From: Deltaproteobacteria bacterium HGW-Deltaproteobacteria-19
Lineage (GTDB): Bacteria > Desulfobacterota > Syntrophia > Syntrophales > PHBD01
Assembly (NCBI GenBank): GCA_002841865.1
Contig: PHBD01000005.1
Location: forward strand, 62,001-126,000
DNA length: 64,000 bases
Direction: 5' to 3'
The translations under genes were made by a program, and so were the position numbers. The notes beneath the pieces were generated by a model. That model was not told the origin of the DNA. It ran no database searches and worked only from the letters and a program-made list of their open reading frames with translations. Positions 1-64,000 of the stretch are shown here, piece after piece (position 1 is the first letter of the stretch; every line of letters begins with the position of its first letter).

Positions 1-1224
1 GCCGCGCCCGCAATCCAGGTCTTCTCCGCCTGCAAGCCGGGCCTCCCGGTCGAGATTCTCCAGAAACCGGCGGGCCCCTTCCTTGGCGGATTCCACATCG
101 GGCTGGTCGAAGGGATTCACCCCCAGCCTCCAGCAGGCACAGGCCGTGGCTATCTCCCAGAGAAACAGGAATGCTCCCAGGTCCCGCCGGGGATCCGTAT
201 CCAGGGCGACCCAGGGGCAACCGCACTGCTCGACTTGACGGAGCCGGTCGGCGGGCGGCGCGGCTTTTCCCGGATGAAGGAAGACGAAGACACGGTTTTC
301 ATCCGGTTCGAGCGAGGCTTCCGGGTCGTTTCCGGGGACGGGCAGGATCCCTTTCCCCTCTTTCCCGGTACTCTCCGCCAGGAGCTGCTCCAGCCAGTCC
401 GCGAGAGGGGCCAGGTCCTGGGGATGGAACAGGAGCAGTCTGTCCCGTCCCGCCGCTGCCGCCTCGCCCAGGAAGACTCCCAGCTCCAGGCCTCCGATGG
501 ATCCCGCCTCCGCCTCCCGCTGTTCCCTCTCCGCAACGGTGGTGGCATCCTCCAGCAGGCGGCTGGGAGAGGCTCCCGCCAGGGCGGCGGGAACGAGCCC
601 GAACAGGGACAGAGCGGAGAAGCGGCCGCCGATGTCCGGATCGTTCAGGAAGATCCGGCGGAAGCGGCAGGCCCCGGCGAGCACCGCCAGGCCACTGCCC
701 GGGTCGGTGATCGCGCAGAAATGGCCGCCTGCCCGCTCCGCCCCCAGCCGGCGGACGGCGAGGCGGTAGAAATATTTCAGGAGGGACAGGGTCTCGACGG
801 TTCCCCCCGACTTGGTGGATGCAATATAGAGGGTCTCCTCCGGCGGGAAGCGGTCCGTAAAATTTCGAATCGTAACGGGATCGGTCGTGTCGAGGATCTC
901 CAGGGGCAGTCCCCATTCCGTTCCAAGAAGCCGGGCGTACAGGTTCGGGGCGAGGCTGGATCCCCCCATGCCCAGGACCAGAACCCGCCGGAAGCCTTCC
1001 GCCCGCACGGATTCCGCAAAGGCCTCCATGTCCGGAATAAACGGGACCATGGACTGCGGGCAGTCCAGCCAGCCCAGGCGATGATTGATTTCCGCGGCGG
1101 GTCCCGGCCAGAGGGACGCGTCTTTCCGCCAAAGGCGCGACCGCACGGAGGCGCTCCGGGCCTCCCCCAGGGCGGCCCGGTACCGTTCTTCCAGGGGTCC
1201 GGGGTGGATCCTGACTCTGTTCAC
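1..1224 (-). CDS. pgi: Glucose-6-phosphate isomerase (3' end cut by window)
   Basis: Interconverts glucose 6-phosphate and fructose 6-phosphate in the cytoplasm. The 408 visible codons contain the sugar-isomerase (SIS) phosphate loop STKSGGTVET, an upstream nucleotide-fold stretch VLVLGMGGSSLAPN, and near the visible end NPFDQPDVESAK, a motif I associate with the PGI type that is often fused to transaldolase. No transaldolase domain precedes it here, so this is a stand-alone PGI. I chose the GTG at 1224 because AAGGA lies 6 nt upstream and the protein begins sensibly just before the first SIS domain; no ATG gives a better start. The C terminus lies beyond base 1. A sigma70-like promoter sits just upstream at 1275-1304. 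Confidence 0.88.
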   Translation of the reverse strand, partial: MNRVRIHPGPLEERYRAALGEARSASVRSRLWRKDASLWPGPAAEINHRLGWLDCPQSMVPFIPDMEAFAESVRAEGFRRVLVLGMGGSSLAPNLYARLLGTEWGLPLEILDTTDPVTIRNFTDRFPPEETLYIASTKSGGTVETLSLLKYFYRLAVRRLGAERAGGHFCAITDPGSGLAVLAGACRFRRIFLNDPDIGGRFSALSLFGLVPAALAGASPSRLLEDATTVAEREQREAEAGSIGGLELGVFLGEAAAAGRDRLLLFHPQDLAPLADWLEQLLAESTGKEGKGILPVPGNDPEASLEPDENRVFVFLHPGKAAPPADRLRQVEQCGCPWVALDTDPRRDLGAFLFLWEIATACACWRLGVNPFDQPDVESAKEGARRFLENLDREARLAGGEDLDCGRG

Positions 1225-1274
1225 GGGATTCCTTGCTGCGGCGGATGGTTTGATGCTCCCGAATGTACGCCAGC

Positions 1275-1304
1275 ATTATCATACAGAGAGTCGGGACGAG
1301 TCAA
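1275..1304 (-). promoter_or_regulatory. Sigma70-like promoter for pgi
   Basis: On the minus strand TTGACT (1304-1299) and GATAAT (1280-1275) are separated by 18 bp. Expected transcription start is near 1268, about 44 nt before the GTG start of pgi. Found by eye from consensus only. Confidence 0.5.
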
Positions 1305-1504
1305 TCCAATTGTTTCCGGGGAGTTGCGCAAGCATCTGATTTTTCACTAAGCATCTTTAGTGTTGCAGAATCGCCGGAAGGCGAGTACATTCGCAATGTT
1401 TCAATCACTTCCCACAATTATTCTCCTGATTGTCAGAGCGCTGCCACCATAGGGCAATAATAGATAGCGCCTGTCATTTACAGCGGAATCAATGGAAATA
1501 ATAA

Positions 1505-4500
1505 GTGAATAAAGCGACGAGGGAAAAAAGTACAAAGGCTTCCGGCACAATGAAGCATAGCCGGGGACAGGCAACCACGCGCTCAACCGCTGGACCGGGT
1601 TTTGACTTTGAAGACCAAGTCGCTGCATGGTTGCTGTTGAAGATGCTGACTGGCGAGGGCATGCCCGGAATGGACGGATGTATCGGCAGGCGGATACAGT
1701 CGCAGACCGGTACACTCGGGTGGAAGATCGATGATCTTCTAGTTACGTGCGTGTCTGAATCGCAAGACTCCTTTTTGGCTCTCTCTTGTAAGAGTAATCT
1801 GCAGGTGACAAGTGCTGGTCTTCCTCGCGACTTTGTCAGCATTGCCTGGCAACAGTTCAGGATTGGCAGGACCGGACCAATGCGTCACGGTCGTGATCGT
1901 ATTGCGTTAGTAACAAGGGGACGCCATCCAGGGTTTCAGGCGGCTTGGACGGACATAAAGAATGCATGTACCGGCAGTGATCCTATGCTTGCGGTAGGAA
2001 GAATCCGGGGAACAAAGAAGCACAAAGTCATCTTTGATAATGTGATGGAAGCAGTACGGGCTCTGTCAGTTGAAGCCACGAATGAAGAAGTACTAGAATT
2101 CATTCGTCACCTCCATGTTATCCCCAGGGATTTCGATCTTGATCCATCGGAGGATCGTGAAGCCGCGATCATGCAGTGTAGACGAGTCCTTGCCAGTGAG
2201 TCACCGATTGAGGCACGAAGACTTTGGCAAACCCTGGTGGATCGGGCCCGCAAGAGCCGTCTCGGAGACGGCACAATCGATCTACCACTTCTTTGGCACG
2301 AGTTGCGTAGCCAGTTTCAACTCCATGAACACCCAAATTATTCTTCAGGATGGGCTCTACTCAGAGCCTACACGTTTGAGCATCTAAGTAAAATTGAAGC
2401 GTCCTTGCCTTCTGGATATTCGCTAGATCGATCCGAAGACGGTGGCAAGCTCACTCAAGCCATATTAGACAACCTTATTGTCATTCTATATGGCGACTCA
2501 GGAGTCGGAAAATCAGCGCTTGCGAAAACTATCTTGGCCAATCGATTCCCAGATGCGGAACACGTATGGTTAGGTCCAGACACACTTGACGTCACGCTGA
2601 CCGAAGTAGAACGCATAAAGACCGACTTAACCCATCCGTTACACACAACGCTTAAAGCGACGGTACACTCGAAAAACATACTCGTGATTGATGCATCAGA
2701 ACGCATCAGCAGTGAGTTGGTTCCGCAAGTTAAACGTTTGGTTGAAGCGCTTATATGCGAGCATATCCCGGGCGAAATCCCCGTTTGGCAGATTCTAATC
2801 ATTGGTCAAACTGAAGCATGGATAGACGGGCGAATGTTAGGTCTTCTAGGCAACAAACGATCGGCACATATCGAACTGGGCCCTGTTCCCATTACCGAGG
2901 TTCAGGCTGCTCTGCAGTTGACGCCAGGATTGAGCTGGCTTGCCCTGCAGGATGACGCCGTCGCAATCCTCACAAATCTTCGAGCCCTCGCATGGGTTAT
3001 GCAGGCAGCAGCGCACTTTCAACAGGAAGAAGATATCGAAAGAAGACTATCGCTCACAACAATCGCGGATTCGCTTTGGAATTTCTGGACTAACGGACAG
3101 TTGCAGCTGCAAGGAATACTGATGCGGCTTTCAGAGCGAGAGGCTTCCTTCGAGTACAGCATTTGTCTTAGCGAGTTACAACCCCTGGAAGCTCTCGCTC
3201 TGCAAGAGCGGCCTCGGCAGCTACCTGTGCGAATCACTGCAAGGAATCATGTTGAATTTCAGCATGACCTCGCGGCCGACTGGGCGCGCTTCCAAAGACT
3301 GAAGGAAATCTCAGATGATACCTCTCGATGGGCGGCTCTAGCGCAAAACCCATTGTGGACTGGTGCGATGCGCATGCTTGGTCAGTACCTTTTGCGTGAG
3401 AGCGCCGGAGATCGTACCAAATGGGATATTGCCTTTGAGAAGCTGGATCAGCCTCAACAATGGATGGGATTGGCGACGGACATCCTGCTCGACGCATTAT
3501 GCCTGGATCCTCTCGCGGATTCACTTCTAATGGAACGCGCAGATCTGTTATTCGCCAATCACGGCACATTACTCAATCGGCTTCTCTTGCGTTTCCATCA
3601 CATTGCTACCGAACCAAGCGGTCAGTTTCCGTTACCGCAAGCAGATCCAACATTAGGTCTGTATATCGAGGCACAATATCGCTTACCCATCATTACCCGT
3701 TGGCCTCCTGTGATCCGTTTTTTGGCCGCACACCGTGACCGCGTGGCACGACTGATGTCTTCAGTCGTTGCTAGTCTATGTGAGAGATGGCTCACAACGA
3801 CGCCCGTCGAACTCATCCCTGGGTCACCAATGCCGTTCCGGAAGGTCATCGCGGAAGTCGCTCTATCTTCCGCCAGAGAGATCCAGGTTGCAAAAGGCAG
3901 GGGTGTTATCTTCGCCAACGATTCAGAAAAGCCAATCTATGCCGCGGCCTTGGCCGGCGCGCCAGATCTTTCTGATGAGGTATCTGCATGGGCGTTGGAA
4001 ATGGCTCAGCGCCGTCCGCCGCATGCTGACGTCATCGCACAAATCGAAGAGCATAGAAGGCAGCAGGCTCGAGAACATGCGGAGCGGCTCCGAACCGATC
4101 CTAAATACCAGGCTTGGTACCAAGAGCGAGATAGGATGATAATTCCATCAATAGCATCTGCCAGGAAGACTTTGCCTCCCTGGCCGCTTGGACCACTGAA
4201 CCGTGTTGATGGAAGCTTCCGTGAATGCTGTATACATTCGCGATCTCTCGCTCCGCTGATGAAGGTCAGGCCAGAGGTGGCTGCGGAGGTGTTGCTAGCT
4301 GTACTCATTGAGGATTCTCCCGAGGAAGAATACGGCCAACACATCAGATTTAATGATCGCTATGGCATGGAATTCGACCAAGGCAGTTATCCGACCGCTT
4401 ATTGGCAGAGCCCATTCCACGCATTTCTTAGTATCTCGCCTGATATTGCGTTAGATACATTGATCAGGCTCGTAGACTTCTGCACAGAGCGTTGGGAATA

Positions 4501-6853
4501 CGAAAGGAACCGTCACCACACCCATCGTATCGGTATTGTTCTCGACTTACCGGGAGGTACGAAAAAGGAGTTCTTTGGAAATCATTTAGTTCTGAATTGG
4601 AGCCAGCAAAATGCTACAGGTGCCGGCCAGTTGTATTGCGCGTTGGCTGCTCTTGAGAAGTGGTTATGTACTAGTATCGATGGTGGTGCAGACGTTACAC
4701 CCTATATTCAACGCTTGTTTGAAGAGTCACATTCTGTAGCGGTCTTAGGAGTATTATTGAACGTCGGGAAGCACTGTTCTGTCCTGTTCGAGACTCTGCT
4801 TCGTCCTCTTCTCGCCTGCAAAGAGCTTTATTTCTGGGACAAATATCGAATTGATGCTTTACCGTATGCGTTCGATGAAGGATCTTGGGCACGTCAAGGT
4901 GAAATCGTTTTTCAGATGGCGCGTGAGTGGTGGTCCGTTGCGTATCGCAGGGTTCCATTATCGAGCATAGCGGCCCATCTGGTAGCATTCAGACCCGAGA
5001 TCGCATCATTCTTGGCCATTACCATGAAGCAGTGGGAAGTACCGACTGATGAGAAGTCGGCACTTGAACTTCGCCTACTTCAATCTGTGCTCGATCGCGA
5101 TAACTACAAAGAAGGCCCTGGTGACACCACCGGCCAGATGTTATTCGACTATCCAGAAACTTTACAGAGAGATGTTGAGCGCTATCAACAAGCAATCAAC
5201 TCGACGCTCCGAATCATCTCCCTTCCTGACGAGTGCAGACAGTTGCTCGGAATGACTTCCGAATTAACAGACGAAAAAGCGGAGGATCTTGCTTGCTTTT
5301 TAAGTACAGCTTTGTCTGTCAAGAATACGGATGTCGATGAGGATGATCAACGCCTGGCAAAGGTCGCTGTTGCTTCGACCCTACTCGCGCGGGCTCGACT
5401 CTGGCTTGAAGCGCATCCCGAAGGATATGAAAATACCAGAGAGATAGTACGCGTTGCTGTCGAGCAGCTGAGTAATGATAGCAATATGTTTCGCAGCCAT
5501 GTGCTGCGCAACTATAATGGAGTGGAGTTCGTTGCGCATGCTGTTATGTGTGACTTTATAAACTCTCCAGCTTCTTCCTATGCGGGGCATGCAGTACTCC
5601 GTGTTTTGACCAGCGGTAGTGAGGTGGCCGTTACGACGGTGACGTCGATTGCATATATGCATTGGAAACAACTAGGCAGTACTTGGTGGCGTCTTCTTGA
5701 GATTTCTTTGCTCTGGTGTGCCCTTGCCATTCTGGTTCCCCGACAATATGAACCTCATATACTGCACGAGCTATGGGGACACTGGCTGAAACGATTACGA
5801 AATTGCACGTTAGCGAAGCCTGAAACGACTTTAACGAGCGTTGACCCAGTCGCTATCACGAAGCGTCTTGAGCGCATTGAGCGGCGGCGCTGGGTCAGAG
5901 AATATGAGCGAGAGGATAGCCTGCTCAGAAGAGATCCTAGCGAGCGACGAGCCACTGGACTTGACACACGTATTCTGCAGGCGATGTTCTCCTGGCTATT
6001 TCAGCCTCCTCCAGTCGGAACGCAACAGTCCGATCCAATGGATACAAAGAACCGGCTCGAACTGCTGAAGCGCTTGCTGGACTTGGAGCTACGGTCGTAT
6101 ACCGAGCTTGAGGAATGCGATCGCCACGAACCTCTGACGCAGATAGGCTATGAGATTGTCCAGTCAATTGCCAAACTGATACCAAAATTGCCCATGAATG
6201 ACTCAATAGAGCTGTGGCAGCCACTATTTCGGTTGGGTGGCAACGCTCATTACATCATCGGTCATTTCATCGATTATTGGCTGAAGCAGGTTTCACGGAA
6301 TTGCGATATTGCTGTGTTTGCTCGTCACTGGAGGTCAATGATCGAGTGTGCATTGGCGTCTCCACAATGGATCTCCGGCCGTCGGTGGTACTACGGCGAA
6401 CAACTGCTGTGGCGCTTGCTGGGATGTGGCTCTGAATTGTCGCTAGATCAAGTTGAGGGTCACAAGGTAACGGTTCTCCAAATGAAGGATCTATATGAGT
6501 CATGGGCAGAAAAGCATCTTGATCGAGAAGAAGACTGCATCCCACATTTTTGCATGTTCTTATGCTCCGCTACTGGGCGCCTTATCCGTCTCGATGGACT
6601 ACAATGGTTGCTCCGGTCCATTCAACGGCAGGCAGCAGAAAATTTCCGATGGAGACGATCGGGTACTGCTGAAACCTTGACGGACCTGATTGATGTGGTG
6701 CTAACGGAACATATTGATGAAGTGGTAAAAAATCCGCTGACGCGCGACACTCTGCTGGAATTGGTTGCAATTCTTGTGAAGCGACAGGCGCCTGTTGCAT
6801 TGGCACTTCAGGAGCGTGTGAAAGCAAAGTTGACCAGCAGGCAATCTGGGTAG
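1505..6853 (+). CDS. Giant STAND NTPase with N-terminal nuclease-like domain (Avs-like, putative antiviral sensor)
   Basis: A 1782-aa protein. Residues about 30-110 (GFDFEDQVAAW, then WKIDDLLV, then LALSCKSN) follow the layout of Cap4/DUF4297-type PD-(D/E)xK nucleases, with E36, D76/D77 and K96 as candidate catalytic residues; the acidic or Gln residue usually two before the Lys is Ser here. A P-loop GDSGVGKS (330-337) and a Walker B-like ILVIDASE (392-399) define a STAND/NACHT-type ATPase. The remaining 1200 or so residues look alpha-helical with no motif I recognise, as expected for a ligand-sensing C terminus. This order (nuclease, NTPase, long sensor) matches Avs antiviral STAND proteins, which oligomerise on phage terminase or portal and then degrade DNA. 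The reading frame is intact. The start is GTG at 1505; an ATG at codon 16 is an alternative. The gene is more AT-rich than its neighbours and has no operon partner, suggesting horizontal transfer. The defence role is inferred from architecture. Confidence 0.72.
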   Translation: MNKATREKSTKASGTMKHSRGQATTRSTAGPGFDFEDQVAAWLLLKMLTGEGMPGMDGCIGRRIQSQTGTLGWKIDDLLVTCVSESQDSFLALSCKSNLQVTSAGLPRDFVSIAWQQFRIGRTGPMRHGRDRIALVTRGRHPGFQAAWTDIKNACTGSDPMLAVGRIRGTKKHKVIFDNVMEAVRALSVEATNEEVLEFIRHLHVIPRDFDLDPSEDREAAIMQCRRVLASESPIEARRLWQTLVDRARKSRLGDGTIDLPLLWHELRSQFQLHEHPNYSSGWALLRAYTFEHLSKIEASLPSGYSLDRSEDGGKLTQAILDNLIVILYGDSGVGKSALAKTILANRFPDAEHVWLGPDTLDVTLTEVERIKTDLTHPLHTTLKATVHSKNILVIDASERISSELVPQVKRLVEALICEHIPGEIPVWQILIIGQTEAWIDGRMLGLLGNKRSAHIELGPVPITEVQAALQLTPGLSWLALQDDAVAILTNLRALAWVMQAAAHFQQEEDIERRLSLTTIADSLWNFWTNGQLQLQGILMRLSEREASFEYSICLSELQPLEALALQERPRQLPVRITARNHVEFQHDLAADWARFQRLKEISDDTSRWAALAQNPLWTGAMRMLGQYLLRESAGDRTKWDIAFEKLDQPQQWMGLATDILLDALCLDPLADSLLMERADLLFANHGTLLNRLLLRFHHIATEPSGQFPLPQADPTLGLYIEAQYRLPIITRWPPVIRFLAAHRDRVARLMSSVVASLCERWLTTTPVELIPGSPMPFRKVIAEVALSSAREIQVAKGRGVIFANDSEKPIYAAALAGAPDLSDEVSAWALEMAQRRPPHADVIAQIEEHRRQQAREHAERLRTDPKYQAWYQERDRMIIPSIASARKTLPPWPLGPLNRVDGSFRECCIHSRSLAPLMKVRPEVAAEVLLAVLIEDSPEEEYGQHIRFNDRYGMEFDQGSYPTAYWQSPFHAFLSISPDIALDTLIRLVDFCTERWEYERNRHHTHRIGIVLDLPGGTKKEFFGNHLVLNWSQQNATGAGQLYCALAALEKWLCTSIDGGADVTPYIQRLFEESHSVAVLGVLLNVGKHCSVLFETLLRPLLACKELYFWDKYRIDALPYAFDEGSWARQGEIVFQMAREWWSVAYRRVPLSSIAAHLVAFRPEIASFLAITMKQWEVPTDEKSALELRLLQSVLDRDNYKEGPGDTTGQMLFDYPETLQRDVERYQQAINSTLRIISLPDECRQLLGMTSELTDEKAEDLACFLSTALSVKNTDVDEDDQRLAKVAVASTLLARARLWLEAHPEGYENTREIVRVAVEQLSNDSNMFRSHVLRNYNGVEFVAHAVMCDFINSPASSYAGHAVLRVLTSGSEVAVTTVTSIAYMHWKQLGSTWWRLLEISLLWCALAILVPRQYEPHILHELWGHWLKRLRNCTLAKPETTLTSVDPVAITKRLERIERRRWVREYEREDSLLRRDPSERRATGLDTRILQAMFSWLFQPPPVGTQQSDPMDTKNRLELLKRLLDLELRSYTELEECDRHEPLTQIGYEIVQSIAKLIPKLPMNDSIELWQPLFRLGGNAHYIIGHFIDYWLKQVSRNCDIAVFARHWRSMIECALASPQWISGRRWYYGEQLLWRLLGCGSELSLDQVEGHKVTVLQMKDLYESWAEKHLDREEDCIPHFCMFLCSATGRLIRLDGLQWLLRSIQRQAAENFRWRRSGTAETLTDLIDVVLTEHIDEVVKNPLTRDTLLELVAILVKRQAPVALALQERVKAKLTSRQSG

Positions 6854-6939
6854 TTGTGGGTCACAATCGTGTAATCCTCGGCCTTCTGGAGAGTCTCCTC
6901 CAATGTCTGGTAGGCATATCTCACCAAACTGATCCGCAT
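6808..6939 (-). pseudogene. Small 43-codon frame antisense to the 3' end of the STAND gene
   Basis: On the minus strand an ATG at 6939 opens a 43-codon frame beginning MRISLVRYAYQTLEETLQ and ending inside the 3' end of the convergent STAND gene. It follows the TAA of the amber-containing frame at 6950 by about 10 nt, so the two may be pieces of one former cluster. I do not recognise the sequence. It could be a remnant or chance. Confidence 0.25.
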
Positions 6940-6949
6940 GGCCGCCCCG

Positions 6950-7210
6950 TTACCTCCCGGTTTTCTTGGCTGCCTTTGGATTATCCTTTCCCCTCTGCTC
7001 TTTTCTGGCTTGCTTCTGCAGACACTCCCGAACGTCGTCGGATGCCATTTGCTGGACCTAGCAAGGCGTGAACCGCTTCTTGTCGATCCCGAAAAATGAT
7101 ATAATGGCGTCCATTTTGTCCTTTATGCGTTTAAGTTGGTCTGCATCCCTCTTTTCATCGGCCGTGAGCCGTTTCTACAAGGCGGCCAATCGCCTTTCAA
7201 TGTCTGTCAG
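6950..7210 (-). pseudogene. Coding-like frame with two in-frame TAG codons (decayed gene or amber readthrough)
   Basis: Reading the minus strand from a CTG at 7210 (context matches MTDIERRLAAL) gives 86 residues of strongly coding-like, charged, helical sequence ending in TAA at 6952-6950. It is interrupted only by TAG at 7177-7175 and 7060-7058, both in the same frame. The segments include KRLTADEKRDADQLKRI and VQQMASDDVRECLQKQ. No frameshift is needed to join them. Either a small gene is decaying, having lost its ATG and gained two stops, or TAG is read through, as happens in phages that recode amber as Gln. Decay is more likely given the adjacent debris. Function not recognised. Confidence 0.45.
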
Positions 7211-7254
7211 TCCGTCCCCATTTGCATAACCCCCTGTGCCGCCCGGTTCACCCG

Positions 7255-7287
7255 ATAGGGCCACCCCAGGGATCGAGGCGGCCCTAT
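7255..7287. repeat. 33-bp imperfect palindrome
   Basis: ATAGGGCC at 7255 is the exact inverse of GGCCCTAT ending at 7287. With two G-T pairs the stem extends to 13 bp around a 7-nt loop. No T-run follows on either strand, so it is not a standard intrinsic terminator. It lies just downstream of the 67-aa gene on the minus strand. Confidence 0.5.
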
Positions 7288-7321
7288 TGTGCCCTTTAGC
7301 TCGGTTGTTTTACGGCCGTGA

Positions 7322-7525
7322 TCAACTCGGTGTTTTTTTGTCGTTTAGGATTTTCAGGCACTTTCCCATACATTCCTGGATCGCGTCAGCTACGGTGAAG
7401 AGCGGAGCACTGATCTTGTATACCCCCTGTCGATACTCATCCATGTCTGTCAATTCGAGCAGGGAGGCAAGTCCGTGGATCCGGTAAAGTTCCTTCATCA
7501 TCTCGTCACGATGATTAATGTTCAT
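7322..7525 (-). CDS. Small hypothetical protein, 67 aa
   Basis: A 67-aa protein with an excellent ribosome site (GGAGGT, 5 nt before the ATG at 7525) and coding-like composition, including the segments HRDEMMKELYRIHGLASLLE and YKISAPLFTVADAIQECMGK. It is probably a soluble helical protein; I do not recognise a family. It is second in a tandem pair with the 62-aa gene 14 bp upstream. Near its end an A7 run (7332-7338) precedes the stop; a -1 shift there would replace the tail TPS by NTELITAVKQPS, which reads more naturally, so the annotated stop may reflect a homopolymer slip or programmed shift. Confidence 0.6.
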   Translation of the reverse strand: MNINHRDEMMKELYRIHGLASLLELTDMDEYRQGVYKISAPLFTVADAIQECMGKCLKILNDKKTPS

Positions 7526-7539
7526 TTTCGACCTCCGCT

Positions 7540-7728
7540 TTATTCCAAATAGCCTCTATCTTTCTTCTGAACGCCTATAAGGACATCCACGATATCCATA
7601 ACTTCCACAGCCTCTGCATTTGTAGTCATCCCCGATAAGTGCCTGATCCTCCGAATGGCGTTGAATGAAGCATGGTACAATTCATCAAATAAATCCCAAC
7701 TGACCATTTTCTCACCCGTCTTTTCCAT
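7540..7728 (-). CDS. Small hypothetical protein, 62 aa
   Basis: A 62-aa acidic, helical protein (segments SWDLFDELYHASFNAIRRIR and NAEAVEVMDIVDVLIGVQKK) with AGGGA about 8 nt before the ATG at 7728. It is followed after 14 bp by the 67-aa gene on the same strand, so the two are likely co-transcribed. The pair resembles small accessory-region genes. I do not recognise the family; a toxin-antitoxin or phage-remnant origin is possible, but nothing in the sequence proves it. Confidence 0.55.
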   Translation of the reverse strand: MEKTGEKMVSWDLFDELYHASFNAIRRIRHLSGMTTNAEAVEVMDIVDVLIGVQKKDRGYLE

Positions 7729-8065
7729 CGTTCGTCCCTACATAGACACAAAAAGGCCATGGACGGCCTACGCTCATATCAAGCGCCGGGGCATTGTAGC
7801 TACCCGTGTCCATGACCAGATTGGTGTCTACGCCACAAACACAAAAACCCATAACGGAGGGCTCCCGGATATGATTTTAGGCGATTCCATATTACCGAAT
7901 CAGGCCCCTGTGTTAAGAGGATTTCGCATCCAGGGAGTTTTCTCCCGCCCGGACAGGTCAACTGTCGTCTTGGCTGATTTCCCTATGGCGCTTCATGGTG
8001 CCACTGTTTTTTCTGTTGACCCCCTGTCCAGGATTCATGAAAATACAACCCGGGAGGAATGCGAT
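7729..8065. other. Intergenic region between divergent small genes and DUF362 gene
   Basis: No gene is evident in these 337 bases. On the minus strand a 5-bp stem (AGGCC/GGCCT, 7769-7754) followed by TTTTT could be a weak intrinsic terminator or attenuator upstream of the 62-aa gene. The right end carries GGGAGGA, the ribosome site of the DUF362 gene. An in-frame extension of that gene upstream to about 7655 lacks a signal-like start and is not believed. Confidence 0.5.
7750..7769 (-). terminator. Weak intrinsic terminator or attenuator
   Basis: On the minus strand AGGCC, a 6-nt loop and GGCCT are followed directly by TTTTT, about 20 nt before the start of the 62-aa gene. The stem is only 5 bp, so termination would be weak. 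Confidence 0.25.
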
Positions 8066-8965
8066 ATGAACCGCAGGGAGTTCCTGAAAACGGCTGCTGT
8101 CACCGGGGCGACCCTGGCGCTGCCGGGTCTCCTGCTGCCCGACGGTTCGGCGGCGGCCGCCGAGAAGCTGGACATGGTCGTGGCGAAGGGGCCTTCTCCG
8201 GCCCGGATCACCCGGGCGGCGGTGGACGCTTTCGGGGGGATGCGCCGGTTCGTTTCCCGGGGCGACGTCGTCGTGATCAAGCCGAACATCGGCTGGGACC
8301 GTACGCCCGAATACGCCGCCACAACGAATCCCGAGGTGGTGGGAACCCTGGTTCGGCTCTGCTTCGAGGCGGGGGCAAAAAAGGTGAAGGTCTTCGACCA
8401 CACCGTCAGCAGTCCCCGAAGGGCCTACAAGCAGAGCGGCATCGCCGATGCGGCCGCGGCCGCAGGCGCCGATCTGTCCTTCGTGGAAGACCGGAAATTC
8501 AGGGAGATGAAGATCCAGGGCGAGACCCTCAAGTCCTGGCCCCTTTACACGGAGGTCTTCGAGGCCGACAAGATCATCAACGTCCCCATCGCCAAGGTCC
8601 ACGGCACATCCATCCTGACTCTGGGAATGAAGAACTGGATGGGTGTGATGGGGGGATCGCGGGGACGGATTCACCAGCGGATCGACCCGTGCCTCGTCGA
8701 CATGGCCCGGACGGTCCGGCCGACGCTGGTGGTTCTCGACGCCGTCCGGATCCTCGTGGCCAACGGGCCGACGGGCGGAGACCTGTCGGACGTGCGCCTG
8801 ATGAACACGGTGGCGGTGAGCCAGGATCAGGTCGCCGTGGACGCCTTCGGCAGCACCCTGTTCGGTCTCCGGGAGGACGCCCTGGGCTGTGTCCGCCTCG
8901 GACACCAGGCCGGCCTGGGGAACATGCGGCTGGCCCGCCAGAAGATCCGCCGGATCCAGGCATGA
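8066..8965 (+). CDS. Tat-exported DUF362 family protein
   Basis: A 299-aa protein that starts with a twin-arginine signal (MNRREFLKTAAVTGATLAL, then LLLPDGSAAAA), so it should be exported folded, likely with a cofactor. The mature part has the DUF362 pattern: VVVIKPNIGWDR, then INVPIAKVHGTSILTLGMKN and a C-terminal VAVDAFGSTLFG. DUF362 proteins are common in anaerobes and often accompany or are fused to ferredoxin domains; their reaction is not established. The ATG at 8066 was chosen because GGGAGGA precedes it and the Tat motif begins there. The next gene, 30 bp downstream on the same strand, is a membrane polyferredoxin, suggesting a joint extracytoplasmic redox role. Confidence 0.85.
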   Translation: MNRREFLKTAAVTGATLALPGLLLPDGSAAAAEKLDMVVAKGPSPARITRAAVDAFGGMRRFVSRGDVVVIKPNIGWDRTPEYAATTNPEVVGTLVRLCFEAGAKKVKVFDHTVSSPRRAYKQSGIADAAAAAGADLSFVEDRKFREMKIQGETLKSWPLYTEVFEADKIINVPIAKVHGTSILTLGMKNWMGVMGGSRGRIHQRIDPCLVDMARTVRPTLVVLDAVRILVANGPTGGDLSDVRLMNTVAVSQDQVAVDAFGSTLFGLREDALGCVRLGHQAGLGNMRLARQKIRRIQA

Positions 8966-8995
8966 AAAACGCGTTCCGGCCCTTGCCTCGAGGGG

Positions 8996-10573
8996 ATGGA
9001 GAATGCCCTCGCCCCTGAAAGCGGAAAGACGGTGATCCGAAAAGCGCGACTTGCCTCTCAGGCCTTGTTCCTGCTTCTCTTCCTGTGGCTCTTCCTCCAG
9101 ACGGAGTCGAAAGGAGCGGACCAGCTCGGGTATCCGGTCAAGTTTTTCCTCGACGCCGATCCCCTTCTGGTGCTGACGGCGATCCTGTCGAGCCGGTCGT
9201 TTCTTCCCTCGATGCTGCTGGCGGGGGCGGTGGCCCTGGCGACGGTCTTTATGGGCCGGTTTTTCTGCGGCTGGGTGTGTCCCCTGGGGACGCTCCACAA
9301 CCTCACGGGCTCCGTCGTCCGGAAGCGCCGGCGGACCGTCCCGAAGGGGAGCTTCCGCCTGAAGTATCTGCTCCTGGTTTTCCTGCTGGCCTCCTCCGCT
9401 TTTACCCTTCAGATCACCGGCATTTTCGATCCCCTGAGCCTTCTGATCCGTTCCCTGTCCCTTTCTGTCTATCCGGCCTTCCAGTACGGCGTGACGTCCT
9501 TCCTCGACGCGCTGTCCCGCTGGCCGGTCCCGGGGCTGGCGCCGGCGGCGGACTGGCTGCTCGATATTCTCCACAAGGGCGTTCTATCCCTCCGGCAGCC
9601 ATTGTTCAACCAGGGGTTCCTTCTGGGGCTCCTGTTCCTCGGCATCCTGGCGCTCAACTGGGTCGAGCGGCGATACTGGTGCCGTTATCTCTGCCCGCTC
9701 GGCGCACTTCTGGGAATCCTCTCCCGCCGGTCCCTGCTGTCCCGGTCCGTCAGCGAAGGCTGCGATTCCTGCGGCGCCTGCGTTCCGGGCTGTGAGGGGG
9801 GATGCTTCCCCCAGAGCCCCGATAAATGGCGCAAGGCCGAATGCTACCTCTGCGGAAACTGCGACGACGCCTGCCCGAAGAATGTCGTGTCCTTCGGCTT
9901 TGGCAGGAATCCCGCCGCGCAGGCGCTGGACCTGGGAAGGCGCCGGGTTATCGCTGCCGCCGCGGCAGGGGTCGCGGCGGTGCCGCTTCTCCGGATCGGG
10001 CCGACCCGGGCTGGACAGGCGGACCCGCGGCTGATCCGCCCCCCGGGGTCACTGGAGGAAAGGGAGTTCCTGCGGCGCTGTGTCAAGTGCGGCGAGTGTA
10101 TGAAGGTCTGCATCACCGGCGGCCTGCAGCCGGCCCTGACGGAGGCTGCCCCGGAGGGGATCTGGTCTCCGGTCCTGGTGCCCCGGGTCGGTTACTGCGA
10201 GTATCGCTGCACCCTCTGCGGGCAGGTGTGTCCGACGGGGGCGATCCGCAGCCTGAAACCGGCGGAGAAGCCGGATGTGAAGATCGGTCTTGCCATGATC
10301 GATCCGGGCCGCTGCCTCCCCTGGGCGCACGCCGTGCCGTGCATCGTCTGCGAGGAGGTGTGCCCGACGCCGAAGAAGGCCGTTCTGCTCGAAGAGGTTG
10401 TCGTGAAAGACCGGGACGGCCGCCCGGTGACAGTGAAACAGCCCCGGGTGGACCTGGATCGCTGCATCGGGTGCGGCATCTGCGAGAACCGCTGCCCCGT
10501 TCTGGGAAAGCCGGCCATCTATGTCCTGTCCGTCGGCGAATCGCGATCGAGGGAAAACCAGCTTCTCCTCTAA
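8996..10573 (+). CDS. NapH/MauN-type membrane polyferredoxin
   Basis: A 525-aa membrane iron-sulfur protein. The first half has about five hydrophobic segments with the NapH-type motifs FFCGWVCPLG and YWCRYLCPLGAL. It is followed by Cys clusters CDSCGACVPGC, CYLCGNCDDACP, CVKCGECMKVC, CEYRCTLCGQVCP, CIVCEEVCP and CIGCGICENRCP, consistent with several [4Fe-4S] centres. A second hydrophobic stretch (RRVIAAAAAGVAAVPLL) with preceding arginines lies mid-protein, as if a ferredoxin of NapG type were fused behind NapH. Such proteins pass electrons from quinol or cytoplasmic donors to exported enzymes. With the DUF362 protein upstream it probably forms a redox unit; the partner reductase is unknown. 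GTG at 9030 is an alternative start. Confidence 0.85.
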   Translation: MENALAPESGKTVIRKARLASQALFLLLFLWLFLQTESKGADQLGYPVKFFLDADPLLVLTAILSSRSFLPSMLLAGAVALATVFMGRFFCGWVCPLGTLHNLTGSVVRKRRRTVPKGSFRLKYLLLVFLLASSAFTLQITGIFDPLSLLIRSLSLSVYPAFQYGVTSFLDALSRWPVPGLAPAADWLLDILHKGVLSLRQPLFNQGFLLGLLFLGILALNWVERRYWCRYLCPLGALLGILSRRSLLSRSVSEGCDSCGACVPGCEGGCFPQSPDKWRKAECYLCGNCDDACPKNVVSFGFGRNPAAQALDLGRRRVIAAAAAGVAAVPLLRIGPTRAGQADPRLIRPPGSLEEREFLRRCVKCGECMKVCITGGLQPALTEAAPEGIWSPVLVPRVGYCEYRCTLCGQVCPTGAIRSLKPAEKPDVKIGLAMIDPGRCLPWAHAVPCIVCEEVCPTPKKAVLLEEVVVKDRDGRPVTVKQPRVDLDRCIGCGICENRCPVLGKPAIYVLSVGESRSRENQLLL

Positions 10574-10578
10574 GCGGT

Positions 10579-10596
10579 GACGCCGGTTCCGGCGTC
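10579..10596 (+). terminator. Possible terminator hairpin after polyferredoxin gene
   Basis: GACGCC and GGCGTC form a stem around GGTTCC six bases after the polyferredoxin stop, followed by a modest T-rich stretch (GCGTTCTTGT). The convergent flavoprotein gene ends 66 bp further on. A weak candidate. Confidence 0.35.
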
Positions 10597-10661
10597 GCGT
10601 TCTTGTCGCAAGCGGCATTCTTCGGGACGGACGTCTTCGAACCGGTTTGCCATCCTGTGCT

Positions 10662-12020
10662 TCAGTCCCGGAACAGCCCCTGAAAAACCTCGCTGATTCC
10701 CGGGTGCGGAAGGATCCAGTTCCGGAGAGCCGATCGGTCCAGGCCAATCCGGACGGCCAGGGTCAGGGGGGCGATCAGTTCCCCTGCCCCCTCGCCGGCG
10801 ACGGCGGCGCCTGCCAGCCGGTCCCCCAGAAAAACAGCCTTGGCGAATCCCGCGCCCGCCAGCTCGGTCCGGGCAAGAATGTTGGCCCCGTAATCGGACC
10901 GGGTCACCCGGACCGCGAGACCCCGCTCGGCGGCCTGCCGCTCCGTGAGTCCGACCCGGGCCGCCGGCGGGTGGGTGTAGACGACGGAGGGAACGAACGC
11001 GTCGTCGTGGCGGACCGATCCGTCGCCAAAGAGGCGGCTGGCTAAAGCCTTCCCCTGCTGCGCCGCCCGGTGGGCCAGCAGCACGCCTCCCGTCACGTCA
11101 CCGACGGCGAAGACCCTTTTGCAGGTCGTCTCCAGATTCTCATCTACACGGATGCCCTGCCGGTCATGGGTGATGCCGAGCCTGTCCAGTTGATCCCTCT
11201 CCAGAAGCGGACGCCGGCCCGTGCAGACCAGGGCGATCGAGGCCTGCATTTCCAGCGGGCCCGACGGGCCCGCCAGCCGGGCCAGGATACCGCCGTTTTC
11301 TTCCCGGATGGATTCAGCCGAGGTGGAGATGTGAATGGCGATCCCCAGGCGGGAGAGCTCCCGGCCGATCAGGGATGAGACGTCGTTGTCCTCGAGGGGC
11401 AGGATCCGTTCGAGGGCCTCTGCCAGCGTGACCCGGCAGCCTGCCTCGGCCAGGAATGTGGCGAACTCGACTCCGATGAAGCTGCCTCCCAGGATAACGA
11501 CGCTTTCCGGGAGCTCCGTCCGTTCGAGGAACCCGTCGGAAGTGAGGATCCGCGGGGAAGGCGTGATGCCCGGCGGCAGGGATGGTTCGGAGCCCCAGGC
11601 GATCACGATGGACGGCGCCTGGAGCATGGCTGACGCTCCGTTCTGCGCTGTCCATTCCACCTCTCCCGGGGCCTTCAGAATGCCTGTACCGACCCGACAG
11701 TCCGCACCGGCCTCGCGGAGGGACTGCTGTGCCCCCAGGGCGGAGACACGGACCATCTGCTCCATGTGTCTGCGCGCCACCGCGAAGTCGAGAACGGTGT
11801 CGGGGACTTTCACGCCCAGGCGCCCTGCTTTTTTCAGGGCGGCCCGGGTCCGGCTGCATGCCAGCAGGGCTTTCGTTGGAATGCAGCCGCGGTGGGTGCA
11901 GGTCCCCCCCCATCCGCCGCGTTCCAGGATGACGGTGCGGGTTCCCAGGCGTGCAGCTTCCTCCGCCACGGCGTGCCCTCCGGGACCGCCGCCGATGACG
12001 ATCAGATCGAACGTTTCCAT
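10662..12020 (-). CDS. lpdA: Dihydrolipoamide dehydrogenase-like flavoprotein
   Basis: A 452-aa class I pyridine nucleotide-disulfide oxidoreductase. It has the FAD motif VIGGGPGGHAVAEEAARLG, the redox-active disulfide GGTCTHRGCIPTKALL (CX4C), the NAD motif VVILGGSFIGVEFA, the second FAD contact VFAVGDVTGG and the C-terminal dyad HPGISE (His and Glu conserved). These features fit dihydrolipoamide dehydrogenase, which re-oxidises lipoyl-H protein or lipoyl-E2 with NAD. It stands alone, but lipA and the glycine cleavage genes lie in the same window, so it is a candidate L protein. Other members of the fold with the same disulfide (mercuric or soluble transhydrogenase types) cannot be fully excluded. 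Start at 12020 is set by AAGGAG 4 nt upstream and by the FAD motif; 25 in-frame codons upstream are not used. Confidence 0.8.
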   Translation of the reverse strand: METFDLIVIGGGPGGHAVAEEAARLGTRTVILERGGWGGTCTHRGCIPTKALLACSRTRAALKKAGRLGVKVPDTVLDFAVARRHMEQMVRVSALGAQQSLREAGADCRVGTGILKAPGEVEWTAQNGASAMLQAPSIVIAWGSEPSLPPGITPSPRILTSDGFLERTELPESVVILGGSFIGVEFATFLAEAGCRVTLAEALERILPLEDNDVSSLIGRELSRLGIAIHISTSAESIREENGGILARLAGPSGPLEMQASIALVCTGRRPLLERDQLDRLGITHDRQGIRVDENLETTCKRVFAVGDVTGGVLLAHRAAQQGKALASRLFGDGSVRHDDAFVPSVVYTHPPAARVGLTERQAAERGLAVRVTRSDYGANILARTELAGAGFAKAVFLGDRLAGAAVAGEGAGELIAPLTLAVRIGLDRSALRNWILPHPGISEVFQGLFRD

Positions 12021-12206
12021 GGGTCTCCTTGTTTCGGCCGGCCGGGAATCGGCGCCCTGGCAATCGCAGGTCGCCGGGACGGACGTATTCTGCATAGACG
12101 AAGCGCTCCCCGGTGTAAACGGAAAAACCGGGCTCGTGCTTCAGGTAAATGAGTAAGAATCACCGCAGACGGATGTTTTTCAACGGCCCGTCTCAGGGTT
12201 GTTTCC

Positions 12207-12330
12207 CAGGCTGTTCAAAAGGGGTTGGATGCAAGGCGCCCGAAATCCTGAGCCGTGAGTCGTACCCCTTGGTACGTCGAACGGCGAAGGATAAGGGGAA
12301 CGCAGCAGACGACCCCTTTTCAACAGCCTG
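12207..12330 (-). repeat. 124-bp palindromic repeat, copy 1
   Basis: Full copy. Ends CAGGCTGTTCAAAAGGGG and, inverted, CAGGCTGTTGAAAAGGGG (17 of 18 identical). An inner palindrome CGTAC...GTACG sits in the middle. On the minus strand its first base directly follows the TGA (12333-12331) of the MFS gene. Confidence 0.85.
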
Positions 12331-13551
12331 TCACAGATTGCGGAAGGATGTGCCCCTTGTCCACCTAATCAGAAGCAGGATGTGCAGGACAATCAGTCCC
12401 ATCAGGCCACCTGCCGCCCAGTAGACCGAGGGGAAACCCCAGGAGTCCTTCAGCGCCCCCACGAGGTACACCGCGGCGGACCCGACCCCGAAGATCAGCA
12501 CGGCGGCGATGCCGAATCCCGTGCTCCGCCAGGCCGGCGGCGTAAACAGGCCGATGAGGCTGTTCTCGATGGGCTGGATGCCAAGGGCGAAAAAGACGTA
12601 GAGGCAGGCGGCGAGAAACAGAGGCTGTTCCTGGAACATGGCCATTCCTAGGACGAAGGGGATCGAGACGATGTTGAACAGGAGATAGATCTTCCTCAGC
12701 TCGTGTCGGTCCGCCATCCTGCCTCCCGTGAGCTGGCCGAAAATCCCGGCGACATAGACGAGGGAGGTGAGGGCGGCCGCGGCGAAGGTGGCCGTCGCCG
12801 GATGGTCCGGGAGATGGATCGAACGCAGAAAGTTCGAGAGGAACGGGGCGTGATACTCCAGGTAGGCCGGCAGGGAGACGATGTTGATCCGATAGGCCAG
12901 GCCCCCGAGGGTGACGATCCAGAAGAACAGGAGCAGCCGGCGGAGGGCGGCGTTTCGATTTTTCGCCGGGGGCAGCTCGGAACGGTCCCGGCCGGGAAGA
13001 GGCGTTTCGTCGATCCGTGCCATTGCCAGCGCGATGCCTCCCAGCAAGGCCGCCAATCCCAGGACCGCATAGACTGCCCGCCAGCCGGATAGCCAGTTCA
13101 GGAGGCCCGCCAGGAAGGGAGCGGCAACGAGTCCGACGCTCCCCGCCACAGCGTTGATGCCCAGGGCGGAGCCGCGGTTCTTCACCCCGCCGGTGATGAA
13201 TCCCATGCCGGCGGGGTGGCTCGCCGAGATGAATGCCCCGGTCACGGCCAGGGAAGCGGCGATGGCGACGGGGGAGTCGGTCAGGGCGGTCCACAGAGCG
13301 CCGCAGGCGCTCCCGAAGAGGGCCAGGACCAGGATGCGGCGGTTCCCGAAGCGGTCGGCGGCGATTCCCCACGGAAGGGAGCAGAGGCCGAAGAGAAGGT
13401 ACATGGGGAATCCCAGGGCCAGCACGGCCGTCAGGTCCATGCCGAGGGCGAGGGTGAGCGGGATGGCCAGGGCCGGGAAGGTCACCTCGAAGCAGTGGAA
13501 CAGGGAATGGGCCCAGCAGGTATAAATGACAATCTTGCGTTCGTTGCTCAT
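12331..13551 (-). CDS. MFS transporter
   Basis: A 406-aa protein with about 12 hydrophobic segments and the family signature after helix 2 (GIAADRFGNRRI), with its second-half counterpart GGRMADRHELRK between helices 8 and 9. Major facilitator proteins move small solutes with protons or by exchange; the substrate cannot be read from sequence. A cytoplasmic loop (TPLPGRDRSELPPAKNRN) separates the halves. The gene lies alone between the flavoprotein and the octaheme cytochrome, all on the minus strand. The ribosome site is weak. Its stop codon abuts repeat copy 1. Confidence 0.85.
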   Translation of the reverse strand: MSNERKIVIYTCWAHSLFHCFEVTFPALAIPLTLALGMDLTAVLALGFPMYLLFGLCSLPWGIAADRFGNRRILVLALFGSACGALWTALTDSPVAIAASLAVTGAFISASHPAGMGFITGGVKNRGSALGINAVAGSVGLVAAPFLAGLLNWLSGWRAVYAVLGLAALLGGIALAMARIDETPLPGRDRSELPPAKNRNAALRRLLLFFWIVTLGGLAYRINIVSLPAYLEYHAPFLSNFLRSIHLPDHPATATFAAAALTSLVYVAGIFGQLTGGRMADRHELRKIYLLFNIVSIPFVLGMAMFQEQPLFLAACLYVFFALGIQPIENSLIGLFTPPAWRSTGFGIAAVLIFGVGSAAVYLVGALKDSWGFPSVYWAAGGLMGLIVLHILLLIRWTRGTSFRNL

Positions 13552-13700
13552 GATGACTGGACGGACCTTTCCCGGCAGAATCTAAAAGCCGGAAGCCCGG
13601 GAACTGTGCCCGGGAACCCTTGTTCCCTTTGATGTCGGACATCGGGTCAAAAGGCTTCTTTCTCACGGTATACCCGGAAGGGGGCAAGGTATCAAACAAG

Positions 13701-13730
13701 GAGGGGTTCCCCCGATTCCTGGAACCCCTC
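13701..13730 (-). terminator. Candidate terminator downstream of octaheme cytochrome
   Basis: GAGGGGTTCC and GGAACCCCTC are perfect 10-bp inverted arms with a 10-nt loop. On the minus strand they are followed by CTTGTTTG, a poor but T-containing tail. It lies 55 bp beyond the cytochrome stop. Confidence 0.45.
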
Positions 13731-13784
13731 CTCTCCGGAGCCCGGTCTTCCAGACAAGACGGCAAGCGCCTTCACGGATCCGGA

Positions 13785-15101
13785 CTATTTCCTGAACAGC
13801 TTTTCGTAAGCCTTCACGCCGGCCATGTAGCCCGCCTCATCCTTTGCCCAATCCTTGTGGCAGCCGTTGCAGGAATTGGGGGCGACGTTCTTCGGGTCCT
13901 TCAGGAAAGCCTCCAGGCTCTCCCGAGGTTTGATGATCTTGAAGTCGTGGGAATGGATATCGCCAGCCTCGGCGGAAGACGCGGTCTTCACCATGTGACA
14001 GGAGGAGCAGCGGCTGGTTCCCGTTGTCTCCGGGGCGTACGAATGTTTCGTATGGCCGCGGACCGCTTCGGGGGTGGCATACCTCTTCTTGTGGCAGTTG
14101 AGGCACAAATCGTTGTTGCTGTCGGCCTTTACAAGCTGGTAACGGTTCGGTGCCCCGTGCGGGTCATGACAGGCCGCACAGGTCACCTTTCCCCTGTAAT
14201 GACCGCTTCTCAGGAGGTCGTGCCACTGCTGGTGATGGCTCTTGGCATGGGCCGTCATGCCACGCCACTCGCCGGGCCGGAACTGGTAGTACCGGTCCAG
14301 GGGCTCCCCCACGGCGTACGGCTTGTTATCCTTGTCGTTCCAGGGGTAGCCATAGCTTCCCGCCGGTTTGCTCACCCCGCGGGAGTGGCACTGGCCGCAG
14401 GACTCGATATTCCGGTCGTATGCCAGTTTCCCGGGATTGATGATGCCTCCGGTCGGATTGCCCAGGTGTTCCGAGCCCGGACCGTGGCATTTCTCGCAAC
14501 CCGTGTTCAATTCCGTGTACTTGACCTCGACACCCTTGTCGCCTTTCGACAGGACAAGGCCCGTGTTGTGGCATCCGGCACAGTCCAGTTCAAAGGAGTT
14601 CCTCGCAGGCGGCTCCTTGAGGCTCCCGTCGGCGTTGTACCACCACTGGGGATTGTAGGAGACCCAACGCGATGTTGCCTGATTCCATTGGATCGGCAGG
14701 ATGTAATGTAGGTTCCCGATTCGGACCTGGTAGCGCTGTTTCCATCCCCAGCCGCCGTAGGTCCGGACGACTTTGTACGTCTGCTCGCGGGAGGGATTTT
14801 TCGTGTCCGCGAGGGTGGCGTAATAATCTTTTTCCTTTTTGAACAGTTTGACGGTGTACCCGGGAATGTTTCCTCCCTTGAGTTTCAAGGTCCCTTTCCA
14901 GTCCACGACGACGGTGTCATTGGCGGGTGAGAGTTCCTGCTGCGACTTGTTGTGGAGGGTTCCTTTCCATTTTTCGAAGATCCGGGCGTGGCACGTGGCA
15001 CATTTGTCGGACCCCACATACTGGGGGGCCGCCAGGACCGCTGCGGGAAGGAGGACTGCCCAGACAACGGCGAGCAGCCCGAGCGTGATTCGCTTTTTCA
15101 T
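13785..15101 (-). CDS. Exported octaheme c-type cytochrome
   Basis: A 438-aa protein with a Sec signal peptide (MKKRITLGLLAVVWAVLLPA, then AVLAAP) and eight CXXCH heme sites: C34, C174, C202, C235, C308, C333, C365 and C411. The first is separated from the rest by 140 residues without heme. The spacing resembles cytochrome c554-like multiheme proteins (CATCHARIFEKWKGTLH at the N terminus). It would carry electrons in the periplasm or at the cell surface. No cytochrome maturation genes or partner reductase are in view. The ATG at 15101 is chosen for the signal peptide and a GGAG just upstream; an open stretch continues upstream to 15455 but is not protein-like. Confidence 0.88.
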   Translation of the reverse strand: MKKRITLGLLAVVWAVLLPAAVLAAPQYVGSDKCATCHARIFEKWKGTLHNKSQQELSPANDTVVVDWKGTLKLKGGNIPGYTVKLFKKEKDYYATLADTKNPSREQTYKVVRTYGGWGWKQRYQVRIGNLHYILPIQWNQATSRWVSYNPQWWYNADGSLKEPPARNSFELDCAGCHNTGLVLSKGDKGVEVKYTELNTGCEKCHGPGSEHLGNPTGGIINPGKLAYDRNIESCGQCHSRGVSKPAGSYGYPWNDKDNKPYAVGEPLDRYYQFRPGEWRGMTAHAKSHHQQWHDLLRSGHYRGKVTCAACHDPHGAPNRYQLVKADSNNDLCLNCHKKRYATPEAVRGHTKHSYAPETTGTSRCSSCHMVKTASSAEAGDIHSHDFKIIKPRESLEAFLKDPKNVAPNSCNGCHKDWAKDEAGYMAGVKAYEKLFRK

Positions 15102-15238
15102 ATGCTCCGATTGTCCCTCCTTTCCTGAAAAGATGCGATCGTCATTTTTCTTTGTACTGCCTGTTTTGGACTGCCTCACCCCCCTTCCGCATTCCTTCCC
15201 GGATCGGCCGTTTCCGCAACGGTGCGACCAAGGGAGGT

Positions 15239-16141
15239 TCAGACCGGCTTGGATGCCGGTTCCACGCGGGCCTCCGGAAAAGCCCGGGCGGCCCGGTAGG
15301 AAGAGCGCACAAGCGGACCCGCCGCGATGTGGCGGAATCCCATTTGCCGCGCCTCCGCCTCGATGGACCCGAACTCCTCCGGGGTCCACCATCGGAAAAT
15401 GGGCCAGTGTTCCCGTGTCGGCTGCTGGTACTGGCCCACCGTCAGGTGCCGGCACCCGGCTTCAATCAGGTCTTCAAGAACCCGCGAGATCTCCTCCCGG
15501 GTTTCTCCCAGGCCCACCATCAGGCCCGACTTGGCCGCGGGGCCGCCATCGGTCGATTCATTTCTTTCGCTGACCCGGCGAAGCAATTCAAGCGATGTCC
15601 GATAACTCCCCTGTGGGCGCAGCGTCGGGAAGAGCCGAGGCACCACCTCAACGTTGTGGTTGATCACGTCAGGCCGCGCCTCCAGGACCTGCTCCAAAGC
15701 GGCTCGGTCCCCGCGAAAATCGGGAACCAGGATTTCGATGCGGCAGCCGGGGATTTCGTGACGCAGGAAAGAGATACAGGCTGCAAAAACAGAGGCGCCC
15801 CCGTCCGGAAGATCGTCCCGGGTCACGGAGGTGATGACGACGTAATGGAGGAGGAGCCGGCGGGCCGCCTCGGCGACCCGTTCCGGCTCCTCCGGATCCG
15901 GCGGCCCGGGAATCCCGTGACGGACGCCGCAGTAACGGCAGTCCCGGGAGCATGTGTCGCCCAGAATCAGGAAGGTGGCGGTACCGGCAGTGAAGCACTC
16001 CCCTCGGTTGGGACAGCGGGCCTCCCGGCAGACGGTGTGGAGACCCAGATCGTCCAGGGTCCGGGATACCGCTGCAAAGGCCGGTCCCCGGGGGAGGGGG
16101 ACTTTCAGCCAGGGAGGTTTGCGGAGGGGTGCTTCATCCAT
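15239..16141 (-). CDS. lipA: Lipoyl synthase
   Basis: A 300-aa radical SAM enzyme that inserts two sulfurs into octanoyl groups on lipoyl carrier proteins such as GcvH. It has both lipoyl synthase Cys sets: CX4CX5C at C38, C43 and C49 (auxiliary cluster, sacrificed as sulfur donor) and CX3CX2C at C64, C68 and C71 (SAM cluster), plus the C-terminal RSSYRA serine motif. Length is normal. Its ATG overlaps the kamA stop by one base (TGATG), so it is translationally coupled to kamA. Its product is needed by the glycine cleavage H protein encoded 13 kb away. Confidence 0.95.
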   Translation of the reverse strand: MDEAPLRKPPWLKVPLPRGPAFAAVSRTLDDLGLHTVCREARCPNRGECFTAGTATFLILGDTCSRDCRYCGVRHGIPGPPDPEEPERVAEAARRLLLHYVVITSVTRDDLPDGGASVFAACISFLRHEIPGCRIEILVPDFRGDRAALEQVLEARPDVINHNVEVVPRLFPTLRPQGSYRTSLELLRRVSERNESTDGGPAAKSGLMVGLGETREEISRVLEDLIEAGCRHLTVGQYQQPTREHWPIFRWWTPEEFGSIEAEARQMGFRHIAAGPLVRSSYRAARAFPEARVEPASKPV

Positions 16142-17958
16142 CAGAAATGGTACCAGATCGTCGCATAATCGTTGACGTTCTCCCCGTCATGGGCGAGGCG
16201 CTGGAGATACTCGTAGATGGGCACGTCCGTATATATATAGTCAAAGGCCGTCACCAGGCGGACCTCCCAGGAGTAGAAGCGGTACATCCGGCGGCCGTCC
16301 GGAAGGATCATGATGACTTCGTGGTCCTGCCAGGCCCGCAGGTCCGACTTCCCGAGACGGGGCAGGTTGAAGACCGGTTCGTCGGTGCGGACGAGACCGG
16401 GCAGGAGGCGGGCTTCCTCTCGCCGCTCCTGCTCGACGCGGGCGATGGGTACCCGGAAGTCGACCGTCTCCTCCTTCCCCTTGGTGCTGAAGGTGTAGTA
16501 CGGGTCGATCCCCGAGAGCTTCAGGGTCTTCCGCAGCAGGCAGGTCTCGAACCGGCGGCTGTTGTAGTAGGTGAACACCTGCTGGTTGTAGACATTCATG
16601 CCCAGGGCCTTGATTTTCCCGACAGCCGCCAGGGAGTCTTCCGTCATCTCCGTTGCGTGTTCGAAGTGCGTCACGATCGCCAGTTCCCGCTTTCCCCACT
16701 GGTGGTATTTCCTGAAGATCTCAAGAAGGCCCTCGTCGATGCGGAAGGGGAGGGTCACGGGAATCCGGGTTCCGATGCGGATCCGCTCCACGTGGTCGAT
16801 GGAGGCGATCTCACCGAAAATCCAGTCGAGATAGTCGTTCCGGAGGGTCAGCGGGTCCCCGCCGGTGACGAGGACCTCCGTGATGGACTCGTTGTCCCGG
16901 ATCCATCCGAGGGCCTCCTTCACTTTGGCTCGGCTCATCTGGACCTCCCGCTGGTTCATGGCCTTGATCTCCCAGTTCCGCTGGCAGTAGACGCAGATCT
17001 GGGGGCACGAGTTGTAGGGCTTGAGAATGACGATCTCGGGATAGCGGCGGGTGATGCCGTCGATGGGACTCGTGGATTTCTCGCCCATGAAGTCCAGGTC
17101 CACCCCCGATCGGGCGCTCCCGACAACACCGGCGCAGTACCGGGCGCTGGGGATGACCTGGGCGCGGATCTGGCGGTCGTGATCTACGCGTCCTTCCTTG
17201 TGGAAGAGGGAGAGGTAATAGGGCGTGATCTCGAAGGGGATGCCGGACAAGATCGCCGCCTCGATTCCCTCGATTTCGTCAGGTTCCAGCGTCACGAGGG
17301 AGCGGAGCGTTTCGAGGTCCCGGATCACGTGCTTCAGGTGCCACAGGTAATTTCCCCAGTCCTCCTCGGACGCCCCGAAATGGCGGAGGATGCTGTCCCG
17401 GAGCTTCGCCCGCTCCTTCACCAGGACCTTGTCCCTGCCGGTCCGGTAGCGCTTCAGGTACTTCCGGATGTAGGCCCCGTATTCGTCGAGCTGGGCGGAG
17501 CGGATGAGGGCGGCTTCCCGGCCGTCGGCCATCCGGAAGATGTCATGACTCTTGACGTGCTTTCCGTACTTGCCGGTGATCCCGTGAAAGAGGGCCAGGT
17601 ATTCGCAGAGAAATGCCTTCGAGACCGCATCGATCGCCCCCTCCTTTTCCTGGGCGAGGTCGCACAGGAGAGTCAGCGGCGATGCCCCCGTGAGGAACTC
17701 GTTCTCCGTCCGGATCGTGTTGGCGAAGACCCGCGTGCACTCCTTGGCGTTCCTCTTTTCGATGATGTTCATGTTCGAGAAGTAGGTCCCCGGCTTCATG
17801 TTGAACATCGAGCGGTCCAGGGAATTGAAGTAGTCGAAGAGGAGGTGCCTTGCCTCCTCGACATGCTTCGAGTGGCGGAGCATCCGGTGGATGTTCGGGT
17901 CGGCGGCCCAGAGCCTGGCCACCAATTCTTTCTTCGGCAGGGTCAGGAGCTTTTTCAT
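16141..17958 (-). CDS. KamA-family radical SAM aminomutase, long form
   Basis: A 605-aa member of the lysine 2,3-aminomutase family. The SAM-cluster motif CPQICVYC lies at C318, C322 and C325, followed by VLVTGGDPL (SAM contact). The usual enzyme is about 420-470 aa; here roughly 190 extra helical residues precede the catalytic part. The usual PLP-lysine motif PGGGGK is absent; FNLPRLGKSD with K537 is at the corresponding place, so K537 may hold PLP. The substrate is uncertain: lysine, glutamate or arginine aminomutases all belong to this family, and no acetyltransferase (ablB) or lysine fermentation genes are adjacent. It heads an operon with lipA, with a clear promoter at 18048-18076. Confidence 0.82.
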   Translation of the reverse strand: MKKLLTLPKKELVARLWAADPNIHRMLRHSKHVEEARHLLFDYFNSLDRSMFNMKPGTYFSNMNIIEKRNAKECTRVFANTIRTENEFLTGASPLTLLCDLAQEKEGAIDAVSKAFLCEYLALFHGITGKYGKHVKSHDIFRMADGREAALIRSAQLDEYGAYIRKYLKRYRTGRDKVLVKERAKLRDSILRHFGASEEDWGNYLWHLKHVIRDLETLRSLVTLEPDEIEGIEAAILSGIPFEITPYYLSLFHKEGRVDHDRQIRAQVIPSARYCAGVVGSARSGVDLDFMGEKSTSPIDGITRRYPEIVILKPYNSCPQICVYCQRNWEIKAMNQREVQMSRAKVKEALGWIRDNESITEVLVTGGDPLTLRNDYLDWIFGEIASIDHVERIRIGTRIPVTLPFRIDEGLLEIFRKYHQWGKRELAIVTHFEHATEMTEDSLAAVGKIKALGMNVYNQQVFTYYNSRRFETCLLRKTLKLSGIDPYYTFSTKGKEETVDFRVPIARVEQERREEARLLPGLVRTDEPVFNLPRLGKSDLRAWQDHEVIMILPDGRRMYRFYSWEVRLVTAFDYIYTDVPIYEYLQRLAHDGENVNDYATIWYHF

Positions 17959-18047
17959 GGGTTACGCGGGACCTCGCAGAGGGTGGAGTTCATGTTTGTT
18001 GCCATCGACGCGCCGGGAGCGGAATTCCCGGTCCATTATTGTGCAAT

Positions 18048-18076
18048 CCTATACCGTTCCGGGGAAGGGAAGTCAA
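18048..18076 (-). promoter_or_regulatory. Promoter for the kamA-lipA operon
   Basis: On the minus strand TTGACT (18076-18071), a 17-bp spacer and TATAGG (18053-18048). Transcription would start near 18041, leaving a leader of about 83 nt before kamA. Confidence 0.55.
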
Positions 18077-18202
18077 CGGAGGACAGTTTGTTGCAGGAGA
18101 CGACGGGCCTCCTTCGGATTCCATCCCATGCATGGAACGCATCGTCCGGGATGAAGGCATATCGCTTGTAATTCCAGATAGATTTTCATGTTTTGAATCG
18201 TA

Positions 18203-18231
18203 TTGACATTGCGGCCAACTCTCCCTATACT
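18203..18231 (+). promoter_or_regulatory. Strong sigma70-type promoter for the gntP unit
   Basis: TTGACA (18203-18208), exactly 17 bp, then TATACT (18226-18231): near-consensus. Predicted start near 18238, so the transcript has a leader of about 500 nt before the permease. Confidence 0.7.
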
Positions 18232-18245
18232 CGCGCCCGTTCAAA

Positions 18246-18264
18246 GATCTCTAAAACAGAGATC
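18246..18264 (+). promoter_or_regulatory. Hairpin at the 5' end of the gntP leader
   Basis: GATCTCT and AGAGATC are perfect 7-bp inverted arms around AAAAC, beginning about 8 nt after the predicted transcription start. It may protect the transcript or serve as an operator. No T-run follows. Confidence 0.45.
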
Positions 18265-18380
18265 CCGCCCACTTCCCCCACAGATTTGATAAACCGAGTG
18301 CCCGAAAGCAAACGGCATCCTGCCGGAGTTTTCCGCCGACCTGCATCGCCTTCAACCCCATCCTGATCCAGTCGATCATT

Positions 18381-18398
18381 TGTAGACGGTTGTCTACA
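18381..18398. promoter_or_regulatory. Operator-like inverted repeat TGTAGAC-N4-GTCTACA
   Basis: Perfect 7-bp arms around GGTT. The TTGTCTACA half resembles sites bound by GntR/FadR-type regulators, but no regulator gene is adjacent, so the assignment is a guess. Confidence 0.4.
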
Positions 18399-18464
18399 GG
18401 AGATAACGTTAATAGATTCTCGTAGTTAGTAGCGCAATCCCCCTGCCTGCCATAACCAACGATC

Positions 18465-18486
18465 GACATTCTCCCGGGAGAATGTC
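18465..18486. promoter_or_regulatory. 22-bp perfect palindrome
   Basis: The arms GACATTCTCCC and GGGAGAATGTC meet without a spacer, giving a flawless two-fold site typical of a dimeric DNA-binding protein. It lies 275 bp before the permease start and about 230 bp after the predicted transcription start. Confidence 0.55.
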
Positions 18487-18739
18487 CGACCTGGTTTTTG
18501 AAAATACCTTGTGATGTTGGATGGTTGCCGTCCTGAGGGGAGCGTGGCGCGCTGCTTGCTGTTCCGGCGCTCTGTCTGTGCACGCACGGGAAGGAGGCGT
18601 TTCGCCGAATGAGGGACGAATCGAGGCGCAGTCCCACGGCGGCCGCATCATTGCCGTTTTTATCGTTCCCGGCGGAATCCACGATCTTCGGGAACCCTTC
18701 AAACCATAAACCACATACATTCGCAGCAGGAGGATAAGA

Positions 18740-20140
18740 ATGGAAGCATTGGGGATCGTTCTCAGTCTGTTTGGTCTGATGTACATGGCCTATCGGGGGT
18801 ATTCCGTCATTCTCTTCGCCCCCGTATTCGCCCTGACGGCCGCCGCCCTGCAGGGCCTGCCCGTCATGCCCGGCTATACGGAGCTGTTCATGGCCAAAAC
18901 CGTTGGCTATATCAAGGCGTTCTTTCCTGTATTCATGCTGGGCGCCGTCTTCGGGAAAGTGATGGAGGACACCCTGCTGGCAAAGGGGATCTCCGCCTTC
19001 GTCATGCAGAAACTGGGCATGAAACGGGCGATGCTGGCCGTCGTTCTGTCCTGTGCCATATTGACATACGGCGGCGTCAGTCTCTTCGTCGTCGTGTTCG
19101 CCGTGTATCCGTTCGCCGCCGCCCTGTACCGGGAGGCCGACATCCCGAAGCGGCTGCTTCCCGGCACGATCGCCCTGGGATCCTTTACGTTCACGATGGA
19201 CGCCTTTCCCGGATCGCCCCAGATCCAAAACCTGATCCCGACGAATTTCTACGGCACGACCGGCTATGCGGCTCCCATTGCCGGACTGTTCGGCGGCACG
19301 CTGATCCTTATCACCGGAATGGTATGGCTCGAGTGGCGGCGCAGAAAGGCCGCCGCAAAAGGGGAAGGTTATGGAGATCATACGCAGAACGAGCCGTCCG
19401 TTTCTTCCGCCGGGGAATTGCCGAAGTGGTACATCGGCATTCTTCCCCTGTTGACCGTTCTGCTTCTCAATTACTTTCTGTCTCGGGTTTTCGAGTGGAA
19501 CCCCCAGCTGATGGATGCCTTTGCGGACATGAAACTCCCCCTGTTTGCCGGAACGGTGAAGAAGGTTATCGGCATCTGGTCCCTGATCATTGCTCTTGTT
19601 GCGGGAATCATCCTGGCCGTTGCTTTGGGTTTTCGGAACCTCCCCAGGGAAGGGGGGCTGCAGAAGGCCCTGAACGCGGGGGCCATCGGGTCGCTCCTGG
19701 CGATCTTGAACACGGCCTCCGAGGTCGGTTACGGGAACGTCATTGCCGCCCTGCCGGGTTTCAAGGCGATTGCCGGCTCCCTGCTCAGCATTCAGATCGG
19801 GGGAACGCCGCTCGTTTCGGAAGCAGTGTCCGTTACGACGCTGGCGGGCATTACAGGTTCGGCCTCGGGCGGCATGTCCATCGCCCTGGACCTGATGTCC
19901 AGGGACTGGCTGGCCTGGGCGAATTCGATCGGCATGTCTCCGGAAATTCTTCATCGGGTCGCTTCCATGGCATCGGGGGGATGTGATACATTGCCCCACA
20001 ACGGGGCAGTCATCACCCTCCTGGCCGTCTGCGGACTGACCCACAGGCAATCGTATCCCGACATCGGGATGATCACCCTCATCAAGACGGTGGCCGTGTT
20101 CAGCATTATTCTGCTCTATCATTTAACCGGGCTCTACTGA
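18740..20140 (+). CDS. GntP-family permease (organic acid symporter)
   Basis: A 466-aa inner-membrane protein with 10-12 hydrophobic segments. The fold and motifs such as YGGVSLFVVVFAVYPF and FTMDAFPGSPQIQNLIPT, and the C-terminal SGGCDTLPHNGAVITLL, fit the GntP family, whose members import gluconate, 3-hydroxybutyrate or related acids with protons. The next gene is an acyl-CoA:acid CoA-transferase, which supports a short-chain hydroxy- or keto-acid substrate over gluconate; that is inference. AGGAGG lies 6 nt before the ATG. It is transcribed from a near-consensus promoter through a leader with palindromes. Confidence 0.8.
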   Translation: MEALGIVLSLFGLMYMAYRGYSVILFAPVFALTAAALQGLPVMPGYTELFMAKTVGYIKAFFPVFMLGAVFGKVMEDTLLAKGISAFVMQKLGMKRAMLAVVLSCAILTYGGVSLFVVVFAVYPFAAALYREADIPKRLLPGTIALGSFTFTMDAFPGSPQIQNLIPTNFYGTTGYAAPIAGLFGGTLILITGMVWLEWRRRKAAAKGEGYGDHTQNEPSVSSAGELPKWYIGILPLLTVLLLNYFLSRVFEWNPQLMDAFADMKLPLFAGTVKKVIGIWSLIIALVAGIILAVALGFRNLPREGGLQKALNAGAIGSLLAILNTASEVGYGNVIAALPGFKAIAGSLLSIQIGGTPLVSEAVSVTTLAGITGSASGGMSIALDLMSRDWLAWANSIGMSPEILHRVASMASGGCDTLPHNGAVITLLAVCGLTHRQSYPDIGMITLIKTVAVFSIILLYHLTGLY

Positions 20141-20183
20141 GCCGGGGGATCGCCTGCTGAATAACAGTACGGAAGAGCTTTTT

Positions 20184-20211
20184 CCGGGGACGGAAATGCA
20201 ACCGTCCCCGG
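20184..20211 (+). other. Strong stem-loop between permease and CoA-transferase
   Basis: CCGGGGACGG and CCGTCCCCGG form a perfect 10-bp stem with an 8-nt loop. TTTTT precedes rather than follows it on the plus strand, so it is not an ordinary terminator for gntP. It may protect the upstream mRNA end or lower expression of the downstream gene. Confidence 0.45.
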
Positions 20212-20405
20212 GAAGGATGGACAGGGTCATCCCCGGGATCGGAAAGACGTCCTGCTCTCTCCGTGCGGAAGCGGGACGGATCCGGTTGCCGGTATCGGGC
20301 ACGGACTGAAGGCGCAATTGCGGCGGACCGGGACCTGCTGTTTCGTCCGCCGGGATGGACGGAGTGTCCTGTTGCCGTTTCCAGGCATGCAAAAGGAGGA
20401 GGATC

Positions 20406-22436
20406 ATGGATGAGATTCAGAGCGGACTCGGTTCAACATCCCCGGGAGATGCAAAGCTGATGGAGCATCCCATCCTGGATGAAATCCGGGCTCAAATCCG
20501 GCGGAAAGGGAAAATCGTTTCCGGCGGACAGGCCGTCGCGATCATCCGGGATGGCGACGTCGTTACCACCGGCGGCTTCGTGAGCGCGGGGGTTCCCGAG
20601 GACATCCTTATTTATCTCGAAGAGCGTTTCAAGCAGGAGGGCCACCCTCGGGACCTGACGCTCATCTATGCAGCCGGCCAGGGCGACGGCAAGACCAGGG
20701 GCCTGAATCACCTGGGATACGAAGGCCTGATCGGCCGCGTCATCGGCGGGCACATCGGTCTCGCGCCGCAGCTCCAGAAGCTCATCCGGGAGGAAAAGGC
20801 CCTTGCCTACAATTTTCCTCAAGGGGTCATCAGCACCCTGTTCCGCAACCTGGCCGCCCGGAAGCCGGGCCTGATGTCGTACGTGGGACTCGGCACCTTC
20901 ATCGATCCCCGGCTGGACGGCGGAAAGCTGAACGAGAAGACAAAGAGCGAGGGCGAGGATCTCGTAAAGCTCATGGAGATCGAGGGACGGGAGATTCTCT
21001 TCTACAAGCTGCCCCCGATCGATGTTGCCATCATCCGGGGCACGACGGCCGACACGGACGGCAACATCAGCATGGAGAAGGAGGCCCTCACGATCGAGAT
21101 GCTGGCCCAGGCGATGGCCGCGAAGAACAACGGCGGGTTCGTCATTGCGCAGGTGGAGCGGATTGCCGACCGGCACACCATGAATCCGAAGAACGTCAAG
21201 GTTCCCGGCATCATGGTGGACTGCGTTGTTGTCGCCAGGCCCGAGAATCACAAGCTGACGTTCCTGGAGCAATACAACCCCGGATTTACGGGCGAGATTC
21301 GCGTGCCCATGGCCTCCATTCCGCCCATGGATCCGGGGCAGAGGAAGGTGATTGCCAGACGGGCCGCCTTCGAGCTTCGGCCCAACCAGGTGGTGAACCT
21401 CGGCATCGGGATGCCCGAGGGGGTCGCCCGCATCGCCAATGAGGAAGGCATGCTGGATCTGCTCACGCTGACGGCGGAGCCGGGCGTGATCGGCGGGATG
21501 CCCAACGGAGGCCTCAATTTCGGGACCGGCACGAACATCGACGCCCTTATCGATCAGCCCTATCAGTTCGATTTTTACGACGGGGGCGGCCTGGACATCG
21601 CCTTCCTCGGCTCCGCAGAGATGGACGAGGCGGGAAATGTCAATGTGAGCAAGTTCGGCCCCCGTTTCGTCGGACCGGGAGGTTTCATCAACATCAGCCA
21701 GAATGCGAAGAAAATCGTGTTTCTGGGCACATTTACGGCGGGAGGGCTCCAGGTGTCCGTGGTCGACGGCAAGCTCAGGATCGACCAGGAGGGGCGGGAA
21801 CAAAAGTTTGTCAGGCAGGTGGAGCAGATCACGTTCAGCGGTAAATATGCCGCTCTCAGGCAGCAGCCGGTTCTTTACGTCACGGAGCGCTGCGTCTTCA
21901 GCCTCACGCGGGACGGGATGGAACTCCTCGAGATCGCCCCGGGGGTGGATCTGGAAAACGATATCCTTTCCAAAATGGGATTCACGCCCGTGATGAAAAC
22001 CCCCCCGAGGCGGATGGACCCGCGGATCTTCGGCCTGGCGCCCATGGGGATCCTGCGCGACCTGCTGGACATCCCGATTGAAGACCGGCTGGTGTACGAT
22101 GCCCGGGAAAACACGTTTTACGTGAATTTCGAGAATTTCTACGTGAAGTCGCACGAGCAGATCAGCGGCATCCGGGATCATGTCGAAAAGATGCTGAAGC
22201 CGCTGGGAAAGAAGGTCTACACGATCGTCAATTACGACAACTTCAACATCCTTCCCGAGCTCGTGGACGAATACGCGGAAATGGTCAAATATGTGATGCA
22301 GTTTTACGAGAAGGTGACCCGTTATACGACCAGCACGTTTCTCCGTATGAAGCTCGGCGACGAACTGGCGAAACGGGACGTGGCGCCCCATCTCTATGAA
22401 TCGAAGGATGAGGCCCACCGGCTCCTGAAGGAATAG
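20406..22436 (+). CDS. Acyl-CoA:acetate/3-ketoacid CoA-transferase, extended YdiF type
   Basis: A 676-aa fused alpha-beta family I CoA-transferase that moves CoA between acyl-CoA and free acids through a glutamyl-CoA intermediate. The N-terminal half has GQAVAIIRDGDVVTTGGFVS; the beta half has NLGIGMPEGVA and AEPGVIGGMPNGGLNFG, where E358 is the expected catalytic Glu. YdiF is about 530 aa; here about 140 extra C-terminal residues follow (starting near DPRIFGLAPMGILRDLL), which I do not recognise as a separate enzyme. AGGAGG precedes the ATG at 20406. The gene is 265 bp behind gntP on the same strand, so import and CoA activation of a carboxylic acid are probably linked. Confidence 0.85.
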   Translation: MDEIQSGLGSTSPGDAKLMEHPILDEIRAQIRRKGKIVSGGQAVAIIRDGDVVTTGGFVSAGVPEDILIYLEERFKQEGHPRDLTLIYAAGQGDGKTRGLNHLGYEGLIGRVIGGHIGLAPQLQKLIREEKALAYNFPQGVISTLFRNLAARKPGLMSYVGLGTFIDPRLDGGKLNEKTKSEGEDLVKLMEIEGREILFYKLPPIDVAIIRGTTADTDGNISMEKEALTIEMLAQAMAAKNNGGFVIAQVERIADRHTMNPKNVKVPGIMVDCVVVARPENHKLTFLEQYNPGFTGEIRVPMASIPPMDPGQRKVIARRAAFELRPNQVVNLGIGMPEGVARIANEEGMLDLLTLTAEPGVIGGMPNGGLNFGTGTNIDALIDQPYQFDFYDGGGLDIAFLGSAEMDEAGNVNVSKFGPRFVGPGGFINISQNAKKIVFLGTFTAGGLQVSVVDGKLRIDQEGREQKFVRQVEQITFSGKYAALRQQPVLYVTERCVFSLTRDGMELLEIAPGVDLENDILSKMGFTPVMKTPPRRMDPRIFGLAPMGILRDLLDIPIEDRLVYDARENTFYVNFENFYVKSHEQISGIRDHVEKMLKPLGKKVYTIVNYDNFNILPELVDEYAEMVKYVMQFYEKVTRYTTSTFLRMKLGDELAKRDVAPHLYESKDEAHRLLKE

Positions 22437-22475
22437 GCGCCGTTTTTCCCGGGATCGAATGGCCGGGACGGCCGG

Positions 22476-24578
22476 TCAGCGGGATCCGTGCCAGACGATC
22501 CGCGCGTCCACGGCAAGGCAGCCCTCCGGGGAGGCCATCAGGGGGTTGATGTCCAGCTCGGCGATGTCGGGGATATCGAGGGCGAGAAAGGACAGGCGCT
22601 CCAGGACGTCGATCACGGCTTTCCGGTCGATTCCCGGGCGGCCCCGGGTTCCCTCGATGAGCGGGGCGCTCTTCAGGGACCGGAGCATCTCCTCCGCTTC
22701 CTCCGTGTCGACGGGAGCCAGGGCACGGCTCACGTCGCGAAAGACCTCCGCGTGAATGCCTCCCAGGCCGCAAGCGACGACCGGGCCGAACTGGGGGTCC
22801 CGCTTGATTCCCAGGAGAATCTCCAGGCCGGGGGTCTGCTCCTGGATCTGGACGGCCTCCACGGGGGTGTCGGGACTGCGGCGGCGGACGTTCTCCAGGA
22901 GCCGTTCGTAGGCCGCGGCGAGTTCTGCGGGGCTGCCGATGCCGGTGATGACGCCGTTCCACTCGGTCTTGTGGAGGAAGGCGTCACCCGCCAGCTTCAG
23001 GACGACGGGGTAGCGGAAGCGGGGAGCCAGGGCCTCCAGTTCGGAACGGCCGGCGGCGATGGCGCCCGGGACCGCGGGTATGCCGAAGGCCTTCAGGACT
23101 GCCAGGGCGTCCTCTCCAAGGAGGACGCCGCGCTCCCGTCCCTTCGCGAGGAGCGGATCCAGGGCGGTCCGGTCCACCGGGAATGACCTCGGGGCGGGAA
23201 TTCGCCGGTTCTTCGCTTCGTGCCAGCGCCGGCTGAAGGAGAGGGCCCGGACGGACTGTTCGATGGTGGGGAAGCAGGCCATGCCCGGGATCGCTTCGTA
23301 GCGGTCCAAAAAGGGCTCCACGTCAATGTAGACCCACATCGCCACGGGCTTTCCGTTGCCTGCATCACGCCGGGACCGCTCGCATACCTCCACCAGGTTC
23401 ATGCTCTGGTGGAGCGGCGAGAGCGTGGCCGGCAGGATGGCCATCACCCCGTCCACGCCGGGACTCTTGAGGAATCCCGTCAGGGCCCTGCCGAAGGCGC
23501 CGGGGTAGTCGCCGCCGATCATCCCGATGGGCCAGATGTCGAGGGGGTTGCCGATGGGAATCCAGCCGGGGATCCCCTGTTTCATCTCTTTCGCCAGACC
23601 TTCGGGCAACTCCGCCAGTGTGAGCCCCAGGGGCTCGCAGGCATCGACCACCATGATCCCCCCCGCCCCGGTGATGGTCAGGACCGCGATACGGGGTCCC
23701 GCCATCTCTCCCAGCAGGAGGAGGGCGTGGACGGCGTCGGTCAGCTCGGAGCCGTCGTTTACCCGGATGACACCGGTCCGGCGGAAGGCCGCTTCGAAGA
23801 CCGCGTCCTCCCCGACAAGGGATCCCGTGTGGGAGAGGGCCGCCCTGGCCCCCGCGCGGGTTCGACCGGACTTGAAGACCAGGACGGGCTTCCGGCGGGT
23901 GATCTTCGCGACCGTCTCCAGGAACAGCGGTCCCCTGGAGATGCCCTCCATATAGATGAAGATGATCTTCGTCTCCGGATCGTCTTCCAGGTACTCCAAA
24001 GCGTCCACGACGTCCACGTCGGCACCGTTGCCGATGTCGATGGCCTTTCCCCAGTGCCGGTAGCCCATGTTCGGGGCCGCCATCTGGATGAAGCCCGTCT
24101 GGGCGATGACGGAGACAGGCGGATAGACCCGGGGGCGCTCCGTGTCCATGAAGGCCGTCGTGAAATTCCTGAAATTATTCAGAATCCCCATGGTGTTCGG
24201 TCCCAGGACCCGAACGCCGCCCTCCCGGGCGGTCCGGACGATCTCGTCCTGCATCGCCTTGCCCTTCTCGTCGGCATCGGAGAAGCCCTGGGTAATGACG
24301 ACGACCCGGTCGATGCCGGCGCGGATGCAGTCCTTAAGGGCCGGCAGGACCCGGTCCCGGCCGGTGGAGATGACCGCCAGGTCAGCCGGTTCGGGGAGGT
24401 CCAGGACGCTCTTGTAGGATTTCAGTCCATAGATTTCCCCGGCGTTGGGATTGATGGGGAAGAGGCGGCCTTCGTAGCCGTACCGGAGCATGGTCTCGGC
24501 GTTGTTGTACGAGTCGGGGCCTGAAGCCCGGGGAACGCCGATCAGGGCGACGGAGCGCGGTTCGAGGAATTTCTTCAT
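22476..24578 (-). CDS. ADP-forming acyl-CoA synthetase (acetyl-CoA synthetase type)
   Basis: A 700-aa fused alpha-beta enzyme that converts acyl-CoA, ADP and phosphate to acid, ATP and CoA, conserving energy in anaerobes. The N-terminal CoA-binding domain ([12 protein letters not shown]), the ligase domains with the phosphorylated-His motif LSHTGS (H250) and the C-terminal ATP-grasp part (about 480-700, with [19 protein letters not shown]) are all present and in the usual order. The acyl substrate is not readable; acetyl and aryl-acetyl types share these motifs. The ATG overlaps the gcvPB stop by 4 nt (ATGA), so the gene is translationally coupled to the glycine cleavage operon, an unusual link that suggests acetyl-CoA or glycine carbon feeding ATP synthesis. 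Confidence 0.88.
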
Positions 24579-26035
24579 GCAGGGATCTCCGTGAGGGGGC
24601 GTTTCCAGACAACGTCGGGATCCCGGGCGGCTCTCACCTCATCGAGGCGGCGGACCGGTGTCGTGAGCGGGGCCGAGCGGACCACATCGGGATTGTCCCG
24701 GGCTTCCCGGGCGATTGCGATCATGGTGTTGCAGAAGGCGTCCAGCGTCTCGATGCTCTCGGTCTCGCCGGGCTCGATCATGATCGCCTCGGGGACGATC
24801 AGGGGAAAATAGATGGTGGGCGGGTGGAACCCGTAGTCCAGGAGGCGCTTGGCCATATCCGAGGTGTGAACGTTGCTTTCCTTGACCTGCCGCCGCCCGG
24901 AAAAGACGCATTCATGCATGCAGGTCCGCGGGTACGGCAGATCGAAGTGTGGCTCCAGGCGGGCCTTGACATAGTTGGCGTTCAGCACCGCTGTTTCGGC
25001 GACGTGCCGGAGGCCTTCCGCCCCGAGTGTCCGAATGTACGTAAAGGCCTTCACCATGACGCCCACGTTGCCGTAGAAGGCCCGGACGCGGCCGATCGTG
25101 TCCGGCGCCGTGTAGTCCCAGCGGTATCCCGCGCCGGTCTTGACAACCCGGGGAATGGGCAGGAAGGGAACCATTTCCCGGGACACCCCGACGGGGCCGC
25201 TCCCGGGTCCTCCGCAACCGTGGGGGGTGGAGAAGGTCTTGTGCAGGTTGAGCTGGATCACGTCGAACCCGAGATCCCCCGGCCGGGCCTTGCCCAGGAA
25301 GGCGTTGGCATTGGCGCCGTCTCCGTAGAGCAGCCCCCCCCGGCCGTGGACGATGGCCGCCACTTCCGTGATGTTGCGCTCGAAGAGCCCCAGGGTGTTT
25401 GGGTTCGTCAGCATGAGGCCGGCCACGTCCTCCGCCATGAGCGAGCGGAGATGCTCCAGGTCCACGCCGCCCTCGGCGTTGGAGCGGACCGTCGTCACGG
25501 AGTAGCCGCAGAGGGCTCCCGAAGCGCAATTCGTGCCGTGGGCGGAATCGGGGATCAGGATCCTCGTTCGCTTTTCACCCCGTTTCTCGAAGTGCTTCTT
25601 GATCATCATGACGCCCGTCAGCTCCCCGTGGGCGCCCGCCGCGGGCTGGAGCGTGAAGTCGGCCATGCCGAAAATCTCCGCCAGGGCTTCCTTCAGCTCG
25701 TAGAGGAGTTGGAGGGTTCCCTGGGCGCAGGACTCCGGGGCATACGGATGGAGGTTGGCGAAGCCGGTCATCCGGGCCGTTTCCTCGTTGAGCTTGGGAT
25801 TGTACTTCATGGTGCAGGAGCCCAGGGGGTAGAACCCCATGTCGACGCCGAAGTTGCGGCGGGAGAGGGCCGTAAAGTGGCGGATCAGGTCCACCTCCGC
25901 CACCTCCGGCAGGTCCACGTCACTCCGCAGCAGGGCCGGGTCGATCAGCTCCTCCAGGGGCGGGGCCGGAACGTCGCTCACCGGAATGGCCGTTGCCTGC
26001 CTGCCGGGCCGGCTCTTCTCGAAGATCAGTTCCAT
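24575..26035 (-). CDS. gcvPB: Glycine dehydrogenase (decarboxylating) subunit 2
   Basis: A 486-aa PLP subunit of the split P protein, which decarboxylates glycine and loads the aminomethyl group on lipoyl-GcvH. The PLP lysine is K266 in [11 protein letters not shown], followed by the glycine-rich [23 protein letters not shown] and [14 protein letters not shown] are also typical. Length fits the two-subunit type. Unusually, two unrelated genes separate it from gcvPA (thioesterase and EF-hand protein), and the acyl-CoA synthetase is coupled behind it. It is 19 bp after the EF-hand gene on the same strand. Confidence 0.95.
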
Positions 26036-26054
26036 GACGGATCCCCTGTTCGTC

Positions 26055-26744
26055 CTACTTTTTTCGAAGGAGTTCGTACTCCTCCCGGTTCAGGTAACCG
26101 TCACCGTTCCGGTCGGCATTCCGGAAGGATTCGGGGGTGACGTCCCGGATCCAGATCTTGATTTCCTCGAAGCTGATCTTGCCGTCACCGTTGACGTCGA
26201 TCTGCCCGAAGGTGACCATGGCGTCCATCTGCACGATCCGGTCCGCCGGCAGGGAGAAGTGGGTCTGCACGATCAGCCAGTTCTTTCCCTTCTTCCGCAG
26301 GACCGCCGTCAAACGGCCGCCGATGTTCCGGTCAGCGCCCCCGATGACGCAGGAAAATCTGAGATCCGCGGCCACCCAGGCGACGGATCCCTGCGCCCCG
26401 GAGGACAGGACGGACCAGCCGATTGACTTGATACGGTCGATGCGGGCGAAGTCCCGGGCATAGGCCTTGCTCATCGCCTCCCGGCCGATGAACAGTTCGT
26501 CCCGGTTCGTGCCGATGGCCGTGACGCTGTCGTCGTGAAGGGCCATGACCCCTTTCAGGTCCTTCTTAATATACAGGTCGATGAACCGGTCGAAGGTGAG
26601 CATGGCTTCCTCGGCGGTCCGGGATGAAGCTGTGGCGGCGCAGGCGGCTGAAGGGCCGCCAAGGACTGCCGCGGCCAGAATCAGGAGCGCCGAGAGGATG
26701 GAGCAGGGGAGTCGAAATTTCCGGAAGTTCGATGCCGTTTTCAT
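26055..26744 (-). CDS. Exported NTF2/SnoaL-like protein with two EF-hands
   Basis: About 229 aa. A signal peptide ([20 protein letters not shown]) implies export. The middle ([40 protein letters not shown], then [12 protein letters not shown]) matches the SnoaL/DUF4440-like NTF2 fold used for ketosteroid-isomerase-like pockets. The C terminus has two canonical calcium loops, [12 protein letters not shown] and [12 protein letters not shown]. The combination is uncommon. Function unknown; calcium binding is a safe inference. I set the start at 26744 because AAGGAGG is 5 nt upstream; ATGs at 26747 and 26768 are possible. It sits inside the gcv cluster between the thioesterase and gcvPB. Confidence 0.75.
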
Positions 26745-26802
26745 CATGTCCTCCTTGTTCGGTGGCAATGGTACGGGGCCGGAATGGATGCTCCTCCCCG
26801 CG

Positions 26803-27237
26803 TCACGCGGAAATGGTGCCGAACCGCTCCAGGATGGGGCGGTTTTCGGGGGTTTCCGGGACGATGACGCCGTGGGGGAATGGCCGTCCTTCCCGGTTCA
26901 CGTGGACGAAGGTCAGGAAACCGTCCACGAGCAGCTTGTCTTCGTTCTGCAGGAACACCTGGATATAGGCCAGGAGACTGGTTCGCCCGGTCTTCACGAT
27001 ACGGCTCTCGTAGCGGATGATGGAGCCGCTGGGCACGGGCCTTTTGAACACCAGGCCGTGGATGTTGACGCAGAGGATGTTCGCCGGCGAGGTGAGGCCG
27101 GCGGCGGCGATGAACCCCGCCTCCACGAACCACTCGGCGTTCCGTCCGGCGAAGAGGGTGCCGTGGTGGTTCAGGTCCTCGCCCTTGACGAGGCGGGTAA
27201 CGATATGCGTGGGAGGCCTGGGATCGCCCAAGATCAA
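26803..27237 (-). CDS. Hot-dog acyl-CoA thioesterase
   Basis: A 144-aa hot-dog fold protein of the YciA/BACH acyl-CoA thioesterase group: LNHHGTLFAGRNAEWFVEAG forms the central helix with the catalytic-type Asn/His-Gly region, and VNIHGLVFKRPVPSGSIIRY follows. It would hydrolyse acyl-CoA to free acid in the cytoplasm. It begins 21 bp after gcvPA and is part of the gcv transcription unit. The start is TTG; 27237 is the longest, but AAAGGAG is only 1 nt away there, so TTG at 27231 may be the real start. Confidence 0.8.
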   Translation of the reverse strand: MILGDPRPPTHIVTRLVKGEDLNHHGTLFAGRNAEWFVEAGFIAAAGLTSPANILCVNIHGLVFKRPVPSGSIIRYESRIVKTGRTSLLAYIQVFLQNEDKLLVDGFLTFVHVNREGRPFPHGVIVPETPENRPILERFGTISA

Positions 27238-27258
27238 TCTCCTTTGATGCGGCGGATT

Positions 27259-28590
27259 CTATGCACCCGTCAGGATCTCCACGACCCTGTCCATGTCGAT
27301 CCTGGACAGCATCTCCGTCGCGCAGAACAGCAGGCAGCCCTCCAGCTCCGGATATTCGTGCCCCAGTTCGCAGCCGCCGATGATTCCTTCCTTCTCGAGA
27401 AGCGCGTTTGCGCCCCGGGAGTCCGGGCACCGGAGCACGAATTCGTTGAACTCAGGGCCGCTGAAGACACGCTTCCAGCCCGGCAGGGACAGGAGGCGGT
27501 CCTTCAGGTAGAGGGCTTTCCAGACATTCAGCTCCGCCAGCTTTTTCAGGTTCTTCCCGAGGCTTACGAGATAGACCGAGGCGGCCAGGGCGCAGAGGGC
27601 CTCGTTGGAGCAGATGTTGGACGTGGCCCTCTCCCGGCGGATGTGCTGCTCCCGCGTCTGGAGGGTCAGGACGAAGGCCCGGTTCCCGTCCCGGTCCACG
27701 GTGGCACCGGCAAGGCGGCCCGGAATCTTGCGCAGCAGCTTCCCGGTGGCGGCGAAGATCCCCAGATAGGGACCCCCGTAGGCCATGGGGTTGCCGAAGC
27801 TCTGCCCTTCTCCCGCGACGATGTCCGCTCCCGAGGCCCCCGGCGGTTTCAGGATCCCCAGCGACAGGGCTTCTGTGAACGCGGCGACAAGGAAAGCACC
27901 GGCGCTGTGGACCGTTTCCTCCAGGGAGGAGAGGTCTTCGATGACTCCGAAAAAATTGGGAGACTGGAGGATGACCGCCGCCGTGCGGCCGTCCATGGCG
28001 CCCTGCAGCGCCTTTCCATCGACCCGGCCGTCGGCCCCGAAAGGGACCTCCGCCAAATCGTACCCGTTTGCCCAGGCGTAGGTGGAAAGTACGCGGCGGT
28101 ATTCGGGATGGACGGACCGGGCCGTGACGATCCGGTTCCGTCCCAGGGTCTTGGCGGCCAGGACCGCAGCCTCCGCCACGGCGGAGGCGCCATCATACAT
28201 GGATGCATTGGCCACCTGCATTCCCGTCAGGTTGGCGATCATGGTCTGGTATTCATAGATGGCCTGGAGGATGCCCTGGCTGATTTCCGCCTGATAGGGC
28301 GTGTAAGCCGTATAGAACTCGGAGCGGCCGGTCACGTGGCCCACGACGGCAGGGATGTAATGGCGGTAGGCCCCCGCCCCTGCAAGGACAATGCGGCCGG
28401 GGCGGTTCCGGGCGGCCAGCTCTTCGAGAAGAGAGAAAGCCTCCTGCTCTGCCAGGGGAGGCGGAAGGTTCAGGGAGCCTTTCAGCCGGAAGGATTCGGG
28501 GATGTCCGAAAAGAGATCCTCCACCGAGGCGACACCGATGGTTTCCAGCATCCGCCTCTTGTCCCGCTCGGTATGGGGTACGTATTCCAT
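27259..28590 (-). CDS. gcvPA: Glycine dehydrogenase (decarboxylating) subunit 1
   Basis: A 443-aa partner of gcvPB in the split P protein. YVPHTERDKRRMLETIGV at the N terminus, YTPYQAEISQGILQAIYEYQ, GMQVANASMYDGASA and the C-terminal TSNICSNEALCALAA are hallmarks of this subunit. Start at 28590 (M before EYVPHT) matches the family N terminus; an upstream in-frame extension to 28632 lacks support. Two 124-bp repeats separate it from gcvH, and a hybrid promoter at 28680-28708 probably drives it. Confidence 0.95.
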   Translation of the reverse strand: MEYVPHTERDKRRMLETIGVASVEDLFSDIPESFRLKGSLNLPPPLAEQEAFSLLEELAARNRPGRIVLAGAGAYRHYIPAVVGHVTGRSEFYTAYTPYQAEISQGILQAIYEYQTMIANLTGMQVANASMYDGASAVAEAAVLAAKTLGRNRIVTARSVHPEYRRVLSTYAWANGYDLAEVPFGADGRVDGKALQGAMDGRTAAVILQSPNFFGVIEDLSSLEETVHSAGAFLVAAFTEALSLGILKPPGASGADIVAGEGQSFGNPMAYGGPYLGIFAATGKLLRKIPGRLAGATVDRDGNRAFVLTLQTREQHIRRERATSNICSNEALCALAASVYLVSLGKNLKKLAELNVWKALYLKDRLLSLPGWKRVFSGPEFNEFVLRCPDSRGANALLEKEGIIGGCELGHEYPELEGCLLFCATEMLSRIDMDRVVEILTGA

Positions 28591-28679
28591 GGCACCGTCC
28601 TGAAAAGGGTTTCCGCTTCCTTCAGCCGGCATGCTTTCCCGTAGCGGCTTCCATTCCTCGTCTTTGTCCGAAAAAGCGT

Positions 28680-28708
28680 ATTGTAAAACGGTCTTTCAGG
28701 CTGTTCAA
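28680..28708 (-). promoter_or_regulatory. Hybrid promoter for gcvPA using a repeat-borne -35
   Basis: On the minus strand TTGAAC (28708-28703), inside the terminal arm of repeat copy 2, is followed after exactly 17 bp by TACAAT (28685-28680), which lies outside the repeat. The expected start is near 28673, about 82 nt before gcvPA. Confidence 0.5.
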
Positions 28709-28820
28709 AAAGGGTTGCATGCAAGGCGCCCGAAATTCCGGGCCGTGAGGCGTACTTTTTCGTACGTCGAACGGCAGGGGACGAGGGCAACGCGGCAGGC
28801 GGCGCTTTTTCAACAGCCTG
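28697..28820 (-). repeat. 124-bp palindromic repeat, copy 2
   Basis: Full copy with arms CAGGCTGTTCAAAAAGGG and, inverted, CAGGCTGTTGAAAAAGCG. It has the inner CGTAC...GTACG palindrome. It lies 17 bp behind copy 3 in the same orientation, between gcvH and gcvPA. Confidence 0.85.
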
Positions 28821-28837
28821 GTTGTGAACCGATCCTC

Positions 28838-28961
28838 TGGGCTGTTCAAAAAGGGTTGAATGCAAGGCTCCCGAAGTCTCGATCCGCGAGTCGTACCCCT
28901 CGGTACGTCGAGCGGTGAGAGACGAGGGGAACGCAGCAGGCAGCCCTTTTTCAACAGCCTA
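28838..28961 (-). repeat. 124-bp palindromic repeat, copy 3
   Basis: Full copy in the same orientation as copy 2. On the minus strand its end TAGGCTGTTGAAAAAGGG contains the TAG stop codon of gcvH (28961-28959), so repeat and gene overlap. Confidence 0.85.
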
Positions 28962-29357
28962 GTGTGATTCCTGCAGGATCATCTCGCTATACGCCGCCGC
29001 GTCCAGCAGCACGTCCAGTTCCGACGGATCGTCCATTTTGATCCGGGCGATCCAGCCATCGCCGAAGGCGTCCTGGTTGAGCAGCTCCGGCCGGGTTTCC
29101 AGTTCGGTGTTGGCGGCGATGATCTCACCGCTTACCGGGGCGTATATGTCGGAGACGGATTTCACCGATTCCACCACGGCGAACGCCTCCGCCTGGCGGA
29201 CCTTTCTTCCCATCTGCGGAAGCTCCACAAAAACAATGTCCGTCAGCATTTCCTGGGCATAATCAGTGATTCCCACCGTGACCGTTCCGTCAGGTCCGAT
29301 CAGGGCCCATTCGTGTTCCCGGGAATATCTGCGATCCGTCGGATTCGGTTTGGCCAT
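28959..29357 (-). CDS. gcvH: Glycine cleavage system H protein
   Basis: A 132-aa lipoyl carrier that shuttles the aminomethyl group between P, T and L proteins. The lipoyl site is K66 in VVESVKSVSDIYAPVSGEI, preceded by GITDYAQEMLTDIVFVELP. AAGGAG is 5 nt before the ATG. It starts 9 bp after gcvT. The stop TAG is formed by the first bases of repeat copy 3, so the final residues may have been changed when the repeat arrived. Confidence 0.96.
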   Translation of the reverse strand: MAKPNPTDRRYSREHEWALIGPDGTVTVGITDYAQEMLTDIVFVELPQMGRKVRQAEAFAVVESVKSVSDIYAPVSGEIIAANTELETRPELLNQDAFGDGWIARIKMDDPSELDVLLDAAAYSEMILQESH

Positions 29358-29366
29358 AGGTGCTCC

Positions 29367-30488
29367 TTATATAAAGGTGTTGTAAAATTCGTTTTTCTTT
29401 TCCTTCCGGTAGAAGGGAAGCGGGACGACGGTCGCCCGGGCCTCGCTCTTCCGGATCCGGATGGTAAGAGATGTCCCCGGCTCGCGGCAGTCGGCGGGGA
29501 CAAAGGCCAGTCCCACGGCCCGCTGCAGGGTCGGTGCAAAAGTGCCGGAGGTGACGTCGCCGATGACCACGCCGTCCCGGAAGACCTGGTATCCATGGCG
29601 GGCGATCCCCCGGTCTTCCATTTGAAAACCCACCAGTTTGCGGCGAATTCCTTGCTGCTTTTGCTGCGCCAAGGCGTCTCGGCCGATGAAGTCCTTCTTG
29701 ATGTTCACCAGCCAGCCGTAGACGACCTCGTAAGGGGTGACGCTCTCGCACATCTCGTTCCCGTAGAGCATCATCCCCGCTTCCAGGCGGAGCGTGTCCC
29801 GGGCCCCGAGCCCGGCGGGCCGGATCCCCTGGGCGCGACCGGCATCGAGGAGAATGTCCCAGACGCGTCCAGCCTCTTCCGACGCCATATAGACCTCGAA
29901 GCCGTCCTCGCCGGTGTATCCGCTCCGGGAGAGAACCACCGGGACGGACCCGAGCGACGTTTCCAGGAATGAATAGTAGGTCAGAGGCTTGAGAAGAACC
30001 GGGACCAGTTCCTGGAGAATCCCTTCCGCCCGGGGACCCTGGATGTCGATCTTGCCTATGGCGTCGCTCCGGTCGGTCACGTCCACCCCGCGGTAGCCCG
30101 TTTTTTCCCGAAGAGCGAGGAGCCACCGGTAATCTTTTCCCCTGGTGGAGGCGTTGGTTACCAGCCGGTAGCGATCGTTGCCGAAGCGGTACACCGTCAG
30201 GTCGTCCAGGATACCGCCCTTCTCATTCACCAGCAGGCTCAGGCGCATCTGGCCCGTCTCGAGCGGGGACAGGTCGCGGGTCAGGGCCTTCTGGAGGAAC
30301 GGCAAGGCCTCGGGACCCGACACGTCGATTTCTCCCATGTGGCACGTGTCGAACAGGGTGACCCGCTCCCGGGTGGCGTGGTGCTCCTCGATGACGTTTG
30401 TGTACTGGACCGGCATGGCCCAGCCCCCGAAATCGATGATTCGGGCGCCCAGGGCTTCATGGCGGCCAAAGAGAGGTGTTTTATTCAT
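29367..30488 (-). CDS. gcvT: Aminomethyltransferase (glycine cleavage T protein)
   Basis: A 373-aa folate enzyme that releases ammonia from aminomethyl-lipoyl-GcvH and forms 5,10-methylene-tetrahydrofolate. FGGWAMPVQYTNVIEEHHA, LFDTCHMGEIDVSG, RSGYTGEDGFEVY and GLGARDTLRLEAGMMLYG are typical. Start at 30488 is backed by AAGGA and by the family N terminus (MNKTPLFGRHEALGARI); upstream in-frame codons are not used. It is 56 bp after the zinc-ribbon gene and 9 bp before gcvH. Confidence 0.95.
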   Translation of the reverse strand: MNKTPLFGRHEALGARIIDFGGWAMPVQYTNVIEEHHATRERVTLFDTCHMGEIDVSGPEALPFLQKALTRDLSPLETGQMRLSLLVNEKGGILDDLTVYRFGNDRYRLVTNASTRGKDYRWLLALREKTGYRGVDVTDRSDAIGKIDIQGPRAEGILQELVPVLLKPLTYYSFLETSLGSVPVVLSRSGYTGEDGFEVYMASEEAGRVWDILLDAGRAQGIRPAGLGARDTLRLEAGMMLYGNEMCESVTPYEVVYGWLVNIKKDFIGRDALAQQKQQGIRRKLVGFQMEDRGIARHGYQVFRDGVVIGDVTSGTFAPTLQRAVGLAFVPADCREPGTSLTIRIRKSEARATVVPLPFYRKEKKNEFYNTFI

Positions 30489-30544
30489 GGTTCCTTCCGG
30501 AATATCCTCTGTTCGGGGGCTTCGGGCCGCTTCGGCCGGGCCCG

Positions 30545-30871
30545 TCATGACAGGAACCGGTAGACCATCGAGAGGATCAGGAGGAGTACGGCGACAAAGA
30601 TAAAAACATCCACCTTTTTGTAGGCTTTCGCTCCGGTCACCACGTAGCCGCATCCATCACAGACGGCGAGCCTGCCTTCAACCGGGGCTCCGCAGTGCGG
30701 ACAGGAGGGCCGCCCGTCGGTTATGGGAAGCTTCTGGGCGACGCTTTTCCGCAATTCCTCGTGGATATCGTAGCGCCATTCGCAATCTTCGGTAGGGCAT
30801 CTCCCCTTGGGGTCCATGTTGTCGGTCCAGATGAAACTCTTCTGACAGAGAGGACAGGTAATCTTCTGCAT
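30545..30871 (-). CDS. Zinc-ribbon membrane protein
   Basis: A 108-aa protein with paired Cys motifs CPLCQKSF near the N terminus and CPHCGAPVEGRLAVCDGCG in the middle (zinc-ribbon type), then one C-terminal hydrophobic helix (VFIFVAVLLLILSMVYRFL). Probably a tail-anchored zinc-ribbon protein facing the cytoplasm. Function unknown. GGAG lies 7 nt before the ATG. It is the first gene of the gcv transcription unit on the minus strand. Confidence 0.75.
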   Translation of the reverse strand: MQKITCPLCQKSFIWTDNMDPKGRCPTEDCEWRYDIHEELRKSVAQKLPITDGRPSCPHCGAPVEGRLAVCDGCGYVVTGAKAYKKVDVFIFVAVLLLILSMVYRFLS

Positions 30872-31062
30872 GAGAAGTCTCCATGAACGGAATCAGGGAA
30901 ATGGTTGCGGGAAACGGGATTGCGTTAGCACACAACACGTACACCAATTCCCGGACCATTTCAAGGAACAAAACGTCGCAAACCCGCAGGGGCGCTTGAT
31001 GCCTGTATCTGTGCCAGAACCGAAGGCAGAGGAAAACGGGGCTCTTCGGGAAAACGTGGTCG

Positions 31063-31091
31063 TTGATTTGTCCGGGGGAATGGGGTATAGG
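31063..31091 (+). promoter_or_regulatory. Promoter for the amino acid ABC importer
   Basis: TTGATT (31063-31068), 17 bp, TATAGG (31086-31091). The start would be near 31098, about 83 nt before the ATPase gene. It lies in the 309-bp gap between the divergent zinc-ribbon and ABC genes, which holds nothing else I can identify. Confidence 0.5.
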
Positions 31092-31180
31092 TTGCTTCCA
31101 TTTCCCGGGACAATGAAGGCATCTGTTTGCCGGCCCCCCTGTCGCTCCTGTGAAATGACAAGTGTAACGCGGAGTTGACC

Positions 31181-31915
31181 ATGATCCGGTTCGAGGCCGT
31201 TCACAAGTGGTTCAAGGATCTGCACGTTCTCAATGACATCAATCTTCATGTAAAGCAGGGCGAGGTCGTGGTCGTCTGCGGTCCCTCGGGATCGGGGAAA
31301 TCGACCCTCATCCGCACGATCAACAAGCTGGAGCCCATCCAGAAAGGTCGGCTGTTCGTCGACGGCAAGGACATGTCGGACCGGAAAACGGATATCAACC
31401 GGCTCCGGGCCGAAATCGGCTTTGTCTTTCAGCAGTTCAATCTCTATCCCCACCTGACCGCCATCAAGAACATCACCCTGGCTCCCATCAAGATCCGCAA
31501 GCTCCCGAAAAAGCAGGCGGAAGAGGAGGCCATGGCGCTTCTGGAGCGTGTGGGGCTGGCGGACCGGCGGGATTCCTACCCCTCCCAGCTCTCCGGAGGA
31601 CAGCAGCAGCGGGTGGCCATCGCCCGGGGGCTGGCGATGAAACCCAAGATCATGTGTTTCGACGAGCCCACGTCGGCCCTGGACCCGGAAATGATCGGCG
31701 AGGTGCTTCAGGTCATGCAGGGGCTTGCCCATACGGGAATGACCCTGATGGTGGTCACCCACGAAATGGGGTTCGCCAGGGAAGTGGCGGACCGCGTCAT
31801 CTTCATGGATTACGGGGTCGTTCTCGAGGAGGCCTCTCCCGAGGAGTTCTTCCGTAATCCCAAACATGAAAGGGCCCAGCTCTTCCTGAAAGAGATCCTG
31901 TCGCCCATGCACTAA
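31181..31915 (+). CDS. Polar amino acid ABC transporter ATPase (GlnQ/GltL type)
   Basis: A 244-aa ATPase with Walker [11 protein letters not shown]-loop [17 protein letters not shown], signature [17 protein letters not shown], Walker [16 protein letters not shown] and the H-loop VVTHEMGFA. This close set is typical of polar amino acid importers. Start at ATG 31181 has GGAG 6 nt upstream; an in-frame TTG two codons earlier is less likely. First gene of a four-gene operon encoding ATPase, binding protein and two permeases. Confidence 0.93.
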
Positions 31916-31938
31916 CCTTAACTGAAGGAGGAAGAAAC

Positions 31939-32772
31939 ATGAAAAGGACGGCGGTATTGGTGTTGGCGGTGCTTTTCGTCGCGGCCCTCTGCGGGGCGGC
32001 TGCAGCAGCGGATACGCTGGCGGACGCGAAGAAAAAGGGCGTCTTCGTCTGCGGCGTGAAGGATTCGACGCCCGGATTCGGCTACATCGACGAGAAGAGC
32101 AGGGACATCGTCGGCTATGACGTGGATTTCTGCCAGGCCATTGCGAAGAAGATGGGCGTCAAGCTGGAACTGAAGTCCGTCACCTCGGCGTCGCGAATCC
32201 CCCAGCTCATCGCTGGCAACATCGACATGATCGCCGCCACCATGACGAAGACGGCCGACCGGGCCAAGCAGATCGACTTCAGTGTCACGTACTTCTTCAC
32301 GGGGCAGAAATTCATCACCCGGAAGGGCGAGGTGAAGAAGCTGCAGGATCTGGCGGGCAAGAGAATCGGCACTGCCAAGGGATCGACCTCGGAGCAGAAC
32401 GTCAAGAAGGCCCTGCCGACTTCAACCGTCCTGTCCTTTGACGACTATCCCCAGGCGTTCCTGGCGCTGCAGCAGGGCAAAGTCGCGGCGGTGACCACGG
32501 ATGAGTCGATCCTGGCCAACATCCTGGCCAAGGCGCCTGACAAGACCAAGTACGAGATTCCCAACATCCAGATCTCCGACGAGCCCTACGGCCTCGGGAT
32601 GAGGAAGGGAGACACGAATCTGGTTGCTTTCGTGAACAAGACGGTCCTCGAGATGGAGAAGAGAGGCGAGGCAAAGAAGATCTTTGACAAATGGTTCGGT
32701 CCCAAGGGGATGGCCTACCACATGGCGCGGACCTTTAAGATCACGGACAAAAAAGAGTCCTGGGAGAAGTAG
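31939..32772 (+). CDS. Periplasmic amino acid-binding protein (SBP family 3)
   Basis: A 277-aa solute-binding protein with a signal peptide (MKRTAVLVLAVLFVAALCG, cleavage near AAAAD). The family 3 pattern GVFVCGVKDSTPGFGYIDE, DIVGYDVDFCQAIAKKMGV, the RIPQLIAGNIDMIAATMTKT region and GTAKGSTSEQN are present. The closest known type is the GltI glutamate/aspartate binder, but ligand choice is not certain. AAGGAGG precedes the start. It lies 23 bp after the ATPase. Confidence 0.92.
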   Translation: MKRTAVLVLAVLFVAALCGAAAAADTLADAKKKGVFVCGVKDSTPGFGYIDEKSRDIVGYDVDFCQAIAKKMGVKLELKSVTSASRIPQLIAGNIDMIAATMTKTADRAKQIDFSVTYFFTGQKFITRKGEVKKLQDLAGKRIGTAKGSTSEQNVKKALPTSTVLSFDDYPQAFLALQQGKVAAVTTDESILANILAKAPDKTKYEIPNIQISDEPYGLGMRKGDTNLVAFVNKTVLEMEKRGEAKKIFDKWFGPKGMAYHMARTFKITDKKESWEK

Positions 32773-32778
32773 TCAGCG

Positions 32779-33489
32779 GTGTTCAGCTATCAGTTCGACT
32801 GGTCGGTCGTCACCTCGGGCCAGTATTTCGAGTGGCTCGTCTCGGGGCTCAAGATCACGCTTGAGCTCTCCGTCTGGTCGATAATCTTTTCATTCCTGCT
32901 GGGCCTGATCATTGCCGTCATGAGGATGAGCAATGTCAGGCCCATTCTTTGGTTTTCCCACGCGTACCTGGAATTTTTCCGGAACACGCCGCTGCTGGTT
33001 CAGATCTTCTTCTGGTATTTCGGGTCTTACCAGATCCTGCCAAAGGCGATCAACGACTGGCTCAACAGCGTGAATTTCGAGTTCGCCGCGGCGGTTATCG
33101 CGCTCACGATCTACACCTCGGCTTTCATTGCCGAGGATATCCGCTCCGGCGTACGCTCCATCCCGAAGGAACAGATGGAGGCCGCCCGAAGCTCCGGATT
33201 CTCGTACCTCCGCTCCATGCGCTATATCATCCTGCCCCAGGCGGTCCGGCTGACCATCCCGCCCCTGATCAACCAGTTCCTGAACGTGACGAAGAACTCG
33301 TCCCTGGCCATGACGATCGGCGTGGCGGAGATCACCTACCAGGCAAGGCAGGTGGAGAGCTACACCTTCAAAGGGTTCGAGTCGTTCACAGCGGCAACCC
33401 TGGTGTACCTGGGCCTGTCTCTGGTGATCGCCGGCCTGATGACGCTTTACAACCGGCGGGTGCTCAGCCCCATGATGGGGGGGAAGTGA
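32779..33489 (+). CDS. Amino acid ABC permease, GltJ-like
   Basis: A 236-aa inner-membrane permease of the HisMQ type, with about five helices. GLKITLELSVWSIIFSFLLG and the EAA loop MEAARSSGFSYLRSMRYIIL are diagnostic. It starts with GTG at 32779, 6 nt after the binding-protein stop, with only a weak ribosome site, so it probably depends on coupling. Pairs with the next permease. Confidence 0.9.
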   Translation: MFSYQFDWSVVTSGQYFEWLVSGLKITLELSVWSIIFSFLLGLIIAVMRMSNVRPILWFSHAYLEFFRNTPLLVQIFFWYFGSYQILPKAINDWLNSVNFEFAAAVIALTIYTSAFIAEDIRSGVRSIPKEQMEAARSSGFSYLRSMRYIILPQAVRLTIPPLINQFLNVTKNSSLAMTIGVAEITYQARQVESYTFKGFESFTAATLVYLGLSLVIAGLMTLYNRRVLSPMMGGK

Positions 33490-33491
33490 TT

Positions 33492-34193
33492 ATGGAAGGA
33501 GGCCTCGACTTCGGCGTCATCTGGACCAACCTCACCTACTTCATGGTCGGACGTTACCCCGGTGGACCCATGGGGGGAGTGCTCCTGACGCTCTACCTGG
33601 CCGTGGTGTCGCTCATTATTTCATTCTTCGGGGGGATGATCCTGGGGCTGATGTGCGTGGTCCGGAATCCTTTGATCCGCTATCCCACCGTGGCGGTGGT
33701 CAATCTGGTCCGGGGGATTCCGCTCTTGCTTGTGATCTTCTGGATGTACTTCCTCCTGCCCTTCGTGATGGGGCGGACGACGCCGGAGAGCGCGACGGTC
33801 ATTGCGGCCCTGTCCCTGTTCACCTCGGCCTATATGTCCCAGATCGTCCAGGCGGGAATCGAGGGGATTCCGAAAGGGCAGACGGAGGCGGCCCTCTCGA
33901 CAGGCCTTCATCCCTGGCACGCCATGGTTTTTGTCGTCCTGCCCCAGGCCCTCCGGAACATGATCCCGTCGTTCGTCAACCAGTTTGTATCCATGATCAA
34001 GGACACGTCGCTGGCATTCATCGTCGGAGTCTCCGAACTGACTCAGGTGGCCACGCAGGTGAACAACCGGACCATGATCTACCCGGCGGAGATATTCCTC
34101 TTTATCGCCATTGTCTATTTCATCATCTGTTTCGCCTTTACCACCCTGTCGCGGTGGCTGGAGACCAGGTTGGCCTGGCGGAAGGCCATCTAA
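33492..34193 (+). CDS. Amino acid ABC permease, GltK-like
   Basis: A 233-aa permease of the same family: GVLLTLYLAVVSLIISFFGG, VNLVRGIPLLLVIFWMYFLL and the EAA loop QTEAALSTGLHPWHAMVFVV. The ATG at 33492 lies 2 nt after the preceding stop. Its TAA is followed after one base by repeat copy 4, so the operon ends there. Confidence 0.9.
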   Translation: MEGGLDFGVIWTNLTYFMVGRYPGGPMGGVLLTLYLAVVSLIISFFGGMILGLMCVVRNPLIRYPTVAVVNLVRGIPLLLVIFWMYFLLPFVMGRTTPESATVIAALSLFTSAYMSQIVQAGIEGIPKGQTEAALSTGLHPWHAMVFVVLPQALRNMIPSFVNQFVSMIKDTSLAFIVGVSELTQVATQVNNRTMIYPAEIFLFIAIVYFIICFAFTTLSRWLETRLAWRKAI

Positions 34194-34194
34194 T

Positions 34195-34318
34195 CCGGCT
34201 GTTGAAAAGGGGCTGTCTGCTTCGTTCCCCTTGTCCTTCGCCATTCGACGTACCCAAAAGTACGCCTCATGGCTCAGGACGGCGGGCGCCTCGCATCCAA
34301 CCCCTTTTGAACAGCCGG
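34195..34318 (+). repeat. 124-bp palindromic repeat, copy 4
   Basis: Full copy. Arms CCGGCTGTTGAAAAGGGG and, inverted, CCGGCTGTTCAAAAGGGG. It begins one base after the TAA of the GltK-like permease, in the same gene-to-repeat orientation as copies 1 and 3. Confidence 0.85.
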
Positions 34319-34336
34319 AAAGGTGATTTTTTCCGT

Positions 34337-34437
34337 GGGCCGTTGAAAAACAACCGTCTGCTGCGTTTCCCTGATCCCTCACTGCTCGACGTACGGAAAA
34401 GTACGCCTCATGGCTCAGGACGGCGGGCACCTTGCAT
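34337..34437 (+). repeat. 124-bp palindromic repeat, copy 5 (truncated)
   Basis: Starts GGGCCGTTGAAAAA and matches the family through the inner CGTAC...GTACG palindrome to CCTTGCATC, then stops; the distal arm is missing. The break coincides with the TGA (34439-34437) of the convergent pyruvate decarboxylase-like gene. Same orientation as copy 4, 18 bp behind it. Confidence 0.75.
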
Positions 34438-36065
34438 CATGAGGCATTACGAAATTTCCGGGGCAGGGGCGGCGCCTCGTAAGTGTCTGTGACGACCTCT
34501 ATGTAGGCCCCGCTGCCGCATCCCTCCGCCTTTTTGACGGCGTCATCGAGCTCGCCGCACGTGGTCGCACGGGCGCTGAACCAGCCTTCGCATCCCAGTG
34601 CCTCGGGCAGCTTGTGGTAATGCCATTGCGCCAGGTCGTTGTAGTATATGCCGGGGTCCTTGCAGAGGAGGCGCTCGATCAGGTATCCGTTATTGTTGAT
34701 TACGAATATGATCGGCTTCAATCCGTAACGGTGGAACATGCAGATCTCCTGGGCCGTGAGCTGGTGGGAGCCTTCACCGGTGACAAGGATGGTTCGCCGG
34801 CTAGGGTCGGCCAGGGCCGCGCCGAAGGCGGCCGGCGTGGCCCAGCCGATGGAGCCCCACAGAGACTGATTATGAAACGTTGAGCCCGCGGGCATCCGGG
34901 CGAAAGCGAACCCCATGGACGCGGTGCCCGTCTCGACAATCACGATGTCTTCCGTTTTCAACATCCGTTCCATTCGCGGGTACAGGTATGACGAGGTAAT
35001 TTTGTCGGCCGGGCTGCCTGTCGGTTCACCGAGTCCCTGGACCCGAGGGGCTTTCACGTCCGTACGCCGGGGGAGCCTTCCCGCCAGGGCCGTCAGCACG
35101 TCCCTGATTTCCACGTTGTTGTAGACGGCATACCCCACCCGTACATGGTGAAGCGTGATGTTGATGCTTTTTGCCGGGTCGATTCTGGCGGTGAAGCCAC
35201 CGGAACTCAGATCCGTCATGAGCGCGCCGATTTCGATGACGCAGTCACAGCCCTCGACAAATTCGCGAACTTCCTCGTTCATGAGCCGTCCGTCATAGAT
35301 TCCGATATAGCCCGGATGGGTCTCATCCAGAACGGATTTGTCCATGATCATGGTGGCATAAGGGAGTCCCGATGCGCTCACCAGATCGGTTACGGATTCT
35401 TTCAGCCCGCAGCGGGAAACGATGATGCCCGGCAGGAAACAGGCGGATCCGGCGCGGCACACGACATCGACGATGGCGTCTACCGCCTTTTCAAGCGCCG
35501 AGGGGTCGCTTTCGCGGGTCTCGACGACCGGAACCGGTCCGTTCACCGGCATATCCGCATAATCGGCGGGGAAGGCCATGTAGACCGGTCGACGATCATA
35601 GAGTGCCGCCGCAATCAGCCGCTCCGTTTCGTAGATACAGTTGTCCGGGGTCAGGATCGCCCGTCCGCAGACCACGGGCTCGGTCATATGATAAAAAAAA
35701 TCGAATTGGCCGTTGCCGAACGTGTGATGAACCAGACGTCTGGCTTTCCTGGTTCCGCTCGATGGCATTCCCACCAGGTGAAAGACCGGAAGATGCTCCG
35801 CATATGAGCCGGCAATCCCGTTGACGGCGCTGAGCTCGCCCACCCCGTAGGTGGTGCTCAGTGCGCCGGCGCCCCGGATGCGGGCGTATCCATCAGCCGC
35901 GTAGGCGGCGTTCAGTTCATTGCAGTTGCCGATCCAGCGGAGGCTGCTGTCGGAGCAGATGGCGTCGTTGACCGGAAACGAAAAGTCTCCCGGCACCCCG
36001 AAAATTTCGTTTATGCCGATGGCCGAGAGACGCGAAAGTACATGCTGAATCACGGTCTTGTTCAT
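34437..36065 (-). CDS. Pyruvate/indolepyruvate decarboxylase-like TPP enzyme
   Basis: A 542-aa thiamine diphosphate enzyme of the pyruvate decarboxylase group, turning a 2-keto acid into an aldehyde and CO2. E50 (cofactor-activating Glu in NCNELNAAYAADGYAR) and the catalytic His pair H113-H114 (LVHHTFGNGQFDFF) fall at the same numbers as in Zymomonas PDC. The TPP motif is GEGS (430-433, usually GDGS) ending in NNNGY. Substrate may be pyruvate, phenylpyruvate or indolepyruvate. AAGGAGG precedes the ATG. Such decarboxylases are rare in strict anaerobes of this kind, so it may be acquired. It stands alone, and its 3' end touches truncated repeat copy 5. Confidence 0.82.
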   Translation of the reverse strand: MNKTVIQHVLSRLSAIGINEIFGVPGDFSFPVNDAICSDSSLRWIGNCNELNAAYAADGYARIRGAGALSTTYGVGELSAVNGIAGSYAEHLPVFHLVGMPSSGTRKARRLVHHTFGNGQFDFFYHMTEPVVCGRAILTPDNCIYETERLIAAALYDRRPVYMAFPADYADMPVNGPVPVVETRESDPSALEKAVDAIVDVVCRAGSACFLPGIIVSRCGLKESVTDLVSASGLPYATMIMDKSVLDETHPGYIGIYDGRLMNEEVREFVEGCDCVIEIGALMTDLSSGGFTARIDPAKSINITLHHVRVGYAVYNNVEIRDVLTALAGRLPRRTDVKAPRVQGLGEPTGSPADKITSSYLYPRMERMLKTEDIVIVETGTASMGFAFARMPAGSTFHNQSLWGSIGWATPAAFGAALADPSRRTILVTGEGSHQLTAQEICMFHRYGLKPIIFVINNNGYLIERLLCKDPGIYYNDLAQWHYHKLPEALGCEGWFSARATTCGELDDAVKKAEGCGSGAYIEVVTDTYEAPPLPRKFRNAS

Positions 36066-36611
36066 GTCCCTATCCCTCCTTGTTGAATGGAGAACCCTGT
36101 CAGATGTTACGTCCTGGAAAACCGGAGACTTCGTATTGTGAACCGCCCAGGCCCTGTTCCGCGGGAATGTTCCGTGCGTAATGCCGGTGAATGGTGAAGG
36201 AAAACCGGAAAACCGTCTCCCCGTCCGTCAGGTTGAGCGTCCTCTGGAGGATCCCCCAGGACGTCCCGAACGTTCCCGGCCGGCCTGCCGGTCCGGTTGG
36301 CTGACGGCAGGCAGGCTTGTGAACGGGCAATTCGAGAAGGCTGTATTCCCGGACCGGAACGGCCCTCAACTCATCCAAACGCCGATGCCGTCCAGGTCTC
36401 GGATACTCCCGGGGATCAACGAGGCAGGGTGTTCGGTGATTGCGGGCGCGAATCTTGAGATCAGACCTGTGATATGAATATTTTGGCAGGATTCATACCA
36501 TTCCTATGTCATCTTTGTCGAGAGCAAAACAAAGGACTCGGACGTTACTGTCTGGTTCCGTATCCGTTTTTGATGCACTGGAGGGCGACAAATGAAATCC
36601 GTCCGCCTCTT
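36066..36611. other. Intergenic region upstream of the decarboxylase
   Basis: 546 bases without a convincing gene. A 92-codon minus-strand frame (36378-36100) has one protein-like stretch (GETVFRFSFTIHRHYA) but no ribosome site and no family I know; it could be a decayed gene. No clear promoter or terminator was recognised. The deformylase gene ends at the right border. Confidence 0.4.
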
Positions 36612-37178
36612 CTAGAAGCGCACGCCGAGGACCTCCGCGAAGAAGCGTTCCTTCTTCTTCGGATACCAGAGGCTTCCCTCATAATCGACGATGAGCCTGC
36701 CGTCCAGATGGTCCATCTCGTGCTGGGCGATGCGGGCCAGGAAGTCAAGGTAGCGGCGGTTGAGTTTTTTCCCATACCGGTCCAGCGCCCGGACCTTGAT
36801 TTCCGGGAAGCGGTCGATCTCCACCTGGATGTCGGGGCAGGAAAGACAGCCCTCCGCCCCCTTCACCGGCTCGCCCCGGGACTGGGTGATCCGCGGGTTG
36901 ACCAGGACGTCGTAGTCGTCCTCTTTCCTCGACCAGTTTTTCTCCTCGAAGTCCTTGTTGCGAAACACAATGATCCGCTCGCTGATGCCTATCTGCGGAG
37001 CCGCCAGGCCCAGGGCGTCATTCCGTTCCAGGAAGGTTTTCACCAGGGTCTCGATATTCCGGAGTGTCTCCGGCGTGAACGGAGACGCAGCCTCCCGGCA
37101 GGGAGTCCTCAGGACGGCGGCGTCGCCGACGTTTCGGCCGGTTTCGGTCCACAAGGTCAGAACTCTTCTTTCCAACAT
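36612..37178 (-). CDS. def: Peptide deformylase
   Basis: A 188-aa metalloenzyme that removes the formyl group from nascent proteins. All three motifs are present: GLAAPQIG (57-64), EGCLS (110-114) with the metal-binding Cys, and QHEMDHLDG (152-160) with the two His and the catalytic Glu. The arrangement is typical, with a slightly longer N terminus. The ribosome site is weak (AAGGA 15 nt upstream), so the exact start is uncertain. It is not paired with fmt here, unlike in many bacteria. Confidence 0.93.
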   Translation of the reverse strand: MLERRVLTLWTETGRNVGDAAVLRTPCREAASPFTPETLRNIETLVKTFLERNDALGLAAPQIGISERIIVFRNKDFEEKNWSRKEDDYDVLVNPRITQSRGEPVKGAEGCLSCPDIQVEIDRFPEIKVRALDRYGKKLNRRYLDFLARIAQHEMDHLDGRLIVDYEGSLWYPKKKERFFAEVLGVRF

Positions 37179-37320
37179 GCCGATTCGTATGTTCCTTTCC
37201 GGTTTATGAGTTTTTTGTCCCTATAGCACCGGGTGTCGCCTGTTGCAAGTGAACGGGCGAAACCCCTTGATTATTTATGGAGCCTCTGTTAGCCTCTGCC
37301 CCTCACCAACGGAAGAACCC

Positions 37321-38592
37321 ATGTTGACCCCTTTGATTATTCACCGGATCATCAGCAAGCAAGCCAGGGCGGAATTTGCCAGGGCCATGAATTTCGAAAT
37401 CGGCCCTCCTCCGGAGCTTCCAGCCTGTACCGATTCGGAGTCGCGGCTTCTCTACCTCCATATTCCTTTTTGCGAACGGCTGTGCCCGTACTGCTCGTTC
37501 AACCGGTTCGTCTTTCAGGAAAAGGTCTGCCGCCGTTATTTCAAGGCCCTGAGGAAAGAGATGGGCCTCTACCGGGAACGGGGGTACGATTTCCAGGGCA
37601 TCTACGTCGGAGGCGGTACGCCGACGGTTCTTCCCGACGAACTGGCGGAGACCCTTCTCCTGGCGCGGGAGACGTTCGGTATCCGCGAGATATCCGTGGA
37701 GACCAACCCGAATCACCTGACGGACCAGAATGTGAAAATCCTGCGACAGGCCGGAGTGAACCGCCTGTCGGTGGGTGTTCAGAGCTTCGACAACGGGCTG
37801 CTGCGCCAGATGGAGCGCCGCGACAAGTATGGCGACGGGGAGGAGATCCTCGGCCGCCTCCGTTCATGCCTGGGGGCTTTCGATACCCTCAATGCCGACA
37901 TGATTTTCAACTTTCCCACCCAGACGCCCAAGATGCTCGATCGGGATCTGGATGTTCTCCTGGGGAGCGGTGTCGATCAGGTGACCTATTATCCCCTGAT
38001 GGTGTCCGATTCCACTCGCCAGATGGTAACCCGGACGCTCGGATACGTGGATATGAAGCAGGAAGGCCTGTTTTACCGGCAGATTCTCGAACGGCTCCGT
38101 CCGACGTACCGGATGTCCTCCGCCTGGTGCTTCTCCCGCAAACCCTCCCTCATCGATGAGTACATCGTGGATTACGACGAGTACGCCGGGCTGGGCAGCG
38201 GATCCATCGGGTATCTCCACGGCACCTGTTACGCCAACACCTTCGACGTGGCCGAATACGTCGGCCGGATCGGGCGGGGGGAGGTGCCGCTGATGGCCTC
38301 CCGGACATTCAGTTTGCAGGAGAGGGTCCGTTACGATTTTATGATGAAGCTGTTTGGCATGGAGCTCCAGGAATCCAGCCTGCGGAAAAAGTACGGGGCC
38401 ATATACAAGTATCTCTGGAAAGACATCGCTGCCTTTACCGCGGCAGGAGGACTCCGTTATCGTAACGGTACGTTTTCCCTGACGGAGCGGGGATGCTACC
38501 ACTGGGTGATCCTGATGCGGGAATTTTTCACGGCGGTGAACAACTTCCGCGATTTCTGCCGCGATGCCATCGAGTCTCCACTGGTGTGGTGA
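37321..38592 (+). CDS. HemN/HemW-like radical SAM protein
   Basis: A 423-aa radical SAM protein of the coproporphyrinogen III dehydrogenase family. The cluster motif is CERLCPYCSF (C51, C55, C58), then GIYVGGGTPTVLPDEL, SVETNPNHLT and LSVGVQSFDNGLLRQM. The family covers anaerobic heme synthesis (HemN), heme chaperones (HemW) and heme-degrading homologues. The C-terminal part looks more like the general family than true HemN, so the substrate is left open. The ATG at 37321 follows GGAAGAACCC; an in-frame upstream extension is not protein-like. Confidence 0.8.
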   Translation: MLTPLIIHRIISKQARAEFARAMNFEIGPPPELPACTDSESRLLYLHIPFCERLCPYCSFNRFVFQEKVCRRYFKALRKEMGLYRERGYDFQGIYVGGGTPTVLPDELAETLLLARETFGIREISVETNPNHLTDQNVKILRQAGVNRLSVGVQSFDNGLLRQMERRDKYGDGEEILGRLRSCLGAFDTLNADMIFNFPTQTPKMLDRDLDVLLGSGVDQVTYYPLMVSDSTRQMVTRTLGYVDMKQEGLFYRQILERLRPTYRMSSAWCFSRKPSLIDEYIVDYDEYAGLGSGSIGYLHGTCYANTFDVAEYVGRIGRGEVPLMASRTFSLQERVRYDFMMKLFGMELQESSLRKKYGAIYKYLWKDIAAFTAAGGLRYRNGTFSLTERGCYHWVILMREFFTAVNNFRDFCRDAIESPLVW

Positions 38593-38800
38593 GGATAGCC
38601 TTTCTTCTGCCAGTGGATGCGTGCCGGGCCGCTGGCGGGATACGAGGGGAAACATTTCCCCCTCGTCGGCAGGAAGCTTCCTTTTCTCCGGAACGATCGG
38701 TCGCCGACTCCGACGAGTTGGGGCGCCGGCATGAAATTCCGGTTGTGGACAGGCAGGGAATAAACAGCAGCACAGGATTCCGGGAGGGAGAGGCATAGAT

Positions 38801-40213
38801 ATGGAGGAACGGACAAAATCCCGGCTGCGGAAGCTGCCGAAGATTGACGAACTGATGCTGCTCCTGGAGAAGCGGGACCTCGTCCGGCAGATGCCCAGGG
38901 AATTCGTCCGGGAGGCATGCCGCACCGCCGTCGACGACCTGCGCCGCCGGATCCTGGCGGCGGATGCGGAAGAAGCGTTTTCCGTTCCGGATCTGCGGAC
39001 CGTGGCGGACGGTGTGGAAGAGAGGTTGGCAGACCTGCGGTCCCCCCGGCTGAAGCGGGTTGTGAATGCCACCGGGGTGATCCTGCATACGAACCTGGGA
39101 CGGGCCCCCCTCAGCCGGGAGGCGGTCCGCCGCGTGGCGGAGGTGGCCGGCGGCTACTCGAACCTGGAGTTTGATCTGGAGAAAGGAGAGCGGGGACTCC
39201 GGTACGATCACGTCCGGGATCTTCTCCTTGTCCTGACCGGGGCGGAAGAGGCCCTGGTAGTGAACAACAACGCCGCCGCCGTTCTCCTGGTTCTCAACAC
39301 CCTGGCGGAAGGCCGGGAAGCCATTGTTTCCCGTGGAGAGCTGGTCGAGATCGGCGGGGAGTTCCGGATTCCTGAAGTCATGGAGAAGAGCGGCGTCCGC
39401 CTCCGGGAGGTTGGTTCGACCAACCGGACCCGCCTGGGAGACTACGAGCGGGCCGTCACGGAACAGACGGGCATGATCCTGAAAGTGCATACGAGCAACT
39501 TTCGGATTCTCGGCTTCACGGAAGAGGTGGGCATTTCCGACCTCGTTGCGCTTGGGGGCAGGGCCGGCATCCCGGTCATGCACGACCTGGGCAGCGGTTG
39601 CCTCATCGACCTCACACCTTACGGGCTGGAACATGAACCCACGGTCCGGGAGGTCGTGGCCTCCGGGGCGGATGTGGTGACCTTCAGCGGGGACAAGCTC
39701 CTTGGCGGGCCGCAGGCGGGAATCATCCTCGGCCGGCGGGAGAGCCTGGAGCAAATCCGCAGAAATCCCCTGAACCGAGCCCTGCGAATCGACAAGCTTA
39801 CCCTGGCGGCCCTCGAGGCGACCCTGGCCGCCTATCTTGAACCGGATCGGGCCCTGCAGGAAATCCGCGTCCTGAAATCCCTCACCGAGACTCTGGATGC
39901 GGTGCGAAAGCGCGCCCGCAGGCTGATGACCCTTGTCCGGAGGTCGGGACTCGAAGGGATCACCCTGGTCCTTCGATCCGGGGTCGCGATGGCAGGCGGC
40001 GGTTCCCTCCCCGCCCGGGATATCCCGACCTGGCTGGTCGGTGTGAAGATGGCCGGCCTTTCGCCCTCTTCGCTGGGAGAGCGACTTCGGCGGCTCCCGC
40101 TGCCGGTCGTCGTCCGGATCGCCGACGAGGAAGTCCTCTTTGACGTCCGCACCCTGGACGAGAGCGATCTCCATGCGGTTCGGGACGCCCTGCGGACGGT
40201 GTCGGCGACGTGA
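38801..40213 (+). CDS. selA: L-seryl-tRNA(Sec) selenium transferase
   Basis: A 470-aa PLP enzyme that converts seryl-tRNA(Sec) to selenocysteyl-tRNA(Sec) with selenophosphate. The PLP lysine is K299 in TFSGDKLLGGPQAGII; NATGVILHTNLGRAPLS and GSTNRTRLGDYERA are typical. Length is normal. It implies the organism makes selenoproteins, but neither selB, selC nor a recognisable selenoprotein lies in this window. Its stop overlaps the GTG start of the pseudouridine synthase, so selA, rluD and yfiH form a coupled unit. Confidence 0.95.
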   Translation: MEERTKSRLRKLPKIDELMLLLEKRDLVRQMPREFVREACRTAVDDLRRRILAADAEEAFSVPDLRTVADGVEERLADLRSPRLKRVVNATGVILHTNLGRAPLSREAVRRVAEVAGGYSNLEFDLEKGERGLRYDHVRDLLLVLTGAEEALVVNNNAAAVLLVLNTLAEGREAIVSRGELVEIGGEFRIPEVMEKSGVRLREVGSTNRTRLGDYERAVTEQTGMILKVHTSNFRILGFTEEVGISDLVALGGRAGIPVMHDLGSGCLIDLTPYGLEHEPTVREVVASGADVVTFSGDKLLGGPQAGIILGRRESLEQIRRNPLNRALRIDKLTLAALEATLAAYLEPDRALQEIRVLKSLTETLDAVRKRARRLMTLVRRSGLEGITLVLRSGVAMAGGGSLPARDIPTWLVGVKMAGLSPSSLGERLRRLPLPVVVRIADEEVLFDVRTLDESDLHAVRDALRTVSAT

Positions 40214-41187
40214 CCGGGAACCCGCCGAAGACGGAACAATATACGGTCACCGAGGCCAATGAAGGGGTGCGCCTGGATGTGTATCTGGCCGGTCGGGATG
40301 CAGGCCTTTCGAGGTCCCAGATCCGGAGGGCCGTTGAGGAGGGACGGGTCTTTGTCGATGACCGGCAGGTGAAGGCAGGGCACCGGCTCCGCACGGGAGA
40401 GACGGTGGAATTGACGATTCCCGAGCCTGCGCCGTGTGCGGTTCAGCCGGAGGCGATTCCGCTGTCCGTCGTTTTCGAAGACGAGCACCTGCTGGTGGTG
40501 GACAAACCGGCGGGAATGGTGGTCCACCCGGCGGCGGGCCATTCCAGCGAGACCCTCGTGCACGCCCTTCTCCATCACTGCCGCGATCTCTCCGGCATCG
40601 GCGGGGTGCTTCGGCCGGGGATCGTCCATCGCCTGGACCGCGACACGTCGGGGTTGCTCCTGGTTGCCAAGACGGACGAGGCCCATCGGTCTCTCACCGC
40701 GCAATTCCGGGACCGCCGGATCGACAAGACCTATCTTGCCCTGGTTCTGGGGACGCCACCGACGGAGACGGGGGAGGTCCTCCTGCCCGTGGGGCGGCAC
40801 CCGTCGGACAGGAAGAAGATGTCCACACGAAGCTCCCGGGGCCGCGACGCCATCACCCGCTGGCGCGTGCTGGAGCGCCTCGGAGTCGTGACGCTGCTCG
40901 AGGTTGACCTGGAGACGGGACGGACCCATCAGATCCGGGTTCATCTAAGTTCCCAGGGCTATCCGGTCGTCGGGGACGTCGTTTATGGGAAGTCCGGCTT
41001 GCTGAAATCGGTTGCGGATACGGAAACCCGGTCCATTCTCCGGGGAGTGAAGCGCCAGGCCCTGCACGCGGCCCGGATTGTGTTCCGGCATCCCGTTCAC
41101 GGGACCCAGCTGTCCTTCCAGTCCCCGTTGCCGGAGGACCTGGCTGGGTTGTGCGAGGCCCTTCGTGAGAGGCGGATGCATGTTTGA
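40210..41187 (+). CDS. rluD: RluD-family 23S rRNA pseudouridine synthase
   Basis: A 325-aa protein with an N-terminal S4 RNA-binding domain (VRLDVYLAGRDAGLSRSQIR) and the catalytic RluA-type motif IVHRLDRDTSGLLLVAKT, with D143 as nucleophile; LETGRTHQIRVHLSSQGYPV is also typical. It modifies uridines in 23S rRNA; RluD is the best match, though RluC-like relatives share these motifs. It starts with GTG overlapping the selA stop by 4 nt and overlaps yfiH by 8 nt. Confidence 0.88.
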   Translation: MTGNPPKTEQYTVTEANEGVRLDVYLAGRDAGLSRSQIRRAVEEGRVFVDDRQVKAGHRLRTGETVELTIPEPAPCAVQPEAIPLSVVFEDEHLLVVDKPAGMVVHPAAGHSSETLVHALLHHCRDLSGIGGVLRPGIVHRLDRDTSGLLLVAKTDEAHRSLTAQFRDRRIDKTYLALVLGTPPTETGEVLLPVGRHPSDRKKMSTRSSRGRDAITRWRVLERLGVVTLLEVDLETGRTHQIRVHLSSQGYPVVGDVVYGKSGLLKSVADTETRSILRGVKRQALHAARIVFRHPVHGTQLSFQSPLPEDLAGLCEALRERRMHV

Positions 41188-41998
41188 ACTCGTGCAGAGG
41201 GGGCCCATATCGTACCTGGAGTGCGTGCCCCTGAGGGAACTGGGCTTTGTAACCCATGCCTTCTGCACGCGTCGGGAGGGAGTCAGCGCCGGGGCCTTCA
41301 AAAGCCTCAACTTCAGCACCTCCGAAGGAGACCCGGAGGAGTGTGTCCGGGCGAACTGGGACCGGACGGCGGAAGCCTTCGGCCTGTCCCGCCGCCAGTT
41401 TTTCAACGTTCACCAGGTGCACGGGAACGAGGTCCTGGTCATCGACGATCCAGCGTTCAGGACCTTCACCTGCCAGCCCCTTCGTTACGATGCGATTGTC
41501 ACGGCCCGGCCGGGCCTGGCCCTCTGCATCCGGACGGCCGACTGTGTTCCCATCCTGCTGGCGGATTCCCGGAAGGGGGCCGTCGCGGCGGTTCATGCGG
41601 GCTGGCGGGGGACATCCCTGGGCGTCGCAGCCCGGGCCGTCGACTGCCTCCGGGAGCACTTTGCCTCGGATCCGCGGGACTTGCTGGCGGCGGTGGGTCC
41701 TTCCATCGGGCCTTGCTGCTATGAGGTGGACAAACCCGTCCACCGGTCCATGGAGGCCCTGGGACCCGACCGGACATCGTTTCTGGCCGCGGTGGGGAAG
41801 GGAAAGTGGAAATTCGACCTGGCGGCGGAGAACCGTTCCCAGTTGCTGGAGCGGGGGCTTTCTCCGGAGCGGATCTATCTCTCCGGCGCCTGCACGTCCT
41901 GTGAGTCCGAACGCTGGTTTTCCCATCGCCGGGACGCGGGGCGGACAGGCAGGCACCTGAATTTCATTTTTATGGACCGGACGCCGCAGATCCTGTAA
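41180..41998 (+). CDS. YfiH/laccase-domain purine nucleoside phosphorylase-like protein
   Basis: A 272-aa polyphenol oxidase (YfiH) family protein. It has the zinc-site motifs HQVHGNEV, RTADCVPILLAD and AAVHAGWRGTS, and a GPSIGPCCYEVD loop. Members act on purine nucleosides and influence peptidoglycan editing; the laccase name is historic. The ATG at 41180 overlaps the end of rluD, an arrangement (rluD-yfiH) common in bacteria. Confidence 0.9.
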   Translation: MFELVQRGPISYLECVPLRELGFVTHAFCTRREGVSAGAFKSLNFSTSEGDPEECVRANWDRTAEAFGLSRRQFFNVHQVHGNEVLVIDDPAFRTFTCQPLRYDAIVTARPGLALCIRTADCVPILLADSRKGAVAAVHAGWRGTSLGVAARAVDCLREHFASDPRDLLAAVGPSIGPCCYEVDKPVHRSMEALGPDRTSFLAAVGKGKWKFDLAAENRSQLLERGLSPERIYLSGACTSCESERWFSHRRDAGRTGRHLNFIFMDRTPQIL

Positions 41999-42013
41999 AA
42001 GAATAAAAAACTA

Positions 42014-42042
42014 TTGACACATTAGGGGGCATCGGGTAGAGG
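42014..42042 (+). promoter_or_regulatory. Promoter and long leader for rho
   Basis: TTGACA (42014-42019), 17 bp, TAGAGG (42037-42042). The start near 42049 leaves a leader of about 210 nt before rho. Rho genes are often controlled by Rho-dependent termination in such leaders; no open frame or terminator hairpin was found in it. Confidence 0.45.
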
Positions 42043-42258
42043 GAGTCGGGAATTTTGAAAGGTAACTTCTAAGCCTCCCTTTTCAAGTGTTTCCAGCGTT
42101 CCAATTGGCAAACCGGTTCTAATCCAGATTCGTCTTTCTGTCACATGGCCAATTCCACTTGAAGACAGTGGGAATCATGGTGCCCGGAACAGTCACGCGT
42201 GCAGGCGGGTGATGATGTTCCGGCTGGATCCGTGCAGCGACACGGAAAGGAAATTCAC

Positions 42259-43506
42259 ATGAACATAGAGGAAATTAAAAGACTCCCCATCAGCGAATTG
42301 GCCGGCCTGGCAAAGGATCTCAACGTGCCGGGCGCCGGAGGCATGCGGCGGCAGGACCTCATCTTTTCCATCCTGCAGGCGCAGTCCGACAAGAACGGCG
42401 TCATCTCCGGTTCCGGCGTTCTGGAAATCCTTCCGGATGGTTTCGGGTTTCTCCGCGCCGTGGATTACAATTATCTCCCCAGCCCGGACGACATCTACGT
42501 GTCTCCCTCCCAGATCCGGCGCTTCAGCCTGCGGACCGGCGATACAATTTCAGGAGAGGTCCGGCCTCCCAAGGAAGGGGAGAAATACTTCGCCCTGTTG
42601 AAGGTGGATTCGGTCAACTTCGAACATCCCGACGCTGCGCGGGATAAAATCCTGTTTGACAATCTTACGCCGCTCTATCCCCAGGAGAAACTGAGCCTGG
42701 AGTCGGACACGGAGAATTTCTCGACCCGGATCATGGACCTGTTCACTCCCATCGGGAAAGGTCAGCGGGGCCTCATCGTATCCCCCCCCCGGGCGGGGAA
42801 AACGGTTCTCCTGCAGGATATCGCCCATAGCATCGCCAAGAACCACCCGGAAGTGATCCTCATGGTGCTGCTCATCGACGAGCGGCCGGAGGAAGTCACC
42901 GACATGCAGCGGAGTGTCCAGGGGGAGGTTATCTCCTCCACGTTCGATGAACCGGCCACCCGGCACGTCCAGGTGGCGGAAATGGTCATTGAAAAAGCGA
43001 AGAGGCTTGTGGAGCACAAACGCGACGTGGTCATTTTGCTTGACAGCATCACCCGGCTGGCCCGGGCGTACAATACCGTGGTTCCCCCCAGCGGGAAGGT
43101 TCTCTCCGGCGGCGTCGATTCCAATGCCCTCCACAAACCGAAGCGCTTCTTCGGGGCCGCCCGGAACATCGAAAACGGCGGGAGCCTGACCATCATCTCA
43201 ACGGCCCTCATCGACACGGGAAGCCGGATGGACGAGGTCATCTTCGAGGAATTCAAGGGGACCGGCAACATGGAGTTGCACCTGGACCGCCGCATCGCCG
43301 ACCGCAGGATCTTCCCCGCCTTCGACCTTATCCGCTCGGGAACCCGGAAGGAAGAACTCCTGATCCCGAAGGTCAACCTGAACCGGGTCTGGATCCTCCG
43401 CAGGCTTCTCCAGGAGATGAATCCCCTGGACGCCATGGAGTTCATCATCGACAAGATCCGGAAGAGCGACACGAACAAGCTGTTTCTGGATTCCATGAAC
43501 CAGTAA
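42259..43506 (+). CDS. rho: Transcription termination factor Rho
   Basis: A 415-aa hexameric RNA helicase that ends transcription at Rho-dependent sites. The N-terminal helical domain and cold-shock-like RNA-binding part ([15 protein letters not shown]) precede the ATPase with Walker A SPPRAGKT (K181) and Walker [27 protein letters not shown] and the Q-loop region are present. No extra acidic or repeat insert, so it is the compact form. AAAGGA lies 8 nt before the ATG at 42259; 20 in-frame codons upstream are not used. Confidence 0.97.
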
Positions 43507-43596
43507 AATACCGCTTGAATTTTCCGGCGGATTTGATTAGATGCACAGCCCTTCGTTACATGGTTCGCATAACACGGAAAAAGGAGAGTAAGTCCC

Positions 43597-43815
43597 ATGA
43601 AAGAGGGAATCCATCCGGAATACAAGAAAACGACCATCACCTGCGTCTGCGGGAACGTCATTGAAACGAAATCCACCCGGCAGGACATCAAGGTAGAGAT
43701 CTGTTCCAACTGCCACCCTTTCATTACGGGGAAACAGAAGATTGTCGATACCGCCGGCAGGGTGGAGCGGTTCAAGAAGAAGTATGCCTTCCTGGACCAG
43801 AAAAAGGAAGCATAA
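43597..43815 (+). CDS. rpmE: 50S ribosomal protein L31, zinc-binding form
   Basis: A 72-aa ribosomal protein with zinc ligands C16 and C18 (CVC) and C36 and C39 (CSNC), the C+ form, then [26 protein letters not shown] precedes the ATG. It follows rho by 90 bp, a common pairing. Confidence 0.96.
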
Positions 43816-43821
43816 ACGGCT

Positions 43822-43843
43822 CCTCCGCTTGCGGGGGGCTTTC
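43822..43843 (+). terminator. Weak terminator after rpmE
   Basis: CCTCCG and CGGGGG form a 6-bp stem (one G-T pair) around CTTG, followed by GCTTTC. It begins 7 nt after the rpmE stop. Confidence 0.3.
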
Positions 43844-44064
43844 ATGAGACCGGTTCGGCGGCCGCTGCTACAGCAGGTCGCTTGGAATGATCGACAGGCA
43901 GTGAAGGTCCGGTCCTGTGATGCCCCGATTCATCCCCCTGTCTTCACTCTTCCCCGGGGCAACGCCCCTCGAAACTGTTCGGAAAGCCAGTGCCGGAACG
44001 GACAATTCAGTCCACCCGGCGTGCCTGGGTTTCCTGTCCCGTCTCCCGGGTTCTCGGTATTCCC

Positions 44065-45138
44065 ATGTTCAAGAGACTGAAAGACATCGATCAGCGATTT
44101 CGGGAGCTGGAGGGGCTGCTAAGCAGTTCCGACGTGGTCACCAAGCCCTCCCTGTACCAGAAGTACGCCAAGGAGCATTCCGACCTCTATGACCTGGTGG
44201 ATGCCTGGCGGGAATACGAAAAGCTGGGCGGGCAGATCGAGGAAGATCAGCGGATCCTTCGGGAGGACGACGAGGAACTGAAGGAACTGGTACGGGGAGA
44301 GTTGACCCAGCTCAAGGAGCAAAGAACGCTCCTGGAAGAACGCCTGAGATTCCTCCTGCTTCCGAAAGATCCGAATGACGACAAGAACGTCCTCCTGGAA
44401 ATCCGTGCGGGAACGGGGGGAGACGAGGCGGGCCTCTTCGCTGCCGATCTTTTCCGTATGTACGCCCGCTATGCGGAGCGTTCCGGCTGGCGGGTGGAGG
44501 TCATTAGCGGCAGTCCTTCGGGGGGAGGTGCCGGCTTCAAGGAAATCATCGCACTGGTCGAGGGCCGTGGGGCATACAGCCGCCTCAAGTACGAGAGCGG
44601 TGTCCACCGGGTTCAACGAGTTCCGGCTACGGAATCCCAGGGCCGGATTCACACCTCTGCGGTCACGGTGGCGATCCTCCCGGAGGCGGAGGAGGTGGAC
44701 GTTCAGATCGATCCGAACGAACTGCGGATCGACGTTTACCATTCCAGCGGTCATGGCGGGCAGAGCGTCAACACGACCGATTCCGCGGTGCGGATCACCC
44801 ATCTGCCCACCGGTCTGGTCGTTACCTGTCAGGATGAGAAATCCCAGCTCAAGAACAAGGCAAAGGCGATGAAGGTGCTCCGGGCGAGGCTCCTGGACAT
44901 CATGGTCCAGAAGCAGAACGACGAGATCACAGAAGTCCGGAGAAGTCAGGTGGGCAGTGGAGACCGAAGCGAGCGAATCCGGACCTACAACTACCCCCAG
45001 GGCCGGGTCACGGATCATCGCATCGGGCTGACCCTGTATAACCTGGAGAGCATTCTGGACGGCGAGATCCAGGGGATCATCGATTCCCTGACGACCCACT
45101 TCCAGGCGAATGCCCTCCAGGCGCCGACGTCCGCCTGA
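44065..45138 (+). CDS. prfA: Peptide chain release factor 1
   Basis: A 357-aa class I release factor. The stop-codon recognition tripeptide is P187-A-T189 (the PxT of RF1), and the GGQ hydrolysis motif is at 231-233 ([11 protein letters not shown]). Start ATG 44065 gives the normal RF1 N terminus ([12 protein letters not shown]). Followed after 41 bp by its own methyltransferase gene prmC. Confidence 0.97.
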
Positions 45139-45179
45139 GGTCAACTCGTCCCGCGACCGGTGCGAATCGGGGGGGAGTC

Positions 45180-46037
45180 ATGGCAACCATCCGTTCCGTC
45201 CTTCACGAGGCAACCGATGACCTTCACCGTCATGGGCTGCCCTCTCCCCGTCTGGATGCCGAGGTTCTGCTGTGCCGATACCTCGGTACCGATCGTACCC
45301 ATCTCTATGCACACCCGGAGGAGATCGTCGGGAAGGATGTCGTCCGCGGCTTTATGGAGTGGGTGGGGCGACGGCAAAGGCAGGAGCCGGTAGCCTACAT
45401 CGTCGGGGAAAAGGAGTTCTGGTCCATTCCCTTTTCCGTCGACAGGCACGTTCTGATTCCCCGGGCGGACACGGAAATTCTCGTCGAAGAGGCGATCCGG
45501 GTGGCGAAAGCCGGGTGTGACATCCTGGATGTCGGAACGGGAAGCGGGGCCGTTGCTGTGGCGCTGTCCCGGGAACTGCCGCGGGCGAGGGTCGTGGCGA
45601 CGGACCGGTCGATTGCGGCGGCAGTGACGGCGGCAGGAAACGCGAAGCGGGCGGGCGTGGCTGATCGGGTGCTGATCGTGGTAGCGGACCTCCTGGAATC
45701 GCTTCGCGGTCCTTTTGATGTGATCGTCTCGAACCCTCCTTACATCCCGGAGGACGAATTCGAAGGGTTGCCTCCCGGGGTGAGGGAATATGAGCCAAAA
45801 GAGGCTCTGTGGGCTCCCGGGGACGGGACGGCGGTGCACCGCCGGCTCATCTCGGACGCCCCATCCATCCTGAAGGATGGGGGATGGCTCCTGATGGAGA
45901 TGGGAGACCGCCAGGCGAAGAGACTCACGGATGTTTTGCAGGCGGACGGCCGGTATGACCGAATCGACATCCGGAAAGACTATGGAGGCCGGGACCGGGT
46001 CGTGAAGGCCAGGAGGATGGAGATCACACATGGATAA
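45180..46037 (+). CDS. prmC: Release factor glutamine methyltransferase
   Basis: A 285-aa SAM methyltransferase that methylates the Gln of the GGQ motif in release factors. [16 protein letters not shown] is the SAM site and [10 protein letters not shown] the NPPY catalytic motif; [19 protein letters not shown] is the typical N-terminal region. Its 3' end overlaps murA by 8 nt. Confidence 0.95.
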
Positions 46038-47280
46038 AATCATCATCCAGGGGGGGCGGAAGCTGGCCGGGGAAGTGCCTGTCAGCGGTGCCAAGAATGC
46101 GGCATTGCCCATCCTGGTCTCAGCGCTGTTGACGGAGGGAACGAACACGTTCCGCAACATTCCGAACCTGGTGGATATCAAGACGGCCCGAAGGCTGCTG
46201 CACAATCTCGGCGTTCGCACGGAGGGAAACGGCACGGTTCGGGTGGATGCCACCGGCATCACCAGTTGCGAAGCGCCGTATGATCTGGTGAAGACGATGC
46301 GGGCGTCGATTCTGGTCCTGGGACCACTGGTGGCCCGGATGGGCCAGGCCCGGGTGTCCCTGCCCGGCGGATGCGCCATCGGGGCAAGGCCTGTCAATCT
46401 GCACATCAAGGCCCTGGAGGAGATGGGGGCGGAGATCCGCCTGGAAGAGGGGTATATCGACGCCAGAGCCCGGCGGCTCCGGGGGGCGCGGATCTATTTC
46501 GATCTCTCCACCGTGACGGGAACGGAGAACATCATGATGGCCGCGACCCTCGCCGAGGGCACCACGATCCTGCAGAATGCAGCGAAGGAGCCCGAGGTGG
46601 TCAACCTCGCGGACGTTCTGATCGGAATGGGCGCCCGCATTGCCGGGGCCGGGACGGATGTCATTACCATTGAAGGGGTCCCTCGCCTTCACCCCGTCGA
46701 GGCCTCGGTCATTCCCGACCGGATCGAGGCGGGAACATTCCTGATCGCCGCCGGCATGACCGGTGGTGAGGTGCGCCTCACCGGTTGCGAGCCCGATCAC
46801 CTCGATGCCCTGATCGTGAAACTCCGGGAAACGGGAATGACCATCGACGTGGAGGCAAATGGAATCCAGGCGCTCGGAACCCGGCGAATTGCAAGTGTCG
46901 ATGTGAAGACTCTCCCTTACCCGGGTTTTCCGACGGACCTCCAGGCCCAGATCATGGCGATGATGACGCTCGGCCAGGGCTTCAGCCTCATTGCCGAAAC
47001 GGTCTTCGAGAATCGCTTCATGCATGTGAGCGAACTGCTTCGGATGGGTGCGGATATCGACATCCAGGGAAACAGGGCTGTGGTGCGGGGGGTGCCGCGA
47101 CTGCTCGGAGCGCCCGTTATGGCCACTGATCTCCGGGCGTCGGCATCTCTGGTCCTGGCCGGTCTGGCGGCGGAGGGACGGACGGACGTTTCCCGCGTCT
47201 ACCATCTGGATCGCGGGTACGAGTCAATGGAGAAGAAGTTTGCAGCTCTCGGGGCCGATATAAAAAGGGAGAAAGCGTGA
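46030..47280 (+). CDS. murA: UDP-N-acetylglucosamine 1-carboxyvinyltransferase
   Basis: A 416-aa enzyme of the first committed step of peptidoglycan synthesis. K22-N23 ([11 protein letters not shown]) and the catalytic Cys C115 with R120 ([13 protein letters not shown]) are at the canonical positions; because residue 115 is Cys, the enzyme should be fosfomycin-sensitive. Overlaps prmC and precedes hisD by 1 nt. Confidence 0.97.
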
Positions 47281-47281
47281 G

Positions 47282-48598
47282 ATGAGGATCATCCGGACGA
47301 GCGATTCCCGATTTGAAGAGGTGTTCCGGCAGATCGCCGGGAGGGGCCGTGTCTTCGATGAGGATCTCTGGAAAGGAACGTACCGCATTGTCAGGGATGT
47401 GGCGGAAAGGGGAGACGCGGCTCTTTTCGCCTATACGGAACAATACGACGGCTATCGGCTTGTGCCGGGTGCGGTGGCGGCTTCGTCAGCGGAGATCGAC
47501 GCCGCGATATCCGCCGTCACTCCCGAGGAGTGGAAGATCCTCCGCCTGGGGGCCGAAAGGATCGAGCGTTATCACCGAAGACAGGTCCTTCCGGAGTTGC
47601 GGATCGACGAAGAGGAGGGTGTGATTCTCGAACAGCGGGTCCTTCCGCTGGAGAGGGTGGGCGTCTATGCCCCCGGGGGGCTTGCCGCCTATCCGTCGAC
47701 AGTGCTCATGGCGGCCATTCCCGCCCGAATCGCCGGCGTGAAAGAGATCCTGCTTGCGTCACCGGCCCGGGAAGGACGGCTTCATCCCCTGATTGCCGCG
47801 GCGGCACAGCTCTGCGGCATAACGGTAATCCTCAAGATTGGAGGAGCCCAGGCGATTGCGGCCCTGGCGTACGGGACCGCCTCGGTGCCCCGGGTCGACA
47901 AAATCGTGGGACCCGGGAATGCTTTCGTAGCCGCTGCCAAGCGAATCGTCTTCGGGGAGGTGTCCATCGACATGATCGCCGGTCCCAGCGAGGTTCTGAT
48001 CGTTGCCGACGGCAGCGCCCCTGCATCATTCGCCGCTGCCGACCTCATCGCCCAGGCGGAGCACGACGAGACGGCCAGTGCTATCCTGGTGACACCCGAT
48101 GCACGGTACGCATCCCAGGTAGCGGCGGAAGTTGATCGGCTGGTGAGCGGCCTGTCCCGGAGAGAGATTCTGGTCCGGGCCCTGGAGCGGTTCGGGGCGA
48201 TTTTCCTGGTGGAGAGGCTGGAAGATGCGGCGGAAGTCGCCAACCGGTTCGCGCCGGAGCACCTGGAACTGATGGTGGCGGATCCCCGTCACATTCTCCC
48301 ATGGTTCAGGCATGCCGGCTCCATCTTCCTGGGCGCCTATACCCCCGAGGCAATCGGAGACTATCTTGCTGGTCCGAACCACATCCTGCCCACCGGTGGA
48401 ACCGCCCGCTTCTCATCCCCGCTGGGGGTTTATGACTTCCTGAAGCGGACCAGTGTCCTCCAGTTTTCGCCGGAGGCCTTCGGGCGTTATGGAGCCGCGG
48501 TAAAGGCCTTTGCCGGGATGGAGGGACTGACTGGGCATGGATTGGCCGCGTCTGTCCGGATGATCGGCACCCCATCCGATCGTTCGGACTCCCGTTGA
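47282..48598 (+). CDS. hisD: Histidinol dehydrogenase
   Basis: A 438-aa zinc enzyme for the last two steps of histidine synthesis. LPLERVGVYAPGGLAAYPST, KIVGPGNAFVAAAKR, IDMIAGPSEVLIVAD and the metal-site region LIAQAEHDETASAI are all typical, with HILPTGGTARFSSPL near the end. It is the only his gene in the window, placed behind murA as in other deltaproteobacterial genomes. Confidence 0.96.
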   Translation: MRIIRTSDSRFEEVFRQIAGRGRVFDEDLWKGTYRIVRDVAERGDAALFAYTEQYDGYRLVPGAVAASSAEIDAAISAVTPEEWKILRLGAERIERYHRRQVLPELRIDEEEGVILEQRVLPLERVGVYAPGGLAAYPSTVLMAAIPARIAGVKEILLASPAREGRLHPLIAAAAQLCGITVILKIGGAQAIAALAYGTASVPRVDKIVGPGNAFVAAAKRIVFGEVSIDMIAGPSEVLIVADGSAPASFAAADLIAQAEHDETASAILVTPDARYASQVAAEVDRLVSGLSRREILVRALERFGAIFLVERLEDAAEVANRFAPEHLELMVADPRHILPWFRHAGSIFLGAYTPEAIGDYLAGPNHILPTGGTARFSSPLGVYDFLKRTSVLQFSPEAFGRYGAAVKAFAGMEGLTGHGLAASVRMIGTPSDRSDSR

Positions 48599-48630
48599 TC
48601 GGCCCGTGAAAAGGATGCGGGAAAAAACCC

Positions 48631-48659
48631 TTGATAAAAAAAACGGTCTCCATTAGGAT
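48631..48659 (+). promoter_or_regulatory. Promoter for tRNA-Gly
   Basis: TTGATA (48631-48636), 17 bp, TAGGAT (48654-48659). The start would be near 48666, 28 nt before the tRNA. Confidence 0.5.
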
Positions 48660-48693
48660 GGCGATCTCCATTCAGCATCAGGAATCATCGAGG

Positions 48694-48768
48694 GCGGGCG
48701 TAATTCAGAGGCAGAATGTCAGCTTCCCAAGCTGAACGTCGTGGGTTCGATTCCCATCGCCCGCTCCA
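48694..48768 (+). tRNA. tRNA-Gly (anticodon CCC)
   Basis: Cloverleaf read by eye: acceptor stem GCGGGCG/CGCCCGC, D stem ATTC/GAAT, anticodon stem TCAGC/GCTGA with loop TTCCCAA (anticodon CCC), T arm GTGGG-TTCGATT-CCCAT, then T and an encoded CCA. All stems are fully paired. It reads GGG codons. Confidence 0.95.
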
Positions 48769-48903
48769 TCGATTCCCTCCTCTTTTTGTGACCGCTTCCG
48801 GCCCCTGTTTCCGGGCCGTGTCCCGGCTTCGTACCGAAAAAAACACTTGAAATTGCGGTCTGGATATGGTACCGCCCCGCCAGATCATCGTGGAGTTCTG
48901 ATG

Positions 48904-48929
48904 AGTGGGCTTGAGCCCACTTTTTTTTT
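48904..48929 (+). terminator. Strong intrinsic terminator directly before rimP
   Basis: GTGGGC and GCCCAC form a perfect 6-bp stem with loop TTGA, followed by nine Ts. It ends 7 nt before the rimP ATG at 48937. It should stop transcripts coming from tRNA-Gly, or act as an attenuator if the rimP promoter lies upstream. An upstream ATG at 48901, with GGAG 5 nt before it, lies in the rimP frame, so translation could run through the hairpin. Confidence 0.8.
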
Positions 48930-48936
48930 CAAAGCA

Positions 48937-49482
48937 ATGGAAAACAGCCTGACCGGAAGACCCATCGAGGAAGCGATCTGGAACCTGGCGGAGCCCACTG
49001 CGGAAGCGGAGGGAGTGGAGTTGATCCACGTGGAATGCATCCGCATGAAGACCCGGTGGATCGTTCGGATTTTTCTGGATAAGGCAGAGGGCATTACGGT
49101 GGATGATTGTACGCGGGTCAGCCACGTGCTGGGGGATCTCCTGGAAGTTCATGATCTCCCGCCGGGGCCTTACACACTGGAGGTTTCCTCGCCTGGTCCG
49201 AACCGGCCGCTGTTCCGGGACTGCGACTTTGTCCGGTTTTGTGGAAACCCGGTAATGCTCAGGCTGGACGGTTCTCTGGAAGGGCGAAGGAACCTCCGTG
49301 GAACGCTCCTGGAGTATGAAGCCGGAGAAGCGGAGAAGGCGCTCCTGGTAGAGGAGGACGGAACAGTCCATCGCATTCCTAGGAAGGCCGTTGTGAAGGC
49401 GAACCTCGCGGAAGTTGCAGGGAAGGCCGGCCACGCGGGCTCTCCCCGAAAGGGAAAAGGAAAATCCGTCATTAAGTCGTGA
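48937..49482 (+). CDS. rimP: Ribosome maturation factor RimP
   Basis: A 181-aa 30S assembly factor. GVELIHVECIRMKTRWIVRI, DDCTRVSHVLGDLLEV and LEVSSPGPNRPLFRDCDFVR match the family. Start at 48937 gives the usual length, but it lacks a good ribosome site; the in-frame ATG at 48901 has one and would add 12 residues (MSGLEPTFFFKA). First gene of the conserved rimP-nusA-infB operon. Confidence 0.93.
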   Translation: MENSLTGRPIEEAIWNLAEPTAEAEGVELIHVECIRMKTRWIVRIFLDKAEGITVDDCTRVSHVLGDLLEVHDLPPGPYTLEVSSPGPNRPLFRDCDFVRFCGNPVMLRLDGSLEGRRNLRGTLLEYEAGEAEKALLVEEDGTVHRIPRKAVVKANLAEVAGKAGHAGSPRKGKGKSVIKS

Positions 49483-49630
49483 CCGGAGCGATCTCCATCA
49501 TTTTGGGTTTGCCGACTAGCGCGGAAACGGTGGCCTGTCACACCGGGTCAGGGGGAGATGGAAAAACCGATCTCCTGGATGGATCACGTGCCTGGTGACG
49601 AGTCATATCTTTGTCAGCGGAGGAACATTC

Positions 49631-50893
49631 ATGTTGCCGGAGTTGAAACGACTGATTGAACAGATGGGGAAGGACCGGGGAATCGACAAGCAGATCATCA
49701 TCGAGGCCCTGGAAGCGGCGATGCTCACGGCGGCGCGCAAGAAGCTGGGTCCCCACGTGGAGATCGAGGCACATTATAATGATGATGCGGGCGAAGTGGA
49801 GGTCTTCCAGTTCAAGATGGTGGTGGACAAGATCCTCGATCCGGATCTCCATGTCCTGTTGGACGAAGCGAGGCAGAATCTCGATGAGGAAGCAGAGCCC
49901 GGGGACAGCCTGGGAATAAAGATCGACACGAGCACTTTTGGAAGAATCGCCGTTCAGACGGCCAAGCAGATTATTATCCAGCGGGTCAAGGACGCGGAAC
50001 GGGACAACATCTACGACGAATACAAGGATCGGAAAGGAGAACTGATCAACGGGTTCGTCCAGCGGTTCGAGGGGGGCTCCATCATCGTCAACCTCGGCCG
50101 TGCCGAGGGAGTCGTTCCCGTATCCGAGCAGATCTTCAAAGAAGTATACAAGCGGGGAGAGCGGATCCGGGCCTATATCCTGGAAGTGAAGCGGATTACA
50201 AAAGGACCGCAGATCATTCTTTCGAGGACCCATCCCGGGTTCCTGCGGGCCTTGTTTGAGGTTGAAGTCCCGGAAATCTCTGAGGGTCTCATCGAGCTCG
50301 TCAATGTGGCGAGAGAGCCCGGAAAGAGGGCGAAGATCGCCGTACGTACCAAGGACAAGGATATCGATCCGGTGGGGGCCTGCGTCGGCATGAGGGGGTC
50401 CCGCGTCCAGAGCGTGGTTCAGGAACTGCGGGGTGAAAAAATCGACATCGTTCCGTATTCCGACGACCCGGTCAAATTCGTCTGCAGCGCCCTGTCTCCG
50501 GCCAAAGTGGAGCGGGTTCTCATGGATGAGGAAAACCGTTCCATGGAGATCATCGTTCCCGATGATCAGCTTTCCCTGGCCATCGGCAAAAACGGGCAGA
50601 ATGTGCGGCTGGCCGTCAAACTGACGGGCTGGAAAATCGATGTGAAGACGGAAGCGCTGGTTTCTTCTCAGGAGGCCCAGGGACAAAAGGAATTGATGGG
50701 GATTCCCGGGATGAGTGAGGAGCATGCGGAGCAGCTCTATGAGCTTGGTTTCAAAACAGTGGCGGCCCTGGCTGCGGCAGATCCGGGAATGATCACTGCG
50801 TTGCCTGGTCTGGATGAGCAGGTGGCAGCTCAATGGATTGAAGAAGCGGGAAGGATGATCACACAGGATGCTGTTGCCGGAAAAGGCGAGTGA
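49631..50893 (+). CDS. nusA: Transcription elongation/termination factor NusA
   Basis: A 420-aa RNA polymerase-binding protein. Order: N-terminal polymerase domain (1-130, [18 protein letters not shown]), S1 domain ([20 protein letters not shown]), two KH domains ([37 protein letters not shown]) and a C-terminal helix-hairpin-helix stretch ([20 protein letters not shown]). GGAGGAAC precedes the ATG. It contains no duplicated acidic C-terminal repeats as in E. coli. Confidence 0.96.
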
Positions 50894-50948
50894 TCGAAAA
50901 CCCTTCGGGGTGTTTTCCTCTGTTAGGACTTCGTCGGAGGAAGTCGGG

Positions 50949-53585
50949 ATGTCGAAGAAGAGGGTATATGAACTGGCGAAGGAACTGGGCCTGGACAACA
51001 AGGAGCTCATTTCACGCCTGGAAAAGATCGGCGTCATCGTGAAATCGCACTCGAGCACGCTCGAGGAGGCGGATCTGGAACGAATCCAGAAGGAGTTGCT
51101 GGCGCCGGAGCCTCGGGAAGTTGTAGAGCAGCGGATCAAGTCGACGGTGATCCGGCGCCGGGCGATCCGGACGGCTGCGGATGAGGACAAGCCTGCGGAA
51201 ACGGATGAAGCGCTTGCGGAAGCGGCCGCGGAAGGGGAGCCTGCCGCTCTTGCACCTGAACCTCCCGAAGCCGAGCAGCCGGAGGCCGCACCTGCCGTAA
51301 TTCCGCCGGAGCCGGTCGCACAGGAAGCCGAAACGTCGGTAGAGCCGGTCCCCGTTTCTGTGGAGCCGGCCGCTCCTCCCGAGGAAGAAAAGAAACCCGA
51401 AAAACCTGCGGAGGCTCCCTCCCGTGGAACTACCGCCACGGTCATTTCCAGACCCGCCCCTGGCGAAATCCGCAAACCGTTTGTGAGGAGGGAACCGGTT
51501 CCCTCCAGGCCAGCCCCTGCCGCACCCGGTACGCGAAAAGAAGTCCCTCGCAGGCCTGATCTGAAGGTGACGAGAGACGTTCCTCCAGCAGCGCCTGCAG
51601 CAGGAGCTGCTGCGGACAAGAAGCCGAAATGGGTGGCCGATAAGAAGAAAAAGACCATTGAGGTGGTCATGGGCGAGCAGCCGGGTCTGAAGAAAAAGAC
51701 CCTGGCCCGCAAATCCACTGATCGCCGGGACATCCGGCAGGAGTTGGATCTCGACGAGCGCGCGCAGCGCTGGCGGGAGGAGAAGAAAGCCACGGTTGCC
51801 CGGATGCAGAAGCCCCAGATTACCGTACCCAAGGCAAGCAAACGGCGGGTCAAAGTGATGGAAGCCATCACCGTCGGGGAACTGGCAAAGAAGATGGGTG
51901 TCAAGGCCAGTGAAGTCATCAACAAGCTGATTGGGTTGGGCCTGATGGCGGGGATCAATCAGTCCATTGACTTCGACACGGCCGCGCTGATTGCCGGCGA
52001 TTTCGGATATCAGGCGGAGGCCGCAGCCTTTGATTATGATGAAACCATTCAGCGTCCGGAGGCGGCCTCGGAGAATCTGAAGCCACGGGCTCCCGTTGTG
52101 ACGATCATGGGCCACGTCGATCACGGGAAGACATCCCTTCTGGATGCGATTCGCCAGACCAACGTCATTGGAGGGGAAGCAGGCGGCATCACCCAGGCGA
52201 TCGGCGCCTATCACGTTCACATCAAGGACCGGGACATCGTTTTTCTGGACACGCCAGGTCACGAAGCCTTTACGGCCATGCGCGCCCGCGGGGCCCAGGT
52301 TACGGACATCGTTGTCCTGGTCGTAGCCGCCGACGACGGCGTCATGGAGCAGACCGTGGAGGCCATCAACCATGCCCGGTCAGCCGGTGTTCCCATCATG
52401 GTGGCCATCAACAAGATTGACAAGCCGAATGCCGACATCGCACGGATCAAACAGGGACTGACGGAATACAACCTGGTTTCAGAGGAATGGGGAGGAGACA
52501 CGATCTTCTCGGAAGTGTCCGCGAAAAAGCAAGAGGGTATCGAGGAACTCCTGGAGATGATCCTTCTCCAGGCGGACGTGTTGGAACTGAAAGCCAATCC
52601 GGATCAGCCGGCCCGGGGGATCATCATTGAATCAACGCTGGACCGTGGACGCGGGCCCGTAGCGACCGTCCTGATTCAGGAGGGCACTCTGAAAGAAGGG
52701 GACACCTTTGTTTCCAGAACGGAATTCGGGCGGGTCAGGGCCTTGATCGACGACCAGGGACACCGGGTGAAGGAAGCCCCACCCTCCATGCCCGTTGTCG
52801 TCATCGGATTCTCCGGTGTACCCCACGTAGGGGCCGAGTTTGTGGGCGTGGAGGACGAGAAGAAGGCCAAAGGCATCAGCGAATACTGGTTGCGCAAGGA
52901 ACGGGAAAGAGAGCTTTCCTCATCCTCCAAGATCACCCTGGAGCAACTCTATCAGCGGATGAAGGAGGGCGTCAAGGAACTCAATGTCATTCTCAAGGCC
53001 GACGTTCAGGGGTCCGTCGAGGCCCTCGCAGATGCCCTCAACAAGCTCGGCACGGATGAAATCAAGGTCAAGATCATTCACAGTTCCACCGGCACTGTGA
53101 CGGAGACGGACGTAATGCTGGCCTCCGCCTCCAATGCTATCATCATCGGTTTCAACGTCCGGCCCGATGCACGGGTTACCGAACTCGCGGAAAGCGAGGG
53201 CGTCGAGATCAAACCTTACGACATCATTTACAATGTCATAGCAGACATGAGGGCGGCCATGGAAGGACTCCTGGAACCGGAGTACCGGGATCTTGTCCAG
53301 GGACACGCAGAGGTGCGCCAGCTCTTCAAGATTCCGAAGGCGGGGACCATCGCCGGCAGTTATGTCGTGGACGGCAAGATCTCCCGCAACGCCCAATTGA
53401 GGCTGCTTCGACAGGGGGTCGTGCTTTATGACGGCCGGTTTGCTTCCCTCAAACGCTTGAAGGACGATGTCAAGGAGGTCCAGACCGGTTATGAATGCGG
53501 GATCGGCATCGAGAACTTCAACGACCTCCGTGAAGGAGATGTGATCGAGGCCTACGTCAAGGAACGGGTCGAGCGGAAATTATAG
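50949..53585 (+). CDS. infB: Translation initiation factor IF-2
   Basis: An 878-aa GTPase that places initiator tRNA on the 30S subunit. N-terminal IF2 domain ([20 protein letters not shown]), then a long Ala/Pro/Glu-rich linker (about 80-230), the second IF2N domain ([19 protein letters not shown]), the G domain with GHVDHGKT (388-395), DTPGHEAF and NKIDKP, and the C-terminal fMet-tRNA binding domains. GGAGG is 8 nt before the ATG at 50949. Between nusA and infB the usual ylxR gene is missing. Confidence 0.97.
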
Positions 53586-53628
53586 GGATGAACAGCCGGG
53601 ATGAGAATTCCGGCCGGTGGGAGTTAAG

Positions 53629-54036
53629 ATGGTCATCGGATCCGGCATCCTTGAAATCCTGATTCCCGACAGCCGGTCCCTCAAGGACAAGCGGGGAGTC
53701 CTGAACCGGATCCTCAAGAGAACGCAGAATTCGTTCAATATATCCATCGCCGAAGTGGGCCTGCAGGACTTGTGGGGACGGGCAAGAATCGGGTTCAGCA
53801 TCGTCGGCAACGATCGGGCGTATGTGAACCGGAAGATCGACATGGTGTTGAACTTCATCCAGGAGCAACAGCTGGCGGAGATTCTGCAAACCATGATCGA
53901 AATAACCAGCGTGTCGGAGCAGATGTCCCCCGCAGTCTACGAGGAGCGGAAATATGCAGCCGTTCAAGAGGGCCCAGAGGGTGGCGGACCTGATTCGGAC
54001 GGAGGTCTCGGAAATCCTCCGCCGTCAGATCCGTGA
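53629..54036 (+). CDS. DUF503 (YlxP-like) protein
   Basis: A 135-aa protein of the DUF503 family (IGSGILEILIPDSRSLKDKR, then IAEVGLQDLWGRARIGFSIV), always found between infB and rbfA; its role is thought to be in ribosome maturation but is not settled. The last 35 residues are low-complexity and overlap the rbfA start by 83 nt. Start ATG 53629 has GGGAG 5 nt upstream; a GTG four codons earlier is possible. Confidence 0.88.
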   Translation: MVIGSGILEILIPDSRSLKDKRGVLNRILKRTQNSFNISIAEVGLQDLWGRARIGFSIVGNDRAYVNRKIDMVLNFIQEQQLAEILQTMIEITSVSEQMSPAVYEERKYAAVQEGPEGGGPDSDGGLGNPPPSDP

Positions 54037-54328
54037 TCCGCGGATCGGCTCGGTAACCATTACGGATGTGCGCGTGACGGATGACCTGCGGTTGGCGCGG
54101 ATTTTTTTCGTGGAACTCGGGAAGGATAACGTTGCTGGGGAAACGTGGGAGGGACTCGAAAGCGCCTCCGGTTTCCTGAAAAGGGAACTGGGGCACAGGC
54201 TGCATCTCCGCTATGTGCCGGAGATCGTTTTCAAGCACGACCCATCTTTTGCTTACGGCAGTCGGATCGAAGGTCTGCTCAAGGAGATCCATCAAGGGGA
54301 CGCGGAGCACGATGCAGAAGATTCTTGA
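53954..54328 (+). CDS. rbfA: Ribosome-binding factor A
   Basis: A 124-aa KH-type 30S maturation factor. RAQRVADLIRTEVSEILRRQ, DPRIGSVTITDVRVTDDLRL and the C-terminal SRIEGLLKEIHQ are typical. It overlaps the DUF503 gene by 83 nt and the following DHH gene by 17 nt, a tight operon. Confidence 0.95.
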   Translation: MQPFKRAQRVADLIRTEVSEILRRQIRDPRIGSVTITDVRVTDDLRLARIFFVELGKDNVAGETWEGLESASGFLKRELGHRLHLRYVPEIVFKHDPSFAYGSRIEGLLKEIHQGDAEHDAEDS

Positions 54329-55268
54329 TGTCATCCGCAGGGGACGGACGTTTCTTGTCGTTGCCCATGCCCGTCCCGACGGGGATTCCATTGGATCCAT
54401 GCTTGCCCTGTATCATATGCTGAAGATCGCCGGGAAAGAACCGCTTGTTTACTCCCAGGACGCCATCCCGGAAAACTACCGCTTTCTGCCGGGTTCCGAT
54501 GAGGTTGTATTCGATCTTCCGGTTGGTCGGAGTTATGACGCCGTTTTCCTTCTCGATTGCAGCGAACTGGACCGTGTCGGAGACCATTGGGAGGAAATCA
54601 GCAAAGCCGGCCCCGTCGTCAATATCGACCATCATCTTTCCAACGATCGGTTCACTGAAATTTATCTCATCGACGCCCATGCCAGTTCGACTGCCGAGCT
54701 GCTCTATCGGCTGGCCGGGGCTCTGGAGTGGGATCTGTCCAAGGACGCCGCCGATTGCCTATATACGGGGATTCTGACGGATACAGGCGGATTCTGTTAC
54801 GGCAACACCGGTCGGGACAGTCTGTTTGCAGCGGCTGACCTGGTGGCCAGAGGAGCCGACCCGCAATGGGTTTCCGAGAATGTTTACGAAAGCAGCCCGA
54901 TCGCGAAAATCCGACTCCTGGCAAAGGCAATGGCGGCCCTGGAATTTCACCTCGATGGAAAAGTGGGGCTCATGGTCGTGACCCTGGCCGATTTTGCCAC
55001 CTGTGGGGCACTGCATGAGCATACGGAGGGCTTTGTCGATCTGCCCCGAAGCATACGGGGGGTGCAGGTATCCATCCTGTTCACGGAAGTCGCCGAGAGA
55101 TCGTACAAGGTCAGCCTGCGCTCCAAGGGCCGGGTGAATATCGAGCGGGTGGCGCGTTCTTTCGGAGGAGGCGGCCATCTGAATGCCGCTGCCTGCAGGG
55201 TGCAAGGTGAGCTTGTGGCCGTCAAGAGCCGGATGCTGGGGGAGATTGAAGCGGTCCTGTCGGAATGA
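54312..55268 (+). CDS. nrnA: DHH/DHHA1 phosphoesterase (NrnA-like nanoRNase)
   Basis: A 318-aa manganese phosphoesterase that degrades short RNA and pAp, or c-di-nucleotide products. Motifs: VVAHARPDGDSIGSMLAL, FLLDCSELDRVGD, the DHH triad NIDHHLSND and TGILTDTGGFCYGN, and the DHHA1 motif FGGGGHLNAAAC at the C terminus. Typical position between rbfA and truB. Start ATG 54312 with GGAG upstream. Confidence 0.93.
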   Translation: MQKILDVIRRGRTFLVVAHARPDGDSIGSMLALYHMLKIAGKEPLVYSQDAIPENYRFLPGSDEVVFDLPVGRSYDAVFLLDCSELDRVGDHWEEISKAGPVVNIDHHLSNDRFTEIYLIDAHASSTAELLYRLAGALEWDLSKDAADCLYTGILTDTGGFCYGNTGRDSLFAAADLVARGADPQWVSENVYESSPIAKIRLLAKAMAALEFHLDGKVGLMVVTLADFATCGALHEHTEGFVDLPRSIRGVQVSILFTEVAERSYKVSLRSKGRVNIERVARSFGGGGHLNAAACRVQGELVAVKSRMLGEIEAVLSE

Positions 55269-56221
55269 ATGGCGTCGTGATTGTGGACAAGCCGGCGGGA
55301 CGGACATCTCATCGCGTCGTTCAGGATGTGAGGCGGGTGCTGGGCATCCGGAAAGCTGGTCATACGGGTACCCTGGATCCACTGGCCACGGGCGTTCTTC
55401 CCGTATGCCTGGGGGAGGCGACAAAGCTGGCCCCCTTTCTGATGGAGGGAATCAAGGAATACCGGACGACCCTGCTCCTGGGAACGACGACGGATACCAT
55501 GGATCGCGAAGGGAGGATCCTTTCAAGCCGGGAGGTTTATGCTTCAACCGGAGACATCGAAGAGGTCATTCCACGGTTCATCGGCCGTATTCGCCAGGTA
55601 CCACCCGTGTATTCCGCCATCAAGCTGCAGGGGGAGCCGCTCTATCGCAGAGCCAGGCGGGGTGAAGTCGTCTCGTCGCCTCCCCGATGGGTGGACATCT
55701 TCCGCCTCGATGTCGAAGATGTACGGCTGCCGTACTTGACCCTGCGGGTTACCTGCTCAAAAGGTACCTATATCCGCTCTCTGTGCTCGGACATCGGTGA
55801 CGCTCTCGGCTGCGGGGCATGCCTGACGGAGTTGCGGCGCCTTCGAAACGGTTCTTTTGCGGAAGGGAATTCCGTTTCTTTAGAAGGCATGAGCCCGGAA
55901 GAGGCCCGGAAAGTTCTGCTGGAAGCCATGATTCCCATGGCAGAAGCGCTTGGAATAGGCATCCGCGCCGTTTCCGTCGAACCGGATGAAGTGAGGAGGA
56001 TTCGGGATGGAGGGCAGCCCCGGGTGGATACGTTCCGTGGGGTGGATATCACTTTCCTTGCCCCGGGAGATATGATAAAAGTACTGAATGTGCAAGGAGA
56101 ACTGGTCGCTGTTGCAAAAATGTTGTTATCTTCGGAACGACTGTTAACTGAAAAGGGGGATGTCCAGGCAGCGAAGCTGCTGCGTGTGTTTCTTCCGTCC
56201 AGTATAGACCGAAATCAGTGA
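55265..56221 (+). CDS. truB: tRNA pseudouridine-55 synthase
   Basis: A 318-aa enzyme making pseudouridine 55 in the T loop. Catalytic D38 in AGHTGTLDPLATGVLPVC; QVPPVYSAIKLQGEPLYRRA and CSKGTYIRSLCSDIG follow. A C-terminal PUA-like part is present. It overlaps the nrnA stop by 4 nt. Confidence 0.96.
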   Translation: MNGVVIVDKPAGRTSHRVVQDVRRVLGIRKAGHTGTLDPLATGVLPVCLGEATKLAPFLMEGIKEYRTTLLLGTTTDTMDREGRILSSREVYASTGDIEEVIPRFIGRIRQVPPVYSAIKLQGEPLYRRARRGEVVSSPPRWVDIFRLDVEDVRLPYLTLRVTCSKGTYIRSLCSDIGDALGCGACLTELRRLRNGSFAEGNSVSLEGMSPEEARKVLLEAMIPMAEALGIGIRAVSVEPDEVRRIRDGGQPRVDTFRGVDITFLAPGDMIKVLNVQGELVAVAKMLLSSERLLTEKGDVQAAKLLRVFLPSSIDRNQ

Positions 56222-56239
56222 AAGAGGGAGGATATAGAG

Positions 56240-56506
56240 GTGTTAGATACGGAGAAGAGAAAAGACATCATCAAGAGCTATCAACTCCATGAGGGAGATA
56301 CCGGTTCCCCGGAGGTGCAGATTGCCCTCCTCAGCGCCCGTATTGAGTATCTGACGGAGCATTTCAAAATGCACAAGAAGGACCACCACTCCCGGAGAGG
56401 GCTCTTGAAGCTTGTCGGCCAGCGTCGGAGACTGCTGGATTACCTTAAGAAAAGCGATGTGGATCGATATCGAAGCATCATCTCCCGGTTGGGACTCCGG
56501 AAGTAA
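56240..56506 (+). CDS. rpsO: 30S ribosomal protein S15
   Basis: An 88-aa protein; [20 protein letters not shown] and [20 protein letters not shown] are the family core. GTG start with GGGAGG 8 nt upstream. Usual place between truB and pnp. Confidence 0.97.
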
Positions 56507-56615
56507 TGCGCGGTCCGAAAACCGTGCCGCCGATCCCGGATACGGGGGAGGAATGCATGGAATCCTTACATTCCTTGCCCGATCAAGGATCGACTAAAAA
56601 ATGAGGAAGAATACG

Positions 56616-58721
56616 ATGAGTCAAGTATTTAGTACAGATTTTGCCGGAAGACCGATTTCGGTCAAGGTGAATTACATGGCGGGCCAGGCCAACGGCAGTG
56701 CGCTCGTCCAGTATGGAGACACGGTTGTTCTCGTAACAGCCGTGGCTGTCAAAAGCAGGAGGGAAGGGCTCGATTTTCTTCCCCTGACAGTGGATTATCA
56801 GGAAATGACCTCTGCCGCCGGAAAGATTCCCGGCGGCTTCTTCAAGCGTGAAGGACGTCCCAACGAACGGGAAGTTCTTACCTCGCGCATCATCGACCGT
56901 TCCGTTCGTCCCCTTTTCCCAAAGGGATATGTTTACGAAACCCAGATCGTGGCGACGGTGCTGTCGGTGGACAACGAGAACAATCCGGACGTGGCGGCCA
57001 TGCTGGGCGCCTCGGCAGCCATGGAAATATCGGACATTCCTTTCAAGGGTCCCGTTGGTGGGGTCCGGGTGGGAAGGATCGACGGTCAGTTTGTCTGCAA
57101 TCCGTCACAGGAGCAGATGACCCAGAGCGACTTCAGCCTCTTTCTCGTCGGACGAAAGGTCACTCCCGGTACCGGCGGAAAGCCCTACGATATAAACCTC
57201 GTCATGCTGGAAGGCGAGGCCAGGGAAGTCGCGGAAGACGTGTTGGTGGATGCCATACAATGCGGTTTGGACGAACTGGCGGCGGTGATCGATCTCCAGG
57301 ACAAGATGCGGGAAGCCATCGGCCAACCGAAGCGGGTGATTGAACCGCCGAAGGTGGATGAAGCGCTTGCACTGCGAATCAAGGAACTGGCCCTGTCTGG
57401 GTTGCAGCAGGCCTACGTGACGCCTGGGAAGCATGACCGTTATGCACAACTGGATGCCCTGAGGGACACCGTTCTGAAAACGGTTACAGAAGAAAACGAG
57501 GCATTGGCACCGCAGGTCCGGGGAATCTTTGAGGAACTGGAAAGGCAGGTCCTGCGGGGCATGATCCTGGGACAAAAGAAGCGAATCGATGGCCGTGCTT
57601 ACAATGAAATCCGACCGATATGGTCGGAAGCGGGCATCCTGCCGAGAGCGCATGGTTCGGCCCTGTTCACAAGGGGTGAAACCCAGGCCCTGGCCTCCCT
57701 GACGCTAGGTACTTCGTCCGACGAACAACGACTCGACTTCATTATGGGGGAGGAGTTCAGGTCCTTCCTTCTGCACTACAATTTCCCGCCTTACAGCGTG
57801 GGTGAAGCGAGACCGCTGAGAAGCCCGGGCCGACGGGAGATCGGACACGGAAATCTGGCGCGGCGGGCCATCGTGCCTGTCCTGCCCTCGGCGGAGGACT
57901 TCCCTTATACGATCCGGATCGTTTCCGAGATCCTCTCATCGAATGGCTCGTCTTCCATGGCCACTGTGTGCGGGGGTATCCTGGCCCTCATGGATGGCGG
58001 GGTTCCCGTGAAGGACGTCGTGGCCGGCATTGCCATGGGCCTTCTGAAGGAAGGGGAAAACGTGGCGGTCCTGTCGGACATCCTTGGCGACGAAGACCAC
58101 ACAGGCGACATGGACTTCAAGGTCTGCGGCACCAAAAACGGCGTCACGGCACTGCAGATGGACATCAAGATCGACGGCCTCACGGAGGCAATCCTCCGCC
58201 AGGCCCTGCAGCAGGCCAAGGAAGGCCGCCTGCATATTATCGGGAAACTGAAGGAGACGCTCTCCCAGGCCAGAAGCGACATTTCCATTTACGCCCCCAG
58301 GATCACGACTGTGAAGGTACGTCCGGAAAGGGTGAGGGACGTCATCGGAACGGGCGGCAAGAACATTCGCCAGATCATCAACGAGACGGGCGTGACCATT
58401 GATGTGGAAGACGACGGGACCGTGACAATCGCCTCCAGCGACGCCGAGGCCTCGGCACGCGCTGTGGCCATGGTGAAGTGGCTGACCGAGGATGCGGAAA
58501 TCGGCAAGATTTACCGGGGGACGGTGAAAAAGATCATGGACTTCGGCGCATTCGTTGAAATCCTGCCGGGAACGGAAGGCCTGATCCACATCTCCCAACT
58601 GGCGAAGGAAAGGGTAAACAAGGTGACCGACATTCTCCAGGAAGGGGATGAAGTCATGGTGAAGGTCCTGGAGATCGACAAGGCCGGAAAGATCCGCCTC
58701 AGCCGTAAGGAAGCCCTGTGA
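56616..58721 (+). CDS. pnp: Polyribonucleotide nucleotidyltransferase
   Basis: A 701-aa phosphorolytic 3' exoribonuclease of the degradosome. Two RNase PH domains (first: [20 protein letters not shown]; second: [20 protein letters not shown], with the active-site region [19 protein letters not shown]), then KH ([17 protein letters not shown]) and S1 ([20 protein letters not shown]). Start at 56616 has AGGAAG 6 nt upstream; an ATG at 56601 is in frame but less well placed. Confidence 0.97.
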
Positions 58722-58725
58722 GCGC

Positions 58726-59982
58726 ATGATCCGGGAAAGCACCCTCGATAACGGCATCCGGGTCGTGTCGGAGAGCATCGACCACGTCCGGTCGGTTACG
58801 ATCGGGGTATGGGTTCGGTGCGGGACGCGATATGAGGACGGATCGACCAACGGCATGTCTCACTTTGTCGAGCACATGCTTTTCAAGGGGACCCGAAAGC
58901 GGTCCGCCTTTGACATCGCATCGGCCATTGATTCGGTCGGCGGCGTCCTCAATGCCTTTACAGGCAAGGAACTGACGTCTCTATACGTCAAAATCCCCGA
59001 TTATCATCTTCCCATGGCAATCGATCTCCTGGCGGACATCCTTCAGGAATCGGTTTTCGACCCGCAGGAGATCCAGCGCGAAAAGTCGGTTGTCCTCCAG
59101 GAAATTCACATGCTGGAGGACACCCCGGACGAGCAGATTCACGATTTCTTCGAGGCTCTCTTCTGGGACGGGCATCCGCTCGGACTTCCAGTCCTCGGAA
59201 CGAAGGAGAGGGTCCAAGAGTTCAGCAGAGAGTCTTTGACGGAGTTTTTTTCACCTCGCTACTGTGGAGAAAATCTCGTCATCTCGGCGGCCGGGAGGCT
59301 GGAACATGATGCGCTGGTTCAACATGTGAAAGCTTCCTTTTCGAGAATCGACCGAAAGGCCAGGACCGCAGAAAACACCGTTCCCACGATAGCTTCCCGG
59401 ATCGGAGCCCTGGAAAAGGACCTGGAACAGGTGCATGTGATTATCGGTACGCCGGCCCCATCTTCCGTAAACCCGAGGCGCTACGCCGGCTTTCTGATGA
59501 ATGCCGTTCTCGGGGGGAGCATGAGTTCCCGGCTGTTTCAGGAAATTAGGGAGAAGCGCGGGTTGGCGTATGCCGTTCAGTCCTACCTGACCCCCTACCT
59601 GGATACGGGAATGCTTGGTATCTACGTGGGCACAAGTGACGATAAGGTGCGGGAAGTGGTCGGGGTGATCCTGGACGAGATGCTCCGCCTGGCCAATGAG
59701 CCGCTGACCGATCGGGAACTCCGCGGCGCCAAGGAACTGATCAAGGGAAACTTTCTCTTGAGCATGGAGAGCACCGACAACCACATGACCAGGCTGGCGA
59801 AGAATGAAATCTGTTTCGCCCGACAGATTCCCATAGAGGAGACCGTTTCCGCCATCGATGCCGTGGAAAGCCGGGATGTCCTGCAACTCGCTCAGGAATT
59901 ATTCAATCCTGGCCAGATCTCGGTGGCGGCTACGGGACGGGTTTCCGAAAAGGATCTGACACTTTCGATTCTTCATTCTTAA
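58726..59982 (+). CDS. M16 family zinc peptidase
   Basis: A 418-aa processing-peptidase-like protein with the inverted zinc motif HFVEH (46-50) and the downstream glutamate region, plus EIREKRGLAYAVQSYLTPYL in the second half. It is 4 bp after pnp. Members degrade small peptides; its constant place behind pnp is conserved in many bacteria, but the physiological substrate is unknown. Confidence 0.92.
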   Translation: MIRESTLDNGIRVVSESIDHVRSVTIGVWVRCGTRYEDGSTNGMSHFVEHMLFKGTRKRSAFDIASAIDSVGGVLNAFTGKELTSLYVKIPDYHLPMAIDLLADILQESVFDPQEIQREKSVVLQEIHMLEDTPDEQIHDFFEALFWDGHPLGLPVLGTKERVQEFSRESLTEFFSPRYCGENLVISAAGRLEHDALVQHVKASFSRIDRKARTAENTVPTIASRIGALEKDLEQVHVIIGTPAPSSVNPRRYAGFLMNAVLGGSMSSRLFQEIREKRGLAYAVQSYLTPYLDTGMLGIYVGTSDDKVREVVGVILDEMLRLANEPLTDRELRGAKELIKGNFLLSMESTDNHMTRLAKNEICFARQIPIEETVSAIDAVESRDVLQLAQELFNPGQISVAATGRVSEKDLTLSILHS

Positions 59983-60000
59983 GAGAACGAACGCCTGCAA

Positions 60001-60447
60001 ATGGAAATCCTGGAATTGGCCATTCAGCGCCTCCCCGGTGGCTCGGGACTGCCTTTGCCCTCCTATATGACAATGCATTCCGCAGGGATGGACGTCCACG
60101 CGGCCTTGACGGGAGACATTGTCATCCAGCCGGGAGAAAGGGTGAGGGTCCCGTCTGGGATCGCCATCTCACTGCCGGTGGGTTTCGAGGCTCAGGTCAG
60201 GCCTCGCAGCGGGTTGGCTCTCCAACACGGCATAACATTGGTAAACACACCCGGCACAATTGATGCCGATTACCGGGGAGAGATCGGCATCCTGCTCATC
60301 AATCATGGCCACGCCCCTTTTACTGTTCGGAGGGGGGATCGAATTGCACAACTGGTCGTTCAAAGGGTGGCCAGGGTGATATGGGTCGAACGGGAACAGC
60401 TCGATCCCACGGTTCGGGGGGATGGCGGATTCGGCCATACGGAATGA
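60001..60447 (+). CDS. dut: dUTP diphosphatase
   Basis: A 148-aa trimeric enzyme that hydrolyses dUTP. The five motifs are visible: [35 protein letters not shown] and the C-terminal RGDGGFGHT (usually RGEGGFGSTG). 18 bp after the M16 gene. The ribosome site is weak. Confidence 0.95.
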
Positions 60448-60457
60448 GGGTGGAAGG

Positions 60458-61636
60458 ATGAAGAAACATCGGGTCGCCAAGAGCTATCGTGAGATCAACG
60501 ATCGAATCCGTCAGGGACGAGCCGTGGTCGTCACGGCGGAGGAGATGATCGATATCGTGGAGCGTCATGGGGACGTCGAGGCGGCCCGACGAGTCGATGT
60601 CGTGACGACCGGTACCTTCAGCCCCATGTGTTCTTCCGGAGCGTTTCTGAATTTCGGACACAGTTCCCCAAAAATCAAGGCTTCAAAAGTCTGGCTCAAC
60701 GATGTGCCGGCATATGCAGGAATAGCAGCGGTGGACTGTTACATCGGGGCAACGGAAGTTGTGGAGGGAGACCCACTCAACAGCGTGTATCCGGGTGAAT
60801 TCAACTATGGCGGCGGCCACGTGCTGGAAGATCTGGTTGCGGGAAACGTGATCCGGCTGCGAGCCGAATCCTACGGAACAGACTGTTATCCTCTCCGGAA
60901 ATTCGAGAAAAACATCACTGTTCATGATCTCAGAGATGGTATTCTTTTCAATCCCCGGAATGCCTATCAGAACTACAGTTGCGCCGTGAATCTTTCGGAT
61001 CGCACGATCTATACCTATATGGGGATGTTGCGGCCCCGGGCCGGGAATGCGAACTACGCAACATCCGGCCAGCTCAGTCCCCTTTTCAACGATCCTTACT
61101 ACCGGACCATCGGAATCGGAACGCGCATATTCCTGGGCGGCGCCCAGGGATTCTGCGCCTGGCCGGGGACTCAGCATAACCCGAATGCCATGAGGGGAAA
61201 GAACGGTGTGCCCCGGGAAGGTGCCGGGACGATTGCAACCATTGGTAACCTGAAGGAAATGTCGCCAGACTGGATTGTAGGGGCGAGCATTCTCGGATAT
61301 GGTGTTTCCCTTTTCGTGGGGATCGGCATCCCAATCCCGATCCTTAACGAAGAGATGGCCCGTTTCACATCTGTTCGGGATGAAGAAATCGTTACACAGG
61401 TATATGACTATGGGATGGATTATCCCAAAGGGACGGCCAAGAGCCTGGCGGAGGTAAATTATAAGGAACTCCGAAGTGGTACGGTCCGGTTGTTTGAGAA
61501 AGACGTGCCGACAGCGCCATTGTCAAGTATGTTCAAAGCCAGGGAAATTGCCGGTATCCTCAAAGATTGGATCGAACAGGGAAATTTTCTGCTCGGAGAA
61601 CCTCAACAGAACCTGCCAACGGTGGATGCGGAATAA
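60458..61636 (+). CDS. DUF39 homocysteine biosynthesis protein (HcyBio family)
   Basis: A 392-aa DUF39/COG1900 protein: RVDVVTTGTFSPMCSSGAFL with conserved Cys, VPAYAGIAAVDCYIGATEV, PGEFNYGGGHVLEDLVAG, LGGAQGFCAWPGTQHNP. In methanogens this family makes homocysteine from aspartate semialdehyde and sulfide with an NIL-ferredoxin partner; here no CBS, NIL or ferredoxin domain is fused and no partner is adjacent. It implies direct sulfide-based methionine synthesis, as in other anaerobes. ATG 60458, 10 bp after dut. Confidence 0.87.
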   Translation: MKKHRVAKSYREINDRIRQGRAVVVTAEEMIDIVERHGDVEAARRVDVVTTGTFSPMCSSGAFLNFGHSSPKIKASKVWLNDVPAYAGIAAVDCYIGATEVVEGDPLNSVYPGEFNYGGGHVLEDLVAGNVIRLRAESYGTDCYPLRKFEKNITVHDLRDGILFNPRNAYQNYSCAVNLSDRTIYTYMGMLRPRAGNANYATSGQLSPLFNDPYYRTIGIGTRIFLGGAQGFCAWPGTQHNPNAMRGKNGVPREGAGTIATIGNLKEMSPDWIVGASILGYGVSLFVGIGIPIPILNEEMARFTSVRDEEIVTQVYDYGMDYPKGTAKSLAEVNYKELRSGTVRLFEKDVPTAPLSSMFKAREIAGILKDWIEQGNFLLGEPQQNLPTVDAE

Positions 61637-61710
61637 GCATTTCATCCCTCCTCTTTTTTCTAACCAATCAAGAGCTGCAACTCAATTTTTTTCTACAATT
61701 CGATTTTATG

Positions 61711-61739
61711 TTGCAAAGCGTCTAAATTTGCTTTATATT
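61711..61739 (+). promoter_or_regulatory. Promoter for the ftsB-pil unit
   Basis: TTGCAA (61711-61716), 17 bp, TATATT (61734-61739), in a clearly AT-rich stretch. Start near 61746, about 40 nt before the FtsB-like gene. Confidence 0.5.
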
Positions 61740-61785
61740 TCCAATCCAAATTGCTATACGAAATGCCTGTTTGAATCTGAATATT

Positions 61786-62052
61786 ATGCGGGTAGGACGG
61801 TATCTTGTCGTATTCATAATGTTTATGGCCATCCTCATCACCTTCGGAAACCGTGGGTTGCTGGATAATTATAGGATGGGAAAGAAGCTGGCATCCATCC
61901 AGCAAGCAAATGAGGAGATTTTACAAGAGAACAGGGAGTATCAGAAGAAAATCGATTTGCTGAAAACCCATCTTGGTTACATTGAAATGGTGGCCCGCAA
62001 TGAACTGGGCATGGTCAAGAAAGGGGACGTTGTTTATCGGTTTCCGAAGTGA
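61786..62052 (+). CDS. FtsB/DivIC-like septum formation protein
   Basis: An 88-aa bitopic membrane protein: a short cytoplasmic N terminus, one helix (YLVVFIMFMAILITFG), then a coiled coil (KLASIQQANEEILQENREYQ) and the family-like end IEMVARNELGMVKKGDVVY. It should act in the divisome with FtsL and FtsQ. No ribosome site stands out; TTG at 61771 is an alternative start. Confidence 0.8.
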   Translation: MRVGRYLVVFIMFMAILITFGNRGLLDNYRMGKKLASIQQANEEILQENREYQKKIDLLKTHLGYIEMVARNELGMVKKGDVVYRFPK

Positions 62053-62129
62053 GTGTGATTGAAATGGCCCGCTTGCCGGCATTATCGGCAGGAGGAACGT
62101 GATGAACCCATTTCTTTTGTGGTGATCCC

Positions 62130-63206
62130 ATGTTCGATATCAAAAACTTGTTTGCCGGAAAGAAACAGGTAGTGGGACTGGATATTGGGTCCAGTTCTCT
62201 GAAATTAGTGGAAGTCTTGGATTCCGCCGACGGATATCTTTTAAATCACTTTTCCCAAGTATCCCTTCCCCGAGGCATCATTGTCGACGGCTTGTTGGTC
62301 GACCAGCGAGCCCTCACCGAAAAAGTCAAAGAACTTTTCAAGAATTCGGGCTGTAGCAAGAAAGCGATTGTCACCTCCCTGTCCGGTCACTCCGTGATTG
62401 TGAAGAAAGTCAACTTCTCCACCATGGAAGAGGAGGAGCTCCGGGAACTGATCCGGGACGAAGCCGCCAAGTACCTTCCCTTCGACAACATGGATGATAT
62501 TAATTTTGATTTCGAGATCCTCGGAGCTTCCGAATACAATCCGAATCAAATGGATGTCCTGATTGTTGCCGCCAAGAAGGAGGCGGTCAACAGTTATGTA
62601 GACGCCCTCATAGATGCGGGTCTCTCCGTTGCGATTATGGATGTTGATTCCTTTGCCCTGGAGACCATGTTTGAGGAGAACTACGATTATCAGGAAAACG
62701 AAATGGTTGTGATTGTGAACGTCGGAGCAACCATCACCAACATCAGTGTTATCAAAAGTGCAACATCCGTTTTTACACGCGATTTCACACTGGGAGGAAA
62801 TGCCGTAACGGAAGCGATCCAGGAGCGGTTCGGCCTGACGTTCGAAGAAGCGGAACAGGTCAAAGCAGGGAAGATGGCCTTTGATGACGCTGCACGACGG
62901 GAAGTAATGGCCAGTCTGCTTTCCTTCGCGGAGCCCCTGATTCTGGAGATCGAACGATCCATCGAGTACTTCCAGTCCTCATACGGCGGTGCATCCATCA
63001 AGAAGATCATCCTCTCCGGAGGAGGGGCCAACTTGCCTGGGCTTGCAGGAGAGCTTTATCAAAGACTCAACATTGAAACCGAGATCGTCAATCCCTTCCG
63101 GAAGATCGGCATCAACAGGAAGAAACTGGATCCGGATACGATGGATCGAGTTGCATCAGTTGCCGCGGTTGGGGTCGGTCTCGCTTTGAGGAGGATTGGC
63201 GACTAA
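62130..63206 (+). CDS. pilM: Type IV pilus assembly protein PilM
   Basis: A 358-aa actin-like ATPase that links the pilus alignment complex to the cytoplasm. VVGLDIGSSSLKLVEVLD is the first phosphate loop, IVNVGATITNISVI the second, and IILSGGGANLPGLAGELY the adenosine site. The final TAA shares its last A with the pilN start. Confidence 0.94.
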   Translation: MFDIKNLFAGKKQVVGLDIGSSSLKLVEVLDSADGYLLNHFSQVSLPRGIIVDGLLVDQRALTEKVKELFKNSGCSKKAIVTSLSGHSVIVKKVNFSTMEEEELRELIRDEAAKYLPFDNMDDINFDFEILGASEYNPNQMDVLIVAAKKEAVNSYVDALIDAGLSVAIMDVDSFALETMFEENYDYQENEMVVIVNVGATITNISVIKSATSVFTRDFTLGGNAVTEAIQERFGLTFEEAEQVKAGKMAFDDAARREVMASLLSFAEPLILEIERSIEYFQSSYGGASIKKIILSGGGANLPGLAGELYQRLNIETEIVNPFRKIGINRKKLDPDTMDRVASVAAVGVGLALRRIGD

Positions 63207-63754
63207 TGATCCGCATCAATCTGCTCCCATACGTTGAGAAGAAAAAAAAGGAGGACACGAAAGCGGAGTTATTCGTCTTTGCCGGAGTGATTCTCCTGTT
63301 TCTCGTGCTCCTGGGGTCCGTGGCTGCCTATATGATCGTCACGATCGGCGGTCTGGAAACGGACATTGAGAAAAGTGAACAGCGGCTTGTGGTTCTGAAC
63401 AAAGTCGTTGGCGAAGTGGAGACGTTCAAGGCCGACAAGATGCAGATGGAGAAAAAGCTCTCCATCATTCAAAGGCTGGAGGAGAACCGCCTTTACCCTG
63501 TGCGCATGCTGGACCAGTTTACATCCCTGGTGCCGGTGAAGGATATTTGGCTCGAAAAGATTGCTGAAGCGGGGACGGAGCTGACCGTTGAGGGGATGGC
63601 CCGGGACAGCATAGCCGTTGCGAGATTCATGAAAAGTCTTGAAACGGCCTCTTTCATCAAATCTGTGGACCTCGTCTCCTCCAAGCAGAAGGATCTCTCC
63701 GGCCATAAATTGCAACAGTTTACCCTGAAATGCATCACCAGAAGGAGTATGTGA
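63206..63754 (+). CDS. pilN: Type IV pilus assembly protein PilN
   Basis: A 182-aa bitopic protein starting with the PilM-binding peptide MIRINLLPYVEKKKK, one transmembrane helix (FVFAGVILLFLVLLGSVAAY), a coiled coil and a ferredoxin-like periplasmic domain (WLEKIAEAGTELTVEGMARD). It overlaps pilM by one base. Confidence 0.94.
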   Translation: MIRINLLPYVEKKKKEDTKAELFVFAGVILLFLVLLGSVAAYMIVTIGGLETDIEKSEQRLVVLNKVVGEVETFKADKMQMEKKLSIIQRLEENRLYPVRMLDQFTSLVPVKDIWLEKIAEAGTELTVEGMARDSIAVARFMKSLETASFIKSVDLVSSKQKDLSGHKLQQFTLKCITRRSM

Positions 63755-63757
63755 GCC

Positions 63758-64000
63758 ATGGCCCTGTCGTCCCTGGAGGATCTGAAGAAATTGTCCATGC
63801 CGGTAAAGATTCTGATTCTTTGCCTGGTCCTTCTCCTGCTGGGGTATTTCTTCTGGTTCTTCTACCTAGAGGCTGCATTCGAGAAGAGGAAGGGACTGGA
63901 AGAAAAAAAGGCGACCCTGGATCAGCAGATCGACGAGAAAGACCGCATCGCCAAGCAGAGAGACAAGTTTTTAAAGGAGGTACAGGCCCTCAAGGAAGCT
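63758..64000 (+). CDS. pilO: Type IV pilus assembly protein PilO (3' end cut)
   Basis: 81 codons are visible: a short cytoplasmic part (MALSSLEDLKKLSMPVK), one helix (ILILCLVLLLLGYFFWFFYL) and the start of a coiled coil (KKATLDQQIDEKDRIAKQRD). It follows pilN by 3 nt. pilP and pilQ are expected downstream of the window. Confidence 0.9.
   Translation, partial: MALSSLEDLKKLSMPVKILILCLVLLLLGYFFWFFYLEAAFEKRKGLEEKKATLDQQIDEKDRIAKQRDKFLKEVQALKEA

Follow-up and report, generated by a model that had tools for sequence, protein, structure and literature searches.

A single-gene Avs-type candidate defence protein combining a predicted Cap4-like nuclease with a deeply divergent Avs4-like sensor

Among the described Avs proteins, Avs1–3 sense the large terminase and Avs4 senses the portal (PMC12724215). 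Avs proteins form tetramers on their ligand, and this assembly activates the N-terminal nuclease (PMC12198126). Portals with less than 5% sequence similarity are recognized by one Avs through their fold (PMC11249213), and Avs5 senses a jumbo-phage protein that is neither portal nor terminase (PMC12931631). Here, we analyzed a 1,782-aa protein encoded in a 64,000-nucleotide stretch of DNA (hereafter, the window) from a Syntrophales genome, for which the original prediction had proposed a solitary nuclease–STAND protein of a new or divergent Avs type.

The window protein was most similar to Avs4 (AVAST type 4; EcAvs4, 8dgf; NF041815), with which it shares a STAND NTPase and a full-length, colinear helical sensor of the same predicted fold, but the two sensors are only ~13% identical and the effector of the window protein is Cap4-like instead. 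Avs3 (8dgc) also has its own N-terminal nuclease and a STAND module and was the top Foldseek match of residues 1–640; however, 8dgc was absent among the listed matches of the C-terminal model, where Avs4 was far ahead. Cap4 and HerA-DUF4297 (6vm6, 6vm5, 9c1m; PF14130) resemble the N-terminal region in nuclease fold and in the E...D...xK arrangement, but they carry Q/ExK and work with a SAVED or HerA partner, whereas the window protein has SxK and a fused STAND module and sensor. Animal NLRs (NLRP7, NLRC4, NOD2, NLRP3) share the NACHT-like NTPase and winged helix (Z 16–18), and differ in combining them with CARD/PYD and LRR domains rather than with a bacterial nuclease effector and an Avs4-like sensor.

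The protein is encoded by a complete CDS on the forward strand (1505–6853), in which a Cap4-like nuclease, a STAND/NACHT NTPase and an Avs4-like sensor were predicted in succession. Full-length homologues with 34–43% identity span the entire frame, so the ORF is not due to chance, and we confirmed it as a real, intact gene. The GTG start codon fits the family, since the distance from the start to the conserved STxGxGFxFED motif is similar in homologues. The residues named by the original prediction (E36, D76/D77, K96 and GDSGVGKS at 330–337) were all exact in the translation. The gene was also AT-rich as described, with a GC content of 50.8% (GC3 0.50) against 60% in the remaining window and a GC3 of 0.87 in the downstream gene.

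The gene lies in an AT-richer accessory insertion of 6.7 kb (1328–8008), bordered on the left by a phosphoglucose-isomerase-family gene and on the right by a DUF362 gene. The flanks (5–1327 and 8009–10566) are contiguous in the same-genus genome G001, where they show 91–92% identity and are separated by 12 bp. The 1,782-aa ORF is the only sizeable gene of this clean insertion, whose site is empty in G001, in keeping with its description as solitary. The remaining 1.15 kb of the insert (6854–8008) agrees with its earlier description as debris: the ORF list and searches revealed no intact large gene, only two small ORFs on the reverse strand (7322–7525 and 7540–7728). Both this remainder and the 1,782-aa protein occur once in their own genome, and the window copy of the gene is not located within a defence island. 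The gene is accessory and was horizontally acquired.

For residues 24–279 (1574–2341, forward strand), the AlphaFold2 model (pLDDT 87) predicted a Cap4/DUF4297-type PD-(D/E)XK nuclease domain. VIA-align matched this region to Cap4 6vm6 (Z 15.2 over 202 residues, rmsd 4.3) and 6vm5 (Z 14.6), and to HerA-DUF4297 9c1m (Z 14.0). The original prediction had assigned a Cap4/DUF4297-like N terminus and had named the lack of a nuclease fold in a predicted structure as evidence against itself; the fold is present in the model. In it, E36 (1610–1612, forward strand) lies within the first helix; the strands that come next run alongside D76-D77 (1730–1735, forward strand) and end at K96. The putative catalytic E36 and D76-D77 are accompanied by S94-x-K96 (1784–1792, forward strand), a variant of the (D/E/Q)xK motif. 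E36, D37, Q67, W73, D76, D77, S94 and K96 were invariant in all 34 aligned homologues with the domain, and D76-D77 is also present in four distant relatives (L010, L011, L013 and L062) that have QxK where the clade has SxK. The domain is likely to be an active nuclease, although S94 stands in place of the Q of its relatives. The proposed HMM check for DUF4297 was negative: PF14130 gave no match at E ≤ 1 among the 34 members, in which Pfam found no consistent family for the N-terminal domain. The fold is supported by the predicted structure. On the window protein, Pfam returned weak P-loop matches only; given these weak and inconsistent results, sequence models alone would miss both ends of the protein.

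Residues 280–640 (2342–3424, forward strand) form a predicted STAND/NACHT-like NTPase and winged-helix module, which VIA-align matched to NLRP7, NLRC4, NLRP2 and NLRP3 (Z 17–18) and to Avs4 8dgf (Z 17.0). The Walker A motif or P-loop, GDSGVGKS (residues 330–337; 2492–2515, forward strand), has G330, G333, G335 and K336 invariant in 39 of 39 members, as is the Walker-B-like D396 within ILVIDASERI (2690–2692, forward strand). This NACHT-like predicted fold and the invariant Walker residues bear out the STAND NTPase with a clear P-loop that had been proposed. The module closes with an HD motif, H587-D588 (3263–3268, forward strand; H587 in 39/39 and D588 in 97%), which may correspond to the winged-helix histidine motif of NLRs. 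When residues 1–640 were searched with Foldseek, Avs3 8dgc (first) and Avs4 8dgf were the top matches, in agreement with an overall Avs architecture. Avs3 was considered as the closest type on account of its first place, and was judged less likely because, among the matches listed, those of the whole sensor favour Avs4.

The helical sensor comprises residues 641–1782 (3425–6850, forward strand) and is predicted to be Avs4-like along its length. Residues 600–1782, modelled on their own, reached a pLDDT of 87 and a pTM of 0.78. Foldseek placed Avs4 8dgf, the portal-bound E. coli protein, at the top (3.6e-17), and VIA-align aligned 1,000 residues to it with Z 24.7 (rmsd 6.7 Å), compared with Z 10.5 for the next row. 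The comparison with known Avs structures that had been suggested for the C terminus thus put Avs4 far ahead. Profile–profile alignment agreed with the structural result: the family C terminus matched three Avs4 sequences over 975 colinear columns (hhalign, E 7e-16), E. coli Avs4 alone at E 1.6e-5 and the bridging protein L013 at E 8e-18. As a control, a large 1,633-aa protein from the plasmid of strain EbN1 that carries one of the homologues gave E 0.24. With the distant relative L005 included, a profile search reached 8dgf at 1.3e-48, the match consisting of three colinear segments; without L005, the value was 7e-12. When the family-only C-terminal alignment was searched with hmmsearch against PDB sequences, 8dgf was absent at E ≤ 1, indicating that the homology is real but remote and that bridging sequences or profile–profile methods are needed to detect it. 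A phmmer match of residues 944–1102 to carbonic anhydrase 14 (E 0.085) was dismissed as chance; the region matches Avs4.

PADLOC's Avs4 model matched 21 of 39 members (best 4e-14), and the NCBIfam Avs4 model NF041815 scored the window protein at 39.5 bits (1e-10), below its cut-off of 1,500 bits. Identity of the sensor to EcAvs4 is 10–18%, and its last third is the most variable part. Taken together, the sequence profiles and the models indicate that the C terminus has a deeply divergent Avs4 fold, homologous from end to end. About 1,200 residues that had been called unrecognized are therefore recognizable as Avs4-like (8dgf Z 24.7; E 7e-16). Of the proposal of a new or divergent Avs, the divergence stands, as an Avs4-type sensor with a different effector, and the new sensor group is not supported, since homology of the C terminus to the sensor of Avs4 extends over its full length. 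We file the protein as Avs4-like and not as Avs4 because of the NF041815 score below cut-off and the different effector. With these results, the Avs4 sensor fold also covers a coherent, widespread branch missed by the curated Avs4 model, and current Avs4 profile models under-count such systems.

Profile alignment to Avs4 begins at residue 277, and the N terminus ahead of it is Cap4-like, unlike the EcAvs4 effector. A tree built from the NTPase and sensor, with some long branches unsure, shows at least seven changes of N-terminal type; the types include Cap4-like SxK, Cap4-like QxK, short or absent, trypsin-like, the EcAvs4 type and another (G054). Two bridging proteins, L013 and L062, carry a Cap4-like N terminus of the QxK type ahead of a sensor that is nearer to that of Avs4, and a Haliscomenobacter relative carries a trypsin-like N terminus. 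Five cyanobacterial relatives (L049, L053, L054, L055 and L004) have kept the STAND module and sensor and lack the nuclease. L049, from Symploca, starts with EAD10, which suggests that its effector is recruited in trans. One sensor type has thus been joined to varied N termini (Cap4-like nuclease, EAD10 adaptor, trypsin-like and others), and, given these swaps within the group, an EcAvs4-like effector may not define the Avs4 family. Varied N-terminal effectors were reportedly described already in the original Avs survey, so the nuclease–sensor chimera is not a new principle.

We then considered how widely the protein is distributed. About 30 full-length homologues (34–43% identity) were found, both chromosomal and plasmid-borne, and a scan of the genome collection yielded 44 loci. 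The clade that includes the window protein is well supported on the NTPase and sensor tree (29 rows); its occurrence is patchy and crosses taxonomy, with members in Alpha-, Beta- and Gammaproteobacteria, Myxococcota, Acidobacteriota and Chloroflexota. More distant relatives were found in Cyanobacteriota, Armatimonadota and others. Within the collection of 100 "relatives" genomes, matches occurred in four, one being the window's own genome or an equivalent row; the sole other long match had 28% identity and a different N terminus, and G007 gave a weak match (E 2.3e-4). Searching plasmids with tblastn revealed two full-length relatives of ~40% identity, on pPHRS4 of Paraburkholderia caledonica and on plasmid 2 of Aromatoleum aromaticum EbN1, the latter (L003) interrupted by IS1182. 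Adjoining this split homologue is the 1,633-aa control protein (L003:19859–24760), which has a P-loop-like N-terminal stretch and is unrelated to the sensor in sequence (hhalign E 0.24). Four further homologues (L042, L046, L057 and L058) have frame breaks and may be pseudogenes or assembly errors. The phages collection, searched with the window protein, gave no match. IMG/VR held full-length homologues on two contigs, L060 with Rhs and DUF4123 genes next to it and L061 beside BrxL and Thy1; in view of these neighbours we do not count either contig as proof of phage carriage, and both may represent mobile-element or host sequence.

Some homologues adjoin restriction, BREX, DISARM, Thoeris or Mads genes. 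Among 146 neighbour ORFs, PADLOC matched type IV Mrr, parts of type I and II restriction–modification systems, DrmD, ThsA, BrxL, mad2, mad5 and others, compared with a single match (LeoA) when 36 ordinary ORFs of the window served as the control. As this output gives families and not counts of neighbours, proximity to defence genes is to be read as a tendency and not as a measured enrichment. In Rubrivivax (L036), a type I specificity subunit and Mrr lie upstream of the homologue, and a second, different Cap4–STAND protein with PF14130 and nSTAND_NTPase5 matches (L036:15308–19126) follows it; two STAND proteins share this defence island. The survey of homologue neighbourhoods that had been called for therefore showed an accessory gene of plasmids and chromosomes, in some cases beside defence genes, rather than the core context that would have spoken against a defence role. 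Separately, L013 (4102–9201; G027, a genome of the same order) lies directly after apparent type III restriction–modification genes.

On balance, we consider it probable that the window gene encodes a one-gene Avs-type anti-phage sensor belonging to a divergent lineage within the Avs4 superclade, which would probably sense the portal and act by abortive infection. By analogy with the Avs family, we infer that the portal triggers an oligomerization-gated nuclease, leading to DNA degradation and abortive infection. At rest, the protein would be an inactive, ADP-bound monomer. Its helical C-terminal arm would embrace a conserved late phage protein, most likely the portal, upon which the NACHT-like NTPase would swap its nucleotide and the protein would oligomerize. 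Oligomerization would bring the N-terminal Cap4-type nuclease domains together, and the assembled nucleases would cut both phage and host DNA, so that the infection is stopped and the cell is lost. Membership among the anti-phage Avs-type proteins is, by the same analogy, very likely. The portal as trigger is put forward with modest confidence; a divergent Avs4-type sensor makes it the best guess in place of the broader "terminase or portal". The clade offers a natural test of how much sequence divergence is tolerated by fold-based portal recognition.

At 10–18% identity to EcAvs4, however, ligand identity cannot be safely transferred, and the same architecture and abortive nuclease output could serve a sensor for another phage protein (the large terminase, a capsid or packaging protein, or a new one), making this functionally a new Avs type. 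Avs5, with its jumbo-phage ligand (PMC12931631), provides a precedent, and both the long, well-supported branches that part the clade from Avs4 and the variable last third of the sensor point the same way. We nevertheless regard a different ligand as possible but doubtful, because the Avs4 fold is kept across the whole sensor (Z 24.7) and the recognition by fold of portals less than 5% similar (PMC11249213) makes a conserved ligand compatible with such divergence. Equally tentative is the idea of a separate Avs type in which an Avs4-derived sensor has been re-aimed, at a non-portal protein or at portals of a class not sensed by Avs4, and joined to an unusual SxK Cap4-like nuclease.

It is unlikely that the protein is a STAND switch working outside phage defence, in plasmid or mobile-element exclusion or in programmed death during development. 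The members on plasmids and mobile elements and the cyanobacterial members without a nuclease, one of them with EAD10, would suit such a role, but the sensor is homologous to an experimentally anti-phage receptor and some homologues have restriction, BREX, DISARM, Thoeris or Mads genes as neighbours. A gene that is decaying or no longer active, carried by a mobile insert, might be suspected from the degraded rest of the insert (6854–8008) and from the broken homologues (L003, by IS1182, and the frames of L042, L046, L057 and L058); with all 1,782 codons intact and every family-invariant nuclease and P-loop residue present, we consider this very improbable. The Cap4-like nuclease domain might also recall Cap4 as a CBASS effector that responds to cyclic oligonucleotides, but the C terminus matches Avs4 and not a SAVED domain, and the insert contains no second sizeable gene and hence no adjacent CD-NTase partner, which leaves this the least credible explanation. 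We therefore retain the Avs4-like anti-phage sensor as the preferred reading.

Minor features were also observed in the remainder of the insert. For the 62-aa ORF at 7540–7728 (reverse strand), relatives were searched for and none were found, and the adjoining 67-aa ORF at 7322–7525 (reverse strand) has a weak relative of 36% identity in G026, another genome of the order. Beyond them, a 228-bp stretch (7735–7962) shows 79% identity to a site on a different contig (C1, ~159036–159270) in G001, the same-genus genome, and is possibly a repeat or the end of an element.
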